Below are positions 1 through 57,715 of a stretch of DNA of 57,715 bases, piece by piece. The first letter of the stretch is position 1. Every line of letters starts with the position of its first letter. The notes beneath the pieces are model-generated. The model made no database searches. It was not told the DNA's origin and saw only the letters and a list, made by a program, of their open reading frames with translations. This DNA is from Candidatus Elulimicrobium sp. (GTDB lineage Bacteria; Omnitrophota; Gorgyraeia; Zapsychrales; Fredricksoniimonadaceae): assembly GCA_020720365.1 (NCBI GenBank), contig DYOU01000007.1:1-57715 (forward strand). Reading direction: 5' to 3'. Both the position numbers and the translations under genes were made by a program.

Positions 1-148
1 AAATGACATCATAAAGTCATGTGAATTCGTTCCCCGTAGTGAAGGATGCCCGAACGACAGATTATCTTCCTCATTGCAAGCAATGATTTATTCAATAATT
101 GACAGTAATCATAACAACCTATTTTTTTTCAAGAAGTCCTGGAGATGC

Positions 149-176
149 TTGTATTTCCTCTTTGTTATAATATAAT
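149..176 (+). promoter_or_regulatory. Putative sigma70-type promoter of the first gene
   Basis: TTGTAT and TATAAT are separated by 16 bases, and the predicted transcript would start about 20 bases before the chosen ATG, leaving room for the GGAG ribosome binding site. The rest of bases 1-148 holds no gene I can support. It has two small inverted repeats (CATTGC/GCAATG near 73-86 and TCGTTC/GAACGA near 28-56), possibly the 3' end of an upstream transcript. Confidence 0.45.
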
Positions 177-200
177 TTTTAAATGATTAGGAGACAAAGA

Positions 201-1706
201 ATGAATATATTGGTTTTAGAGCGTTTTAAGATGGGGTTTTGTATCTTTTCTTTGGGAATTTGCGCAACTGCATTGATATTGTGGATTACCCATTCTGATG
301 GGCTTGTCACAAGCTGGGATTCGGCGGCGTATTATCAGGGTGCGCAATCGCTGAATAATGGGGAAGGTTTTATGATTTATTCCAAGTATGGAACGCTTGT
401 GCCTTTGACAGGGCATCCTCCGGGATATAGCATGATTCTTTCTGTTGGAAAGTCTTTTGGTAAGGATATTCCGGAGTGGGCCAGGATTGTGAACGCTGCT
501 TTGTTCGGGATGAATATTGCTTTGATCGCTCTTTTTGGATCTTATGTGACTAGGCGTATGGTTGGGGGGCTTGTTGGCGGTGGCCTGGCTTTGTTTTTTT
601 CCTGTCTTCTTGAAAATCATGTTGGTGCTACCTCAGAGGGGTTGTTTATTTTCTTTTTGATTATTTGGTTGTGGTTGATGATCGCTTATGTTCAAAGTTC
701 TCGGGCAGGCTTGTTGATCGCCGCGACGATGCTGGCAAGCTTAGCTTGTATGACCAGGTATGCTGGCATTTCCGTTGTATTGGCAGGTGGTATGAGTATC
801 GGGTTTCTTACACAGAAATCACAGAGGCAGCGAATGGTTGCCGTGGTTATATACAGTGTTCTTTCTTTAGCTATGCCTGTAGTGTGGGTTATCAGGAATT
901 TTAAAGTAGACGGACATCCTGCTGGATTTACGACAGGTATTTCTTTACAAGCGCTGGATAGTTTGATCAGGGGCATTTCAGCGGTGTATGATTACTTTCT
1001 GCCATTCAATATGCCTTTGAGGTTTCAGACTATTGTTGTTTTAGTTGTTATGGTGGCAGGGATTATAGGGATACGGCGTGCTCTGCAGTCTAGAATATCC
1101 GCTCAGAATGATACTGTGATGGCGGGATGGCGCGTGACAGGGCTGTTTTGTGCAGCGTATCTTTTTACAGTGGTAATAGCTGCGTTGATAAGTAAAGGTG
1201 AGGTTTCGCTTATTGCGCGGATTCTTTTGCCATTGCCAGTTGCTGTGATTATGCTAATGCCAACGATTTTAGTGGGACGTAAGAGGCTGGAGGTGTTAGG
1301 GATCAGCACATTCGTTTTGATTTGTTTTATGGGATTGATGGCTTTAAGGACGGGTTTTAAGAGTGTGGAGCTTTACAAAAGCGGAGTGCTGTCGCATGAA
1401 GGGTCAGACTTTATAAAGAGGCTTAAGGCGATTCCTGAAAAGAGTTTTGTTTATACGGATGATATGCGCAGGTTTTATTTAGATACGGGTCGGGCACCTG
1501 TTGAGATTCCATCGAGATTGCGTGATGCATCATATTTCTTGCCTTTAGAATTGGCGCGTAAGCGGTTTCTGGATCAGAGCGCTGTTGTTGTTATTTATAA
1601 AGAGAAGAAATTTGATCCTCATGAGGTATGGAAGAATTTGGTACAGTTGGTTGATCTTAAACAGACTTTCAGTGATGGTTATAGTGGTATTTATGTTGTT
1701 CAGTAG
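201..1706 (+). CDS. GT-C-type membrane glycosyltransferase (ArnT/PMT-like)
   Basis: A polytopic inner-membrane protein of about 501 residues. Near the N-terminus, after the first membrane segment, it has an Asp-containing loop (SWDSAAYYQGA) followed by HPPGYS, the layout of GT39/ArnT-like enzymes that move a sugar from a polyprenyl-phosphate carrier. About ten hydrophobic segments follow, then a soluble C-terminal domain of about 100 residues. The ORF track starts at 183, but the ATG at 201 has GGAG seven bases upstream, so I start there. The acceptor and sugar cannot be told from sequence. No partner gene is adjacent; a weak hairpin follows. Alternative: an uncharacterised DUF2029/GT87-like family member. 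Confidence 0.6.
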   Translation: MNILVLERFKMGFCIFSLGICATALILWITHSDGLVTSWDSAAYYQGAQSLNNGEGFMIYSKYGTLVPLTGHPPGYSMILSVGKSFGKDIPEWARIVNAALFGMNIALIALFGSYVTRRMVGGLVGGGLALFFSCLLENHVGATSEGLFIFFLIIWLWLMIAYVQSSRAGLLIAATMLASLACMTRYAGISVVLAGGMSIGFLTQKSQRQRMVAVVIYSVLSLAMPVVWVIRNFKVDGHPAGFTTGISLQALDSLIRGISAVYDYFLPFNMPLRFQTIVVLVVMVAGIIGIRRALQSRISAQNDTVMAGWRVTGLFCAAYLFTVVIAALISKGEVSLIARILLPLPVAVIMLMPTILVGRKRLEVLGISTFVLICFMGLMALRTGFKSVELYKSGVLSHEGSDFIKRLKAIPEKSFVYTDDMRRFYLDTGRAPVEIPSRLRDASYFLPLELARKRFLDQSAVVVIYKEKKFDPHEVWKNLVQLVDLKQTFSDGYSGIYVVQ

Positions 1707-1711
1707 ACAGG

Positions 1712-1732
1712 AGATGTTTGGCACATCTTTTT
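1712..1732 (+). terminator. Weak intrinsic terminator
   Basis: AGATGT and ACATCT form a six-pair stem with a five-base loop, followed directly by a run of five T. It lies six bases after the stop codon of the glycosyltransferase. The stem is short and AT-rich, so efficiency is doubtful. Confidence 0.35.
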
Positions 1733-1822
1733 GATGAGGTATTGGTTTGTGATGTGCATTTTTGTTTTTGTTCTTCGACTGCACTAAATGTTAGTTCTCT
1801 CATGGAGGGATGGAAGTTCAGC

Positions 1823-1850
1823 TTGACAAAGTTATTTTCGCAGTTATTAT
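1823..1850 (+). promoter_or_regulatory. Sigma70-type promoter for the DUF134 gene
   Basis: A perfect -35 TTGACA is followed after 16 bases by TATTAT, one mismatch from consensus. The predicted start lies near 1857, about 27 bases before the ATG at 1884. Confidence 0.6.
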
Positions 1851-1883
1851 TAACATATGTCAATAATGAAATAAAAGGTTGTT

Positions 1884-2204
1884 ATGGTAAGACCGTGCAA
1901 AAAACGAAATGTATGCTTGAAACTAAAAGCGGGATACTTTCGTCCTGAAGAGTTTTCAGGTTCTGGATTGAAGGAAGTTGTTCTGGAGGTGGATGAGATC
2001 GAGGCCATCAGACTTGCTGATTTTAACGGTGAGTATCAGGTTGTCGCTGCGAAGAAAATGGGTGTTTCGCGTTCGACTTTTAGCAATATTATCAACCGTG
2101 CTCATCAAAAGGTTGCGGAAGCTTTTATTCGGGGGCTGGCGATCCGGATCAATTGTTCTAAATTTATGAAAAGAGTTCAGAGTAGAGAAGCTGGAGGCGG
2201 GTAA
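1884..2204 (+). CDS. DUF134 (UPF0251) family DNA-binding protein
   Basis: This 106-residue protein has the DUF134 layout. It opens with MVRPCKKR. It then has VDEIEAIRLAD, the family's most recognisable stretch, followed by a sigma-70 region 4-like helix-turn-helix (AAKKMGVSRSTFSNIINRAH, about residues 53-72). Members are small putative regulators, often near iron-sulfur or NifX/NifB-like genes. None of those is next to it here, so its target is unknown. It has its own promoter. The downstream gene begins 112 bases later and may be a separate unit. AAAGG lies about eight bases before the ATG. Confidence 0.8.
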   Translation: MVRPCKKRNVCLKLKAGYFRPEEFSGSGLKEVVLEVDEIEAIRLADFNGEYQVVAAKKMGVSRSTFSNIINRAHQKVAEAFIRGLAIRINCSKFMKRVQSREAGGG

Positions 2205-2316
2205 AGATATCCGGTTTGATCGGGATCTTCTGTCTTAGTTGAAGTCGGTAGTATTAATGGTGCTTTTACGTTTTCTGTTTTAGCCGAGAAGTTTTTAAGA
2301 AAAAAGGAGAGTTAGA

Positions 2317-3282
2317 ATGACGGTATTGAAAGAAACCAACAGGTTAAAGAATTTTCCTATCAGCTTTTATGCTGTTGTTTTAGGGTTGATTGGCTATACT
2401 CTCGCCATTTTGAAAGCCGAGGTTGTTTTTCATTTCCCTCATTATTATCATATTCTTTTGGGAGGAACGATAGCTGTTTTTGGTCTTATAACGGTTATTT
2501 ATTTATATAAAATTCTTAATTTCCCCGATGAGTTAAGAAAAGAACTAGATCATCCCATAAAAATTAATTTTTTCCCGATATTGGCAAAGATTCTTCTGGT
2601 GGCCAGCATTATCTTTTTATCGATCGATCTTGGTGTGTCGAAAGCTTTATGGGGAATCGGGGCCGTCTTGCAGTTGGTTGCTTCACTTGCGGTGTTATCG
2701 ATATGGTTTCGGCATACCAAATTTCAATATCATCATCTTAATCCATCGTGGTTCATTCCGATTGTCGGGAATGTGATCGTCCCTATTGCCGGGGTCGCTC
2801 ATGGTTTTCATGAAGTTTCCTGGTTTTTCTTCAGTATTGGGCTCTTTATGTGGCTCTCACTGTTTGTTATTGTGCTTAACAGGATTATTTTTCATGAGCC
2901 GATGCATGAGAAGATGATCCCAACATTATTTATTCTTTTTGCGCCTCCGGCTATTGCGTTTATTGCGTATGTGAAGTTAACCGGATCTCTTGATCCGTTC
3001 GGAAAGGTTCTGTATTACATTTCTTTCTTCCTGTTGTTGTTTGTTTTTTGTCAGGCAAGAATGTTTTCCAAGATTAAATTCTATTTGTCCTGGTGGGCGT
3101 ATTCATTTCCTATGTCTGCGATGACAATCGCGACTATATTGATGTATGAAAAGACCAATTTCTGGTTTTTTGAAGCAGTGGCATTAGTCCTTCTTTTTTT
3201 CTTGACAATGATCGTCGTTTATCTTTCTTTGCGAACAGTAAGAGAGATTTCAAATAAAACGTTGTGTGTTGAAGAAAGTTAA
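2317..3282 (+). CDS. TDT/SLAC1-family transporter (TehA-like)
   Basis: A 321-residue protein with about ten hydrophobic helices and almost no soluble part, starting NRLKNFPISFYAVVLG. That opening and the PSWFIPIVGNVIVP segment in the middle are typical of the tellurite-resistance/dicarboxylate transporter (TDT) family, which includes TehA, Mae1 and plant SLAC1 anion channels. Members move dicarboxylates, tellurite-related compounds or small anions. The substrate cannot be assigned here. An AAGGAG site precedes the ATG. The next gene begins 11 bases after its stop, suggesting co-transcription with the CoA-binding protein. Confidence 0.75.
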   Translation: MTVLKETNRLKNFPISFYAVVLGLIGYTLAILKAEVVFHFPHYYHILLGGTIAVFGLITVIYLYKILNFPDELRKELDHPIKINFFPILAKILLVASIIFLSIDLGVSKALWGIGAVLQLVASLAVLSIWFRHTKFQYHHLNPSWFIPIVGNVIVPIAGVAHGFHEVSWFFFSIGLFMWLSLFVIVLNRIIFHEPMHEKMIPTLFILFAPPAIAFIAYVKLTGSLDPFGKVLYYISFFLLLFVFCQARMFSKIKFYLSWWAYSFPMSAMTIATILMYEKTNFWFFEAVALVLLFFLTMIVVYLSLRTVREISNKTLCVEES

Positions 3283-3293
3283 AGGAGGTCGTG

Positions 3294-3653
3294 ATGAATG
3301 TAGCAGTGATCGGGGCATCCAATAAGCCTCAACGCTATTCTTATCAGGCAATGATGCTTTTAAAGGAGAAAGGGCATAAGGTTTTTCCTGTGCATCCGAA
3401 TATCAGGGAAATTGAAGGTGTTGTGGTGTATAAAACTATTCAAGATATTCCCGATATGGTTGATACTGTCACGATGTATGTTGGAGAGGGAACTTCGAAC
3501 GACATGATAGACGATATTTTGAAGAAAACATCTCGAAGGATCATTTTTAATCCTGGGGCGGAGAATGCGATCTTAAGGGATCGGGCGAAAGATCGCGGTA
3601 TTGAAGTTTTGGACGCGTGTACACTTGTTTTGCTGAGGACGGGACATTTTTAA
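3294..3653 (+). CDS. CoA-binding domain protein (YccU-like)
   Basis: A single Rossmann-type CoA-binding domain of 119 residues. The N-terminal GASNKPQRYSYQAMMLL glycine turn, VFPVHPN and IIFNPGAEN are all hallmarks of the YccU/CoA_binding_2 family, related to the CoA-binding half of succinyl-CoA synthetase alpha. Such stand-alone proteins bind CoA, but their role is poorly known. AGGAGG at 3283-3288 places the ATG at 3294 at a better distance than the GTG at 3291 used by the ORF track. It is probably co-transcribed with the TDT transporter. Confidence 0.8.
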   Translation: MNVAVIGASNKPQRYSYQAMMLLKEKGHKVFPVHPNIREIEGVVVYKTIQDIPDMVDTVTMYVGEGTSNDMIDDILKKTSRRIIFNPGAENAILRDRAKDRGIEVLDACTLVLLRTGHF

Positions 3654-3675
3654 CCTGATTGTGTATTCAGGGAAG

Positions 3676-3717
3676 CCGTAAAAGCGGGATGTGTTTTTTA
3701 TAGTATGTTTTTTACGG
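3676..3717 (+). repeat. Inverted repeat between the CoA-binding and thioredoxin-like genes
   Basis: CCGTAAAA and TTTTACGG are perfect reverse complements 26 bases apart; the spacer contains a run of six T. This could be a weak terminator or a regulator site. Nothing else is evident between 3654 and 3775. Confidence 0.35.
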
Positions 3718-3775
3718 AGTTGTATAGGAAGCCTTTTAGATGTTTATGTTCGGAATGGCAAGTTAAGGAGAGAAT

Positions 3776-4120
3776 ATGTTAAATACCAAATTGAAGCATT
3801 TGACGAGTCGACAAGACCTTGATGATCTTTTGAAGGTTAGTAAGAACGTGATGGTTTGCTGCGGACGCATGGGGCCTATGTGTATTCCTGTGTATCGTGT
3901 GATGGAGAAGTTGCAAGCCCGATATTCTCATGTTGCTTTCAGGGATATGGAATTTGATATATCTGCAGCCGATTGTATAAGAGGTCTTCCCGAGTGTGCT
4001 TCGTTTATGGGTTTGCCGTTTACGGTTTATTTCAAGGATGGAAAGGTTGTTAAGGCCACGAGCAGTATACAAAATGAGAAACAGGTCGTTGCTGTATTGG
4101 ATGCGGTATTCAAAGAATAG
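3776..4120 (+). CDS. Thioredoxin-fold protein with a non-standard active site
   Basis: This 114-residue protein has thioredoxin-fold features: a GLPFTVYFKDGK cis-proline strand and a final helix. The place where WCGPC is expected reads CCGRMGPMC (about residues 28-36). The two canonical cysteines are not spaced C-X2-C; the nearest pair is C-X6-C (C29 and C36). It is therefore unlikely to act as an ordinary dithiol reductase and may bind a metal or partner. Extra cysteines sit at about residues 63 and 68. RBS AAGGAG precedes the ATG. Neighbouring genes do not reveal its job. Confidence 0.7.
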   Translation: MLNTKLKHLTSRQDLDDLLKVSKNVMVCCGRMGPMCIPVYRVMEKLQARYSHVAFRDMEFDISAADCIRGLPECASFMGLPFTVYFKDGKVVKATSSIQNEKQVVAVLDAVFKE

Positions 4121-4270
4121 TTGATGGTATAAAGACGGATTTTTTGATCATTGGCTTTGGTCCTGCCGGTTTTCACGGTATTAAATTCTTTATAAAATTT
4201 ATTTCTATATTATAGTATGTCAATGTTCTTCTGAGCGGTTCATTTAAACCAGCAAAGGATACGTCTTGTA

Positions 4271-5917
4271 ATGAAAAAATTACGCCTCGAACGCCACGGC
4301 ATTACACAGTATGATGAGATCTTTTATAATTTATCTTACGAGGAATTGCTGAAGCATGAGACTGATCCCGCTACTTCGGCCAATGAACGGGGCACTATAA
4401 CCTCTTCCGGGGCAGTCGCTATTGATACCGGCAAATATACGGGTCGTTCGCCCAAAGATAAATATATTGTTTCAGAGGAGACGTCCCGGGATAAGATCTG
4501 GTGGGGTGTTGGCGCGGTTGTCCCGATTACAAATAATTCTGATAATCAGCAGATTTCAGAGGAAACGTGGTATTACCTGAAAGATCTCAGCCTTAATCGT
4601 TTGAATGGGAAGAAACTGTATGTCACAGATGCGTTCTGCGGCGCTAATGCCGATTCCCGTATTCGAGTGCGGCTGGTGACGGAAATTGCCTGGAAAGCTC
4701 ATTTCTTCAAGAATATGTTTATTCGTCCAACGGAAGAAGAGCTTGAAGCTTTTGTTCCTGACTGGACTATTCTGGACGCCTGTAAGGTGACCTGTCCGCA
4801 TCCTCATCGGCATAATTTACGGACAGAGGTCTTTATTGCGTTTAATATGATGGAGCGGATGACTTTGATCGGCGGGACATGGTACGGCGGGGAGATCAAG
4901 AAGGGCGTATTTTCGGTCATGAATTATTTTCTTCCTTTGAAAGGGATAGGCTCTTTTCATTGTTCAGCGAATATGGGCAAGAAAGGAGATACGGCGATCT
5001 TCTTTGGCTTGTCGGGCACAGGGAAAACGACGTTATCGGCGGATCCTAAGCGGTTGTTGATCGGTGATGATGAGCATGGCTGGGATCATGACGGTGTGTT
5101 TAATCTTGAAGGCGGCTGTTATGCCAAGTGTATTGATCTTTCCGCTGAAAAAGAGCCGGATATATTCCGTGCGATCCGTCAGGACACCTTGTTGGAGAAT
5201 GTGGTATTCGACAGTAAGGGGGTTGTGGATTATGCTTCTGACAAGAAGACCGAGAATACCCGCGCGTCGTATCCGATCTATCATATCGATAATATTGTTC
5301 GCCCTGTATCGCGCGGCGGGCATGCCAACAAGATTATTTTTCTGACTTGCGATGCTTACGGGGTTTTACCGCCTGTATCCAAATTAAGCAGTGATCAGGC
5401 CATGTATCATTTTTTAAGCGGGTATACGGCTAAGGTTGCGGGGACTGAGTTAGGCGTTACTGAACCCAAGGCCACATTCTCAACCTGCTTTGGCCAGGCT
5501 TTCCTGCTTTTACATCCGACTAGGTATGCCAAGATCCTTGGTGAATTGATGGATAAGCACGGAGCGCATGCGTATTTGGTCAATACCGGTTGGGTGCGAG
5601 GGAAATATGGCGTTGGCCAGCGAATGGACCTGCCCAGTACGCGCAAGATCATAGATGCTGTTCTTGACGGGTCACTGGAGAAGGCGGAGTTTGAGACTCT
5701 GCCGATCTTTAATCTGCAGATACCTAAAGCTGTCGCTGGTGTGGACAGTGCGATCCTTAATCCCCGTAATGTTTGGAAAGACAAGTCGGAATACGATAAA
5801 GCCTGTTATAATTTGGCAGAGATGTTTATTGCTCATTTTAATAATTTTACGGATACGGAGAAAGGAAGGCATCTGGTCGATGCAGGTCCGCAATTGAGTG
5901 CCGAGATACGTGATTAA
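4271..5917 (+). CDS. pckA: Phosphoenolpyruvate carboxykinase (ATP)
   Basis: A full-length ATP-dependent PEPCK of 548 residues, which interconverts oxaloacetate + ATP and PEP + CO2 + ADP. The expected motifs are present: YTGRSPKDK (about 56-64), the [16 protein letters not shown]-loop (about 244-258), and IGDDEHGW (about 263-270) for the metal and second kinase loop. The [11 protein letters not shown] stretch precedes the P-loop. It works at the hub between glycolysis and the TCA cycle, in gluconeogenesis or in fermentative anaplerosis. The 150-base upstream gap is AT-rich with several possible -10 elements but no clear promoter. A divergent PEPCK-like protein is encoded at 51681. Confidence 0.97.
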
Positions 5918-5938
5918 GCCTTGAGGAGATGCTTTATT

Positions 5939-6709
5939 ATGGATATATTATCAGCAGTTATTCTTGGAATTGTCGAAGGTGTTACGGAATTCCTTCCGGT
6001 ATCTTCGACGGGGCATATGATCTTGACGGGTAAGCTCCTGGGATTGCCTGATATCGATTTTCTTAAAAGTTTTGAGATCGTTGTCCAGCTGGGAGCGATC
6101 CTGGCTGTAGTTGCCTTGTACGCGCGGTCGTTGCTTGTAAAGCCTATGGTTTTACTTAAGGTGGCGGTGGCCTTTCTTCCTACCGCAGTCATCGGTTTCT
6201 TTTCTTACAAGATCCTGAAAAGTTTCCTTCTGGGAAGTACGCAGGTTGTTCTTTGGTCGCTGCTGCTTGGGGGTGTGTTTTTGATCATTTTTGAATTGTT
6301 GTATAAAAAACCTAAGAATGAGGGAAATATTGATCAGGTCACAGTACGGCAGGCCTTTGTGATCGGGGCCTTTCAGTCGCTGGCGATTATTCCCGGTGTT
6401 TCCCGTTCAGCGGCAACGATCATTGGAGGTCTTTTCCTTGGATTGGGCCGAACAACAGCCGCTGAGTTCTCTTTTCTTTTGGCTATTCCCACCATGGGGG
6501 CCGCAGTAGCTTTGGACCTGTCAAAGAATGCGATGGTCTTTACATGGAATGACATAGTGGCTTTGACGGTTGGATTTTTTGTTTCATTTGTCGTTGCTAT
6601 TTTGGTTATTAAAGTCTTTATGCGGTATTTACAGCAGAATAATTTTATATCTTTTGGTATTTACCGTGTTGTATTGGCATTGGTGTTATTGTTTATTTGG
6701 CAGGTGTAA
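5939..6709 (+). CDS. uppP: Undecaprenyl-diphosphatase UppP (BacA)
   Basis: An inner-membrane enzyme that dephosphorylates undecaprenyl pyrophosphate to recycle the lipid carrier for peptidoglycan and surface polysaccharide synthesis. Both family signatures are seen: GVTEFLPVSSTGHMIL near the N-terminus and PGVSRSAATI in the second half, with about eight membrane helices over 256 residues. The ORF track begins at a TTG (5921), but GAGGAG at 5923-5928 lies ten bases before the ATG at 5939, which opens with the typical MDILSAVILGIVEG. It follows pckA by 21 bases. Confidence 0.95.
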   Translation: MDILSAVILGIVEGVTEFLPVSSTGHMILTGKLLGLPDIDFLKSFEIVVQLGAILAVVALYARSLLVKPMVLLKVAVAFLPTAVIGFFSYKILKSFLLGSTQVVLWSLLLGGVFLIIFELLYKKPKNEGNIDQVTVRQAFVIGAFQSLAIIPGVSRSAATIIGGLFLGLGRTTAAEFSFLLAIPTMGAAVALDLSKNAMVFTWNDIVALTVGFFVSFVVAILVIKVFMRYLQQNNFISFGIYRVVLALVLLFIWQV

Positions 6710-6892
6710 CTACGCCTGGAGGATGGTAGGGATGATCAAGGCACGTAACGAACGAAAGGGTAAACTTATGAACTGGTTGTTTGTTGGTCTGTCTGAGCCT
6801 TTCTTTTGTAGCAACTGCCGCGACCGCTCGCCGTCTTCCACCGTGTTCTTCTTTTAAAAGAATGCGTAAATTAAAAAAAAGGAGAAATTGTG

Positions 6893-7273
6893 ATGAGTAC
6901 GATGACGGGTTTGATGATGGTGTGCGTGATGGCAGGAGTGATTCTTGTGGGGTGTGCGCAAAAGACTGTTGCAGATAATGCGACGCAGGTTATTGAACAG
7001 TCCAAGGCTCAGGGGCCGGTGGAAGCTCAGGCTAATTTCCTGATGGAACAGGCCAATGCGTTAGTCTCTAGTAAGAACTACCAGGAAGCGATGAATGTGG
7101 CTCATTATGTGATCGCTAATTTTAAGGACAAAGCGCCTGAAGCTCAAAAATTACTCCAGGATATTCAGGTCAATGTTCAGCAGATGTTTCAGGAAAAGAT
7201 GGGAACTGTCAAAAAAGACGTGGGTGCTGCCGCTAAAGATCTCAATAAGACACTCGGTTCTTTTGGGAAATAA
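6893..7273 (+). CDS. Small lipoprotein, function unknown
   Basis: A 126-residue protein with a lipoprotein signal: a hydrophobic stretch ending in the lipobox ILVGC at about residue 22. The mature part is alpha-helical and rich in Ala, Gln and Lys. It contains one TPR-like pair (FLMEQANALVSSKNYQEAMNVAHYVI) and a charged tail. It should be anchored in the inner or outer membrane facing the periplasm. GGAG at 6881-6884 gives eight bases to the ATG at 6893, better than the upstream GTG. The 183-base gap before it contains no gene I can support. Confidence 0.65.
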   Translation: MSTMTGLMMVCVMAGVILVGCAQKTVADNATQVIEQSKAQGPVEAQANFLMEQANALVSSKNYQEAMNVAHYVIANFKDKAPEAQKLLQDIQVNVQQMFQEKMGTVKKDVGAAAKDLNKTLGSFGK

Positions 7274-7330
7274 GGTTTGTTAATTCCAGGAATGAATAGT
7301 ATTTCTAAACTGTAAAAAGGAGAGGAAGGT

Positions 7331-8080
7331 ATGCATCGGATGATAAAGAAAATATTAGGTGTATGTTTCTTTATTTTTTTAAGTGTGGGGATACTGGAGG
7401 GGAATGCGTATGCCGCTGAAGGCCAGTGGATAGGGAATGTCTTTGCCGGGTATGATCAGAGCAACGGGAACACGAAGAAGGGTGCGGCAACACTTTCAGC
7501 GCAGGCTGAAAAGAAAGTTGGAGTGAATGCTTTTTTGTTGAAAGGGAATACATCTTACTCATCGACGAACAGTAAGATGGATGGCCAGAAATGGGATGCT
7601 TTGGGTAAATATTCTTATAATTTTGGTCATGAGAATAAATGGTTTAATTTTTATCAGATCTCTGCGGATCATGATCGCTTCTCTGACATCAAATACAGAC
7701 TTACTCCGAGTATCGGTATTGGTTATCATATCGCGGCTTCTGATGAGTGGGCCTGGGATGCTGACGCGGGTTTGGGTTACAGGATCACCCGTCATAATGT
7801 TAATAAAGCCAAGGATGATGAAGTCTTGACAGGTTTGTTACATACGTTTATGAAAAAGAGTATTTTTGAAAAGTCCTATCTTTCAGAAGATCTCACGGTT
7901 TATCCGGGGTTTGAGAGTGATGCGGGTGTTCTTGTGCGTTCGGAGACAGTATTTACCAATCCGCTGTCAGCCAAGATGGATCTTCAGCTGAAGTATATTG
8001 TGGATCATGACACTGAAGCGGCAGAAGGAAAGAAAAAGACCGATACGCGTTTTATCGCCGGTTTGAAATATAACTTTTAA
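7331..8080 (+). CDS. DUF481-family outer-membrane beta-barrel protein
   Basis: A 249-residue protein with a cleavable signal peptide (hydrophobic core to AYA-AEG, about residues 1-29). Alternating beta strands rich in Tyr, Trp and Asn follow, ending in KYNF with a C-terminal aromatic typical of barrels. The GNTKKGAATLSAQAEKK start, a repeated K-Y-x-x strand pattern and the length fit the DUF481 (YdiY-like) family. The role in the cell is unknown. It lies 57 bases after the lipoprotein gene and 21 before mscL. This order could mean a shared envelope-stress unit, but that is inference. Confidence 0.75.
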   Translation: MHRMIKKILGVCFFIFLSVGILEGNAYAAEGQWIGNVFAGYDQSNGNTKKGAATLSAQAEKKVGVNAFLLKGNTSYSSTNSKMDGQKWDALGKYSYNFGHENKWFNFYQISADHDRFSDIKYRLTPSIGIGYHIAASDEWAWDADAGLGYRITRHNVNKAKDDEVLTGLLHTFMKKSIFEKSYLSEDLTVYPGFESDAGVLVRSETVFTNPLSAKMDLQLKYIVDHDTEAAEGKKKTDTRFIAGLKYNF

Positions 8081-8101
8081 TGACTTTCAGGGAGATTAGT
8101 T

Positions 8102-8503
8102 ATGACCATCATTCAGGAATTTAAAGCGTTTGCTTTACGCGGCAATATTATCGATATGGCTGTGGGTATTATTATTGGAGCAGGGTTCGGGAAGATCGTC
8201 GACTCTGCGGTGAAAGATATTTTAATGCCGCCGCTTGGTTATATTGTTGGCGGTATTGATTTCAGTAATCTGGAGATCGTTCTTCGAAGTGCTGGTTTAA
8301 CAACTCCAGCGGTAACGATCAAATACGGTTTGTTCCTGAACGCTATGATAAGTTTCACGATCGTGGCGTTTGCTGTATTCATGCTGATCCGCGGGATCAG
8401 TGCTTTACAGAAGAAAGAAACGGCGGCGCCGAGTGTTCCGCCTCAGCCGAGTAACCAGGAGATCCTTCTGGCTGAAATCCGGGACCTGTTAAAGAGAAAA
8501 TAA
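8102..8503 (+). CDS. mscL: Large-conductance mechanosensitive channel MscL
   Basis: A 133-residue inner-membrane channel that opens under membrane tension to release solutes during osmotic downshock. The N-terminal FKAFALRGNIIDMAVGIIIGAGFGKIV is the near-invariant first helix, followed by DILMPPLGYIVGGIDF. The second helix (YGLFLNAMISFTIVAFAVFMLI) and a charged C-terminal bundle (EILLAEIRDLLKRK) complete it. The spacing to the DUF481 gene is short. A strong terminator follows. Confidence 0.97.
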   Translation: MTIIQEFKAFALRGNIIDMAVGIIIGAGFGKIVDSAVKDILMPPLGYIVGGIDFSNLEIVLRSAGLTTPAVTIKYGLFLNAMISFTIVAFAVFMLIRGISALQKKETAAPSVPPQPSNQEILLAEIRDLLKRK

Positions 8504-8527
8504 TTGTTCAAGTGGATCATGAGGAAG

Positions 8528-8560
8528 CCTCTGCCGAATCAGTATCGGCAGAGGTTTTTT
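8528..8560 (+). terminator. Intrinsic terminator after mscL
   Basis: CCTCTGCCGA and TCGGCAGAGG pair perfectly over ten bases with a seven-base loop, followed by six T. It closes the transcription unit that ends with mscL. The following 98 bases to the next gene are AT-rich leader sequence without a promoter I can call firmly. Confidence 0.9.
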
Positions 8561-8658
8561 ATTTTCCTCCTTCTTTCTTGAACTTAATAATGTAAAATAG
8601 CGGGTAGATATAAAGAATTAAAATAAGATATTTAAGGTTTTCATTAAGGGAGTCAGGA

Positions 8659-9345
8659 ATGAGTTTGGATCAATGTGTGCGGGGAGTGGCAGATAAAAAT
8701 ATACTTGTTTCGGATTTTGATGGCACGATCACCCTGTTTGATTTTTATGATTTGATGTGCCGTGAGTTTCCGGAGATCCTGCGTTTAGGCGCATGGGAGA
8801 AATATGAGGCGGGAGAGATTACGCATTTTGAAGCTTTAAGGAGGATGTTCGCTGCGCTGCGGACACAAGAGACAACGTTGTTAAATATTATTGTGCGTAT
8901 GGAGCTGGAACCTCGTATGGGAGCAGCGGTTTCTGCATTGAACCATGCGGGGTGGGAGGTGATTGTGGCGTCAGCTGGCTGTGCCTGGTATATAGAAAAA
9001 CTGCTTGCTCAGGCAGGGGTATCGATCAGTGTTCATGCGAATCCAGGGCGTTTTTCTGCGGACAGGGGTTTGGAAATGTCTTTGCCTAGCGGCTCGCCTT
9101 TTTTATCTCCGGAGCTTGGGATTAATAAAGTAGCTGTTGTGCGAGATGCGCTGCATCGGTCGAGCCGGGTGGCTTTTGCCGGTGATGGTCGGCCGGATCT
9201 TGCGCCAGCTCTTTTAGTACAGCCGGAACTGCGCTTTGCCAAGGGGTGGTTAGCCAAGAAATTGACAGAGATCGGCGAAGATTTTCAGCGCTTTGACCGG
9301 TGGGTTGAGGTTGCTGAAGCATTGACCGGTAAGGAGTTGCCATGA
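8659..9345 (+). CDS. HAD-superfamily phosphatase (MtnX/phosphoserine phosphatase-like)
   Basis: A soluble 228-residue HAD hydrolase of subclass IB type. Motif I is SDFDGTIT (Asp19, Asp21), motif II lies in VASAGCAWYI, a Lys is available in INKVAVV, and motif IV is AGDGRPD. The nearest characterised groups are MtnX of methionine salvage and phosphoserine phosphatase, but no methionine-salvage gene is near. Its stop overlaps the start of the glycerol-1-phosphate dehydrogenase gene by four bases. That makes a role on glycerol-1-phosphate or a related phosphate ester an attractive inference. It is the first gene of the operon. Confidence 0.8.
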   Translation: MSLDQCVRGVADKNILVSDFDGTITLFDFYDLMCREFPEILRLGAWEKYEAGEITHFEALRRMFAALRTQETTLLNIIVRMELEPRMGAAVSALNHAGWEVIVASAGCAWYIEKLLAQAGVSISVHANPGRFSADRGLEMSLPSGSPFLSPELGINKVAVVRDALHRSSRVAFAGDGRPDLAPALLVQPELRFAKGWLAKKLTEIGEDFQRFDRWVEVAEALTGKELP

Positions 9346-10388
9346 TAAGGACGTCAATTACGATACCGACATTGGTGCGGATCAAAGCAGGGGCTTTGGA
9401 TCGTCTTGGTTTGTATGTGGTCCGGGGGCAGTTTAAATCTGTGACTTTATTGTATAGCCAGGCATTGGATAATATGCTTGTGGCGCGAATGGATCAGTCT
9501 ATGGCAGGGCAAGGGATTAAAGTCCTTCAGCGGATTGAAGTGGGTTCGTCAAGTTTTGAACATGCGCATGAAGTGTTTCATGCATTGCCGCGGGATACCG
9601 ATGTGATCATAGGGTTTGGTGGGGGGAAGGCGCTTGATGTCGCTAAATATGTGGCGTTTCTGGCGCGGCTTTCGTATATCGCTGTTCCCACATCATTATC
9701 GAATGATGGCTTTTGCAGTCCACAATCCAGCCTTGAATTCAAGGGGATCAGGCGGTCATTCCCGGCGGCAATGCCGTATGGTGTTGTTGTTGATATCGAG
9801 GTGGCGTTGAATGCGCCGAGGATCCTGTGGCTTTCCGGTATTGGAGATATCGTTTCAAAAATAACGGCTGTTTATGATTGGAAGCTTTCTTTTAAAGTAA
9901 AAGGAACTCAAGTCGATGATTTTGCGGCCCTGCTTTCGGATGCGACTGTTTTTCAGCTGATGGCTAAACCCGACAGGGATCTTGATGGTATGCGTTTATT
10001 GGCTACGGCACTGATGTTGAACGGGATCGCCATGGAAATCTGCGGATCGTCGCGTCCGGCAAGTGGCAGCGAACATTTGATCTCACATGCGCTGGATCTG
10101 GTGAGCAAACGGCCGCGCTTGCATGGATTGCAGGTGGGAGTGGCCACTTATATGGTCAGCCAGTTACAGGGACGAGGTTCTCAGCGTATCGCTAACCTGT
10201 TTGATCAAACAGGTTTTTGGGATGCGATCCGTCAGGATCCGTTCGATCGGGATGAATGGATCGAAGCTATTAAGCAAGCTCCGTTGGTCAAATGTAATTT
10301 CATATCTATACTTTCAGAGCAAGATCATACTGAAGATCTGGTGAAGATTTTGGATGTTGATCCATATTTGAAAGGAGTATTCCGTTGA
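9342..10388 (+). CDS. sn-glycerol-1-phosphate dehydrogenase (EgsA/AraM family)
   Basis: This enzyme family reduces dihydroxyacetone phosphate to sn-glycerol-1-phosphate with NAD(P)H. That is the step that fixes archaeal lipid stereochemistry; bacterial AraM does the same. The 348-residue protein has a nucleotide loop IGFGGGKALDVAKY (about 90-103) and the family signature VPTSLSNDGFCSP. Likely metal ligands are GDIVSK Asp169, SEHLISH His245/His249 and LHGLQVG His261. It overlaps the HAD phosphatase gene (ATGA) and the kinase gene downstream. No geranylgeranylglyceryl phosphate synthase (PcrB/GGGPS) is in the window, so the fate of the product is open. The main alternative, glycerol dehydrogenase, fits less well. 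Confidence 0.88.
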   Translation: MIRTSITIPTLVRIKAGALDRLGLYVVRGQFKSVTLLYSQALDNMLVARMDQSMAGQGIKVLQRIEVGSSSFEHAHEVFHALPRDTDVIIGFGGGKALDVAKYVAFLARLSYIAVPTSLSNDGFCSPQSSLEFKGIRRSFPAAMPYGVVVDIEVALNAPRILWLSGIGDIVSKITAVYDWKLSFKVKGTQVDDFAALLSDATVFQLMAKPDRDLDGMRLLATALMLNGIAMEICGSSRPASGSEHLISHALDLVSKRPRLHGLQVGVATYMVSQLQGRGSQRIANLFDQTGFWDAIRQDPFDRDEWIEAIKQAPLVKCNFISILSEQDHTEDLVKILDVDPYLKGVFR

Positions 10389-13300
10389 GATCTTTAGCTA
10401 TTCACAGTTTTTTGTCTCGTTGGGATCGTTCTAATATTTTATTTTTTTCAATACTCTTGATTTGTTTGTTGGGGCCGGTATTGGTTATTGTGTCATTGAT
10501 ATATTCTCAGGTTCGGGAGGAGACGAAGAATTCTTATGTGTCTGAAAGGCAGAATAATATCGACATATTGGGGGTATTGTTGGGAGAGAGGATAGAAAAG
10601 ATCAGGGATATTGGTATTTCTTTGGCTACAAGTCCGGTGGTGGTGAAAAATATTAAAGAAGATAAGTGGGAGGAGGCTCTTTCAGCCGTTGTTGATGTTA
10701 AAAAGGTAGCTGCTTCGATCAAGCGTATTCTTTTGGTAGATACAACATCGAAGATTATGGCAGATACGGAGAAGCTTGATAATGCCATTGGGACATCGAG
10801 GGGGGAAACAGATTGGTATAAAGGAGTAAGCCGGACGTGGGAACCATATGTTTCAGAGGTTGTCTATCGTTTTGCTATTCCTCGGGTAAATGTAGTGAAT
10901 GTTGTTATACCTGTTTTGAGCGGATCTTCCCTGGATGGCGACCGAACTGGTCCATTGAAGGATGGAGAGAGGGTTATTGGGCTTATTGTGTTACAGCTGA
11001 TGCTTGAACAATTTTCGGATATTGCTCAAAGTGCTTATAAAAGATTTTATGAAGGTGAGTTGCTGGTGGTGGATCAGAATGGTCATTTGATTTACAGTTC
11101 AATCCGGAAAATGACGGGAGTTTTGATAGATCTGTCTTCAGATAGATATGTTAGCCAGGTGATGAAAGAGATAAAAGGAAGTTCGTCAGGTTCATTAAAG
11201 AAGCGGATTGGCAGTGATCTGGTATTAGCGCAAAAGGTAAAGAAATATAACTGGCACATTATTTTGATTGAGCCGTTCGCAAACATTGAGGCCATGCTTG
11301 ATCAGCGAATACATATGTTTTACTGCCTGATCTTTGGGGGTATGGTTGTTTATGTTCTTATGGTGCTGGTTGTCATGATATTATTATTTGTGACACGTCG
11401 GAGTAATCGTTTATTAAATACCGAGCGGGAGAATCTGCAGAAGATATTTGATGTGGTTCAGGTCGGGTTAATTCTTGTCGGAGAGAAATGTGAGGTGCGG
11501 AGATTTAATCGTGCTTTGGAAAACATGATTCATCGTCCTTTGATTCTTTCAAAAGGGCTTCGGATTGGTGAAATATTATGTGGTGTGAAGTCGGCGGATC
11601 TGGATTCTCCTTGTGGAGAAGCACCTCGTTGCGTCGATTGTCGTATTAACAGCATAATTGTTCAAACATTAAAGAGTGGGACAATTTCTCAGCGTCATGA
11701 GGTTTGTAAGGATATTATGGTCGATAGCCAGATTCAGGAGCGTTGGTTTCTGGTGCAGGCAGCGCCTATGGATATGGGGAGTGAACAACAGGTTCTTCTT
11801 TCGCTGATAGATATTTCGGAGAGTAAGGAAACAGAGCGGGTTGTACGTCTGGCCCAGGAGCAGGTCCTTAAGAGTGAGGCCTGGTGGAGGTCTCTGATTC
11901 AAGAGGTTCCGGCGGTTGCTTTTGTCCTTGAGAAGGAAGGAGTCGTGCGATCGGTGAACAGGTCTTTTGCCGGGATAGCGGTAGAAGAATTGGTGGGGAA
12001 TCCTGTGGACAGGTTCCTGGACGTTAAGCAGGGAGAGGCTTGGGTGCAAGGTTTAAAGGCTGTTTTTGAAAACAAGGAATCTGTTATTTTTGAATCTTCT
12101 GTCCGGACATCCTTGGGGGATGTGGTCTGGTATGAGAATCATATCGGGCCGATTGAAGCAGAGAAAGAATATGTTGGGGCATTATGCCTGTCTTTTGATA
12201 TTACGCAACGTAAGCACAGTGAATCACTCTTGCTTAAAATGTCGTTGGCGGTTAAATACAGCCCGGTTGCAGTGGTTATTACGGATCGTCGGGGCAGGGT
12301 TGAATATGTAAATGCCAGATTTACAGCATCAACAGGGTACAGGATGGATGAGGTGAATGGGCAGGTTTTGCGTATTCTGCGTGAAGGGGAGCTGTCTGAT
12401 GATCGTCGTCAAGATCTTTTGAAGAAAGTATATTCAGGCCAGGAATGGAAGGGTGAATTTGTTGAAAGGACCAAGGAAGGTGTTGAATTGTTTGAAATGG
12501 TCACGGTATCGCCAGTTATGGATACGACGGAAAAAGTGACGCATTTTATTGTGCTTAAAGAAGATATTACAGAACACTATTTGTTACAAAAGCAGAAGGA
12601 AAAAGATCTGCTCTTTTTGAAAGGATTTTTGGATGCGATACCGAACCCGGTATTTTACAAGAATCGTGCGGGTGTATATTTGAGCTGTAACAGATCTTTT
12701 GAAGAATATTATGGTAAATCACGAGCAGAGATCATTGGCCGGACTGTTTATGATATTGCTCCAAAAGCAATGGCGGATGTTTATCATGCGCATGATGAGA
12801 AAGCATTTCTTGAAGGGACGGGAAGTTCTTATGAGGCCAAGGTGCGGTATTGTGATGGTACTGATCATGATGTGATGTTCTTTAAATCTATTTTGCATGA
12901 CCAGGAAGGAAAGATCAGCGGACTTGTTGGCGTTATGCTGGATATTACAGAGCGCAAGGGCATGGAAGAAGATTTGCGTAATAGTGAAGAGCAGTTGATG
13001 AAAGCGTTGGAAGAGGTGAAATCTTTTAATATGCAGCTTGAAAATACCCAGGATATGCTGGTTCAACAGGAGAAGCTTGCGGCGATCGGTTTCTTGGCGG
13101 CGGGAGTTGCCCATGAGATCAATAATCCTTTAGGTTTTGTGAATGGGAATTTGCAGTCCTTGGGGGAGTATTCCAATGCCTTGATTGAGGCAGTAGGGTT
13201 AATAATACCGGTATTTGAAGCGGTGGATTCGGGTGATATGGGCAGGATCTCCCAGGCCAAGGAAAAATTGGCAGAGGTATGGGAGAAACGCTCGGTGGAT

Positions 13301-14638
13301 TATATTCTGAAAGACATCAAAGGGCTTTTGGCCGAGAGCCAGGAAGGGATAGACCGTATTAAAACGATCGTTCTGGGGCTTAAGAATTTTTCCCGGACTG
13401 ATGGCGGTGAAATGGTGATGACGAATATCAATGAATTGATCGATAGCATGGTAACGATTGTCTGGAGTGAGTTGAAGTATCATGTGGAATTGATTCGAGA
13501 GTATGGATCTATCCCATTGATACCTTGTAATTCGCAACAGTTGGGGCAGGTGTTTGTTAATTTGCTGGTGAACGCCTCTCAAGCGATCAAAGAACACGGG
13601 GTGATCACATTGCGTACGTTCTTTCGGGATGGCGGGCTTGTGGTTGAGGTCAAGGATACGGGTTGTGGTATACCAGAAGCTATTCGCACCAAGATATTTG
13701 ATCCATTTTTTACAACTAAAGAACCAGGAAAGGGGACTGGCCTGGGGTTAAGCATCAGTTATGATATTGTCAAGAAGCACGGCGGGCATATTGATGTTCA
13801 AAGCCGGATCGGAGAAGGTACAACGTTTTCAGTTATTATTCCTGTTCGGCAGACAGAACCGATTCAGAAAAGAGGAGAAGGTATGATAAAGAAAGCATTG
13901 TGTTTAGGGATTATGGGTGTGTGTCTGGCCGCTGGCGCGGCTTTCGCTGAGGAAGTGCGGATCGGAGCAGGCGCTGCGGCGACAGAAAATATTTTCAAGA
14001 AGATACAAGCTCCATTCGAACAGGCAACAGGAGTTACTTTATTTATTGAATCGAGCGGCCCGATAGATGGTTTCAAGAAGATGGATGCCGGCGGTTTGGC
14101 TGCTGTTGTGGCAGGAGTTGAGTTTAATGAGTGGATCGCTATGTTGGAGAAAGACGGTTATAAGGTAGCCGATAAGGCGGCTTATGTACAGCAGGTGATC
14201 GGTAAGGATATTATCAAGGTTATTGTGAATAAGGAAATCGCTGTGGCCAGTCTTTCTAAAGAACAGTTGAAGGGTGTTTTTACCGGAAAGATCACGAATT
14301 GGAGTGAGCTTGGCGGACTTGACATGGAGATCGGGGTTATTTTTGCTGAACAGATCCAGGGAACGCAGAATATGGTCAAGAAAGTTGTGATGGATGGGGA
14401 AGAATATACAGGAGACCGGATCGAAGTAGCAACGGCTGATGATGTAAAGAAAAAGGTTGTTGAGACTCCGGGTTCTATTGGCCTTGTACCGCAGTCTTTG
14501 GCTGATGAGGCTGTAACGGTGCCGGCGATCCCTGAGATCGGACGTACGATCATTCTTGCGACCAAAGGGGTTCCGAATCCCGCTGTGCAGAAAGTGTTGG
14601 ATTATATCAAGGGAGATGGCCAGGCTTTGATCAAGTAA
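10385..14638 (+). CDS. Multi-PAS sensor histidine kinase reading in frame into a periplasmic binding protein
   Basis: The 1417-codon frame holds a complete kinase. TM1 lies at about 18-42, then a periplasmic Cache-like sensor (45-305), TM2 (311-338) and a PAS-like region with four cysteines (about 398-420). At least three more PAS domains follow (about 495-610, 620-735, 740-860). A coiled linker leads to the HisKA box with [13 protein letters not shown] (His910). The ATPase domain has [18 protein letters not shown] and GTGLGLSI, ending near 1155. Normally a kinase stops here. Instead the frame continues through a new signal peptide into a second protein (see the entry at 13883). TTG start: AAAGGAG lies eight bases upstream, overlapping the preceding stop. 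Confidence 0.85.
13883..14638 (+). CDS. PstS-like periplasmic substrate-binding protein (internal start within the kinase frame)
   Basis: From the ATG at 13883 the frame encodes 252 residues. A textbook signal peptide ([22 protein letters not shown]) leads into a PBP-like domain of the phosphate-binding family. The segments [26 protein letters not shown] and PGSIGLVP match PstS-like proteins. AGGAG at 13873-13877 sits five bases before this ATG. Independent translation and export is therefore likely, whether or not the fused product is also made. The kinase probably senses the ligand bound by this protein, or another small anion. Codon 1162 (AAA at 13868) differs by one base from TAA. Confidence 0.75.
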   Translation: MIKKALCLGIMGVCLAAGAAFAEEVRIGAGAAATENIFKKIQAPFEQATGVTLFIESSGPIDGFKKMDAGGLAAVVAGVEFNEWIAMLEKDGYKVADKAAYVQQVIGKDIIKVIVNKEIAVASLSKEQLKGVFTGKITNWSELGGLDMEIGVIFAEQIQGTQNMVKKVVMDGEEYTGDRIEVATADDVKKKVVETPGSIGLVPQSLADEAVTVPAIPEIGRTIILATKGVPNPAVQKVLDYIKGDGQALIK

Positions 14639-14658
14639 GAATAGCGTAAGTTATTGAA

Positions 14659-14689
14659 CCTTGTGATCGCAGGGTCACAAGGGGTTTTT
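14659..14689 (+). terminator. Intrinsic terminator after the binding-protein gene
   Basis: CCTTGTGA and TCACAAGG form an eight-pair stem with an eight-base loop, followed by GG and five T. It lies 20 bases after the stop of the kinase/binding-protein frame and before the response regulator, so the regulator may depend on read-through. Confidence 0.7.
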
Positions 14690-14710
14690 ACTCCAATTGA
14701 AGGGTGCTTT

Positions 14711-15094
14711 GTGAAAAAAATTCTTGTTGTTGATGATAATGCCGTGAATCGTCAATTGATCCTTGAGGTATTAAGAGAACATGCGGAGTGTGTTGAGGCG
14801 GTAGATGGCGTGGAGGCTTTTGAGAAATACCAGGAGTCTGCGGATTCGTATGACCTGGCACTACTTGATATTGCGATGCCGAGGATGGATGGGATTGAAT
14901 TATTGAGGCAGATCCGCAGGTATGAAGAACAGCGTCAGGTTTTGCCAGCGGATCGCTTGCCGGTTATTCTGGTGACGGCTTTCCCGGATCGTGTTCCTGA
15001 AGGCATGGAAGAGGGGGCGATTGATTATTTGGTTAAACCTCTCTTTTCCCGGATACTGATCGTTAAGGTGGAAGAACATTCAAAAAAACGTTAA
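14711..15094 (+). CDS. CheY-like single-domain response regulator
   Basis: A stand-alone receiver domain of 128 residues. KKILVVDDNAVNRQ gives the acidic pocket, LALLDIAMPRMDG the phosphoacceptor Asp, VTAF the switch Thr and YLVKPL the conserved Lys. There is no output domain, so it should pass the signal by protein contact or act in a phosphorelay. It is the natural partner of the upstream kinase. The ORF track starts at a TTG at 14654, inside a terminator hairpin. The GTG at 14711 follows GAAGGGTG and begins exactly at the receiver fold, so I use it. Confidence 0.88.
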   Translation: MKKILVVDDNAVNRQLILEVLREHAECVEAVDGVEAFEKYQESADSYDLALLDIAMPRMDGIELLRQIRRYEEQRQVLPADRLPVILVTAFPDRVPEGMEEGAIDYLVKPLFSRILIVKVEEHSKKR

Positions 15095-15234
15095 CGTATT
15101 TGTTCAGCCTTCTTAAGAAATCGTGTATAATCGCATTTGTACTTTTTCTATATAATTTGGATATTATAATCTGTTTTTGATAGAATGTTTTTAGATTTCA
15201 ATCTTAAACCGATCATAAATAGAAAAAATAGATT

Positions 15235-16887
15235 ATGTCTGAAAATAAAGTAATGAAATTGGGTGAAGTTCTTCTGGAAGAAGGCTTGGTCACTCATCAG
15301 CAGTTGATGCACGTGCTACAGTTGCAAAAAGGAAATCCCCGCAAGATAGGGGAGATATTTGTTGATGAAGGGATCATTACGGATCAGCAGTTGTCGCAGG
15401 TTCTCGCCCGGATCTTTCAGCTTCCTTTTGTTTCTTTAACGGATATTACTATTGACGATAAGGTTCTCGGGCTTGTTGCTTTTGATGTTCTTAAGCGGAA
15501 CAAGATGCTCCCGTTCGAACTGAATGGTACTTCCCTGAAAGTCGCTACCAGTAATCCTTTGGATGTTACCGCTTTGCAAGAGATCCAGTATATGAGCGGG
15601 TTCCAGGTTAATCCTGTTGTGGCCGGAGCGAAGGATATCAAGGATAATCTTGACAAGTACTCGTCGGCGATAACCGCGGCGGCCGCGATCAAGATCGGGA
15701 TCGATTCTTCTGTGGATGCCACGCCGATCATCAAGCTGGTGGAGTCTCTCATCGGACGGGCGATCAAAGAACGCGCTTCGGATATCCACCTTGAACCACT
15801 GGCATCGGTTATGCGCGTACGCTTTCGTATTGACGGTGTCCTTTATGAAAAGACGCCGATCGCCAAGAATCTTGAGCGTAAAGTCCTTTCTCGTATCAAG
15901 ATCCTGTCGGGGATGGATGTGGCGGATTCCCGCCGGCCTCAGGATGGGCGTTTGTCGATGCCAGCCCAGTTTTCCGAATATGATCTGCGTGTTTCCACTC
16001 TTCCGGATATTATGGGTGAGAATATGGCCTTGCGTATCCTGGACAAATCATTCACCAAATTCTCTTTTGATACGCTCGGGATGAGCGAGGCGGAAGTAGA
16101 GATTATTCAGAAGATCATTAAACGGCCTTACGGGATCATTCTGGTCACCGGGCCGACAGGCGCGGGTAAGACGACGACCCTTTATTCAATGTTGAACGGC
16201 CTGAATACTCCCACAAGAAATATTATTACCGTTGAAGATCCTGTTGAGTACAAGCTTGCCGGGATCAGCCAGACCGCGATCAATGTGCGGTCAGGGTATA
16301 CTTTTGCAACGGCTATACGCCATATGTTGCGGCATGATCCGAATGTTATTATGATCGGGGAGATCAGGGATCAGGAGACAGCGGATATCGCTATTCGTGC
16401 GGCTTTAACCGGGCATTTGGTCCTATCTACCTTGCATACCAATACAGCGGCGGGCGCTATCATGCGCCTGCTCGATATGGGGATCGAGCCGTTTTTGATA
16501 CAATCATCGATCATTGCCGTTATTGCCCAGAGGCTTGTGCGCCGTTTATGCCCTCATTGCAAGAAAGAATATGTGGTCTCTCCGGAAGTGCGCGAACGAA
16601 TCGCACAGGATTGTCCTGTGCCGGAAGAGCTCAAGTTGGCCGAGCCAGTGGGCTGTGATCAGTGTGTTTCTACCGGCTATATGGGACGGAAGGCTGTTTA
16701 CGAATTGCTTCAGGTGAATGAGGGTATTCGTAATTTGATCCTCAAGTCTCCCAGTGAACATGATATTTCACAGGCAGCGCGTGCGCAGGGTATGAAGACA
16801 TTACGTCAGGCGGGCCTTGCGAAGGCGGTTGATCTTACGACTTCATTAGCCGAGGTCATGGGTATAACATTTATGGAAGGTGATTAA
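15235..16887 (+). CDS. pilB: Type IV pilus / type II secretion assembly ATPase (PilB/GspE)
   Basis: A hexameric cytoplasmic ATPase that powers pilin extrusion. At 550 residues it has an N-terminal MshEN/GspE-N domain with repeated LGEVLLEEGL-type motifs (about 6-140). It also has the Walker A GPTGAGKTTTLYS (306-318), EDPVEY, Walker B VIMIGEIRDQET and the HTN switch. A CPHC...CDQC zinc site follows (about 439-476). The cluster that follows lacks a second ATPase (PilT) in this window. No RBS is obvious; the upstream 140 bases are AT-rich with TATAAT boxes at 15126, 15151 and 15165 but no matching -35. Confidence 0.95.
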   Translation: MSENKVMKLGEVLLEEGLVTHQQLMHVLQLQKGNPRKIGEIFVDEGIITDQQLSQVLARIFQLPFVSLTDITIDDKVLGLVAFDVLKRNKMLPFELNGTSLKVATSNPLDVTALQEIQYMSGFQVNPVVAGAKDIKDNLDKYSSAITAAAAIKIGIDSSVDATPIIKLVESLIGRAIKERASDIHLEPLASVMRVRFRIDGVLYEKTPIAKNLERKVLSRIKILSGMDVADSRRPQDGRLSMPAQFSEYDLRVSTLPDIMGENMALRILDKSFTKFSFDTLGMSEAEVEIIQKIIKRPYGIILVTGPTGAGKTTTLYSMLNGLNTPTRNIITVEDPVEYKLAGISQTAINVRSGYTFATAIRHMLRHDPNVIMIGEIRDQETADIAIRAALTGHLVLSTLHTNTAAGAIMRLLDMGIEPFLIQSSIIAVIAQRLVRRLCPHCKKEYVVSPEVRERIAQDCPVPEELKLAEPVGCDQCVSTGYMGRKAVYELLQVNEGIRNLILKSPSEHDISQAARAQGMKTLRQAGLAKAVDLTTSLAEVMGITFMEGD

Positions 16888-16888
16888 A

Positions 16889-18094
16889 ATGGCATATTTT
16901 ATTATTCATGTCAAAGATGATAATGGCCGGAATCTTCAGGCGGTAATTGAAGCCAAAGACAAGAATGAAGCCAAGCAAAAGGTCCGGAACGAGAATTATT
17001 TTTTTATTTCGGCAGAACCTTGCAAGAAGGATGCGGTTTTTTCAAGGAGTGTGCCTTTTAAAAGCCTGGCCATGTTTACGCATCGGTTAATGTCCATGCT
17101 CGAGACGGGTATTCCGATCCTGGCGGCCATGAATATTCTCTGGCGTCAGACGGAAGATACCACGATCCAGCTGGTTGTCAGTCATCTGAAGCTCCAGCTG
17201 GAAGAGGGGGCTTCCATATCGGCAGCCATGGATGATTTTCCGAAGATCTTTCCGCCTGTTTATCGTTCTTTAATGAGGGTTGGTGAGATGGGGGGGTCGC
17301 TGGTGCCTATCTTGCGTAAATTATCTGAATATCTGGACTACCAGTCGAAAGTGATTGAACGTACCAAACGGGCCACGATGTATCCGACTTTTGTGATCGG
17401 GTTCGCTCTCGTTGTGATCATTGCGATGTTTGCGTTCGTTGTGCCTACATTTCAGAAGGTTTTGTTCAAGTTGAATGTGCCTCTGCCGATGGTGACCAAG
17501 ATCGTCCTTATTTTTTCCAGTATGATCCGTTCGCCGTGGTTCATTATTGGGTTTCCGCTTGTGCTGATCATTGGGTATAAAGTATTCACGGAATGCAAGA
17601 AGGATAAGCGGATGGGGCTGGCGATTGACCGTATGATCTTCAAGCTGCCGTATTTTGGCGAGATCCTTTATCTTTTTTCCCTGAACCATGTTATTCGTTC
17701 TTTAAGTATTCTTTTGGGAGCGGGTGTACCGATCATGGACAGTTTTGACCTGGCGAGTGCAACGGCCGCGAACAAGGTCACAACAGCTGAGATGACTTCA
17801 GTCAAGACCCAGCTGGAACAGGGGAGGTCTTTATATGATTCCTTCCGCAGTATTAAAGAGTTTCCTGTCATGTTGGTGGAAATGATCGGTATTGGTGAAT
17901 CAAGCGGTCTCTTGGTTAATGTATTAGAGAAGGTAACTAAACACTTTGATGAAGAGGTGGATTACCAGATCAACCGCTTTTTGACGATCCTGGAGCCTGC
18001 GCTAACGATCTTTGTAGGGGTGATCGTTGTGGTGACACTTCTGGCGATCTACCTTCCGATCGTGAGTATCTGGCAGGGGTTGATGAATAGATAG
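16889..18094 (+). CDS. pilC: Inner-membrane platform protein PilC/GspF
   Basis: The inner-membrane core protein that couples the ATPase to the pilus. About 401 residues contain the duplicated T2SSF domain. An N-terminal substrate-like segment precedes FTHRLMSMLETGIPILAAM, and a second copy has HVIRSLSILLGAGVPIMDS. Three membrane helices are present, the last near the C-terminus (LTIFVGVIVVVTLLAIYLPIV). The ORF track begins at a GTG nine bases earlier; GGAAGG at 16875-16880 fits the ATG at 16889 better. A clear terminator follows, separating the two motor genes from the pilin gene. Confidence 0.95.
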   Translation: MAYFIIHVKDDNGRNLQAVIEAKDKNEAKQKVRNENYFFISAEPCKKDAVFSRSVPFKSLAMFTHRLMSMLETGIPILAAMNILWRQTEDTTIQLVVSHLKLQLEEGASISAAMDDFPKIFPPVYRSLMRVGEMGGSLVPILRKLSEYLDYQSKVIERTKRATMYPTFVIGFALVVIIAMFAFVVPTFQKVLFKLNVPLPMVTKIVLIFSSMIRSPWFIIGFPLVLIIGYKVFTECKKDKRMGLAIDRMIFKLPYFGEILYLFSLNHVIRSLSILLGAGVPIMDSFDLASATAANKVTTAEMTSVKTQLEQGRSLYDSFRSIKEFPVMLVEMIGIGESSGLLVNVLEKVTKHFDEEVDYQINRFLTILEPALTIFVGVIVVVTLLAIYLPIVSIWQGLMNR

Positions 18095-18130
18095 TAAATA
18101 GATAATAATTGTTTGGTTGCTTTAAGAGAA

Positions 18131-18158
18131 AGCGGGGGTGAATACCCTCGCTTTTTTA
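18131..18158 (+). terminator. Intrinsic terminator after pilC
   Basis: AGCGGGGGT and ACCCTCGCT pair over nine positions with one G-T pair and a GAAT loop, followed by six T. It ends the pilB-pilC unit. Confidence 0.85.
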
Positions 18159-18256
18159 ATTTTTTCAATATTAAAGTAACTTTTTTAAAAATAATTCTCC
18201 AGTTTCTCGCATTTTGTTTTTTAAAACAACACCATTATTTCTTATCCACTTACATT

Positions 18257-18302
18257 TTGTGCTTTATTATGCACAATTCAGGGAAACGGTTTCTTCCCTG
18301 AA
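18257..18302 (+). repeat. Two adjacent hairpins upstream of the pilin promoter
   Basis: TTGTGC-N8-GCACAA (18257-18276) abuts TTCAGGGAA-N8-TTCCCTGAA (18277-18302). Neither is followed by a T-run. They sit just before the predicted pilin promoter. They may be binding sites for a dimeric regulator rather than RNA structures. This accounts for the gap between pilC and the pilin gene. Confidence 0.45.
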
Positions 18303-18313
18303 GGCCTCCTCAC

Positions 18314-18341
18314 TTGCTTTATGACGATCCTCGTATATACT
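18314..18341 (+). promoter_or_regulatory. Sigma70-type promoter of the pilin gene
   Basis: TTGCTT and TATACT are 16 bases apart; the predicted start is near 18348, giving a leader of about 54 bases that carries AGGAGG in front of the pilin ATG. Confidence 0.5.
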
Positions 18342-18401
18342 TTCCATAAGGCTTCCCCATTGAGTGTGGTGAGGCATGCTAACAATAACTAGGAGGTTGA
18401 T

Positions 18402-18776
18402 ATGGGAAAAGTTTTAAAGAAAGGTTTTACATTGGTAGAAATTCTGATCGTATTGGTGGTTATCGGGATCATCCTTGCTGTGGTGCTTCCTAATACGTTG
18501 AGAGCTATTGAAACAGCTAACGTGCGTGATTCAGCGGCAACATTAAGGTCTATTGATACAGCCATTAATGTTTGTTATGCGCAGACGCGTGTATGGGGAT
18601 CATGTGATTCGATTGCGGAATTAACGGGTGCAGTTCCGCCTTACCTGGATGCATTGCAATCGCCTAATGATCCTTTCGGTGTACCGTATGCGCTTCAGGC
18701 GACGGTTTCCGGTGGTTGGGAATCGATTAAAATTACACATTTTCCACTTTGGCCGGCACTGGATCCACATCTTTAA
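18402..18776 (+). CDS. Type IV pilin-like major subunit
   Basis: A 124-residue prepilin. After a short charged leader (MGKVLKKG) comes FTLVEILIVLVVIGIILAVVLP, the class III/type IVa cleavage and N-methylation motif with Glu5. The small globular part has one likely disulfide pair (CYAQTRVWGSC) and no GspG-like calcium loop. The pilin has its own promoter, a perfect AGGAGG site and a strong hairpin right after its stop. This suggests much higher expression than the rest of the cluster, as expected for the main fibre subunit. Alternative: a major pseudopilin of a secretion system. Confidence 0.85.
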   Translation: MGKVLKKGFTLVEILIVLVVIGIILAVVLPNTLRAIETANVRDSAATLRSIDTAINVCYAQTRVWGSCDSIAELTGAVPPYLDALQSPNDPFGVPYALQATVSGGWESIKITHFPLWPALDPHL

Positions 18777-18797
18777 TAATGGAGTTGAACCTGTTGG

Positions 18798-18827
18798 TTC
18801 GGAGGGTGCTTGAGGGCACCCTCCGGA
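18798..18827 (+). repeat. Strong hairpin between pilin and pilM-N genes
   Basis: CGGAGGGTGC and GCACCCTCCG form a ten-pair GC-rich stem with a six-base loop, without a T-run. It is placed 24 bases after the pilin stop. It probably protects the pilin message 3' end or partly blocks read-through, giving differential expression within one transcript. Confidence 0.65.
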
Positions 18828-18866
18828 CAGCGGGAAAGATCATTAACCTACTGAAAAGAAGACGAT

Positions 18867-20366
18867 ATGGCTCAAAGTTATTTATCACTAGAGATCACAG
18901 CATTACGCCTCCGGTTCATGCTTGTAGATGGGGATCGCCGGGAGTGCAAGGTCCTTGCCTTCGGGGAAGTACCTTATGTGATGAATGTGAACGCGGCAGG
19001 TGAACTGACCCAGGCGATCCAGGGGATCATGGCAGGGGAAGGCATGAAGCCGAAACGGCTCTTCGTTAGTATGTGCGGCCATGAGAATTTTATTCGTCAG
19101 CTGGTTATCCCGAAAATGGCGGCGAAAGACCAGGATGATGTTATTAGAGGAGAGATCGAGATATTCCCCGGCTTTAGTCAGCGTTCATTTGATCATATTT
19201 ACCGGGTTTCTCCATTCTCCGATGAGAAAAATAATGCCGTCTTTGCGGCAGTTGAGTCAACGTTGTTGAGGTATGTTTTTACGGAATGTCAAAAAGTTGG
19301 CCTTCCTTTTGAACATTTGGAAGTGGCTCCGTTGAACCTTAAAGAGCTTGTTCCATTATTGCAGGCGGATAAAGATAATCAGGGGTTTCTGGTGATCGAC
19401 GATAATATCAGCTATCTGATGGTTGCGGGGGCGGGGACATACCGTCTCATCTATCAGGCAGGGATAGGGCTTGAGATGTTATATCCTGATCAGAAAGGGA
19501 TATTGAGTGAAAGGAATGTGTCAAGTTTGAGCGGAGAATTACAGCGGGCCCTTAAATCATATCTTTTTCAGAACCGTGAAGAAAAAGTTAGCAAAATATG
19601 GCTGGTTTGGAATCGTCAGAATGGCGCTGATCTGATTAAAGCGTTCTCAGGGCAGTTTGAAGCGCCTGTTGAAGCGCTCAGCCTTGATAAGCTTTCCATG
19701 TTTAAAGTAGAGGCAGCTGAACCGGCGGCGAACCCTATGCATTCCCTGTTAGCTGTGCCGCTCGTGATCTTCCTGAGCCGGATCAAGGCGCAGTTTCCGC
19801 TGGATCATTTTTGCCGGCAGTTAAATGTGAAAGAATACGCGATGCGACTCCTTCTGACAGCGCTTGTTGTAGTGGGACTGATCGGGGCTGTTATTTTATA
19901 TAAATCTTTCGAGTTCTATCAGAAGACCGTTGCGGTGACCTTGCAGACAGAGGGCCTTGAGAATGAGATCGCTGACCTGAATAATACGAATGCCGATCTG
20001 CGTCGGGAGCACGAGGAGTATTTACGTATCCGTGAAGGCTTGTTGACACAGGCGAATCTGGTCAAAACACTGAACCGTGTGTCCTGGTCGGAAGTCCTTT
20101 CCCTGGTGGCTGAAGAGATGCCCAAGAATATGAGGCTGACTTCCTTCAAGTTCAAAGAGTCAGGAGAAGTAGGGTTCATCGGTGAGTCGCTCGAGATCGA
20201 AACAGTGGCCGAGCTTATTCGCCGGGTCGATCGCTCTTCTATCCTGGAGAATGGGAAGTTCGATTTCTTAAGGGAGAAATCCATTGAAGACGAGAAGCTC
20301 TTTACTTTCGGTATCCTGGCCAATTTAAAGTCTAATGATGATGGTCTTAATAAAGGAAAGCCATGA
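18867..20366 (+). CDS. PilM-PilN fusion (GspL-like assembly protein)
   Basis: A 499-residue protein that combines two alignment-complex parts. Residues about 1-310 form an actin-like PilM domain (LSLEITALRLRFMLVDGD at the start, GFLVIDDNISYLMV as the second phosphate loop). After a single membrane segment (LLLTALVVVGLIGAVILY, about 328-345) there is a coiled coil. It ends in a periplasmic PilN-type ferredoxin-like domain (NRVSWSEVLSLVAEEMPKN). In most type IV pilus systems these are two proteins; the fusion resembles GspL of type II secretion. Its stop overlaps the pilO gene by four bases. Confidence 0.85.
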   Translation: MAQSYLSLEITALRLRFMLVDGDRRECKVLAFGEVPYVMNVNAAGELTQAIQGIMAGEGMKPKRLFVSMCGHENFIRQLVIPKMAAKDQDDVIRGEIEIFPGFSQRSFDHIYRVSPFSDEKNNAVFAAVESTLLRYVFTECQKVGLPFEHLEVAPLNLKELVPLLQADKDNQGFLVIDDNISYLMVAGAGTYRLIYQAGIGLEMLYPDQKGILSERNVSSLSGELQRALKSYLFQNREEKVSKIWLVWNRQNGADLIKAFSGQFEAPVEALSLDKLSMFKVEAAEPAANPMHSLLAVPLVIFLSRIKAQFPLDHFCRQLNVKEYAMRLLLTALVVVGLIGAVILYKSFEFYQKTVAVTLQTEGLENEIADLNNTNADLRREHEEYLRIREGLLTQANLVKTLNRVSWSEVLSLVAEEMPKNMRLTSFKFKESGEVGFIGESLEIETVAELIRRVDRSSILENGKFDFLREKSIEDEKLFTFGILANLKSNDDGLNKGKP

Positions 20367-20995
20367 ATCTGACACTTATTCGCAATAGTCTGATCGCCTT
20401 GAGCGTAGTCATCCTGCTGGTACTGTGGGCTGTTATGATCTCCCAGTATAATGACTATGATAAAGCCAGTGACGGATTTGAACAGAAGAAAGCCGATCTT
20501 AATGTCAAGAAGATCGAGATCGAGACGCTTAAGAAGGCTTTGGAGAAGTTCAAGGCTGAGAAAGAGGAGTTTTCCAAACTGCTTTTCAATGAGCGGGATG
20601 TGCCGGCATTTCTTGATCAGATCTCTCAATATGCCAAAGAGGCGGAGATCAAGATCGTTGATATGAAAACACAGCAGTTCTATGAGGTGCAGGTCAATAA
20701 AGAGGTCGCGCAGGAAGCCCGCGTAGAGCGCCGGCTGGCGAACCAGATTGAAGCCCAGAAAAAGAGCGATGCGCTCCGCAGCGCTCAGACACTTTCAGCT
20801 ATGCCGATCCAGATCAGGGTGAAGGGCAGTTACGCGTCATTTGTCGGATTCCTTGATCATCTGCAGGAATATAAACAGTTGATCAATATTGCCAATGTTG
20901 AAATCAAGGCGGGGAATGAATATCCTGTGCTGGATTGTGAGTTTGTGATCAGGATATATACCTTAAAAACAACACAAGAGTTAATACGCAAATGA
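20363..20995 (+). CDS. pilO: PilO-like inner-membrane assembly protein
   Basis: A 210-residue bitopic protein: a short cytoplasmic end, one membrane helix (SLIALSVVILLVLWAVMI), a long charged coiled coil (about 35-70), and a periplasmic domain with the PilO-type AMPIQIRVKGSYASFVGFLDHLQEYKQLINIANVEI segment. It pairs with the PilN half of the upstream protein and binds PilP. The ATG overlaps the preceding stop, and its own stop overlaps pilP, so translation is coupled throughout. Confidence 0.88.
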   Translation: MNLTLIRNSLIALSVVILLVLWAVMISQYNDYDKASDGFEQKKADLNVKKIEIETLKKALEKFKAEKEEFSKLLFNERDVPAFLDQISQYAKEAEIKIVDMKTQQFYEVQVNKEVAQEARVERRLANQIEAQKKSDALRSAQTLSAMPIQIRVKGSYASFVGFLDHLQEYKQLINIANVEIKAGNEYPVLDCEFVIRIYTLKTTQELIRK

Positions 20996-21462
20996 AAATA
21001 ATGACTTGGTTAACCATAGGGTTTGTGACACTCTCGCTGACAGGCTGTGAACAGATGCGCGACGTTCAGCGGCTGTTTAAAAAGAGTAAGGTGCCGCAGG
21101 CGGAGGCTCAAACAGCAGCTGTTATTAATCATGAGGATGAAGTGCGGCTGGCCGAGGTAGTCCTGAAGCCAAAACAGCGCAAGCTTTCGGTCAAATCAGA
21201 TCCGTTTCAGCCTTTGGCTTTGTCCGGTCTTGGCGCCGAGAACGGGCTGGGTGGTGTTGGGGCTGTTCTTTCGACGATCAAATATGTCGGGATGATGAAG
21301 ATGGGAACGGAATCCTCGGTCCTGATCCAGACAGCTAAAGGCAGTAATGTTTACAAGCTTAACGATGAAGTTGAGTATATGCGCATTAGCGAGATTAACG
21401 CTGAATTTATAACTCTCACAAAAGATGGAAAAACGTTCCAACTAAAAAGAGGTGCACCATGA
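20992..21462 (+). CDS. pilP: PilP-like lipoprotein
   Basis: A 156-residue lipoprotein with lipobox SLTGC at about residue 19. A disordered linker leads to a small beta domain (DPFQPLAL... GMMKMGTESSVLIQTAKGSNVYKLNDEVEYMRISEINAEFITLTKDGKTFQLKRG in outline), the homology-region fold of PilP/GspC. It links the PilN/PilO complex to the secretin across the periplasm. It overlaps both neighbours by four bases. Confidence 0.85.
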   Translation: MKIMTWLTIGFVTLSLTGCEQMRDVQRLFKKSKVPQAEAQTAAVINHEDEVRLAEVVLKPKQRKLSVKSDPFQPLALSGLGAENGLGGVGAVLSTIKYVGMMKMGTESSVLIQTAKGSNVYKLNDEVEYMRISEINAEFITLTKDGKTFQLKRGAP

Positions 21463-22874
21463 GATTCAAGAACTTTATTGGTATTCTTTTCGCGGCAGTT
21501 CTGGCTTTGGGATTTTATCCTCCTGGCGAGGCAAGTGCGTTGGATGATCCCATGAAGGTGGAATCAGCCACGGTTTTGTCCAGGAATCTGACGATTGACA
21601 GGGCCATGGCAGAAGCTCGGAAGGCGGACCTTGACTCCAGGACCGCTAATCAGGTGCCGTTGAAAGAGGTTATACTGAAGCCTGCCAGCCTGACGGATTC
21701 CGAGATCATTGAAAGTCTGATGAGCTCGGATATGCAGAAGGCCAAGGTCGACTTTGAATTCGCAAAAATGACCTTGAATGATGTGTTTATGACGGTTGGA
21801 AAAGTCAGTAATCTGAATATCATGCTGGACCCGGACATTAAGGCTCTGGTCGCGGATATTCATTTAAAACAGGTCTCTTTAAAAGAAGCGATGCTTTTGA
21901 TCGGGAATGCGCACAGTTTGGCTTTTCGCCGCATTGAAGGGTCTATTTATGTAACGACGAAAGAAAAGATCAAGCAGCAGTCCACGTTTTCCCAGGTGAT
22001 CAAACTGCGGAATGTGAAGGCGGCTCAAGCGAAGTTAATGATAACTGATATTATCAAAACAGTAAACGTGAGCGAAGATATCAATAGCGTGATCGTCGTT
22101 GGCCAGCCGGATGAGATCGCCAGGGTTGAAAGTGTAATAAAAGAGATTGACTGTCCTCAGCCGCAGGTTATTCTGGAAGCAAAGATCATTGAAGTAAACA
22201 AGGATGCGCTGAAAGATTTTGGTATTGACTGGTCGAGTCAGGTTACGGTTAATTATCAGGAGACAGGTCGTCCGATAACGATAGCGGATCAGGCCGTATC
22301 CGGTGCGGAGGATGTTCTTCAGATCGGGTCTTTTGTTCGTTCACCTTTGTCATTTGCGTCTGCAATCAAGATGCTGGAAACACAGAATAAGGCGAAAGTT
22401 CTTTCGAATCCGCGGGTATCGACAATGAATGACAAGGAAGCCGAGATATTTGTCGGCGACCGTATCCCGTATACAGTTACCACGATCTCGGGTGGTGTGG
22501 CTACAACAGACGTGCGTTTTGAAGAGCCTGGTATCCGCCTGAAGATCACTCCTTCGTTCATCGATGGAGAGTTTGTGGTGATCAAGGTTGAGCCTGAGGT
22601 CAGCTTTATATTCAGCTGGCGCGGCCCGGATAATCAGTATCCCTGGATCAAGAAACGCCAGGCTACCGCGTTTGTTCGTGTGCGGAATAATGAACCCTTC
22701 GTTCTTGGCGGATTGTTGAATGAGGAAGACAAGAAGAACCTGTTCAAGGTGCCGGTACTTGGGAACATTCCGCTGCTGGGGAATTTGTTCACCCATGAGT
22801 CGCATACAGTAACGAATACAGAACTGATCATTACGATTACGCCGACGGTTGTTCAGGATAGCGCCGGCAAGTAG
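21459..22874 (+). CDS. pilQ: Secretin PilQ/GspD, compact form
   Basis: The outer-membrane gate for the pilus. A signal peptide (to about residue 27, EASA) is followed by an STN-like N0 domain (about 100-170, FEFAKMTLNDVFMTVGKVSNLNIMLDPDI). One N1-type domain with VVGQPDEIARVESVIKEID comes next, then the secretin core. The core has VLSNPRVSTMNDKEAEIFVGDRIPY and VPVLGNIPLLGNLF before the C-terminal beta strands. At 471 residues it is short compared with most PilQ proteins: there is no AMIN domain and only a single N1-type repeat. The gene is the last of the coupled pilMN-O-P-Q run. Confidence 0.93.
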   Translation: MRFKNFIGILFAAVLALGFYPPGEASALDDPMKVESATVLSRNLTIDRAMAEARKADLDSRTANQVPLKEVILKPASLTDSEIIESLMSSDMQKAKVDFEFAKMTLNDVFMTVGKVSNLNIMLDPDIKALVADIHLKQVSLKEAMLLIGNAHSLAFRRIEGSIYVTTKEKIKQQSTFSQVIKLRNVKAAQAKLMITDIIKTVNVSEDINSVIVVGQPDEIARVESVIKEIDCPQPQVILEAKIIEVNKDALKDFGIDWSSQVTVNYQETGRPITIADQAVSGAEDVLQIGSFVRSPLSFASAIKMLETQNKAKVLSNPRVSTMNDKEAEIFVGDRIPYTVTTISGGVATTDVRFEEPGIRLKITPSFIDGEFVVIKVEPEVSFIFSWRGPDNQYPWIKKRQATAFVRVRNNEPFVLGGLLNEEDKKNLFKVPVLGNIPLLGNLFTHESHTVTNTELIITITPTVVQDSAGK

Positions 22875-22893
22875 GAGAAGAGCTAATTCGTAC

Positions 22894-22940
22894 GGCAGAC
22901 AGGGGAGGATCCCGCTATTTTGATCTGCCCCTGATCTGCA
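22894..22940 (+). repeat. Imperfect hairpin between pilQ and the large pilin-like gene
   Basis: GGCAGACAGGGG and CCCCTGATCTGC pair with one bulged base, enclosing a further GGATC/GATC match. There is no T-run. It precedes the AGAGGAG ribosome binding site of the next gene and may tune read-through or translation. Confidence 0.45.
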
Positions 22941-22955
22941 TTGAGAGGAGAGAGT

Positions 22956-25091
22956 ATGATAAACAGACTTAAGCGTCAGGGCGGGTTTACATTGATCGAG
23001 CTGATGGTCAGTTCAGTCATCGTTACTATTTTAGGTATGACATCGTGGTATGCCGCGAATACCCTGATCGTGGCGAATGATATTGTTCATAACAGTATCA
23101 CGGCTGTTAATCTTCAGCGCAAGAGCCAGGAAGAAATTCGCCGGGTGATCCGTTCGGGGAATAATTATGATATTTTAGGGACTTTGGGCATATGTGATTT
23201 TTCCGCAGTCAATATCTGCGGCTTTGAGGGGGATCTCTCAACTTCTTTCCCTGGGTTTTCCCGTACAATGACAGTTACGAATGAAGCCGGTAGTTCGGAG
23301 TTTAAACGTGTAGTGGTGACGGTGACCTGGAATGAGCTTGGGAAAATAAGGATCTCTAATACGGTAGAGTTGTTATCACGCCCGCCGCAGCCTATGCCGG
23401 GGAATTTGATCGGAAAAGTCACGGATAGTACAACGGGCAATAATCTGGGAAGTGTGGATATCACGGCTTCTTTGGTTTCAGCGCCCGGAACGTTACAGGT
23501 AGTGTCAACATTGCAGGATATTTTAGGTAAGCTGGCGAATTATACGTTTGCGAATGCGGCGGGACAGTCTCAGATGACTACAGGTAACTGGAATATTTCG
23601 GCGAAACGTAATGGGTATCAGAATTATGTTGGCCCGGCGCCGGTAGTGATCAGCGCTAATATAGAGACTCAATTTGACTTTGCCATGATCCCTGTGCCTG
23701 ACAATGCGACGATCACGGTTACTTGGCCATCTGGCGTTGGTCTGCCATATACGCCTAAAGGAACGGTTGCTCTTTACAAGAAGGGCTCTCTTCAGACGCA
23801 ATCGAACGCTAATTTTACAGGAAGCCATATTTTCACGGTTCAGTTTATAGATACCAATCCGCAGTGCTTTACTGTCGCAACAAATACGGACATCTGGAAA
23901 AACGGTTTTGTCGGAAACTTTACATGTTCTTCACCGCCGATGACCCAGGATTCGCGCGGCTGGTCCTCTGCTGTTGTTCGGGCGGATAATAGTCTGGTAT
24001 GCGGGAATCCCTGGGTTGGGAATGCGACTTCAGACAGGATCTGTGTTAATCCGGGAGATGCGATCACGGTGGCTCTTCCGGTGGTTCCGGTCGCGACAAC
24101 CAATCTGACGGGAGAGGTCAAGGATTCAAATAATCTTGCGATCGCGGGGGCCAGTCTGGTTATTCGCTGGCATGATAACGGGGAGTATCCGTGGACAGGG
24201 AAAGCCTTAGCGGTGACAACGGATTCGGCGGGGAAGTATGCCGCAACAGTTCCTGCGGAGCAGAACTTTTTTAATGATGCAAATGGTTTTTATATCAGAA
24301 CATACGCCAGTGCCTCTGTTCCGATGTTACAGTGTTGTAATATAAGCGGGACGGTGCAAGCTTCACCAGGTATGATTCGTGTTGGCCCTTTGACCGCGGG
24401 AGTGAATAAGGTACAGGATTATGTGATTGATACAACGCCTCAAACGCAAACATGTGGAGGGGCGAACGGGCTGGTGATAGACGGCAGTACTCTGAGCGGG
24501 CTGTCTGGCGCAAAAGTTGGGCTGTCAGGGTCGAAGGATACAGATGCGATCGGTAATTATCAATTCCAGTGCCCTGATTTAACTTTGATGAGTGTTCCGG
24601 CAAAGGCGTATTATCTGAATACGACCAAGGCAAATTATTATGATTTCACGACGAAAGGCAATAATTATTATACTCAGGTCGGTACGGGGAAAGTGATCGT
24701 TAATAAGGATGTTGGCAACATTATGCCTAATGTCGAGCTATGGCCAAAAGGTGTTGGGACACTGAATGTGAATGTTGTGGGGCCAGGTGGTTCTTCTCAG
24801 ATTCAGGGCGCAACGGTCAGCCTGGTTGGAACAGCTTCGCCAGCTCCGGTATTGAGTGCCCCAGCGCCGATAGTGACAGGTGCCAATGGCCTGGCGGTAT
24901 TCAATGCTCTTCTGGAAACATGGCCGCCGCCGTCTGTCGTGGGGAATGTGAAATATCAACAGACCGTGAGTGATTATACGATCACAGTGAACCATCCGTC
25001 GTATGAGACTGCGGTTGTCGGGAATGTGAAGCTTGATCGGAATCAAACACTCACACAAACGATCAACTTGATCTTGAAAGCTGGTATGTGA
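22956..25091 (+). CDS. Giant prepilin-like protein with carboxypeptidase-regulatory-like domains
   Basis: A 711-residue protein with a standard prepilin start (GGFTLIELMVSSVIVTILGMTSWYAANTLI) and a very large exported part. Its first 150 residues look like a minor pilin. The rest is a chain of beta-sandwich modules of carboxypeptidase-D regulatory/Ig type; segments such as LIGKVTDSTTGNNLGSVDITA, LTGEVKDSNNLAIAGASLVIRW and TLNVNVVGPGGSSQIQGATVSLVG recur. Several cysteines, including an adjacent pair (MLQCCN), suggest disulfides. It is probably a tip adhesin or minor pilin carried by the pilus. The ATG at 22956 follows AGAGGAG; the ORF track begins five codons earlier. Confidence 0.75.
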   Translation: MINRLKRQGGFTLIELMVSSVIVTILGMTSWYAANTLIVANDIVHNSITAVNLQRKSQEEIRRVIRSGNNYDILGTLGICDFSAVNICGFEGDLSTSFPGFSRTMTVTNEAGSSEFKRVVVTVTWNELGKIRISNTVELLSRPPQPMPGNLIGKVTDSTTGNNLGSVDITASLVSAPGTLQVVSTLQDILGKLANYTFANAAGQSQMTTGNWNISAKRNGYQNYVGPAPVVISANIETQFDFAMIPVPDNATITVTWPSGVGLPYTPKGTVALYKKGSLQTQSNANFTGSHIFTVQFIDTNPQCFTVATNTDIWKNGFVGNFTCSSPPMTQDSRGWSSAVVRADNSLVCGNPWVGNATSDRICVNPGDAITVALPVVPVATTNLTGEVKDSNNLAIAGASLVIRWHDNGEYPWTGKALAVTTDSAGKYAATVPAEQNFFNDANGFYIRTYASASVPMLQCCNISGTVQASPGMIRVGPLTAGVNKVQDYVIDTTPQTQTCGGANGLVIDGSTLSGLSGAKVGLSGSKDTDAIGNYQFQCPDLTLMSVPAKAYYLNTTKANYYDFTTKGNNYYTQVGTGKVIVNKDVGNIMPNVELWPKGVGTLNVNVVGPGGSSQIQGATVSLVGTASPAPVLSAPAPIVTGANGLAVFNALLETWPPPSVVGNVKYQQTVSDYTITVNHPSYETAVVGNVKLDRNQTLTQTINLILKAGM

Positions 25092-25555
25092 TGAGACGAC
25101 CGGCCTCTGGTTTTACGTTGGTGGAGTTGTTGACCGTGGTAGTGATCCTCGGGATACTGATCTCGTTCTTTTATACGACATTCTTTTCCAGTTGGGCAGA
25201 GATGGATAATTACGCGACACGCTCAAACCTGTGGCAGGATATGAACAGGGTGATGGATAAGGTGACCGTGCAGGCGCGTCAAGCCAAGGGTATTACTGTC
25301 GCGTCAGATGGCAGGTCAGTGGTGCTCGTTGATTCGTTTGGTTCTAATTTTGCTACATTTGCTTTCAATGTGGCAGGAGAGCTGACTCTGACACAGCCAG
25401 GTTCAGTGGAACTTCTGACAGATCGGGTTGATGTGGGTTTGTCATCGTTCAGCAAGAATAGTGAAGCTTTAGTGGTAAAAATGGTTTTGGCGGATATGCT
25501 AGCTATGAGGAGGGTTCAAATTGAGACAACAACAGAAGTATTCCCTCGGAATTAA
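25091..25555 (+). CDS. Minor (pseudo)pilin
   Basis: A 154-residue prepilin: a short leader, SGFTLVELLTVVVILGILISFFYTTFF, then a small globular domain with SNLWQDMNRVMDKVTVQARQAKGITVASDGRSVVLV. This part resembles GspJ/PilW-type minor subunits. The ATG at 25091 overlaps the previous stop (GTGATG), so it is translationally coupled to the giant pilin gene. It overlaps the next gene by 35 bases. Minor pilins of this type prime pilus assembly. Confidence 0.8.
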   Translation: MRRPASGFTLVELLTVVVILGILISFFYTTFFSSWAEMDNYATRSNLWQDMNRVMDKVTVQARQAKGITVASDGRSVVLVDSFGSNFATFAFNVAGELTLTQPGSVELLTDRVDVGLSSFSKNSEALVVKMVLADMLAMRRVQIETTTEVFPRN

Positions 25556-26744
25556 TAACAAGGGCGTTACCTTGCTGGCCAGTGTTGTAATGACGGTCTT
25601 CCTGGGCCTTATGATCGGAGTTGCTTTCCGTGGCATGAATATGGAAATGCAGGAAGGTGCCTCGAGAGAGGTTTCTCAGGAGTCGTTTAATAATGCCGAA
25701 GCCGGACTGGAATATGCGATCTTTATGCTCCGGCAGGATGAAACCTGGAGTCCTGCAGCGCCATTATCCGTTCAGGTTCTTATTGACCCGTTAGCTCCGG
25801 TCGTCCCTGCGAACATTCAGGGGACCTATACCGTCAGTGTTGCGCCTGCGCTGCCATTTAATGGTTGGCCTTCGGTGTGGGTAACCTCTCAAGGAGTTGA
25901 TCGTGATGGAAAAAATCCCAGGACTATTCTTGCCCAGGTGATCGTTCAAAGCCCTGCAAAGTTTCTGGTGTCGTCTTTGGGTGATATCACAATTCGCAGT
26001 GGTGCTAATTATGGCGGAGACTTTTTGGCGCGTGACATTGATTTTCAGGTTGATACATCCCTGGCTTTAGGTTCTTCTCAGCGTAATATCAATATTATCG
26101 GAAAAGTTTCCTATATGCGCAATTTGTTAAGTAATGTGAATCTGATGAATCCGGCATTGGGTGTTTCGATCACGGGCGGTACGCAGTCATCCCCCGGAGT
26201 TACATTTACAGGGATCGATAAAACGTATTATAAATTACTTGCGCAAACGCAAGGCAGTTACCACGGTGCCAGTAAGACCATATCCGGAAGTCTGGATTGT
26301 ACAACTCTGGGGGCAGTGAATGGAGTGGTCTTTGTAGAGGGTGATCTGCATATTTCAGGAACTTTTGCAGAGAGCCTGACGTTTATTGCAACGGGCGATA
26401 TTTATATAGATGATGATCTTCAGAGGGATGCAACAGTGATCCCTGCACCCCAGGTCGGGCTTTTGGCGGTTAATAATGTGATTATTCCCAGTACAGCTCC
26501 AGCGACCCTTGATCTGGAAGCGTTTGTTCTGGCAGATGGAGGGATTTTTACGGCTGACAAGACGGTAGCCAAGGGAACATTGAATTTTACCGGAGCGATC
26601 GCTGTGCGCGGACGCGTAGGGGGATCAGCGATTGACCTGAACGCTTTTGCGACGCGTAATTACAACTATAATGCGGCGTTCGTTAATAATACGATACCCT
26701 TTCTCTCCTCTATGGCCAATGTTGTTGGCTGGAGCGAGATTTGA
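25521..26744 (+). CDS. PilX/GspK-like pilus assembly protein
   Basis: A 407-residue exported protein with an N-terminal membrane helix (KGVTLLASVVMTVFLGLMIGVAF) and the PilX/GspK-like AEAGLEYAIFMLR stretch that follows it. A beta-rich domain with VFVEGDLHISGTF-like repeats (polymer-forming/bactofilin-like in style) makes up the rest. A TTG start at 25521 is supported by AGGAGGG six bases upstream, inside the preceding gene, giving a 35-base overlap in another frame. It likely forms the tip complex with the two preceding pilin-like proteins. Confidence 0.7.
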   Translation: MRQQQKYSLGINNKGVTLLASVVMTVFLGLMIGVAFRGMNMEMQEGASREVSQESFNNAEAGLEYAIFMLRQDETWSPAAPLSVQVLIDPLAPVVPANIQGTYTVSVAPALPFNGWPSVWVTSQGVDRDGKNPRTILAQVIVQSPAKFLVSSLGDITIRSGANYGGDFLARDIDFQVDTSLALGSSQRNINIIGKVSYMRNLLSNVNLMNPALGVSITGGTQSSPGVTFTGIDKTYYKLLAQTQGSYHGASKTISGSLDCTTLGAVNGVVFVEGDLHISGTFAESLTFIATGDIYIDDDLQRDATVIPAPQVGLLAVNNVIIPSTAPATLDLEAFVLADGGIFTADKTVAKGTLNFTGAIAVRGRVGGSAIDLNAFATRNYNYNAAFVNNTIPFLSSMANVVGWSEI

Positions 26745-26779
26745 TCGAGAATGAATGAACACATGACGTACTGTTTTTC

Positions 26780-27388
26780 ATGAATCATCCTGCCTTTACA
26801 CAATTAAGACGTCAGATCGATCAGGCGATTACTTTTCATGACCTTGATCATGCCAGGTGTTTGGCAGCAGAAGGCATAACCCTGGCCCAGGGGTTGCAAT
26901 GTCCATCGGAAGTTCTTTATTTTCAGGCACAGCAGGCGATCACTTTTGAGCGTTTTACAGAGGCCATAGATTTGTTAAGTCAGGCCCTTGTGTTGAATCC
27001 ATCAGATGGGGCGGCGTATAACGATATTGCTTTATGTATGGTTGATACAGGCCATATTGAAGGAGTCATGGAATATTTTGATCAGGGGATCGCTGTTGAG
27101 CCCGATTATGCAACTATTCATCATAATAAGGGTTGGTTTCTTAATAAGCTCGGACGGCCGACAGAGGCGATCATTTGTTTTGAGCAGGCGCTAGCATATG
27201 AACCTCAGCGTGTGGTGACGTGGGAGAATATGGGGGATGCTTATGAGGAACAAGGATATATTCAGGAGGCTTTAGCGGCGTACCGGTATGCCTTATTTTT
27301 TTTAGGGGATAGAGATCGAGAGATCGGGGCTCAACTGTGGGGAGAGATCAAAAGATTGGAATTAATGAAACTTCCGACACTATTTTAG
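26780..27388 (+). CDS. Tetratricopeptide-repeat protein
   Basis: A 202-residue soluble protein made of about four TPR units (around 45-170). Typical consensus positions are seen, such as AIDLLSQALVLNPSDGAAYNDIALC and AIICFEQALAYEPQRVVTWENMGDAYEEQG. There is no signal peptide or membrane segment. It follows the pilus genes by 35 bases and could be a cytoplasmic adaptor of the system (PilF-like in fold, though PilF is a lipoprotein). That link is inference from position. Confidence 0.75.
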   Translation: MNHPAFTQLRRQIDQAITFHDLDHARCLAAEGITLAQGLQCPSEVLYFQAQQAITFERFTEAIDLLSQALVLNPSDGAAYNDIALCMVDTGHIEGVMEYFDQGIAVEPDYATIHHNKGWFLNKLGRPTEAIICFEQALAYEPQRVVTWENMGDAYEEQGYIQEALAAYRYALFFLGDRDREIGAQLWGEIKRLELMKLPTLF

Positions 27389-27521
27389 TGTCTAAGTCTT
27401 TGAGGGCTTGAGGATCACTGAAACAGGGGCGTGCCCCGTTAAAAGGATAAAAGGCAGGATAAATCAATAAGGATGGTGGTATGGTGGTATGCGGGTAGGC
27501 TAGATTGTTGTATTAGCAGGG

Positions 27522-27788
27522 ATGTGTGTTTCTTTGGTTGTTGGTGGAGCTACTTTAGCGAAAGCTCAGGATGCGGCGGCTAAGGTGAAAGAGGGAATGG
27601 CGATGTTGAAGGAAAAGACATTAGCTGTTGGGGCTCCAAAGCTGGATGCGGATTCTCTGTATTTTGGTGATGTAGAGATGAATGGGAATTTTGACATTCT
27701 TGGAAGTCAGTATGAGGCTGGTTATGAGCCGATCAAGGATTCCAGCGATGCTGTGATTGGCGTGTTTTATGCTGGTTTTAAACTGTAA
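27522..27788 (+). CDS. Small secreted protein, start uncertain
   Basis: From the ATG at 27522 the product is 88 residues with a hydrophobic start ending in ATLAKAQ, a good signal-peptidase site. The start lacks the usual positive charge. Reading upstream in frame gives IVVLAG, a TAG at 27501 and then ATG-CGG-GTA-GGC at 27489. This would make a complete signal peptide if the TAG were a sense codon. The region just upstream has a tandem ATGGTGGT repeat. The gene may start at 27522 or be a recently damaged copy. The mature part is not a family I recognise. The 115 bases before this hold only a small GGGGC/GCCCC hairpin. Confidence 0.55.
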   Translation: MCVSLVVGGATLAKAQDAAAKVKEGMAMLKEKTLAVGAPKLDADSLYFGDVEMNGNFDILGSQYEAGYEPIKDSSDAVIGVFYAGFKL

Positions 27789-27830
27789 GAATTAGAAGAA
27801 ATTATTTTGTATTGTTATGGCAGGAGGTTT

Positions 27831-28739
27831 ATGGGGCATCATAGTCATCAACATGGAATAGTATCAGGAAAAGAAAGCCGATTGATTGTATCGATTATTC
27901 TTAATTTCTGTATTACAACGATTCAGGTGGTTGGAGGGATCCTTTCAGGCAGCCTTGCGCTTCTTTCCGATGCATTGCATAATTTCAGTGATGCCGTTTC
28001 GTTGGTGGTCAGTTTTATTGCGGTGCGATTGTCCAAACGTCTTCATACGGAAACGAGTACTTTTGGTTATAAAAGAGCCGAGATCCTGGCGGCTTTATTT
28101 AATGCAACAACGTTGATCATTGTGGCTTTCTTTCTCTTTAAAGAGGCGGTTTATCGCTTCAGCACTCCATCGGGTATTGATAGCCTCTTGATGATAGCGG
28201 TGGCGGGGATGGGTTTGGTGGTGAACGTTGTTTCGGCGATCCTTCTCAAAGGAGATTCCGGTCACGACATGAATATACGCTCGGCCTATAGGCATCTTTT
28301 TTCAGATGCACTGTCTTCCGCGGCTGTTATGGCGGGAGGTCTTTGTATCTTTTTATTCAAAGTTTACTGGATTGATCCTGTGCTGACGATTGGTATCGGC
28401 CTTTATGTGCTGAAAGGCGGTTTTGATCTGATCGGGGATAGTATCCATATATTGATGCAGAATACTCCCAAAGGCCTTGATGTTAAAGATATTCAAAGAG
28501 AGATAGAGCAGGTTGACGGGGTTAAGAGTATACATCATGTTCATGTCTGGGCCGTTACCGAGAGGGACATTTATTTTGAAGCTCATGTGAATTTGAAGGA
28601 TGATATGCGTTTGAGTGAAAGCGGGGAGGTAAAATCCAGGATAGAGGAAATTTTATTTCATTCATTTATGATCGGGCATGTCACTCTTCAGTTTGAATAT
28701 GAAGGATGTCTTGAAGATGGATTGATAAAAAATCATTAA
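27831..28739 (+). CDS. Cation diffusion facilitator transporter (CzcD/ZitB-like)
   Basis: An inner-membrane metal-proton antiporter of about 302 residues that exports Zn(II) or a related divalent ion. Six helices are present, with the paired metal sites SDALHNFSDAV (helix 2) and HLFSDALSSA (helix 5) and a C-terminal cytoplasmic domain containing HHVHVWAV. The N-terminus is His-rich (MGHHSHQHG). The ORF track starts at a TTG at 27807; AGGAGG at 27822-27827 sits just before the ATG at 27831. No metal regulator is next to it. Confidence 0.92.
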   Translation: MGHHSHQHGIVSGKESRLIVSIILNFCITTIQVVGGILSGSLALLSDALHNFSDAVSLVVSFIAVRLSKRLHTETSTFGYKRAEILAALFNATTLIIVAFFLFKEAVYRFSTPSGIDSLLMIAVAGMGLVVNVVSAILLKGDSGHDMNIRSAYRHLFSDALSSAAVMAGGLCIFLFKVYWIDPVLTIGIGLYVLKGGFDLIGDSIHILMQNTPKGLDVKDIQREIEQVDGVKSIHHVHVWAVTERDIYFEAHVNLKDDMRLSESGEVKSRIEEILFHSFMIGHVTLQFEYEGCLEDGLIKNH

Positions 28740-28794
28740 GTAAGAATTGTTAAAAAGTTCACAGGGATCTAGCGGTGTGATTAAAATTTATTAA

Positions 28795-28823
28795 TTTACA
28801 GTTCTTCTCTGTTAGCATAAACT
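28795..28823 (+). promoter_or_regulatory. Putative promoter of the PilZ gene
   Basis: TTTACA and TAAACT are 17 bases apart in the 127-base gap after the transporter gene. The predicted start is about 36 bases before the PilZ ATG. Confidence 0.4.
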
Positions 28824-28866
28824 ATAAGCTTCAGGAAATAATTATAATGTATATCAGAGGATCATT

Positions 28867-29214
28867 ATGGAAGAAAAACGAAAGAGCACGCGATATAAGA
28901 AGCCTTATATTGTCAAGTTTGGATTAAAGGATAACGTACATAAACCATTTGATGTGTCGCAATTGTATGATATCAGTAAAGGCGGGTTAAAATTTATTTC
29001 GCATCAGAATTATGGTTCAGGAACAAAGATTGTTTTTTATATCAGGTTTCCTTTCTTGTATCCTCATGAAACGATCGTGGAGGGTGAGATCGTCGCGAAT
29101 CAGGAAGCGTTCATGGGCAAGATGTATAAGATAGGAGCCAAGTTTGTGAATATTACAGCAGAGATCGCGGCTGTCCTGGAGCAGATGGATCAGATAAATC
29201 AGAAGAATCCATAA
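28867..29214 (+). CDS. PilZ-domain c-di-GMP-binding protein
   Basis: A 115-residue stand-alone PilZ domain. Near the N-terminus RKSTRYKKP supplies the RxxxR motif, and DISKGGLKF supplies the (D/N)xSxxG motif; together they form the c-di-GMP binding site. It should change partner contacts when c-di-GMP rises. A DUF748 protein gene starts 13 bases later. A second PilZ protein is encoded in the chemosensory operon at 48780, and a c-di-GMP riboswitch lies at 43998-44080. Confidence 0.88.
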   Translation: MEEKRKSTRYKKPYIVKFGLKDNVHKPFDVSQLYDISKGGLKFISHQNYGSGTKIVFYIRFPFLYPHETIVEGEIVANQEAFMGKMYKIGAKFVNITAEIAAVLEQMDQINQKNP

Positions 29215-29227
29215 GGGGTTCCACGTT

Positions 29228-30862
29228 ATGGTTAAAAGAATTTTTAGGTTGGTCCTCAAGATTATTTTGGGGACTTTTCTTTTTTACTTGTTTCTGGGGT
29301 TTATTGTGATCCCGATCGTCCTGAAATGGGGGATAGAGAGCCAGGCGTCCAAGATCCTGAAGGCGGTTGTTCTGGTGCGTTCGGTGAGTGTTAATCCGAT
29401 CATGTTGAGTGCCGGGATGAATGATTTTGAAGTTAAAGATGTAGACAAGCAGGTCCTGGTCGGTTTTGAAAAGTTAACATTTGATATCAGTTTTCTTTCT
29501 CTTTTTAAGAAAAGCTGTCGTATAGAATCTGTGCGGCTGGATGGATTAAGGGTGAATGTACGCTTGTTAGCAGGGAATCGGGTTAATTTAATGGATCTTG
29601 TTCCAGCGCCTTCATCCGCTCCTACGCTGCTTGAGCCGCAAGCAGTACCTTCCGGGGCTCTGGCTGATGCCTCGGAATGGCCGTTGGTTGTTGTGGATAG
29701 CGTATCGGTGAGACGCTCTCAGGTTTATTTTTCAGATGAAACGGTTACCCCTCGGTTTAAAACGACATTGGGAGATATTGATATTCAGTTGACGGGCCTG
29801 TCTACCGATCCTCAGAGCAGCTCAAAGCTTGTTTTTAAGGGAAAGCTGGATGAGAAAGGGTTGATCGCTCTTGAGGCCCAGATGAAGCCGTTCGCTCAGC
29901 CGCTTGATCTGGAGGCGGCGGTATCTTTAAATAATTATGCGTTAACAATATTGTCGCCTTATGTTGAGAAGTATACAGGCCGCAAGCTTGATGATGGCAA
30001 GTTTGATCTGAAGATGGATTATCGGATCGCTGGAAACAAGTTGACCGCTAGCCATAAGATTTTGATTCAGCATTTTACTTTTGGTCAGAAAATAGAAAGT
30101 AAAGATGCTCTTGTTCTGCCTTTCGGGCTTGCTTTGGCTTTACTGGAAGATTCGAATGGACAGATCAAGATTGCTTTGCCGGTGACGGGAGATATGTGTG
30201 ATCCGGAATTCAAATATTGGCCTTTGGTCGGACAAGTTGTAAAGAATTTCTTTTTTAAGGTTGTCACAAAGCCGTTTGCTTTTCTTGGATCGATGATGGG
30301 GAGTGAAAACGGTACGGATGAGCTGGGGTATGTTCGTTTTATTCCTGGCAGGGCAGATATGGCTGATGCGGAGGAAGAAAAATTGGTCACGATCGTGAAA
30401 GGGTTGAAAGAACGCCACAGGCTTCGCCTGCAAGTCCAAGGTAGTTATGATCCGGATACGGATTGGAAGGCGATCAAGGCCGCAACTTTGTTAAAAGATT
30501 ATAATGAGCTTAAACGAGAATCATCTGGTTCTGAAATGAACATCTATGAACAGTTGTATCAGCGGAGTTTTGGTGTCCGGGATCTTTGGGTAGTAACAAA
30601 GAAGTGCAAGCGTCGTGACGGCAGTTACGATGAGGAGAAAGTGGTAGAGGAGCTGAAGCGTCAGTTGATCGAGAATGCGCCTGCGGATCAAGCCGCCATG
30701 GAGGCTTTAGCGGCCGCGCGGGCCAAGCAGGTGTATGAGGCTGTCTTGTCTTTAGGGCTTGATCCTGAAAGGGTGAGTACCGCTCCTGGTCATGCTGTGC
30801 AAGGTAGTATGGGATTCGTGCCTTTGGAGTTCACCTTGACTGTTTTTGACAGTCAATCATGA
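29228..30862 (+). CDS. DUF748-family envelope protein (AsmA-like)
   Basis: A 544-residue protein with one N-terminal membrane helix (LFYLFLGFIVIPIVLKW) and a long periplasmic beta-rich region. LDGLRVNVRL and LPLVVVDSVSVRRSQVYFSDE-like strands and the late block LPFGLALALLEDSNGQIKIALPVTGDMCDPEF are typical of DUF748. Proteins of this type belong to the AsmA-like bridge family linked to phospholipid transport and outer-membrane homeostasis. The C-terminus (about 390-540) has an OmpA-like feel (RLRLQVQGSYDPDTDWKAIKAATLL). The next gene overlaps its stop by four bases. Confidence 0.8.
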   Translation: MVKRIFRLVLKIILGTFLFYLFLGFIVIPIVLKWGIESQASKILKAVVLVRSVSVNPIMLSAGMNDFEVKDVDKQVLVGFEKLTFDISFLSLFKKSCRIESVRLDGLRVNVRLLAGNRVNLMDLVPAPSSAPTLLEPQAVPSGALADASEWPLVVVDSVSVRRSQVYFSDETVTPRFKTTLGDIDIQLTGLSTDPQSSSKLVFKGKLDEKGLIALEAQMKPFAQPLDLEAAVSLNNYALTILSPYVEKYTGRKLDDGKFDLKMDYRIAGNKLTASHKILIQHFTFGQKIESKDALVLPFGLALALLEDSNGQIKIALPVTGDMCDPEFKYWPLVGQVVKNFFFKVVTKPFAFLGSMMGSENGTDELGYVRFIPGRADMADAEEEKLVTIVKGLKERHRLRLQVQGSYDPDTDWKAIKAATLLKDYNELKRESSGSEMNIYEQLYQRSFGVRDLWVVTKKCKRRDGSYDEEKVVEELKRQLIENAPADQAAMEALAAARAKQVYEAVLSLGLDPERVSTAPGHAVQGSMGFVPLEFTLTVFDSQS

Positions 30863-32076
30863 CCCGTCGCTCGCTGGCGGGGATATTCGGCGGAGGGTTG
30901 TTCGCCGTTGTTTTTCTTACAAGTTTTTTTCTGGCAGCCCAAAAGCCATTTTGGCTTGACGAACATTATTCATTGACCAAAGCCATTCTCGGGTATTCCT
31001 ATAGTCAAATTTGGCGGGGTCAATTGACAAAGGAGGGGAATAACTCGCCTTTCTTTTATGTGACTCAAAAATGGTTATGTGACCTTGTTTCGTATAGCCC
31101 TGCCAGCCTTCAGGCGTTAAAGGGCAGAGCCGTCCGGGCGAAAGAGCCAGGGACTTCCAGAGTTGTTAATGCCTGGATCTTTCCAGAAATTATTTTTTAT
31201 TATGATCCCTTCTCAACGTCTTATTTGCGTTTGATCTCTATTTTCTTTATGGCTTTAGCTCCTTCGGTATTGTTTTATTATTTTGCAAGGCGTTATTCTT
31301 TATGGTGGGGGAGTTATGCTTTTCTTCTATGCGTTTCTTCCTGGTTTTTCTGGTGGTATGGCCTTGAGGCAAGGCCGTATATTCATGTATTGGCCTTGAC
31401 TGTGTTGCAAATGATCCTTGCTCTGGAATTGCTGAGAGGTTCGTATCGAACAAAAATTTTATGGGTACTTTTGGGAGGGGTTAACATCCTGTTAGCCTTG
31501 ACAGCATCAACGAGTGCGATTCAGATCCTGGTGATAGCCTGTTTTCTGCTATGGGCCAAGCCTGCGTATTTGAGTTTTAGCAGGATGATAGTTGTGTTTA
31601 TCGTTCCGAGCTTGATCATTGTGTATTACTATTACTGGGTTATAAAGTTGAACTGCGGTTTTCATCAGCCTTTGCATAAATATTTTCTTGCAGTCATGCC
31701 GGTTGAGATACTGGCTATCATGGGGCTGTCAGCGTTGACGTTTCTTTGGGATCAAAAGCCTTTTTCAGAGGAGGATCTGACAGCGGGAGGCTTGTTAATG
31801 GTGACGGCAGGGATAGCGGCGTTGTATATGACTTGCCTGTTGTATTTTTATTTTGTTCAGCCTCCAGAGGGTAAGCGGTGGGCGTATTTTTATGAGCGTT
31901 ATCTTATTGCCCTGGTTCCTGTTGGGGTTATCGCCATGACAGTTTTGAGCCGGCAGTTGCTCCGGGTTGTCCGGTTGGGGTGGGTCCAGACGGGGTTGAT
32001 CGTTCTGTTTGTCTTGATCGTGATCGTGCGTTTATGGATTACGTATCAAAGAGTTCATTATTGGATTGGTTTCTGA
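30859..32076 (+). CDS. GT-C-type membrane glycosyltransferase
   Basis: A 405-residue polytopic membrane protein. Right after the first helix it has KPFWLDEHYSLTKAI, the acidic catalytic loop of GT39/ArnT-like enzymes, then NNSPFFYVTQKW, equivalent to the usual HPPLY-type loop. About ten further helices follow, with almost no C-terminal domain. It probably transfers a sugar from a lipid carrier to an envelope acceptor. The start overlaps the DUF748 stop by four bases, so it is co-translated with that gene. Confidence 0.7.
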   Translation: MTRRSLAGIFGGGLFAVVFLTSFFLAAQKPFWLDEHYSLTKAILGYSYSQIWRGQLTKEGNNSPFFYVTQKWLCDLVSYSPASLQALKGRAVRAKEPGTSRVVNAWIFPEIIFYYDPFSTSYLRLISIFFMALAPSVLFYYFARRYSLWWGSYAFLLCVSSWFFWWYGLEARPYIHVLALTVLQMILALELLRGSYRTKILWVLLGGVNILLALTASTSAIQILVIACFLLWAKPAYLSFSRMIVVFIVPSLIIVYYYYWVIKLNCGFHQPLHKYFLAVMPVEILAIMGLSALTFLWDQKPFSEEDLTAGGLLMVTAGIAALYMTCLLYFYFVQPPEGKRWAYFYERYLIALVPVGVIAMTVLSRQLLRVVRLGWVQTGLIVLFVLIVIVRLWITYQRVHYWIGF

Positions 32077-32203
32077 TATAACAGGAAGTGAGCGTGAGTC
32101 TATTGAGCAATTTATTTTAGAAAGATTAATCGTGATATCAACTTGCGATTATGATATATTCTCTCCTGTATTCTTGTTTTGAAAAAATGAAAGGGGAGAG
32201 TTT

Positions 32204-33247
32204 ATGATGGATATGTTGTCAGACTTTTTTAACTTGAGATGGGGGAATTTTAATATGGATAAGCGATCGGTTGTGGCAGTCGGGATGATCGGGGTCATGT
32301 TGGTGGCTTTCTGGATGTTTGTCGGAATTGTGGATATTAAACCAACAGAGGTTGGGGTGGAAGTTGACAAGGTTCAGGGGAGGGTCATTGAAATGCCCCG
32401 GGGTGTCGGGTATCAGATCTTTAACAAGGTATCGACGGATATTATTGTTTATCATGTGGCCGCCCGTTCTTTCCCCGGCGATGTCATGAAGAATGAGAAT
32501 TCGGATACGTATACGCTTGACCTGAAGACCAATGATGGGCAGAAGATCAAGGTTGATCTGACAGTTCTTTACGCGCTGAAAGCGAATGAAGTCCCTGCTT
32601 TGCATCAGTCGATCGGTTTTAATTATGAGGATCAGATCCTGTTGCCGCAGATCCGATCTGAAGCGCGGATCGCGATCGGCAGTTATGCCGCTGAGGAAAT
32701 TTATAGCGGTAAAGTACGTGATGTGATCCAGAAAGAGATCGCAACGCGTTTGCAAAATGCTGTGGCCAAGTTCCCTGCCATTCAAATTCAGGATGCCTTG
32801 ATCCGTGATTTTGCGTTCAGCGCGGAGTTTGAACGGGCGATTGAGCAGAAAAAGCTTGCGGCTCAGCAGGTAGAGATCAACAAGAATCGGGCGTTGGCTC
32901 AAGAGCAGGAAGCTAATCGTCAGGAAGCTGAAGCTCGTGGAGGAAAATTGAAAGCGATCCAGGAAGCCGAAGGCCGCGCGCAGTCGGCGAAGATCGAGGC
33001 GGATGCCGAGCGTTATAAATTGGAACAGGAAGCTACGGGTAAGCTGGCGATCTACAAAGCAGATGCCGAAGGCAAGCGGCTTCAGGCAGAAGCTTTAGGC
33101 GGCGGACAGAATGTAGTGGCGTTAAAGTTCGCAGAGAATATTCCGGATAAATTTCGTGTATTCGCTATTCCCGTTGGACAAAATTCAACCAGCTTAATGG
33201 ACCTGAACGGGATGTTTAAGGGCATGTTCTCAGGGGCGCAGGAATAA
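32204..33247 (+). CDS. Prohibitin-like SPFH-domain membrane protein
   Basis: A 347-residue protein. After a cytoplasmic stretch there is a single helix (SVVAVGMIGVMLVAFWMFVGIV, about 24-45). The SPFH domain follows (PTEVGVEVDKVQGRV to IQDALIRDFAFSAEFERAIEQK). A long Ala/Glu-rich coiled coil (about 215-300, QEANRQEAEARGGKLKAIQEAEGRAQ) leads to a hydrophobic end. It should assemble into ring-like scaffolds in the membrane, as prohibitin and HflK/C do. A 33-residue membrane peptide gene begins nine bases after its stop and may be its partner. Confidence 0.85.
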   Translation: MMDMLSDFFNLRWGNFNMDKRSVVAVGMIGVMLVAFWMFVGIVDIKPTEVGVEVDKVQGRVIEMPRGVGYQIFNKVSTDIIVYHVAARSFPGDVMKNENSDTYTLDLKTNDGQKIKVDLTVLYALKANEVPALHQSIGFNYEDQILLPQIRSEARIAIGSYAAEEIYSGKVRDVIQKEIATRLQNAVAKFPAIQIQDALIRDFAFSAEFERAIEQKKLAAQQVEINKNRALAQEQEANRQEAEARGGKLKAIQEAEGRAQSAKIEADAERYKLEQEATGKLAIYKADAEGKRLQAEALGGGQNVVALKFAENIPDKFRVFAIPVGQNSTSLMDLNGMFKGMFSGAQE

Positions 33248-33256
33248 GGAGGGGAT

Positions 33257-33358
33257 ATGATAGCATTTTTGGAAACGGCTGTTCTGATCCAGGCGATCAT
33301 TATTGGGTTCTTGTTATTTAAAGTCCTGGATCTGCAGAAGAAGAAAGACGAGCAGTAA
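33257..33358 (+). CDS. 33-residue membrane peptide
   Basis: Not in the ORF track. A reading frame from the ATG at 33257 to TAA at 33356-33358 encodes 33 residues: a single membrane helix (TAVLIQAIIIGFLLFKVL) followed by the charged tail DLQKKKDEQ. AGGAGGGG lies directly upstream at good spacing. It is set between the SPFH gene (gap nine bases) and the methyltransferase gene (gap five bases). That makes chance unlikely. A regulator or stabiliser of the SPFH complex is possible, but this is inference. Confidence 0.65.
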   Translation: MIAFLETAVLIQAIIIGFLLFKVLDLQKKKDEQ

Positions 33359-33363
33359 TTGTA

Positions 33364-34083
33364 ATGTCAGCACCGATCGTGTGGGATGAGCAGGGCATGC
33401 CTCATTCGGTTGCGTTTGACGACAAATATTTTTGCAAGGATAGTGGTTATGAAGAGGCCATTTATGTGGCCTGTCAGGGGAATCATTTACGTGAGCGTTT
33501 TTCCGGGCTTGATCCGGATGTGCGGGGAATATTTACAATAATCGAGACCGGTTTTGGGACTGGTCTCGATTTTTGTTGTGTATGGCAGTTATGGGATGAA
33601 TGTGCCCCGAAAACATGGGGCCTTCATTTTATATCTGTTGAATTCGCCCCTCTCTCGGCAGAAGATATGGCTCGGGCATTAAGTCTTTGGGCCTGCCTGT
33701 CCCCGTATAAAGAAAAATTGCTTCAGGAGTATAGATCGGCATCAGGAGGGATCGGAGAATTTTCTTTCGAGGCCGGCCGCGTGCGGTTAACGTTGGTTTT
33801 TGAACATGTTATAGATGCGTTGAGAATAATCCGGGATAGAGGTTTCTCGCCCGACGGAGCAGATGCCTTGCTGCTAGATGGCTTTGCTCCCTCCAAGAAT
33901 CCGGAGATGTGGTCGGATGCTGTATTCGCAGGAGTACGGGCATTGAGCCGGCCGGGCACAACATTGTCAACATTTACGGTCGCTGGCTTTGTCCGCCGCG
34001 GCCTTGCGGCTCAGGGCTTTGAAGTGACGAGGATCACGGGCCATGGGGTAAAGAAGAATGTTTTAACAGGGGTTCTGGTATAA
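33364..34083 (+). CDS. mnmD: MnmD-like tRNA methyltransferase (MnmC N-terminal-type domain)
   Basis: A 239-residue SAM-dependent methyltransferase that matches the methyltransferase half of MnmC. It finishes mnm5s2U at tRNA wobble position 34. The N-terminal VWDEQGMPHSVAFDDKYFCKDSGYEEA is characteristic, as are ETGFGTGLDF (SAM loop) and LLLDGFAPSKNPEMWSDAVF (active-site motif). The C-terminal LSTFTVAGFVRRGLAAQGFEV also fits. There is no FAD oxidase domain, so it is the stand-alone form. It starts five bases after the small membrane peptide gene. Confidence 0.85.
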   Translation: MSAPIVWDEQGMPHSVAFDDKYFCKDSGYEEAIYVACQGNHLRERFSGLDPDVRGIFTIIETGFGTGLDFCCVWQLWDECAPKTWGLHFISVEFAPLSAEDMARALSLWACLSPYKEKLLQEYRSASGGIGEFSFEAGRVRLTLVFEHVIDALRIIRDRGFSPDGADALLLDGFAPSKNPEMWSDAVFAGVRALSRPGTTLSTFTVAGFVRRGLAAQGFEVTRITGHGVKKNVLTGVLV

Positions 34084-34118
34084 AATTCTTTTATCATGAC
34101 CCAGGGGCATTGTAACGT

Positions 34119-35852
34119 ATGAAACATGTGAAAGAAAATCAACTTGGGAGTTTAATGTTTTTAGCAGGGATCGCCGGTATTGTTTTATTAAGGCTGGTGA
34201 TATGGAAGTTTTTTTCAGGTGCCGAGACAATGGTTAAGGAGGACCTGAGCAATCTGATCGTGGCTTTCTTACAATTTTCGGCGGCGGCAGGTTTTATTGT
34301 TTACGCCTATCGACAACGCAGGGGTGTGTGGACGACCGGATTTGAATGGCCGTTGGGTTTGATGGCGGCGGCTTCTTTAGGGACTTTTTTTTATACATTA
34401 GATTTCTCGATGTCGCTGCGTTGGTGGCTTGCCTTGGCAGGAAGTATGGCGATGTTTTATGTATTGACACATACGTTGCAGGATCTTCAGCGGGTTAAAT
34501 GGTTCTTGTATTTTATTCTGGCCTGTGCCTGTCTGACGGCTTTCTTAGGTATTCAGGAGTTTTTTATGTTGTCTGCCCGCCAGCCTCAGCCTGGAGATGT
34601 GGATATAGCCAAGTACAATACCAGTTTTTATTATATTCTTGTTAATCGTCGGGTAACTTCTTTTCTGGGATGGCCGAACTCATTGGCGGGATATTTGTTG
34701 TTGATCTTTCCTTTTGCGGGCCTTTCTATTTTTATGGTTCGTCAGGTGTGGTTGAAATGTTTGCTGGGGGTGATATTTGCGGTTCTGGCAGGTGGCTTGC
34801 TGGTGACTTTTTCTTTTCTGGGGTGGCTGAGCCTCTTGTGTTCAACAGTGATTATTCTTCCGCTTGTCTTCAAGCGTCTTTTACCTCAAATGAATACGCA
34901 TTTAAAGGCTGTAGCGGTTGTTTTCGTTGGTATTCTGGCGATTTCTTTTCTGCTGGTTATTCTTCGTAAGGATTTCGCGGGGTCAATGCAGCCACGGATA
35001 GAATATTATATTCAGGCATGGGAATTGTTGAAGGCACAGCCTTGGGTTGGGTATGGATATGGGGCTTTTGGTATTGCGGCAAGGCCTATGGTGGAAACAG
35101 TGAATGGTTTTACCAATTATGTTCATAATTCTTTTTTGCAATGGTGGGTTGAGTGCGGGCTCCTTGGTCTGGCAGGTATTCTTTCTTTGATAGGCGTTTA
35201 CATTACCGCGGCACGCAGGATCCTTTTGCATTTTAAAGAAGGGGAAGGTAGTTTTGTTGCGATCGCGGTGGTATGGGGGATGTCGGCATTCCTGGTGGAT
35301 AATTTATTCAGTTTCACATTTATCAAACCTAATATTGCCGTGCATGGCTGGGCCATGATGGCGGTCTTTGCGGCGCTTTACCGGCAAACCTTGAAGCCGT
35401 CAGCGGGAGCTTTAGGGATTATTTCCGCAGGAGTTGGGTTTTCTTTGTGCATTGTTTCATTACTTGTGACCGGGGTTTTGATGGCGGCGCTTTTTTTTCT
35501 GCATTATGGAATGACCTCATTTCGAAACGGAGATATTGATGCGGCAGGCCGTGCCTTTGTGAGTGGTTCGTTGATCGACCGCTGGTCGTCTGCATATCCT
35601 TCAGCCGCGGGAGATGCCGCGATCAGGGTCTATCAGATGAGTGGAAGAGAATCGCATCTTCGTCTGGCAGAAGAGAATTTTCTGGAAGCCGTCCGCCGAG
35701 AGCCTTTGCAGTATGGTCCGCATCTTGTGCTGAGCCGTATTTATACGGCTTTAGGAGAGACAGATAAGGCATTAGCGTATGCGCGTGAATCCAAACGGTT
35801 ATCGCCGTATGAATATAACCGGGATATGTCACTGATCATGCCAAAGCACTGA
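34119..35852 (+). CDS. O-antigen ligase-like membrane protein (Wzy_C family)
   Basis: A 577-residue protein with about twelve membrane helices. A conserved periplasmic loop (PWVGYGYGAFG ... YVHNSFLQWWVECGLLG, about 310-355) is the WaaL/Wzy signature. The last 100 residues form a soluble TPR-like tail (RLAEENFLEAVRREPLQYGPHLVLSRIYTALGETDKALAYARES). This group joins polysaccharide or O-antigen chains to lipid A or to proteins (PglL-like). Which one cannot be decided here. The gene begins 35 bases after mnmD. Confidence 0.8.
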   Translation: MKHVKENQLGSLMFLAGIAGIVLLRLVIWKFFSGAETMVKEDLSNLIVAFLQFSAAAGFIVYAYRQRRGVWTTGFEWPLGLMAAASLGTFFYTLDFSMSLRWWLALAGSMAMFYVLTHTLQDLQRVKWFLYFILACACLTAFLGIQEFFMLSARQPQPGDVDIAKYNTSFYYILVNRRVTSFLGWPNSLAGYLLLIFPFAGLSIFMVRQVWLKCLLGVIFAVLAGGLLVTFSFLGWLSLLCSTVIILPLVFKRLLPQMNTHLKAVAVVFVGILAISFLLVILRKDFAGSMQPRIEYYIQAWELLKAQPWVGYGYGAFGIAARPMVETVNGFTNYVHNSFLQWWVECGLLGLAGILSLIGVYITAARRILLHFKEGEGSFVAIAVVWGMSAFLVDNLFSFTFIKPNIAVHGWAMMAVFAALYRQTLKPSAGALGIISAGVGFSLCIVSLLVTGVLMAALFFLHYGMTSFRNGDIDAAGRAFVSGSLIDRWSSAYPSAAGDAAIRVYQMSGRESHLRLAEENFLEAVRREPLQYGPHLVLSRIYTALGETDKALAYARESKRLSPYEYNRDMSLIMPKH

Positions 35853-35892
35853 CTCTTGCCTTTTTTCGTTTCATAGTTAATACTTTATTATT

Positions 35893-37905
35893 ATGACGAT
35901 CTATTCAATGATCATTCAGAGTATGCGTTGTATTGTGGCAGGTGTATGTATGATGAGTGCGCTTGTGATGAGTATTCCCGCAAAGGGTTGGGCTGCGTCT
36001 GGGCCTTATGCGGCGATGGAGCTTCCCGTTCCTGGCCAAATGATGTCACTGAGTTCTAGCACCGATCCCGTCAGGCTTGAAGGGGTCAGGGTATACAGCC
36101 AAGAGCCTTTTCGTTTTGACTTTATTGTGAATAGAGGCCAGGCTGGTGAGGATGTTCGTCAGGAGAGCGAGCGCCTGATCCGGTATTTTCTAGCGGCCTT
36201 GACGGTTCCCGAGGAGGATCTTTGGGTCAACTTATCTCCATTTGAAGAAAACCGCATTATTCCGGAAAAGTTTGGGCAGACAGAGCTGGGCCGGGATCTC
36301 TTATCAGAAGACTATGTACTTAAACAGGTGGCTTCTTCGTTAGTCTATCCTGATGGGGCTGTGGGCAGGGTTTTTTGGAAGAAAGTGTATGCGTTAGCTG
36401 CGGAGAAGTTTGGGATTGATCGCACTGATATTCCGCTAGATGCATTAACTAAAGTATGGATCGTGCCTTCTCAAGCACTTATTTATGAAGATCCAGGAAC
36501 GTCTACGGCATATATTCTTGAATCACGTATGAAAGTGATGCTTGAGAGTGATCATCAGGCTCAAAAGGGAGGGACGGAGAATTCTTCATACATGAGTTCA
36601 GTGGAGTTGGCGAACAAAGATCCGTTGCAGGGAATATCAGAGCAGGTGATCCGTTCGGTTATTATTCCTTTGCTTGAACAAGAGGTGAATGAAGGGGCTC
36701 ATTTCAGTCGTTTACGTCAGGCGTATCAATCTTTGATCCTGGCGGCATGGTATAAACGGAAAGTGAAGGCAAGCCTTTTGGCTTCTGTCTATGTGGATCA
36801 GCGAAGGGTGAAGGGAATAGAGACCGGGGAACCTTTGGCATCGGCGAGAATTTATGAACAGTATCGTCAAGCTTTTCGGCAAGGTGTTTTTAATATTATT
36901 CGGGAAGAACGTATCGGAGAAGAGGAAGATTTTATTGCGCGTAAATATTTTTCCGGTGGGCTGGAGATGGGGGTTGATACAGTAATTCAGATTACCGGTT
37001 TTCAGGATCCAGCCATGGCAGCAGTATTTCGGGAAAGATATGCTTTGCCTGGAGGTGATCAGCGGGTGATTGTTTCGGCGGTGCTAGATCCGGAATTTGA
37101 GGGACAGAGAGAATTGATAAATAGTTCACAACCTGTTGCGGCGATTGATAATGCAATGAAGACTGTGCCGGATCTGTTTAACATGCTTTATAAAGAGGTC
37201 AGTTTTCGTCCGTTATCTCTTGCTGATGCGGAAGCATTACCGATTGAAGACAGCCTCAGCTTTGTGGATCATCCGATATTTAACCCATCAGGTGTGAGTG
37301 TGGTTGCTTTGTATGGAAGGAGTGTATTAAGAAAGACAGATGCTATCTTGCAGGGAGTGGCGATCGTCAGGCAGAGTGACTTCAGGTACAGCGTAGGACG
37401 GAATGATGTGCAAGCCTTCTTGCAGGTTTTCCGATTCGAGAAGACAGATATATTTAAAGAGGCTTTATTGGCCAGGGTTTTGAATGAATTGCGGATGGGG
37501 CGATCTAATCTGCAGGCGTGGAAGTATTTATTAGCTGTTGCCCCCGATAACAAGGAGGCTTTGGAGTTCTTTTTTAAGGCAGGGTTTGTGCTTTTGGCAA
37601 AGAAATTTGATAGTGGCTCAGAGGATCCGGACTATTATGTGATCACGGTCCAACGGGCCGAAGTTTTTGTGAAACGGGTGATGAAGAGCCGATGGTATCC
37701 GGATGATGCTCAAACCGCTAATACGGGTGGTATTGATATGCGTGATGAGCAGATGGTACTTCAGGTTCAGGGGGTTCCATCTTCTGCCGAAGTTTCAACA
37801 GCGAAATTTATTGATCCTTCCGCGTATATGAACGTTCCGGGATTCTCTGTGAGGATCATTGATTTAAAGGATTCAAAGTTCTGTCCCTTGACAGGATGTC
37901 ATTAA
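35893..37905 (+). CDS. Large secreted protein of an Omnitrophota-type conserved family, function unknown
   Basis: A 670-residue exported protein with a signal peptide ending in GWA-ASG. I recognise the block FEENRIIPEKFGQTELGRDLLSEDYVLKQ, then VFWKKVYALAAEKFG and KVWIVPSQALIYED, as a family that recurs in Omnitrophota assemblies. It is often part of very large proteins. No enzyme domain is evident. A long alpha/beta region follows, and the C-terminal 150 residues look helical. The gene's 3' end carries a strong promoter for the operon downstream. The start has no clear ribosome binding site. TTGCCT and TAATAC, 16 bases apart, lie before it. Confidence 0.6.
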   Translation: MTIYSMIIQSMRCIVAGVCMMSALVMSIPAKGWAASGPYAAMELPVPGQMMSLSSSTDPVRLEGVRVYSQEPFRFDFIVNRGQAGEDVRQESERLIRYFLAALTVPEEDLWVNLSPFEENRIIPEKFGQTELGRDLLSEDYVLKQVASSLVYPDGAVGRVFWKKVYALAAEKFGIDRTDIPLDALTKVWIVPSQALIYEDPGTSTAYILESRMKVMLESDHQAQKGGTENSSYMSSVELANKDPLQGISEQVIRSVIIPLLEQEVNEGAHFSRLRQAYQSLILAAWYKRKVKASLLASVYVDQRRVKGIETGEPLASARIYEQYRQAFRQGVFNIIREERIGEEEDFIARKYFSGGLEMGVDTVIQITGFQDPAMAAVFRERYALPGGDQRVIVSAVLDPEFEGQRELINSSQPVAAIDNAMKTVPDLFNMLYKEVSFRPLSLADAEALPIEDSLSFVDHPIFNPSGVSVVALYGRSVLRKTDAILQGVAIVRQSDFRYSVGRNDVQAFLQVFRFEKTDIFKEALLARVLNELRMGRSNLQAWKYLLAVAPDNKEALEFFFKAGFVLLAKKFDSGSEDPDYYVITVQRAEVFVKRVMKSRWYPDDAQTANTGGIDMRDEQMVLQVQGVPSSAEVSTAKFIDPSAYMNVPGFSVRIIDLKDSKFCPLTGCH

Positions 37906-37915
37906 ATGTTATACT
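37888..37915 (+). promoter_or_regulatory. Near-consensus promoter of the fimbria-like operon
   Basis: A perfect TTGACA is followed after 16 bases by TATACT. The -35 box lies inside the last codons of the preceding gene, and the predicted start is near 37922, 29 bases before the ATG at 37951. It is among the best sigma70 promoters in the window. Confidence 0.65.
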
Positions 37916-37950
37916 TCGCATATCCTCTTTATTAATGTTTTTATAGATAA

Positions 37951-39318
37951 ATGACTAAAAAAACACAAACCTTTTTTCTCACCATTCTTTTATTTTTTAT
38001 ACCGCAGGCATGTTTTGCGGCGATAAGCCTAAGTGTTAATCCTGTTGATGGAAGCAACACCCTGCGTTTCAGGCCTTCTGTAGGCGGCATGGAAGATAGA
38101 AAAGAGATCCGTATTCGAGTTAATTCAACGGGAGGTACTCGTTACCAGGTTTTTCAGCGTTTAATGGAACCTCTGGTGAATGAAAAAGGTGAGACCTTGG
38201 ATATTCAGGTATTACAGACAGCGACAACCGGTAATTCGAATGCTTCCGGAACGCTGTATATGCAAAATATTGATCGGATGAGTATGGGAGAGCAGCTTTT
38301 ATATACATCAGGGCAGAATGGCGACAGTGATTCTTTTACGGTTGCTTATGCGGTTGATGCTGGAGTTGTGGATCGGAGCGGTATTTTTTGTGGTCGGGTT
38401 GTTTTTACGGTGCGGGCTATAGGAGAAGCGTCTCAGGAGCAGACATCGGTTAATATCATGATAGAAACGCTTTCTGTATGGAAAGCCGAGGTGGCCGGCG
38501 GCCGGAATAAGGGGTTGGTTCGGGTAAAAGATACAGATGTGACGGATCAGAGTGCTGATTTTGTTAAAGTATCATTTGCCGGTAGTTCTCATCAGGAAGT
38601 TCGTATTTATCAAGAGGTTTTTTCATTGCCGGAAGATGCTCAGGCCAATGAAATGAAAGAAGATGTTTTAAGGTTTTCAGTTGGAGCCAATGACGAGAAG
38701 GGTGTTCGGGCGGCAGGGGTTTCTTCGTTGGGCAGGGACAGCGTTCTTTTATATGCCGGCCAGGCTCAGGAGAATGATATCATCATCCGGTTCTTTGTGG
38801 ATCCGAAGGTTATTGCCCTTCAGGATGCAGGAACGTATTTTGGTAAGGTTAAGTATATTGTCGAGACCAATGATAAAAGGCAAGAGTTCCAGGTTGACCT
38901 GGAATGTGAGGTTCAGCCTGTTTTTACCGTTGATGTTATCCTGCCTCCGGAAGGCGTAAGTTTTAAAAATATTTTACCGAATGCACCGCCTTCGGAGCAT
39001 GAAGTTGTAGTTACAGTTCGCTCCAATCTTCATCGTCCCTATCAGATCCTGCAGGATATGCAGGCTCCGATGGTGAATGAAAAAGGCGAGGCTTTAAAGA
39101 AAGAATATTTTTCCATGAAAGTCGATCTTTCCGGGATGAAGGGCAAGACAAAGTTCACTGATTTTACGCCGATGGAAACCGGAGAATATACCATTTTCTC
39201 ATCGGATAATCAGGGCACAGCGGGTACCTTCAGGGTGATTTATCAGCTGCAGGGGTACCCTCAGATGAGCGGAGGCAATTATGCGGCTCCGATACGTTTT
39301 TCGTTGAATCAAAACTAG
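37951..39318 (+). CDS. Secreted beta-sandwich protein with duplicated modules (fimbria-like operon)
   Basis: A 455-residue secreted protein with a clear signal peptide (ending FAA-ISL). It is mainly beta in composition. Modules at about 25-165 and 325-455 share matched motifs. RYQVFQRLMEPLVNEKGE corresponds to PYQILQDMQAPMVNEKGE, and the GEQLLYTSGQNGDSDSF region corresponds to GEYTIFSSDNQGTAGTF. The two halves therefore arose by duplication, and a third segment lies between them. I do not recognise a named family. Its place at the head of a chaperone, subunit and usher-like operon suggests a fibre tip, adhesin or anchor protein. No clear ribosome binding site is seen. Confidence 0.65.
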   Translation: MTKKTQTFFLTILLFFIPQACFAAISLSVNPVDGSNTLRFRPSVGGMEDRKEIRIRVNSTGGTRYQVFQRLMEPLVNEKGETLDIQVLQTATTGNSNASGTLYMQNIDRMSMGEQLLYTSGQNGDSDSFTVAYAVDAGVVDRSGIFCGRVVFTVRAIGEASQEQTSVNIMIETLSVWKAEVAGGRNKGLVRVKDTDVTDQSADFVKVSFAGSSHQEVRIYQEVFSLPEDAQANEMKEDVLRFSVGANDEKGVRAAGVSSLGRDSVLLYAGQAQENDIIIRFFVDPKVIALQDAGTYFGKVKYIVETNDKRQEFQVDLECEVQPVFTVDVILPPEGVSFKNILPNAPPSEHEVVVTVRSNLHRPYQILQDMQAPMVNEKGEALKKEYFSMKVDLSGMKGKTKFTDFTPMETGEYTIFSSDNQGTAGTFRVIYQLQGYPQMSGGNYAAPIRFSLNQN

Positions 39319-39343
39319 GTTAAACAAAAAAAAGGAGAGATGC

Positions 39344-39964
39344 ATGAAAACAAGGGCAAGTGTTATGATGGCAGCGGCTATTCTGCTCGCGCAGTCTGGC
39401 TCGTTATGGGCACAAACGGTTTTTACGATCACAGCAGCAGTTCCTGCGGCTACGAGTGTAAGCATCGCAGCATCAAGTATCACAGGAACGACATGGTCGA
39501 CTGCAGGTACAGCTTTAACCTTCGGAACGTTGACGTTTGATTCCAGTATTCCTACGGGATCAACCAAACCGTTGAACATTTGGCGTGCGCCGAATTATTT
39601 TGCTATTGATATTTCCAATAATGGCGGTGGCAGCCCGAGCGCATCTTTTACTTATACGGAAGGGTCCAAACCAACAGGACAGGTGCACGGCTTGGGGTAT
39701 AAAGGTACGATCGACTTCAAGAGGGTTACAATTAATACGGCTGGTGTTACGACTGATAATGTTATCACAGGGCATACCAAAAAAGCGTTGAGGGATATCA
39801 CTGTTACAGAGAGTATTTCTTCTTCTTTGACCGCGGGTGGTTGGTTAAGGGCTTATATTGGTCTTGCGGATGGCGCGACAGGAACTCCTGGTGAGCCTTT
39901 CGGTGCTACAGACTTACAGGGTAACTATACAGGAACATTGACGATCACAGCGACAACGATCTGA
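39344..39964 (+). CDS. Fimbrial-subunit-like secreted protein
   Basis: A 206-residue exported protein: a signal peptide ending in LWA-Q, then TVFTITAAVPAATSVSIAASS. This alternating N-terminal strand resembles the donor strand of chaperone-usher pilins and SCPU-type subunits. The mature part is rich in Thr, Ser and Gly, with little Cys and few charged residues, as expected of a polymerising beta subunit. AAGGAG lies just before the ATG. It lies between the duplicated beta-sandwich gene and the chaperone gene, so it is the likely main subunit. The strand VFNLSVTVPAL in the 76-residue protein on the opposite strand is closely similar. Confidence 0.7.
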   Translation: MKTRASVMMAAAILLAQSGSLWAQTVFTITAAVPAATSVSIAASSITGTTWSTAGTALTFGTLTFDSSIPTGSTKPLNIWRAPNYFAIDISNNGGGSPSASFTYTEGSKPTGQVHGLGYKGTIDFKRVTINTAGVTTDNVITGHTKKALRDITVTESISSSLTAGGWLRAYIGLADGATGTPGEPFGATDLQGNYTGTLTITATTI

Positions 39965-39989
39965 TTATTAATGAATATTTGATGCTGAT

Positions 39990-40790
39990 ATGAGAAAACA
40001 AATAATATTTATTATGTTTTTTTGCATCGTCCTTGCCGGACCGGCCATGGCCCAATTCTTCATAGAAGAAGGAAAGGTTGTCTTGTCCGTGTCCGGCGGG
40101 GAACGCATCAATAAATCAGTTATTATTAATAATACAACAGCCAATGATCTGGATGTGCGCGTTTATTGGGAAGATTTTCAGTATGAACCGCCTTATGATG
40201 GCTCAAAGAAGTTCTTTCCTGCCGGGACAATAGAGGGCTCTGCCAGCAGCTGGATCCAGTATGTCCCGCAAGAGTTCAGATTGCCAGCTTTTGGCAAACA
40301 AAAGATTGATTATACACTGAGTGTACCGGATGATATTCAAGGAGGGCATTATGGTGTGCTTTTCTTTGAACGTTTGGGAGATGCGGCTGAAGGCCGTGCC
40401 GCTGTCAAGATCGTAACACGCCTAGGTTGTTTGTTCTTTATTGAAGCCAAAGACAAGACCAAGAGTGCGGAGCTGCAAAACATTAAATTTGAAGGTAATG
40501 ACCTTACAGGATCTTTCGCGAATAACAGTAATGTGGTGTTGATACCTCATACGACATATTACATTATGGATGAAAGCGGACTTGTCGCTGATCGCGGAGA
40601 AGTGGCGAAACTTTATGTTACGCCTGGAGCGGTAGCCTTCTGGAGGGTTTCATTGCCGAAGGATCTGGCCGCAGGGCGATATACATTTTTCCTGAACGCA
40701 GATCTTGAAGATGGAGATCTGGTGGTCAAAGAGATCACCTTTCAAAAAGATTTATCCGGAGGCCTGGTGGTCGAAAAAGTGCAGGATTAA
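39990..40790 (+). CDS. PapD-like periplasmic chaperone
   Basis: A 266-residue exported protein with a signal peptide (ends AMA-Q). The first Ig-like domain has GGERINKSVIINNTTANDLDVRVYWEDF, and RLPAFGKQKIDYTLSVPDDIQGGHYGVLFFE is the matching second half. A second beta domain ends in DGDLVVKEITFQKD. This is the fold and size of fimbrial chaperones, which give a strand to subunits before export. It lacks the conserved Arg-Lys pair in an obvious place, so it belongs to a divergent group. It sits between the subunit gene and the usher-like gene. Confidence 0.7.
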   Translation: MRKQIIFIMFFCIVLAGPAMAQFFIEEGKVVLSVSGGERINKSVIINNTTANDLDVRVYWEDFQYEPPYDGSKKFFPAGTIEGSASSWIQYVPQEFRLPAFGKQKIDYTLSVPDDIQGGHYGVLFFERLGDAAEGRAAVKIVTRLGCLFFIEAKDKTKSAELQNIKFEGNDLTGSFANNSNVVLIPHTTYYIMDESGLVADRGEVAKLYVTPGAVAFWRVSLPKDLAAGRYTFFLNADLEDGDLVVKEITFQKDLSGGLVVEKVQD

Positions 40791-40831
40791 CCTTTGCATA
40801 ACCATCAATCCCGCTGACCGGACAACAGCTT

Positions 40832-43681
40832 ATGATCTTAAGACGAGCGTTATGTTTAATGATGGCGGCCTTTTTGATGTTATGGGCCTTTCCCTCTTTC
40901 GCTGAAGATCCGTATCTTTCCTATGAACAGTATTTGAATGAGGGTGTTCAAGCTTTTAAGAATCGCGATGATCAGGCTGCCTTGGATTATTTCCATCGGG
41001 CGCATCTTTTATATCCTTCAGCAGAAGAGCCGCTGCAATATATTAATCTGATCAAGCGTACTCAGGATGAACGGCTTCAGGTAATGGGTGTTCCTTTAGA
41101 GCCCGATCATCCAGAGGCGCGAGAAAAAGTTATCCAGGCGACTCTTGATCAGTTTGTCGGCCGTGCTCAGAAGCCATTAGCCATAACGCAACAACCTCTC
41201 CTTGAGAAAAAAGTAGAGCAGCCATTGCCTGCCAGGAAAGTGACAGCTTTGCCTGCTCTTTCCGCAACACAGGTAGTCAGTCATTCTTCTGCTATAAGAA
41301 AAACGAATGATGTGCTTTCATTGGATGATGTCGTGGCCTCCAGCCAGGACAGACCGTCGATCCGTATTGTTTTTGGTTCTTCGGTTATTGTAGAGGGAAG
41401 GAATCTGCAGCGGTTTCTGGCTGTTAATCCTGAGGCACTGAATGTTAAGCCGGCAGGGAGGGATCAGATCATTATTGAGGCTAAACATTGGGGAAGCTCA
41501 TTCTTACATATTTGGGATGAACGTGGGCGTACGACGGTGTATGTTGAGGTGATGCTTCCGGCGGCATCGAATGAATTTGTTTCTGCACAATCAGCTGCTG
41601 TGGAACATGCGCCTCCATTTCGTATGAATTATGCGTTGGATAACAGCTCTTTTTATTATGGACCGGATCTGGGTGGATTACGCCGCAGGAGTTTGAATGT
41701 TCAGGAAACGTTTGGACTGACAGGGGAGACGCCATACGGCCTTTTGGATACGTCTTTAGTTGCGACCGGATTTAATCCGGTCCTTGAGATCCCCAATTAT
41801 ACATTGGGGCTTTCGCATGTTCCGATGCCGGGGACGAGCGACCTTAATCTTCGGGTGTTTGACGGGTATCGATTCTTGTCGCCGTTGACGATGGTGGGGA
41901 CACGTTTGAAAGGAGCTTTTGCGGATGTTGTTTCTTTGAATAATATTCTGGCTGTTTCAGTCAGTCATGGGGCGCAAATGGGGTCTTTTAATTATTTACC
42001 AGGCGGCGGGTCGACAACAAAAGATTCGTTTATTGATGCGGTGCGAGTTTCACTTTTTCCGGGCAATACGACGCATGAATATTCGATCAATTTTGCGCAA
42101 GGCAGCGGCAGTGAGCGTGATGAATATTTAACAAAGAAGGTGTATTCGATCGAGGGCAGGCAGAAGTTGGGGCCTGTTGATCTGAATGCTGAGCTGGCTC
42201 GGGATGATGAGAATACTGCTTCATTGGCAGGAGCCCAATGGTTGAATGGGGCGCTCAGGCAGCGGTTGAGCTTCAGGGAGATCAACAAGGATTTTACAAC
42301 GATCGTTTCGTCTCCGTCTAATCAAGGTGAGATCGGTGGTACCTGGACGACGAGTGGAGAGTGGGACAGGCTTTCCATGGATACGTATGTTGATGTATAT
42401 AAAGACAGAATATTCCCCAATGAACAGGATCCTGAGGCGTTAAATCTTGATTCGAATGTTCATACACGGATACCATTTGGAGAAAAATATGCGGTTGATG
42501 CGGCGGTGCGGTACGTACATACGCCAGGAGAAATGTCACCGAGAAGATATGCGAGCGTTGATGGCCGTTTGACACGAGAGCTTCCGGTATGGGGAGGTCG
42601 TAAGGGAAGTGTTTATGTAGGGGGAGTGGATCAGCGAAGCCGGTTTTCGTTTGCCTCGGAATCAGAATACGACCGCGAAGCTGTTTCGGCGGGAGTTCAG
42701 GTGCCGTTGACGAGATCATTATCTGGTTATTTAAATTATGAATATTCATGGCTGCATGAAAAGTTTTCGCTTGAGGATTACAATCCTTCGGTGATGAATG
42801 CGGGGTTATCTTACAGTAAGCAGCTGACCAACAAGCTTTCAGGAAATTTAGGCTTAATGTATCGTGATGAAGAGAATGTTGAGGGGCGTAATAGTTTTTT
42901 GGCCGGGGAGGACAGTGTATCAGCCTCTGCCGGGCTATCGTATAATCCCAAGACCGATGTGAATTTTTTCTGTGATTCGCGTTTAAGGAATGTCCTGGCG
43001 CAAATTCCCGATAATCCTTCTTATAATGACCTGGATGTCCGTTTTGGTATGCGGATGGCATTCGGATTGGGCTTTTCACTGGATTCTGAAGGTATTGTGA
43101 CGGGTTTTGTCTTTAAGGATCGGGATGGGAATAAGAAATTTGATCCACAGGACACGAATGTTTTGGGAGATGAGGGGCTTGCAGGGATCAAGGTCAAGAT
43201 CGGCGATAAAGAGGCGGTGACCGATGAACGCGGTTGGTATCGACTGGCGATCCGCGGTAAAAAAGTTATCGTTACACCGGTGCTCGAGAGTTTACCGACA
43301 GGGTTTGTTTTTTCAACGCCAAGTTTCGCGAAATTGGAGCTTCGTCAGGGGCAGACCAGCCGGGTAGATTTTGGCTTAACGAGTCAATCGGGTGTGTATG
43401 GCGTGGCGTTCGTGGATCGAAATGGAAACGGAATCCCTGATCAGGGTGATCGTTTTGTGAGCCGGGTGAAAGTTCTTTTAGATGGGAAAGGGGCTCAGGT
43501 CACCGATGGCCGTGGAGCGTATTTCTTCAAGAATATCGCCAAGGGCAAGCACACGTTAACGATCGATATGAAAGATCTTCCAGCTGAGTTTATTCCGCTT
43601 GTAAAATTAAAGAATTCTGTGGATGTAGTTGAAGGAACGACCTATGTTTTTCATATTCCGTTGAAAGCCAAGGCGGAATAA
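40832..43681 (+). CDS. Usher-like outer-membrane protein with TPR, pilus N-domain and SdrD-B-like modules
   Basis: A 949-residue exported protein. After the signal peptide (to about 24, SFA-EDP) come a TPR pair (about 30-75) and a Pro-rich linker. A domain at about 173-245 (SIRIVFGSSVIVEGRNLQRFLAVNPEALNVKP) matches the N-terminal domain of pilus/secretin proteins such as CpaC. A long beta-rich region of aromatic strands follows (about 255-745), the likely barrel. Two SdrD-B-like modules begin at about 757 and 854, with calcium-style loops (DRDGNKKFD, DRNGNGIPD). A PapC-type plug is not evident. Together with the subunit and chaperone this is most simply an unusual usher. Confidence 0.65.
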   Translation: MILRRALCLMMAAFLMLWAFPSFAEDPYLSYEQYLNEGVQAFKNRDDQAALDYFHRAHLLYPSAEEPLQYINLIKRTQDERLQVMGVPLEPDHPEAREKVIQATLDQFVGRAQKPLAITQQPLLEKKVEQPLPARKVTALPALSATQVVSHSSAIRKTNDVLSLDDVVASSQDRPSIRIVFGSSVIVEGRNLQRFLAVNPEALNVKPAGRDQIIIEAKHWGSSFLHIWDERGRTTVYVEVMLPAASNEFVSAQSAAVEHAPPFRMNYALDNSSFYYGPDLGGLRRRSLNVQETFGLTGETPYGLLDTSLVATGFNPVLEIPNYTLGLSHVPMPGTSDLNLRVFDGYRFLSPLTMVGTRLKGAFADVVSLNNILAVSVSHGAQMGSFNYLPGGGSTTKDSFIDAVRVSLFPGNTTHEYSINFAQGSGSERDEYLTKKVYSIEGRQKLGPVDLNAELARDDENTASLAGAQWLNGALRQRLSFREINKDFTTIVSSPSNQGEIGGTWTTSGEWDRLSMDTYVDVYKDRIFPNEQDPEALNLDSNVHTRIPFGEKYAVDAAVRYVHTPGEMSPRRYASVDGRLTRELPVWGGRKGSVYVGGVDQRSRFSFASESEYDREAVSAGVQVPLTRSLSGYLNYEYSWLHEKFSLEDYNPSVMNAGLSYSKQLTNKLSGNLGLMYRDEENVEGRNSFLAGEDSVSASAGLSYNPKTDVNFFCDSRLRNVLAQIPDNPSYNDLDVRFGMRMAFGLGFSLDSEGIVTGFVFKDRDGNKKFDPQDTNVLGDEGLAGIKVKIGDKEAVTDERGWYRLAIRGKKVIVTPVLESLPTGFVFSTPSFAKLELRQGQTSRVDFGLTSQSGVYGVAFVDRNGNGIPDQGDRFVSRVKVLLDGKGAQVTDGRGAYFFKNIAKGKHTLTIDMKDLPAEFIPLVKLKNSVDVVEGTTYVFHIPLKAKAE

Positions 43682-43686
43682 TCGTT

Positions 43687-43917
43687 TTATAAAACCACAA
43701 TAGATCTTACTGTAACCACTTCCTGATTGCGGACCATCTGCTGCTCCTGGACTATTCCTGATTCATTGAATACTTGCTGGTTTTGATCTGCCGCAGGCAT
43801 TTGAATTAAAGCAGGAACGGTAACCGATAAATTGAAGACCATGGATTCAGCCCAGGCAGAGCCCGCTTGTGCCAAGATGAGAACAGTCAGGATTGTTAAT
43901 GTCAGATGTTTTTTCAT
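43687..43917 (-). CDS. 76-residue secreted mini-subunit under c-di-GMP riboswitch control
   Basis: The only - strand gene. The signal peptide (MKKHLTLTILTVLILAQAGSAWA) leads to a mature chain of about 53 residues that starts ESMVFNLSVTVPAL, like the N-terminal strand of the subunit encoded at 39344. The remainder is Gln/Val rich and too short for a complete subunit. It could end, cap or initiate the fibre. Start: AAGGGGGCG is six bases before the ATG. Its stop lies five bases from the stop of the usher-like gene, so the two converge. A promoter, a c-di-GMP aptamer and a terminator precede it. Confidence 0.7.
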   Translation of the reverse strand: MKKHLTLTILTVLILAQAGSAWAESMVFNLSVTVPALIQMPAADQNQQVFNESGIVQEQQMVRNQEVVTVRSIVVL

Positions 43918-43967
43918 TGTCGCCCCCTTGTTTAAGGTAAGACGACTTGAAAGAGATGGAAGGACAC

Positions 43968-43997
43968 AAAAAAGAAAGCTAGCGTGCGGTTAGCTTC
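43968..43997 (-). terminator. Riboswitch-linked intrinsic terminator
   Basis: On the - strand AAGCTA and TAGCTT form a stem with a nine-base loop, followed by TCTTTTTT. It lies between the aptamer and the start codon. The 5' arm overlaps a possible antiterminator in which GGTTGC (the aptamer 3' end) pairs with GCTAACC. Confidence 0.7.
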
Positions 43998-44080
43998 GGC
44001 AACCTGACGACCATTCCCTTATCATAATGATAAGGGGTTAGGCTCACGGCTTTGCGTCCTACTCTTTCAAGTAGTTTGCC
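43998..44080 (-). promoter_or_regulatory. Class I c-di-GMP (GEMM) riboswitch aptamer
   Basis: Read on the - strand, the segment runs GGCAAAC, then a hairpin CTACTT-GAAA-GAGTAG, then GACGCAAAGCC, GCCTAA, a hairpin CCCTTATCAT/ATGATAAGGG, ATGG and finally GGTTGCC. This order follows the class I c-di-GMP aptamer. GGCAA and TTGCC close stem P1; the GAAA loop and the CCUAA...AUGG element look like the tetraloop and its receptor; GACGCAAAGCC is the most conserved core. The downstream arrangement suggests ligand binding frees the terminator and turns expression off. The aptamer identity rests on pattern matching by eye. Confidence 0.85.
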
Positions 44081-44119
44081 TTTTTCGACTATAAAGAACA
44101 ATTTCCTTCCCCGATTTAA

Positions 44120-44149
44120 AGCATAACATATTCCGGTTCGCATTGCCAA
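44120..44149 (-). promoter_or_regulatory. Promoter of the riboswitch transcript
   Basis: On the - strand TTGGCA and TATGCT are 18 bases apart. Transcription would begin near 44113, about 33 bases before the aptamer. Between 44150 and 44318 on the + strand I see a CCTTAA/TTAAGG hairpin (44258-44275) ahead of prfC but no sure promoter. Confidence 0.55.
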
Positions 44150-44318
44150 GATTGGCTAGGGAAAACAACCTTTCTTGATTTCGCCCTAAGTACGAATGAA
44201 CCATTTTTCTCTTGAAAAGTCAGGGGTAATTGATCGAATCGTGGTATTATTGCGGAGCCTTAATGTTCGTTAAGGGGTGGACATTGGTTGTGTTAAATTT
44301 TATTCTTAGGAAAATAAA

Positions 44319-45914
44319 ATGAATGATTCAATGAAGGAAGAAATAGCGCGCCGCCGGACATTCGCGATCATTTCGCACCCGGACGCAGGAAAAACAACAT
44401 TAACCGAAAAGCTTTTGCTTTACGGCGGAGCTTTGGATCTGGCCGGTTCGGTTACGGCGAAAAAGAAACAGAGAGAGACGGCATCCGATTGGATGGAGCT
44501 TGAAAAGAAGCGAGGGATCTCGATATCATCCACAGTTTTACAATTTGATTATGAGGGGTATCGGTTGAACTTATTGGATACTCCGGGACATAAGGATTTT
44601 TCTGAAGACACCTATCGCGTGCTTATGGCGGTGGACGCGGTTGTGATGGTGATTGATGCCGGTAAAGGGATTGAAAGTCAGACACGCAAGCTTTTTGAGA
44701 TCTGCCGTAAACGTGGTATTCCGATCTTTACGTTTATGAATAAACTCGACAGGCCTTCGATGTCGGCGCTGGAGTTGATCGATCAGCTTGAAAAAGTGCT
44801 TAATTTGCATGCTTTCCCCGTTAATTGGCCTTTGGGGAACGGCCCGGATTTCAAAGGCATTTATGACCGGGTGAAGAAAGAAGTGCATCTTTTTGAGAGA
44901 GTCCCCGGCGGGGCTTATCGTGCGCCTGTTTCTGTGCATGATCTTGGAGAGCCCTTTGTGAAGGGGCTTTTGTCCGAGGGTACTTACCGGGAAGTGGTTG
45001 AGGAACTTGAAATGCTTGACGGAGCGCATGGCGGGTTTGATCTAAATGAGGTCATGCAGGGGCGGACGACTCCGGTATTTTTTGGCAGTGCTGCCAATAA
45101 CTTTGGCGTGGAGTTTTTGTTGAATGGATTTCTCGAGCATTCGGCTCCGCCGGCACCAAGAAAAACGAAGAATGGGCTTATCCCGTTAGATCATCCTGAT
45201 TTTTCGGCGTTCATTTTTAAAGTTCAGTCCAATATGAATCCTCAACACAGGGACAGGGTGGTATTTGCCAGGGTCTGTTCAGGACGGTTTGTGCGTGATA
45301 TGAAAGTGTTCCATCATCGGTCAAAGAAGGAAGTGAGGTTATCAGATTCATATAATCTTTTTGGACGTGATCGGGAAGTCATTAATGAAGCATATCCGGG
45401 AGATATTATCGGGTTTGTTACAAAACTGGATTACAGGATCGGGGATACGATCAGCACTGATCCGAGCTTGTTTTTTGAAGAGATCCCTCGTTTTGCCCCG
45501 GAATGTTTTGCGTTTCTTCATAATTCAGCGGCTTCTACCTACAAGCCCTTTAGGAAAGGTTTGGACCATTTATTGGCAGAAGATATCGTTCAATCATTTA
45601 CGATGACCGGTTTCCGGAATAATATTCCACTCTTGGGAGCGGTCGGGCCTTTGCAATTTGAGGTGCTTCAGTATCGTTTAAAAGATGAGTATGGCGGTGA
45701 ATCGCGGCTGGAAACGCAACCGTGGAAACTTTTACGCTGGGTTGCGCCTCCCTTTAATGATGAAGAATTAAAGAATTCATTATCCCAGGAAGCGGCTTTG
45801 GCCAAGGATGATCAGGGACGTACGGTCATTCTTTTTGCCAGTGATTGGTCGCTCAAGTATTATTCAGGGAGGTATCCAGCGATAAAATTGTTGGATTCTC
45901 CTTCGTTTAAGTAG
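44319..45914 (+). CDS. prfC: Peptide chain release factor 3
   Basis: A 531-residue GTPase that removes RF1/RF2 from the ribosome after peptide release. G1 is SHPDAGKTTLTEK, G2 lies in the KKRGISISSTVLQF segment, G3 is DTPGHKDF and G4 is MNKLDR. The RF3-specific C-terminal region with NNIPLLGAVGPLQFEVLQYRLKDEYG completes it. The start ATG has AGGAAA upstream. It shares no clear link with its neighbours and is a housekeeping gene. Confidence 0.97.
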   Translation: MNDSMKEEIARRRTFAIISHPDAGKTTLTEKLLLYGGALDLAGSVTAKKKQRETASDWMELEKKRGISISSTVLQFDYEGYRLNLLDTPGHKDFSEDTYRVLMAVDAVVMVIDAGKGIESQTRKLFEICRKRGIPIFTFMNKLDRPSMSALELIDQLEKVLNLHAFPVNWPLGNGPDFKGIYDRVKKEVHLFERVPGGAYRAPVSVHDLGEPFVKGLLSEGTYREVVEELEMLDGAHGGFDLNEVMQGRTTPVFFGSAANNFGVEFLLNGFLEHSAPPAPRKTKNGLIPLDHPDFSAFIFKVQSNMNPQHRDRVVFARVCSGRFVRDMKVFHHRSKKEVRLSDSYNLFGRDREVINEAYPGDIIGFVTKLDYRIGDTISTDPSLFFEEIPRFAPECFAFLHNSAASTYKPFRKGLDHLLAEDIVQSFTMTGFRNNIPLLGAVGPLQFEVLQYRLKDEYGGESRLETQPWKLLRWVAPPFNDEELKNSLSQEAALAKDDQGRTVILFASDWSLKYYSGRYPAIKLLDSPSFK

Positions 45915-45951
45915 TTGGAATTATGTTTATTGGGAGGTCGTTCTGGTGGAA

Positions 45952-46008
45952 ATTCAGACATTATCAGGGGAAGGATCAAGAATCCTTTCCTTCAGGTTAA
46001 TTCTGAAT
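45952..46008 (+). repeat. Long inverted repeat between prfC and cheV
   Basis: An inner 11-pair stem (AGGGGAAGGAT with ATCCTTTCCTT, two G-T pairs, five-base loop) is nested in an outer ATTCAGA/TCTGAAT pair. No T-run follows. It may end prfC transcription in a factor-dependent way or bind a regulator near the chemosensory promoter. Confidence 0.5.
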
Positions 46009-46027
46009 GAATAATATTCGTAATTTG

Positions 46028-46057
46028 TTGACATATATAGCGTTCCGGGAGTATAGT
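46028..46057 (+). promoter_or_regulatory. Promoter of the chemosensory operon
   Basis: A perfect TTGACA is followed after 18 bases by TATAGT. The predicted start near 46064 leaves about 31 bases with GGCGGG before the ATG of the CheV-like gene. Confidence 0.65.
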
Positions 46058-46094
46058 CACAAACAGTAGTATTATTTTGAAAGGCGGGTATTGA

Positions 46095-47018
46095 ATGAGC
46101 TCTGAGCATCGTTCCAACATTCTTCTTGAAGCTCAAACCAGTGAGCTGGAGATCGTTGAATTCTCTGTAGGGGAAGCGGTGTACGGTATTAATGTGGCCA
46201 AGGTGAAAGAGATCATTAAGGCCAGTTTAACGCTTGTTCAGGTGCCTGATGCTCATCCGTCGATTGCGGGTGCCATTAATTTGCGCGGTGCTATTATTCC
46301 AGTTGTAGACCTGTCCCATCATTTAAAGATAAAAACAATCGCAGACCTTAAAAAGAGCCGGATCATTATTGCCGAGTTTAATCGTATTGTATTGGGATTT
46401 TTAGTGAGCGGTGTGGCCCGAATTCACCGGATCTCTTGGAAATCGGTTGAAGTGCCGTCTCAAATGCTGGTTACAACGGAAGGTTATGCTTCAGGGATTG
46501 TTCGAATTGAAAAGAAAGTTATTTTTCTTCTGGATTTTGAAAAGATTGCATTCCATATTAATCCGAATGTTCATATCCTTTCTCCGAAAGGAGGGGAGTA
46601 TGGCGGGTCTTCTGTTGACCGCGGGTCAAAGCGGATCCTGGTGGTCGATGATTCGGATCTGGTGCGTAAGCTGATCGTGGGGCATTTGAATTCGGCAGGG
46701 TATCAAACGGATACCGCTACAAATGGGGTAGAGGCATTGGATAAACTACAAACCTTCGCCGGACGTTCTGATTTTACGTCGATCGATCAGTTTTATCATT
46801 TGATGGTAACGGATATTGAAATGCCTCAGATGGATGGACTTCATCTGATCAAAAAGGTGAAAGAAGATGTCAAATTGCGAAACTTGCCGTGTATTGCTTT
46901 TTCGTCAATTATGTCGAAAGAAATGATCCGTCAATGTCAGTCTTGTGGAGCTGATGGAGAAATATCCAAGCCTGAGATCGCAGAACTGGTCGGACTTGTG
47001 GATGCGAAGGCGTTATAA
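46095..47018 (+). CDS. cheV: CheV-type coupling protein (CheW + receiver)
   Basis: A 307-residue protein that joins a CheW domain (about 15-160, EFSVGEAVYGINVAKVKEIIKA ... INLRGAIIPVVDLS) to a receiver domain (about 178-300, RILVVDDSDLVRKLIV with VTDIEMPQMDG as the phosphoacceptor site). It couples receptors to CheA and adapts when phosphorylated. It leads an operon of receptor, PilZ and CheW genes. No CheA is present in the window, so the kinase must lie elsewhere. Confidence 0.93.
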   Translation: MSSEHRSNILLEAQTSELEIVEFSVGEAVYGINVAKVKEIIKASLTLVQVPDAHPSIAGAINLRGAIIPVVDLSHHLKIKTIADLKKSRIIIAEFNRIVLGFLVSGVARIHRISWKSVEVPSQMLVTTEGYASGIVRIEKKVIFLLDFEKIAFHINPNVHILSPKGGEYGGSSVDRGSKRILVVDDSDLVRKLIVGHLNSAGYQTDTATNGVEALDKLQTFAGRSDFTSIDQFYHLMVTDIEMPQMDGLHLIKKVKEDVKLRNLPCIAFSSIMSKEMIRQCQSCGADGEISKPEIAELVGLVDAKAL

Positions 47019-47068
47019 ATTTTGCCTCAAATGGATTTTTTTAATAACAGATGAACAGAGGGGGTAGC

Positions 47069-48760
47069 ATGCTGGATAATATTCAAATAGGGGTAAAGCT
47101 TATCGCAGGTTTTTTGTTAGTGGCCTTGATTGCGCTTTGTGTGGGTGTCATCGGTTATTATGGAATGTCCGTTATTTCTAATCAGTTAAAGTTTGTTGGC
47201 ATTGACAAAGTTTCTGACATTGAGGCATTGGGGGATTTGAATGAACAGCAAATGGCAATACGAGTAGGAACATTGAGTGTTTATCAGTATGAATTTAAAG
47301 ACAGCGCTCAGGAAGATTTTCGCAGAATTATCGAGGCTCGTCAGGAGAGTTGGAAGATTGTTGATGATGCCTGGAAGCGGTTGATTGAAGTCCCCAGAGA
47401 CGATCAGAAGGAACGGGATTTGATCCAGCGATTAAAAGGTGAATATGAAGCGTGGCGGGCTGCTTATGTAAGGCTTGACGCGAGTATTCTTGAATTGACA
47501 TCAACCACCGCTGATAATAAAAAGGCTGTTTTTGAGAAATACCGTTTGCAGGTCAAGGAAATGATCCATTTGTCGGAGGCCATGGGGAAGACTTTGGATG
47601 AGGTAACAGTGAATAATGCAGCAGCGACAAAGAATCTGGTTGAAAAAAATCTTGCGGCGATGGTTCGGTTGAAGTTGATTCTTGTGGTTTCCATTATTAT
47701 GGGGCTATTTTTGTCAATTATGTTTGGTTTTTATTTCAGTGGATCTATTACGGGTCCTATGGCTTCGAGCGTGAGGGTGATGGAGTCAATGGCCGGTGGA
47801 GATTTAACGCAGAGGCTGGATATGAATCGTGCGGATGAAATTGGTGTGATGGCAAAAACAATGGATACTTTTTCTGACAAGTTATCCAGTATGATGGGAC
47901 AGATCAGTTTGAATGCGGATCAGCTTTTGGGGGCGACCCATGAAGTATCTTCGAGCTCTCAGCAGATCGCTGACGGGGCTCAACAGCAGTCAGCTTCGTT
48001 TGAAGAGTTGTCTTCTTCAGTACAGGCGAATGCCGAAAATGCCCGGAGTGCGAATGGGATCGCCCAGGACGCGTCCAAGGAAGCTCAGGAAGCGGGTCAG
48101 GCTATGGACAATACAGTAGAGGCTATCAGCGGTATTGAGAAGGGTTCAAAGCAGATGGCAGATGCTGTTGAATTGATCACGGATATCGCGGATCAGACGA
48201 ATCTTTTAGCGTTGAATGCGGCTATTGAAGCGGCGCGTGCCGGTGAGCATGGCAAGGGCTTCGCGGTTGTCGCGGATGAAGTCCGTCAGCTGGCTGAGCG
48301 CAGTTCTACATCGGCTAAAGAGATCCAGAATCTGATCAAGGATAATTTGAGGCAGGTTGAGAATGGTGTCAAGATCTCAAAAGAAGCCGGAGCGAAGACT
48401 AAAAATATTTCTGTCAGTATCAAGAAGATCGCTGAACAGTTGATCGCTGTAGCTAATGCTACTCAGGAGCAGGCCGCGGCCATGGAAGAAAATACATCTA
48501 TTACAGAATCCAACGCGTCTGCCGCTGAACAGCTGGCATCTGCCTCTGAACAGATGACGTCCCAGGCGGAAGGTTTGCGTAACCTTGTAGCGCAGTTCAG
48601 GACCAATTCCTCGGGTGCATCTTTTCATGCGGCTCCGGCGGTTGAAAAACGTACGAGTCATTCGACTCCTGTGAAGAAAACAGCCCCTGTGGTTAAGAAG
48701 AGCGGGAGGCCTATAGAGAGATCGGGTAGTAATAAAGAAGAAGGCTTAAGGATCGGATAA
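47069..48760 (+). CDS. Methyl-accepting chemotaxis protein
   Basis: A transmembrane receptor of about 563 residues. TM1 is near residues 8-30. The periplasmic ligand domain (about 33-195) is four-helix-bundle-like, and TM2 is near 200-225. A HAMP domain and the signalling hairpin follow. The hairpin tip [38 protein letters not shown] is fully conserved. A Lys/Pro/Ser-rich tail ends the protein. The ORF track starts at 47051, but GAGGGGG lies four bases before the ATG at 47069, which opens [15 protein letters not shown]. It follows cheV with a short gap. Confidence 0.95.
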
Positions 48761-48779
48761 TCGTATTGAGGGAGGGAGC

Positions 48780-49169
48780 ATGGAACGTCGTCAATACATG
48801 AGGGTAAGCGGGAAGCATCTGGTGCGGCATGAGCAGTTCACTATCCCGAGGGGTACGGAGGTTCGGGAAAACAGGGCCAAAAATATCAGTGCGAACGGAC
48901 TTTTGTTTGAGTCATCCGTAAAATATAATATGGGTGTTATTCTTCGGCTGGAGCTTCTGGTCATGGGGATTAACAAGTTCAAGACAGAATTCTATAAACA
49001 TGAACGGCTTTCTAATACAGAGCCGTTCATTGTTTTAGGGAAAGTGGTCCGTGTAGAAATGGTCTATGAGGGGCTTTATGATATTGGGGTGAGTTTAGTG
49101 GGATTGGATTATTTATTCCAGAAGGCTCTCACAAAATATATTGATCATCAATTAAATCAGAATCCCTGA
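48780..49169 (+). CDS. PilZ-domain protein of the chemosensory operon
   Basis: A 129-residue PilZ domain: MERRQYMRVSG supplies the RxxxR motif (Arg-4 to Arg-8 region) and NISANGLLFES the (D/N)xSxxG motif. Placing it between the receptor and CheW genes suggests that c-di-GMP tunes this array. The gap to the receptor stop is 19 bases and to the next gene ten bases, so it is in the same operon. Confidence 0.85.
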   Translation: MERRQYMRVSGKHLVRHEQFTIPRGTEVRENRAKNISANGLLFESSVKYNMGVILRLELLVMGINKFKTEFYKHERLSNTEPFIVLGKVVRVEMVYEGLYDIGVSLVGLDYLFQKALTKYIDHQLNQNP

Positions 49170-49179
49170 GGGTTGGTTT

Positions 49180-49983
49180 ATGAGTGAGCAAGCGATAGAC
49201 AAGAAAAATGGGCCGGAAGGCAGCTTTGATCGTGTTATTCAGTTGATCAGCGAGTGTGTTGTGATCAAAGCCCAGTTACAGCAGTTCATGAGTGACCTGG
49301 ATGGGGAGAAACAGAAATCACGCGCAGTCACTTTAAAAATGAACGAGATCGTTCAAGGTCTTCAGAATGTCCAGAAGGGTGTGGATATTCAAAAGATTTT
49401 AGGGCTGGTGCTGAAGGATTCGGAGGGTTTATATGAAGTCCTTCATTCAAGTCGTTTAGGACCGGTGATCGTCTCTATGGATGAAGCTGTGGCCCGCTTC
49501 AGTAAGGTAATGGGGGATCTTCAGCATGAGTTGGTGACTATGGATCTTGGGGCATCGGCTATTTCTATTATGCAGGTGCTTTTGGTCAAGATCGATGGTG
49601 AGATCTATGCTATTCCGATCGAGGCGGTGTTGGAGATATTCAAGGTGAAAAAGAATGATATTCATTCTGTAGACGGAAATGACACGGTTTCCTTGCGCGG
49701 GCATGCGTTGGGTGTGGTAAATGTCGGACAGGTTTTAGGAATGCCGAATGCCAAAACGAAAGACCTGGTAGACCGTAAGGTGGTTGTTATTACGGATTCG
49801 GCACAACAAATCGGTGTGATCGTGGATGAATTGTTGGGAGAGGAAAGTGTGGTCTTCAAGGATCTTCCTGTGCAGTTAAGGGGGATGAAAGGGCTTCGCG
49901 GGGCATCTATTTTAGGCGATGGGCGTGTGGGACTTATCATTGATTCGGCCATGCTGATCAGTATGGCTGGCGGCAAGGAGTGA
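49180..49983 (+). CDS. CheW-domain protein with N-terminal helical region
   Basis: A 267-residue protein. The first about 125 residues are helical and unlike a known domain. The C-terminal half (about 128-262) is a CheW domain, with VLLVKIDGEIYAIPIEAVLEIFKVKK and LRGHALGVVNVGQVLGMP. It ends ...DGRVGLIIDSAMLISMAGG, as in the CheA-type regulatory (P5-like) domain. Its length and N-terminal part set it apart from the two short CheW genes that follow. It may be the anchor for the kinase or a degenerate CheA remnant lacking the kinase domain. Confidence 0.8.
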   Translation: MSEQAIDKKNGPEGSFDRVIQLISECVVIKAQLQQFMSDLDGEKQKSRAVTLKMNEIVQGLQNVQKGVDIQKILGLVLKDSEGLYEVLHSSRLGPVIVSMDEAVARFSKVMGDLQHELVTMDLGASAISIMQVLLVKIDGEIYAIPIEAVLEIFKVKKNDIHSVDGNDTVSLRGHALGVVNVGQVLGMPNAKTKDLVDRKVVVITDSAQQIGVIVDELLGEESVVFKDLPVQLRGMKGLRGASILGDGRVGLIIDSAMLISMAGGKE

Positions 49984-49985
49984 CC

Positions 49986-50489
49986 ATGGCGACAGGTATA
50001 TCAGGGGTCTCAAAAGAGAATTCGATCGAGATTGTTCAGTTCGTTTGCTTTAAATTGGCGAATGAGGAATACGGGATCGATATTAACTGTGTGCAGGAAG
50101 TCCTTCGGCCGCAACAGATCACGCCTATGCCGCAAATGCCGGATTTTGTTTTAGGTGTGATGAACATTCGAGGGATCGTTGTGCCGGTATTTGATCTGCG
50201 TAGAAAATTGCATCTGGCGATGAAAGAGCTGGATGATTACAGCCGGATCATCCTGATCCAGTTAAACGGGGTCATGGGCAGTTATCTGGTTGATGAAGTG
50301 CTGGACAACATCAAGCTGGATGGATCCAAGATCGATCCAACGCCGGATGTTAAAATGTCGATCGCCAGGGATTGTGTGCGCGGGCTGGGAATGGTGGATA
50401 AACGTATCATTGTGATCATTGATCATCAGACAGTTGATGCATCTATATTAAAAGATATTCAGGAAAAACTGGTTTCTAAGCGGGGATGA
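49986..50489 (+). CDS. cheW: CheW coupling protein
   Basis: A 167-residue CheW domain protein: VQFVCFKLANEEYGIDINCVQEVL and LGVMNIRGIVVPVFDLRRKL are standard. It bridges receptors and CheA. The ATG at 49986 is preceded by AAGGAG with five bases of spacing and overlaps the end of the previous gene region; the ORF track uses a GTG six bases earlier. Confidence 0.92.
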   Translation: MATGISGVSKENSIEIVQFVCFKLANEEYGIDINCVQEVLRPQQITPMPQMPDFVLGVMNIRGIVVPVFDLRRKLHLAMKELDDYSRIILIQLNGVMGSYLVDEVLDNIKLDGSKIDPTPDVKMSIARDCVRGLGMVDKRIIVIIDHQTVDASILKDIQEKLVSKRG

Positions 50490-50493
50490 ATGT

Positions 50494-50964
50494 ATGGAAG
50501 ATCAGGACAAGTTCTTTCATCTGGTAACATTTGAAATGAACAAGGAAATGTTTGCGATCCCGATCATGAATATTCAGGAGATCATTCGCTGGACGGCCGT
50601 TGTTCCGATCCCGCAGTCTCCGGATTTCGTTGAAGGCGTGATTAATTTACGCAGTAAAGTGATCCCTGTAGTCAGTTTACAGAAGAGGTTTGCTTCCGCT
50701 TCTTTGAAAGGGGCGGTCGATGACAAGACGCGTATTGTGATCGCTGAATTTGGAGAGTTGGTCGTGGGTTTTATTGTGGACAGCGTGCACGAGGTGCTGA
50801 GGATCGATCGAAAGAATTTTGAGCCGACACCGGATATCGCTGTTGTGGCTGACCGCAGATGCGTGAAAGGGATCGTTAAGCAGGACAAAAGCATGATCAT
50901 GGTCCTTGACCTGGAGGGCATGTTCTCCAAGGACGAAGCGGATATCCTCAAAGACGCCCGTTAG
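50494..50964 (+). CDS. cheW: CheW coupling protein, second copy
   Basis: A 156-residue CheW protein: FHLVTFEMNKEMFAIPIMNIQEIIRW and EGVINLRSKVIPVVSLQKRF match the fold. It starts four bases after the previous stop. Its sequence is distinct from the copy before it, so this is an old duplication. A promoter-bearing gap follows, ending the operon. Confidence 0.92.
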   Translation: MEDQDKFFHLVTFEMNKEMFAIPIMNIQEIIRWTAVVPIPQSPDFVEGVINLRSKVIPVVSLQKRFASASLKGAVDDKTRIVIAEFGELVVGFIVDSVHEVLRIDRKNFEPTPDIAVVADRRCVKGIVKQDKSMIMVLDLEGMFSKDEADILKDAR

Positions 50965-50979
50965 CCCTTCAAAATTCTC

Positions 50980-51007
50980 TTGCGCCTCAATAAATAATTG
51001 TTATTAT
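50980..51007 (+). promoter_or_regulatory. Promoter for the YkgJ/PEPCK-like/polyamine gene row
   Basis: TTGCGC and TATTAT are 16 bases apart. GCCTCA (50984-50989) and TGAGGC (51024-51029) form an inverted repeat around the presumed start, which may be an operator. Confidence 0.45.
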
Positions 51008-51035
51008 ACGTACAATTAATGACTGAGGCTTATCC

Positions 51036-51665
51036 ATGTTAAGCTCTATCCAGGGCTTTCTTCAACGTTTGGCGGGATTCCCACTTCAAGGCTCATTGCG
51101 ACATAAAGCCTTTCAGGTGATCTCCATTTATCGTTCTTTGGATCAGGCGTCCGGTCTTTTTAAGGTTCAATCCGGGCTTCATTGCCCGTCTCATTGTGGC
51201 GCGTGTTGTTTTAGTTCAACAGTTGAGTGCAGTGAACTGGAAATGTTGCCGTTGGCTTTTGAACTTGTGCGTTTGTCTCAGGCCGATGAGTGGTACGCTC
51301 GGGCGGGGTTAAACGATAGTGTAGGCCGCTGTGCTTTTTATACATCACAGGACGGTAATGGTCGGTGTCATTTTTATGCCTATCGTCCTTTGGTGTGTCG
51401 CTTATTTGGTTATGCCGGGAATAATGATAAATATGGCCGATTACGTTTGATCACATGCAGGGTGCTAAAAGAAGACTATTCGGATCAGACAGAAGCTGTA
51501 TTGGAAAAGGTTTATAAGGGGGAGTTGATCCCGCCGGTCATGTCTGATCTGGTGATGCGGGTTTCATCGGTGGACCCTTGGATGTCACGGGAGATCCAGC
51601 CGATTAATTTGGCGTTCAGGAAAGCGCTTGAACGGGTGTTGTTAAACAATAAGTTTGTCCGTTAA
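51036..51665 (+). CDS. YkgJ-family cysteine-cluster protein
   Basis: A 209-residue soluble protein. GLHCPSHCGACCF gives the C-x3-C-x2-CC cluster of the YkgJ (zinc- or iron-chelating, Fe-S-like) family, and later cysteines lie in GRCHFYAYRPLVCRLFGY and RLITCRVL. The metal and activity are not known for most members. It heads a row that continues with the PEPCK-like gene 15 bases later, so a shared function is likely. Confidence 0.85.
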   Translation: MLSSIQGFLQRLAGFPLQGSLRHKAFQVISIYRSLDQASGLFKVQSGLHCPSHCGACCFSSTVECSELEMLPLAFELVRLSQADEWYARAGLNDSVGRCAFYTSQDGNGRCHFYAYRPLVCRLFGYAGNNDKYGRLRLITCRVLKEDYSDQTEAVLEKVYKGELIPPVMSDLVMRVSSVDPWMSREIQPINLAFRKALERVLLNNKFVR

Positions 51666-51680
51666 AGGAAATGAGAGTCT

Positions 51681-53432
51681 ATGCCGTCTTACCATATGAT
51701 CGATAATAAAATTATTATTCAGATGCATGAGAATATCTGCGATACAGCAGCCGAGATCCTTGATAGTGATCTTTTTAATGGGATCGTGACCGCCGCTTTT
51801 CAGAAATTGAGCCGGAGGAATTCTATTTTACTGGATGTATTCAGCCGTAGGGATGTTGGCCCGCAAGAGATCCGGGAGTTTATTGAAACATTAAAACTTT
51901 TGATCAAGATGCCGACCGCGCAGGCCCGGCAGGCTTCAGCTTCAGCCGATACTCTATTGAGAAATGTTTCTCATTTTAATGATCTTATTGAATATTTATA
52001 TAATTTCTGGCGCAGTTTTGACCGGTTTATTATTACGGATCAGAAGCAGTGTCAGGACTGTGATAAGAAACCTTATCGCACTTTTAATTTAACGATCGGT
52101 CATTTGACCAATCTGATCCGTGGAATGTACCGGGATATCCAGGAAAATGTTACCGGTCAACATCCGCGCATTTATCGTCAGGTAGCGGCGGGCGGTGAAG
52201 TCGCGACGATCGCTGTCAAGCAATCCGTTCCTCTGCCGCCAGAATATGCCGAGTTGAACAAGATCCCTATGATCCGTCAGATGCTTCTTTATCCTCCGTT
52301 GATCCTTCAGCCGTCAATGAATAAACGGACCGGGCGGATCGAGCCGGTAGGAGAAAGCCCTATCAAAGGTTTAACTTTTCATTCAGCTGACTGGTTATGC
52401 TATCCGGCGAAAGTAGGAGAGCTTGTTATTTTGGTATATTTTCATAATGCTTATGCCGAGTTAGGGCATTCGTTGTGTAATTTGTTTGAGATGGCAAGTG
52501 ATGAAGATCTGAAGCGTCAGCCTGATGGGGTGTATGCTTATGGCGTTCCGCCGGAATCATTAGATCGGTTCAAGAGCGGGCAGGTGTTTTATGATGATCA
52601 GCAGAATAATATTCTTGTTGCGGCGATCCCTTTGAAGTTGGAGTTCGGATATTTTGGTTATGTAAAGAAAATGATCCTGACGTTACATAACGTGATTATG
52701 ATGAAGCGCGGGCGGCTGCCTTTTCATGGGGCGATGGTGCGTTTGATCCTGAAAGGGGATATTGACCGCAATCTTTTATTTATTGGTGATACCGGGGCGG
52801 GAAAATCCGAGACGCTTGAAGCCCTGCGCGGGATCGGGGGAGATGTTATTCAGGATCTCATTATTATTGCCGACGACATGGGGTCTATTCAGTTGGAGAG
52901 TAATGGAGATGTGCTTGGTTATGGAACCGAGATCGGGGCATTCTTGCGCCTGGATGACCTTCAGCCTGGATATGCTCTGGGCCAGATTGATCGTGCGATC
53001 ATTATGAGCGCGAATCAGGTGAATGCCCGGATCATTATCCCTGTGACGACTTTTGAGAATATCATTAAGGGGCAAAAGATCGATTTTGTCTTGTACGCCA
53101 ACAATTATGACGGTATCGACGATGATCATCCGATCCTTGAAAGATTCAAGACTCCGGAGGCGGCTATGGCTGTTTTTCGTGAAGGAACGGCGATGAGCAA
53201 AGGGACCACAACGTCAACGGGGTTGAATCATTCGTATTATGCGAATGTATTCGGACCGGCTCAGTTCAAGGAAATGCATGAACCTTTGGCGAAGAAGTAT
53301 TTCGAAGCTTTTTTTAACAAGAATATTTTCGTAGGGCAGATGCGCAGTCGTTTGGGTCTTGAAGGTTGGGAGCGTAAAGGCCCTGAGGAAGCGGCCAAAG
53401 AACTTTTACGTGTTATTCAGAACAAGGTTTGA
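51681..53432 (+). CDS. Divergent PEPCK-like/HprK-type P-loop protein
   Basis: A 583-residue protein whose C-terminal half carries FIGDTGAGKSETLEAL (about 367-382) and IIIADDMGSI (about 395-404). These P-loop and acidic motifs are like those of PEPCK and HPr kinase. They are followed by YGTEIGAFLRLDDLQPGYALG and a conserved end. The canonical PEPCK motifs ([21 protein letters not shown]) are absent, and a true PEPCK is encoded at 4271. Proteins of this group are often named PEP carboxykinase in databases without proof. Two cysteine pairs (CQDC) occur near residue 126. The first 330 residues match no family I know. Confidence 0.75.
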   Translation: MPSYHMIDNKIIIQMHENICDTAAEILDSDLFNGIVTAAFQKLSRRNSILLDVFSRRDVGPQEIREFIETLKLLIKMPTAQARQASASADTLLRNVSHFNDLIEYLYNFWRSFDRFIITDQKQCQDCDKKPYRTFNLTIGHLTNLIRGMYRDIQENVTGQHPRIYRQVAAGGEVATIAVKQSVPLPPEYAELNKIPMIRQMLLYPPLILQPSMNKRTGRIEPVGESPIKGLTFHSADWLCYPAKVGELVILVYFHNAYAELGHSLCNLFEMASDEDLKRQPDGVYAYGVPPESLDRFKSGQVFYDDQQNNILVAAIPLKLEFGYFGYVKKMILTLHNVIMMKRGRLPFHGAMVRLILKGDIDRNLLFIGDTGAGKSETLEALRGIGGDVIQDLIIIADDMGSIQLESNGDVLGYGTEIGAFLRLDDLQPGYALGQIDRAIIMSANQVNARIIIPVTTFENIIKGQKIDFVLYANNYDGIDDDHPILERFKTPEAAMAVFREGTAMSKGTTTSTGLNHSYYANVFGPAQFKEMHEPLAKKYFEAFFNKNIFVGQMRSRLGLEGWERKGPEEAAKELLRVIQNKV

Positions 53433-53447
53433 TCAAGGAATGATCAT

Positions 53448-54818
53448 TTGAAAAAAAAAGCGGCTATTTTTTGTTGTTGTATTATTGTTTTGGCTGTTGG
53501 TAGTATTTGTTTTAATAATGGTTTTCCTCGATGGAGCTGGCAGGGCCATAGACGGCCAGTGGATATTAACTTTCATTTTGATCCTGATTCAGTCAATGAA
53601 TGTGTTGTCAAAGCGGGTGGACGGACGATAGAGATGAAACGCGTCTCAGGCCGTTGGCTGGCCGCTCATCTTTTTGATGGCATTCCGATAGATCAATCTT
53701 TTATCCCGAATTATCTTTCTTCTTTAAAACAGGTTAAACTGACAGAATTTTCTGACAGTGTTCATTTTGATCCAGCCTTCGGCTTACAGGTTAAGGCGGA
53801 TGTGGAAATGATCCTTTCTGGTGAAGGAACGGTACAGGAACATCTTGTTTTTTCCTTCAAGGATGTTGAGCCTGGAAAAGTTTTTATTTATCGGCAGGGG
53901 GTTCCGGGAGTATTTCTTTGTGATGAGAATATTTTGCATTCTTTCGGTGTCGGAGCTGGCCGTTTAAATGGGTTAAGCGTGGATCCCTGGCTGGACAAGA
54001 GGCCTGCGGATATCGACGTTTCAGCTGTGGCGGCACTCATTATTCGGGAGAAGGGAAAGGTTCATGCAAACCTTAGAAGAGATGCTGTTGACCATAGGTG
54101 GCATTTTGCGAAAGGATATTTGTATGCGGTTGATATTCAGCGTGTGCAGAGTTATGTGCAGATGGTCAATGGCTTGCAGGGGATAGAGCTTGTTCCGGCA
54201 CAGGACGTAGCGTGGACGCCTAAAGATTGGACGTTGACACTGACGTTTAATAATGGCACGGCGACCGTATTACGGCGGGTTCAGGACGATCAGGAGAATT
54301 TTTATTTGCATGCCGAAGGGCGCCCTTTTGCGGTCAAGGTTTCTGCGAATCATTTTCATGCGTTTGATCATAATGACGGATCTTTCTTTGCGGATAATCC
54401 TTTGGGGATTGATCATGGCCTTCTGAGGGATATCCGGTTTAATCGAGTGAAGGCGAAGGTCAAGGGCCTGGTCTCTCGGGAAGCAGAAGGCAGTATCTGG
54501 AAGAATTCCAGGAAAGAAGTTGTGGGACTTGATGCTATTGTTGAGTTTATTGAGGCTGTTAAGAACCTTCGGTTGAAGACGGTTGTTCAGCCATTGAAGC
54601 GAACTGCGGAAATAATGAGCGTTGCTTTTCGTCAAGGGAATATCTGGCGCGAACTTCGTTTGCGTGATTCTTTAATCTTACCGGATAAGGACGTCTGCTA
54701 TCCGGTTTCTTTTGATCAAGACCCGAAAACCTATTGTTTGGATTCTGTTCATGCCGGCAGGCTGGTGGCGGGTATATCTGCTTTAGTGCCAGCAAAGCCG
54801 CAAGCTGAGCTCCCGTAA
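53448..54818 (+). CDS. DUF4340-like periplasmic protein
   Basis: A 456-residue protein with one N-terminal hydrophobic segment (AAIFCCCIIVLAVGSICF). It then has beta-rich repeats of the DUF4340 type, with a strand pattern such as VKAGGRTIEMKRVSGRWLAA and the spaced DAVDHRWHFAKG. DUF4340 proteins are often found near ABC exporters of the Gld type, but none is present here. A TTG start at 53448 is supported by AAGGAA eight bases upstream. The gene starts 15 bases after the PEPCK-like gene and is probably part of the same operon. Confidence 0.65.
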   Translation: MKKKAAIFCCCIIVLAVGSICFNNGFPRWSWQGHRRPVDINFHFDPDSVNECVVKAGGRTIEMKRVSGRWLAAHLFDGIPIDQSFIPNYLSSLKQVKLTEFSDSVHFDPAFGLQVKADVEMILSGEGTVQEHLVFSFKDVEPGKVFIYRQGVPGVFLCDENILHSFGVGAGRLNGLSVDPWLDKRPADIDVSAVAALIIREKGKVHANLRRDAVDHRWHFAKGYLYAVDIQRVQSYVQMVNGLQGIELVPAQDVAWTPKDWTLTLTFNNGTATVLRRVQDDQENFYLHAEGRPFAVKVSANHFHAFDHNDGSFFADNPLGIDHGLLRDIRFNRVKAKVKGLVSREAEGSIWKNSRKEVVGLDAIVEFIEAVKNLRLKTVVQPLKRTAEIMSVAFRQGNIWRELRLRDSLILPDKDVCYPVSFDQDPKTYCLDSVHAGRLVAGISALVPAKPQAELP

Positions 54819-54936
54819 TGATTGTAAATGCGCGCGGCGGCGTGTTACGCTCAGGGGATACTGGAGGTTCTTATCAAGACGGTGAAGCAGCAGGTTTTAT
54901 TGGCTTGTGTGGAGCAAAGGATCAGGCAGAGTTGAT
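54819..54936 (+). other. Short gap between the DUF4340 and polyamine genes
   Basis: Two overlapping frames occur: an ATG at 54818 (43 codons, overlapping the previous stop) and one at 54828 (35 codons, ending one base before the next ATG). Neither has a convincing ribosome binding site or recognisable content. I list them as possible leader peptides only. Confidence 0.25.
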
Positions 54937-55617
54937 ATGTTATTCCTGAAATTTATTCTTGCTTTTTGCAGCTTGTCGTATGAATTGATCCTGGCGCAGG
55001 GACTGGCGGCTTTTTTGGATAATACAGTATTGCGTTATTCAACGACGATTGGGCTGTATATGTTCATGATGGGGTTGGGTTCATTGGCGTCGGTGAAGAC
55101 GGATATACGTCGTCCGGCGATCTCGCTCTGGCAGACGGAGATCCTTCTGACATTAACAGGTGCGGCTGGAGTTGCCAGTTTTTTTATTTTTTCTGGCTGG
55201 GAAGCAGACATCTGGTTAATGATGACCTGGTCCTATTTTCTGGTAGCCTTGATCGGTTTTCTGACCGGACTGGAGTTGCCGCTCATGTTGATGATGGCGA
55301 CTGGGGACGAGAGGGGTCACCAACGGGTTATTTCAAGAGAGAGCCTGATCGCGGTTGATTATATAGGCTCTTTTGCGGCAGCGCTTGTTTTTGTGATCTG
55401 CTTTTACCCCTGGGCGGGGTTGATCCGCTCGGTGATGGCGGTTGCCTTTCTTAACGCTTTGGCAGCGGTATTTATTTCCAGCCGTTGGCGTGAAGATTTC
55501 GGGGAAGAAAAGCATATGGTCTGTCTGGCGTCACTGGTACTTTCTGGTGGAGCCTTCGCCTTATTATTGTTAAGCGGTTCATTGGAAACGTTGTTATTGA
55601 TGGTCTATGCGGGGTAA
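54937..55617 (+). CDS. Membrane module, paralogue of the N-terminal half of the spermidine synthase-like protein
   Basis: A 226-residue protein with about seven helices: LKFILAFCSLSYELILAQGLA, GLYMFMMGLGSLAS, FLTGLELPLMLMMA and VDYIGSFAAALVF. Each is matched in order in the membrane half of the protein encoded at 55994 (FMLAFCALLYELLIARVVS, GIFIGGMGVGAWLS, GICAGMELPLLLAMA, MDYAGALAAGLIF). This module is common in membrane-linked spermidine synthase-like proteins. Here it stands alone. The ATG at 54937 begins the module exactly; the ORF track uses an upstream GTG. Confidence 0.75.
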   Translation: MLFLKFILAFCSLSYELILAQGLAAFLDNTVLRYSTTIGLYMFMMGLGSLASVKTDIRRPAISLWQTEILLTLTGAAGVASFFIFSGWEADIWLMMTWSYFLVALIGFLTGLELPLMLMMATGDERGHQRVISRESLIAVDYIGSFAAALVFVICFYPWAGLIRSVMAVAFLNALAAVFISSRWREDFGEEKHMVCLASLVLSGGAFALLLLSGSLETLLLMVYAG

Positions 55618-55624
55618 ACGTTGA

Positions 55625-55993
55625 ATGGATAGTAAAGAGCACTCTTTTGGTCAGCATTATCTGGTGGAATTTATCGATTGTCCGGCGGATAAATTGTGTT
55701 ATGTGGCTGATATCGAGCGATGCCTGCTTGAAGCGGCCCGTTTGAGCGGAGCTACGATATTGGAGTCGTTCTTTCATCAATTTGAACCGCAAGGTGTGAC
55801 AGGGGTTATTTTTATTGCGGAGTCACATTTTTCGATCCATACCTGGCCGGAATCGGGGTATGCCGCCTTTGATGTGTTGACCTGCGGTCATTCCATGATC
55901 CCTTCAAAAGCCATCGAGTATTTAAAACAGGAGTTACAGCCTTTGCGTGTGGAGGAGAGGGTTTTTACGCGCGGGTTTAACAGGTTAAAGTGA
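55625..55993 (+). CDS. speD: S-adenosylmethionine decarboxylase proenzyme
   Basis: A 122-residue class Ib AdoMet decarboxylase precursor. It self-cleaves between Glu66 and Ser67 (ESHFSIHTWPE), and Ser67 becomes the pyruvoyl group. His72 and Cys87 (LTCGH) are at the spacing seen in the Thermotoga enzyme. It supplies decarboxylated AdoMet, the aminopropyl donor for spermidine. It starts seven bases after the membrane module gene and abuts the synthase-like gene with no gap (TGAATG). Confidence 0.95.
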   Translation: MDSKEHSFGQHYLVEFIDCPADKLCYVADIERCLLEAARLSGATILESFFHQFEPQGVTGVIFIAESHFSIHTWPESGYAAFDVLTCGHSMIPSKAIEYLKQELQPLRVEERVFTRGFNRLK

Positions 55994-57715
55994 ATGCGTA
56001 TAATTTATATTTTTAGTTTTATGTTAGCCTTCTGCGCATTGTTATATGAGTTGTTGATAGCGCGTGTAGTGTCATTGTGGGCGGTCAACAATGGCATTTG
56101 GTATGCGATGGCTGTGGGGATCTTTATTGGAGGGATGGGGGTTGGCGCATGGTTGAGCAACCGATGGGGTAAGGAAGATCAGATTTGGCAGAAGCTGCTG
56201 AGTGTTGAATGTTGGCTGTCTATTGTTGGTGGATTTTCGGTTCTTGGGATTTATTCAGTAGCATTAGTTTCGCTCTTTTGGGAGGTACAGGGGCATGTCA
56301 TTGCGGCGAAGATGCTTTTCTTCGGGGGGGCTTTTATAACGGCTTCAGCCGTTGGTATTTGTGCTGGTATGGAATTGCCTTTATTGTTGGCCATGGCCGA
56401 TAAAACGGCAGGAGGGTCGTCTCATAAAAGGGTGGCGAAGGTGCTATTGATGGATTATGCCGGGGCATTGGCGGCGGGGTTAATTTTTGCTCTATGGATC
56501 ATCCCTGTGATGAGCGTTATGTCGGCCGTGATCCTGGTAGGGATATTGAATGCCGCTGTCGCGGGGGGCGTGGCCTATTATTACGGGGGTGTATCAGATA
56601 GAATGAAAGCTGGTCTTTTGCTGTTGGGCCTCAGTATTTTTCTGGTTTTATCTCCCTGGTTGGATGAGTATTTTATAGCGAAGTATTACTTTAGTTTTCA
56701 AGATGAGGTTTCTTTCGGTAGTTTTTTTAAGCCAAAGGATTATCCTGGAAGAGTTGAACGGATCCGATCGGCGTATCAGCAGATCGATCTTGTTACGGCG
56801 GATGATATTGGCCCGGAAGCCAGGGGGCTGTCGGCGGCATATATCCAACCTGTGGTTGACGATAACAAGGGGCTGGAAGGGACGGTCCTGTTCTTGAATA
56901 ATGATTTCCAGTTCGCTGTTTCTTTTGAACGTATTTATCATGAAGCGTTTGTGCATATTCCCATGTCTGTTCTGGAGGTTTTGCCGGGCAGGGTATTGAT
57001 CCTGGGGGGAGGGGATGGATTGTTGTTGAGAGAGGTCTTGAAATATCCTGAAGTACGAGAAGTGGTATTGGTGGATATTGACCCTAAAGTGATCGATATG
57101 TTCAGAAACAAGAAGTCGTTGGCCCAATTGAATGATCATGCGTTCCAGGATCCTCGCGTGCGCGTGATCGTTGCAGATGCGTATCAGTATGCACGTCGGT
57201 CCAGCGAGATGTTTGATATGGTTTTTTGTGATTTTCCGAATCCAGATGATTACGACCTTGCCAAACTTTACAGCCGTGAGTTTTATGTCTTTGTCCGCTC
57301 ACGCCTTAAAGAGAATGGCCTATTAGTGATCGATGCCCCAGGACTTGAAAGTGTGGAACAGGGGCGTGAGGCTGAACGCACAATAGGAAAGGTACTTGGG
57401 AGTACTCTTTATGCGTCAGGCTTTAAAGCGATCAGGCCTTTCTTTTCGCGCCTTGAGGAGAATAATCCGACAGCCTTGAAAGCTTTAGGTGAAGATGCCT
57501 CTATGCTAAGGGGTTATCTGGAAGGATTACGATCGGGCTTCATTATGGCGTGCGTCAACCAGTGTTCTTTTACAGCAAAACCGTTGCAGGTCCAGGGCCT
57601 TCGGGTGATGAATGATGAGAGAGTTAGGCTCGGGCTGAATGAGGGGGACTCTTTAATGGGGCTTATTGAAGGATCATCGGTGAACTCAATTGTGCGTCCA
57701 TTATTTCCTTTGAAG
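55994..57715 (+). CDS. Membrane-fused spermidine synthase-like protein, cut by the window end
   Basis: Absent from the ORF track because no stop is reached; 574 codons are visible. The first about 210 residues form seven helices of a membrane domain. The rest is an aminopropyltransferase fold: LFLNNDFQFAVSFERIYHEAFVHIP equals the substrate loop, and LILGGGDGLLLREVL is the nucleotide-binding motif. VVLVDIDPKVIDM and FCDFPNPDDYDLAKLYSREFY follow. It would use decarboxylated AdoMet made by the speD product to extend polyamines at the membrane. The canonical catalytic DxxDP is DFPNPD, so the substrate range may differ. Confidence 0.85.
   Translation, partial: MRIIYIFSFMLAFCALLYELLIARVVSLWAVNNGIWYAMAVGIFIGGMGVGAWLSNRWGKEDQIWQKLLSVECWLSIVGGFSVLGIYSVALVSLFWEVQGHVIAAKMLFFGGAFITASAVGICAGMELPLLLAMADKTAGGSSHKRVAKVLLMDYAGALAAGLIFALWIIPVMSVMSAVILVGILNAAVAGGVAYYYGGVSDRMKAGLLLLGLSIFLVLSPWLDEYFIAKYYFSFQDEVSFGSFFKPKDYPGRVERIRSAYQQIDLVTADDIGPEARGLSAAYIQPVVDDNKGLEGTVLFLNNDFQFAVSFERIYHEAFVHIPMSVLEVLPGRVLILGGGDGLLLREVLKYPEVREVVLVDIDPKVIDMFRNKKSLAQLNDHAFQDPRVRVIVADAYQYARRSSEMFDMVFCDFPNPDDYDLAKLYSREFYVFVRSRLKENGLLVIDAPGLESVEQGREAERTIGKVLGSTLYASGFKAIRPFFSRLEENNPTALKALGEDASMLRGYLEGLRSGFIMACVNQCSFTAKPLQVQGLRVMNDERVRLGLNEGDSLMGLIEGSSVNSIVRPLFPLK

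Follow-up and report, generated by a model that had tools for sequence, protein, structure and literature searches.

Related systems and the locus under study

The c-di-GMP-I riboswitch Cd1 of the C. difficile flagellar operon is a transcriptional OFF switch, in which the antiterminator uses an aptamer strand at the expense of ligand binding (PMC9262584). The c-di-GMP-I riboswitch Bc1 of Bacillus thuringiensis has a long expression platform, and both transcription and translation are affected (PMC11218506). Some riboswitches act in antisense, such as the SAM riboswitch at ubiG-mccB-mccA and the cobalamin riboswitch at pocR (PMC9943018).

The window is the whole 57,715-nt stretch analysed here (contig DYOU01000007.1, assembly GCA_020720365.1, Candidatus Elulimicrobium sp., Omnitrophota). 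Its c-di-GMP riboswitch is placed at a pilus locus, and very few members of this phylum have been cultured. It shares with Cd1 the aptamer class and a predicted OFF mode in which an alternative structure recruits an aptamer strand. Unlike in Cd1, this strand consists of P2' and the conserved core GGACGCAAAG, the controlled gene (s76) encodes a pilin-like mini-protein, and members of the window's family use masking of the Shine-Dalgarno (SD) sequence. The likeness to Bc1 is a long platform with predicted dual control; the differences are the two terminators, the other host and the other gene of Bc1. As with the antisense-acting riboswitches, the element lies on the strand opposite a neighbouring operon, but in the window the conserved sense gene s76 lies between the two. 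A limited literature search, which is weak evidence, found no paper describing this Omnitrophota module.

Identity of the aptamer

The sequence-only reading had proposed a GEMM-I aptamer on the - strand, and every one of the ordered conserved pieces was found there. The Infernal search it suggested, with the Rfam model RF01051, bore this out: the match at 44090–43995 (-) scored 78.6 bits (E 8e-14; gathering score 35). It spans positions 1–87 of the 87-position model, is not truncated, and is the sole gathering-level Rfam match within the window (cmscan).

G20 together with C92 marks the c-di-GMP type of this fold, and A20 the cGAMP-type GEMM-Ib. Position 20 of the aptamer is G (44080, -, within AAAGGCAAAC) and position 92 is C, within GGTTGCC. 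Both residues agree with the c-di-GMP class that had been claimed. A specificity for cGAMP was rejected because position 20 is G. The P2 GAAA tetraloop, which docks in a receptor in the c-di-GMP-I class, is present as CTACTTGAAAGAGTAG and was aligned with high posterior. Four GGDEF matches were found in the organism's own genome. Judged by its sequence, the element is a genuine class I c-di-GMP-sensing RNA switch, predicted to bind its ligand, and an ordinary member of the known class.

Many genomes of the order carry RF01051 matches: 48 of 55 had at least one over the cut-off, with up to 14 per genome. The window's own genome carries a second, weaker GEMM-I match (L002, G000:C53:10719-10791; 38.1 bits).

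The anti-aptamer strand

According to folding, the dominant alternative structure in the window leader is an anti-aptamer formed by the strand TTTTGTGTCCTTCCATCTCTTTCAAGTCGTC (43971–43941, -). This strand pairs with the P2'/core strand of the aptamer, ACTACTTGAAAGAGTAGGACGCAAAG (44050–44075, -), with a duplex energy of −27.8 kcal/mol, compared with −14.0 ± 2.6 kcal/mol for shuffled sequences. For the window, none of 500 dinucleotide shuffles gave an equally good duplex. When the full leader was folded without constraint, the ensemble, which contains the anti-aptamer, was 4.5 kcal/mol better than the one with the aptamer forced.

The complementarity extends to related leaders. Among the 29 that were long enough, the duplex energy beat the shuffles at p ≤ 0.05 in 21, and eight showed no significant complementarity. 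Native pairs of core and leader were better than permuted pairs (p = 5e-5, 27 leaders) in a permutation that treats the leaders without correction for relatedness. Split by group, and equally uncorrected, p was 4.5e-4 within the window's family (f1) and 1.1e-3 in the other families. The two strands change together between species: GAAAAAG is found with CTTTTTC (G030), CCTCGAAAGAG with CTCTTTCGGGG (G013) and CTACTTC with GAAGTAG (G044).

Terminator and alternative pairing

A weak intrinsic terminator with the stem AAGCTA/TAGCTT and a T-tract lies at 43968–43997 (-). Its arms are 43996–43991 and 43981–43976, followed by TTCTTTTTT to 43968. The terminator that the sequence-only reading had placed directly after the aptamer is thus present as a terminator-like hairpin with a U-tract, but it is weak (−4.9 kcal/mol). 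It was found by eye and by folding; a simple terminator scan does not return it, and a terminator finder misses it because the 5' arm falls inside the aptamer match. Within f1, a terminator directly 3' of the aptamer occurs only in the window and in G002, a member of the same genus.

Whole-leader equilibrium folds blend the stages of transcription and discriminate poorly, so prefix folds were used. The leader could be a purely transcriptional OFF switch, with pairing of GGTTGC to GCTAACC (43988–44004, -) serving as antiterminator in the ligand-free state. This pairing had also been put forward by the sequence-only reading as the one that disrupts the terminator. The hairpin exists (−3.5 kcal/mol), and its population was 0.38 just before the 3' arm of the terminator is complete. 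AACC is found 3' of the aptamer in several relatives, and the terminator probability rises when the aptamer is forced, from about 0.66–0.85 in the free leader to only 0.92–0.98. However, by the time the U-tract is made, the pairing has fallen to 0.02–0.11, and the terminator stands without ligand at 0.94 at the completed stem and about 0.8 at the U-tract; these are equilibrium values, which take in neither tertiary structure nor kinetics. Moreover, no f1 member besides the window and G002 has a terminator at this place, and in G002 the aptamer is followed by GTCCCAAGCC, which lacks GCTAACC; most relatives lack a U-tract at the corresponding hairpin. The proposed pairing exists but is at best weakly supported as the switch, and we consider a purely transcriptional switch of this kind improbable. 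GGTTGC/GCTAACC reaches about 0.75 only once the anti-aptamer strand has been transcribed, and belongs to the anti-aptamer state. In the unconstrained ensemble of the full leader, the terminator probability drops to 0.2.

The anti-aptamer strand of the window overlaps and follows the U-tract; it can therefore not act on the termination decision itself.

Predicted masking of the start codon

The SD sequence of s76 (AAGGGGG) is sequestered in a hairpin at 43919–43946 (-), with a folding energy of −10.8 kcal/mol, which formed in both folds of the window. When the aptamer was forced, UUUCA in the anti-aptamer strand became free and lengthened this hairpin over the AUG, and the energy improved to −14.6 kcal/mol. 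The corresponding hairpin over SD and AUG in G002 has −18.0 kcal/mol. In the folds, the core bases of the window SD had an unpaired probability of 0–0.28 and were buried in both states; the AUG was masked mainly with the aptamer forced. With the SD buried in both states, it is uncertain how much translation the ON state would allow. The folds thus lead us to expect partial termination combined with start-codon masking in the window, both in the OFF direction, with an uncertain ON level. The anti-aptamer strand (43971–43941), the hairpin over SD and start codon, the boxA-like element described below and the restriction of the terminator to the genus had been missed by the sequence-only reading.

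Proposed mechanism

We conclude that this class I riboswitch probably represses s76 at high c-di-GMP via the anti-aptamer strand. The comparison of leaders indicates that the signal would turn s76 off mainly through this strand, rather than through the GGTTGC/GCTAACC pairing. The aptamer identity, the complementarity, its co-variation between species, the conservation of the gene and the convergent arrangement were computed. We infer ligand binding, the direction of the response and the split between transcription and translation.

RNA polymerase would start near 44113 and transcribe the boxA-like sequence, followed by the aptamer. Binding of c-di-GMP would keep P2, P3 and the core folded and would favour the weak terminator at 43997–43968. 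In transcripts that read through, CUCUUUCAAG would be unable to invade the aptamer and would lengthen the SD hairpin over the AUG, leaving s76 off. In the ligand-free RNA, the strand UUUUGUGUCC...CUCUUUCAAGU from farther downstream would pair with GAAAGAG/GGACGCAAA of the aptamer. This pairing would break up the terminator hairpin as well as the aptamer and uncover the start codon.

The opposite direction would require that c-di-GMP opens the SD, or that the aptamer itself serves as an antiterminator. ON switches with a GEMM fold do exist, for example the pilM riboswitch, which senses cGAMP (PMC9262584). In the present leaders, however, anti-aptamer and aptamer are predicted to exclude each other, so that only formation of the aptamer releases the arm for the terminator or the anti-SD; we regard an ON switch as very unlikely.

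Expression platforms in related leaders

Of 18 leaders outside f1, 16 have a canonical terminator that overlaps the anti-aptamer strand. Until the 3' arm of this terminator has been transcribed, its 5' arm was predicted to pair with the aptamer, with a mean probability of 0.25–1.0 (>0.7 in ten leaders). Most f1 leaders have no U-tract, and there the anti-aptamer strand overlaps the best anti-SD. Whole-leader equilibrium folds of many relatives gave no clear difference at the SD between the two states.

The anti-aptamer would accordingly be wired in two ways, as an antiterminator in related families and to the anti-SD in the window's own family. If the aptamer forms, the strand is free and the terminator or the SD mask forms; hence, both platforms predict OFF. 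The two different platforms agree with the earlier prediction that the ligand turns the gene off. They make up a natural series in which one switching strand leads to a terminator in some families and to masking of the ribosome-binding site in another, a comparative case for platform change.

In four f1 leaders (G008, G023, G031b and G024; L075, L079, L085 and L086), the spacing from aptamer to ATG is only 9–11 nt. These leaders must have a different, direct mode of control.

Promoter-like site and boxA-like element

A promoter-like site lies at 44120–44149 (-), with a −35 element TTGGCA (44149–44144) and an extended −10 element TG-TATGCT (44128–44120). The interval of the sequence-only reading extended up to 44149, which is the first base of this −35 element; the aptamer begins only at 44090. 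A TGxTATACT block is also found upstream of the aptamers in most relatives.

Directly before the aptamer lies the element GTTCTTTA (44092–44099, -), which contains a GYTCTTT motif shared with related leaders. The motif occurs at −16 to −23 from the GGCAAAC of the aptamer in 24 of 33 related leaders, where the window's own frequency gives an expectation of 0.0036 per 8-nt stretch. Among 20 further GEMM-I leaders from the order, four also have it, but farther upstream. The sequence GTTCTTTGACAAT, with the same core, is present in the 16S rRNA leaders of f1 (five of the five readable ones). The gamma-proteobacterial boxA consensus is GYTCTTTAANA (PMC5725501). The window sequence GTTCTTTATAG agrees with it over the core GYTCTTTA only, and the 3' part differs. 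The element is boxA-like, with a core that agrees both with the consensus and with the rRNA boxA of its own clade; binding of NusB/NusE is putative.

Pairing of the upstream GYUCUUU with GAAAGAG of the aptamer was considered as an alternative and rejected: the box is constant where P2' varies (GAAAAAG in G030, GAAAGGG in G059, GAAAGCG in G074). A boxA is preferred because the downstream anti-strand changes with P2', and the box does not. It may act in antitermination across the long untranslated leader, or in translational repression by Nus factors as in suhB. In the described system, a boxA outside rRNA likewise lies upstream of a regulated gene (PMC5725501). The window differs from it in that the boxA-like element precedes a riboswitch, in Omnitrophota, and its function is putative.

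The s76 gene and the convergent operon

The gene behind the leader, s76 (43687–43917, -), encodes a 76-aa protein with a signal-peptide-like start and a pilin-like N-strand, VFNLSVTVPA. A search of 55 genomes gave matches at E ≤ 0.01 in 13, counting the window's own genome, and most of the matches listed lie directly downstream of an RF01051 match. No Pfam family scored above the cut-offs for s76. The proteins of this family are short; they begin like a signal peptide, and an SFxxSVTIP strand and a C-terminal strand are conserved among them. On the strength of this conservation, we take the ORF to be a real protein-coding gene. In a profile comparison (hhalign), s76 matched the N-terminal part of the pilin-like protein of 206 aa encoded next to it (E 5.5e-7), a score that comes in part from the signal peptide; a kinship between the two is suggestive only. 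In the pilus, s76 could serve as an accessory subunit or as a cap.

On the opposite strand, an operon at 37951–43681 (+) is conserved in the window's family. It encodes a secreted protein of 455 aa (37951–39318, +) conserved in the operon, the 206-aa pilin-like subunit (39344–39964, +; conserved operon position, N- and C-terminal strands), a two-Ig chaperone like PapD, CfaA and WxLIP (39990–40790, +) and an usher-like outer-membrane beta-barrel protein (40832–43681, +). The AlphaFold model of the chaperone has a pLDDT of 89, with Foldseek matches to WxLIP, CfaA, Caf1M and FimC. The usher-like protein has Pfam SdrD_B and pilus-formation N-terminal domains; its best Foldseek matches are FimD/PapC ushers (E 1.5e-18), with TM-scores of 0.26–0.38 and a model pTM of 0.47. 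Neither protein gave a sequence match in the PDB or in Pfam chaperone/usher families, and the chaperone stayed below the Pfam cut-offs. The operon is predicted to encode a chaperone-usher-like pilus at the level of fold only, from a PapD-like two-Ig chaperone and an usher beta-barrel. The predicted folds are alike to those of FimD/PapC-FimC/CfaA pili; the differences are the missing sequence match, the low TM-scores and, in the window usher, N-terminal TPR-like helices and a pilus-formation domain.

A CheW-response-regulator gene, an MCP gene and two further CheW-domain genes adjoin the pilus locus (46095–50489, +).

The s76 and usher-like genes are arranged tail-to-tail, with a gap of 5 nt in the window. 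Across loci, the median stop-to-stop gap is 8 nt, and the genes overlap in 6 of 35. The combination of aptamer and downstream 76-aa gene is conserved across the order: at 33 of 43 usher 3'-end loci, the strand opposite the usher carries a GEMM-I-type aptamer 5' of where s76 lies, and in all of these loci it points at the usher 3' end.

With such small gaps and overlaps, and no convincing terminator 3' of s76 in the window, the switch could instead work in antisense. Read-through from s76 into the usher gene would repress the pilus operon at low c-di-GMP, and high c-di-GMP would stop the read-through transcript and release the pilus. High c-di-GMP generally favours adhesion, which fits. Riboswitches that act in antisense have been described, with an enrichment of the c-di-GMP type (PMC9943018). 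Against this, s76 is conserved as a protein-coding gene, which makes s76 itself the simple target, and G019 retains s76 with no riboswitch detected. We consider antisense action unlikely, and it is compatible with repression of s76 via the anti-aptamer strand.

Repression of s76 could also be part of a larger, Omnitrophota-specific module of promoter, boxA, GEMM-I aptamer and an anti-aptamer wired to terminator or SD according to family. This module would control a mini-pilin-like protein that, together with the 3'-overlapping transcript, restrains or caps the convergent pilus; high c-di-GMP would lift the restraint and permit piliation. We offer this as a tentative and rather doubtful proposal. 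Heterologous reporters would give direct access to two features of the locus, the boxA-like element that precedes a riboswitch and the close tail-to-tail placement of s76 and the pilus genes.

Variant aptamers and leaders

In many leaders outside the genus (e.g. L068, L096 and L099), the aptamer is immediately followed by a conserved hairpin and then by CCGTTAA or CCGTCAA. Position 20 of the aptamer is A in G023 and G071 and C in G061 (L079, L094 and L103); the ligand specificity of these three may differ from c-di-GMP. In the aptamer of G064 (L100 1485–1619), a long hairpin is inserted between the P2 region and ACAAAGCC.
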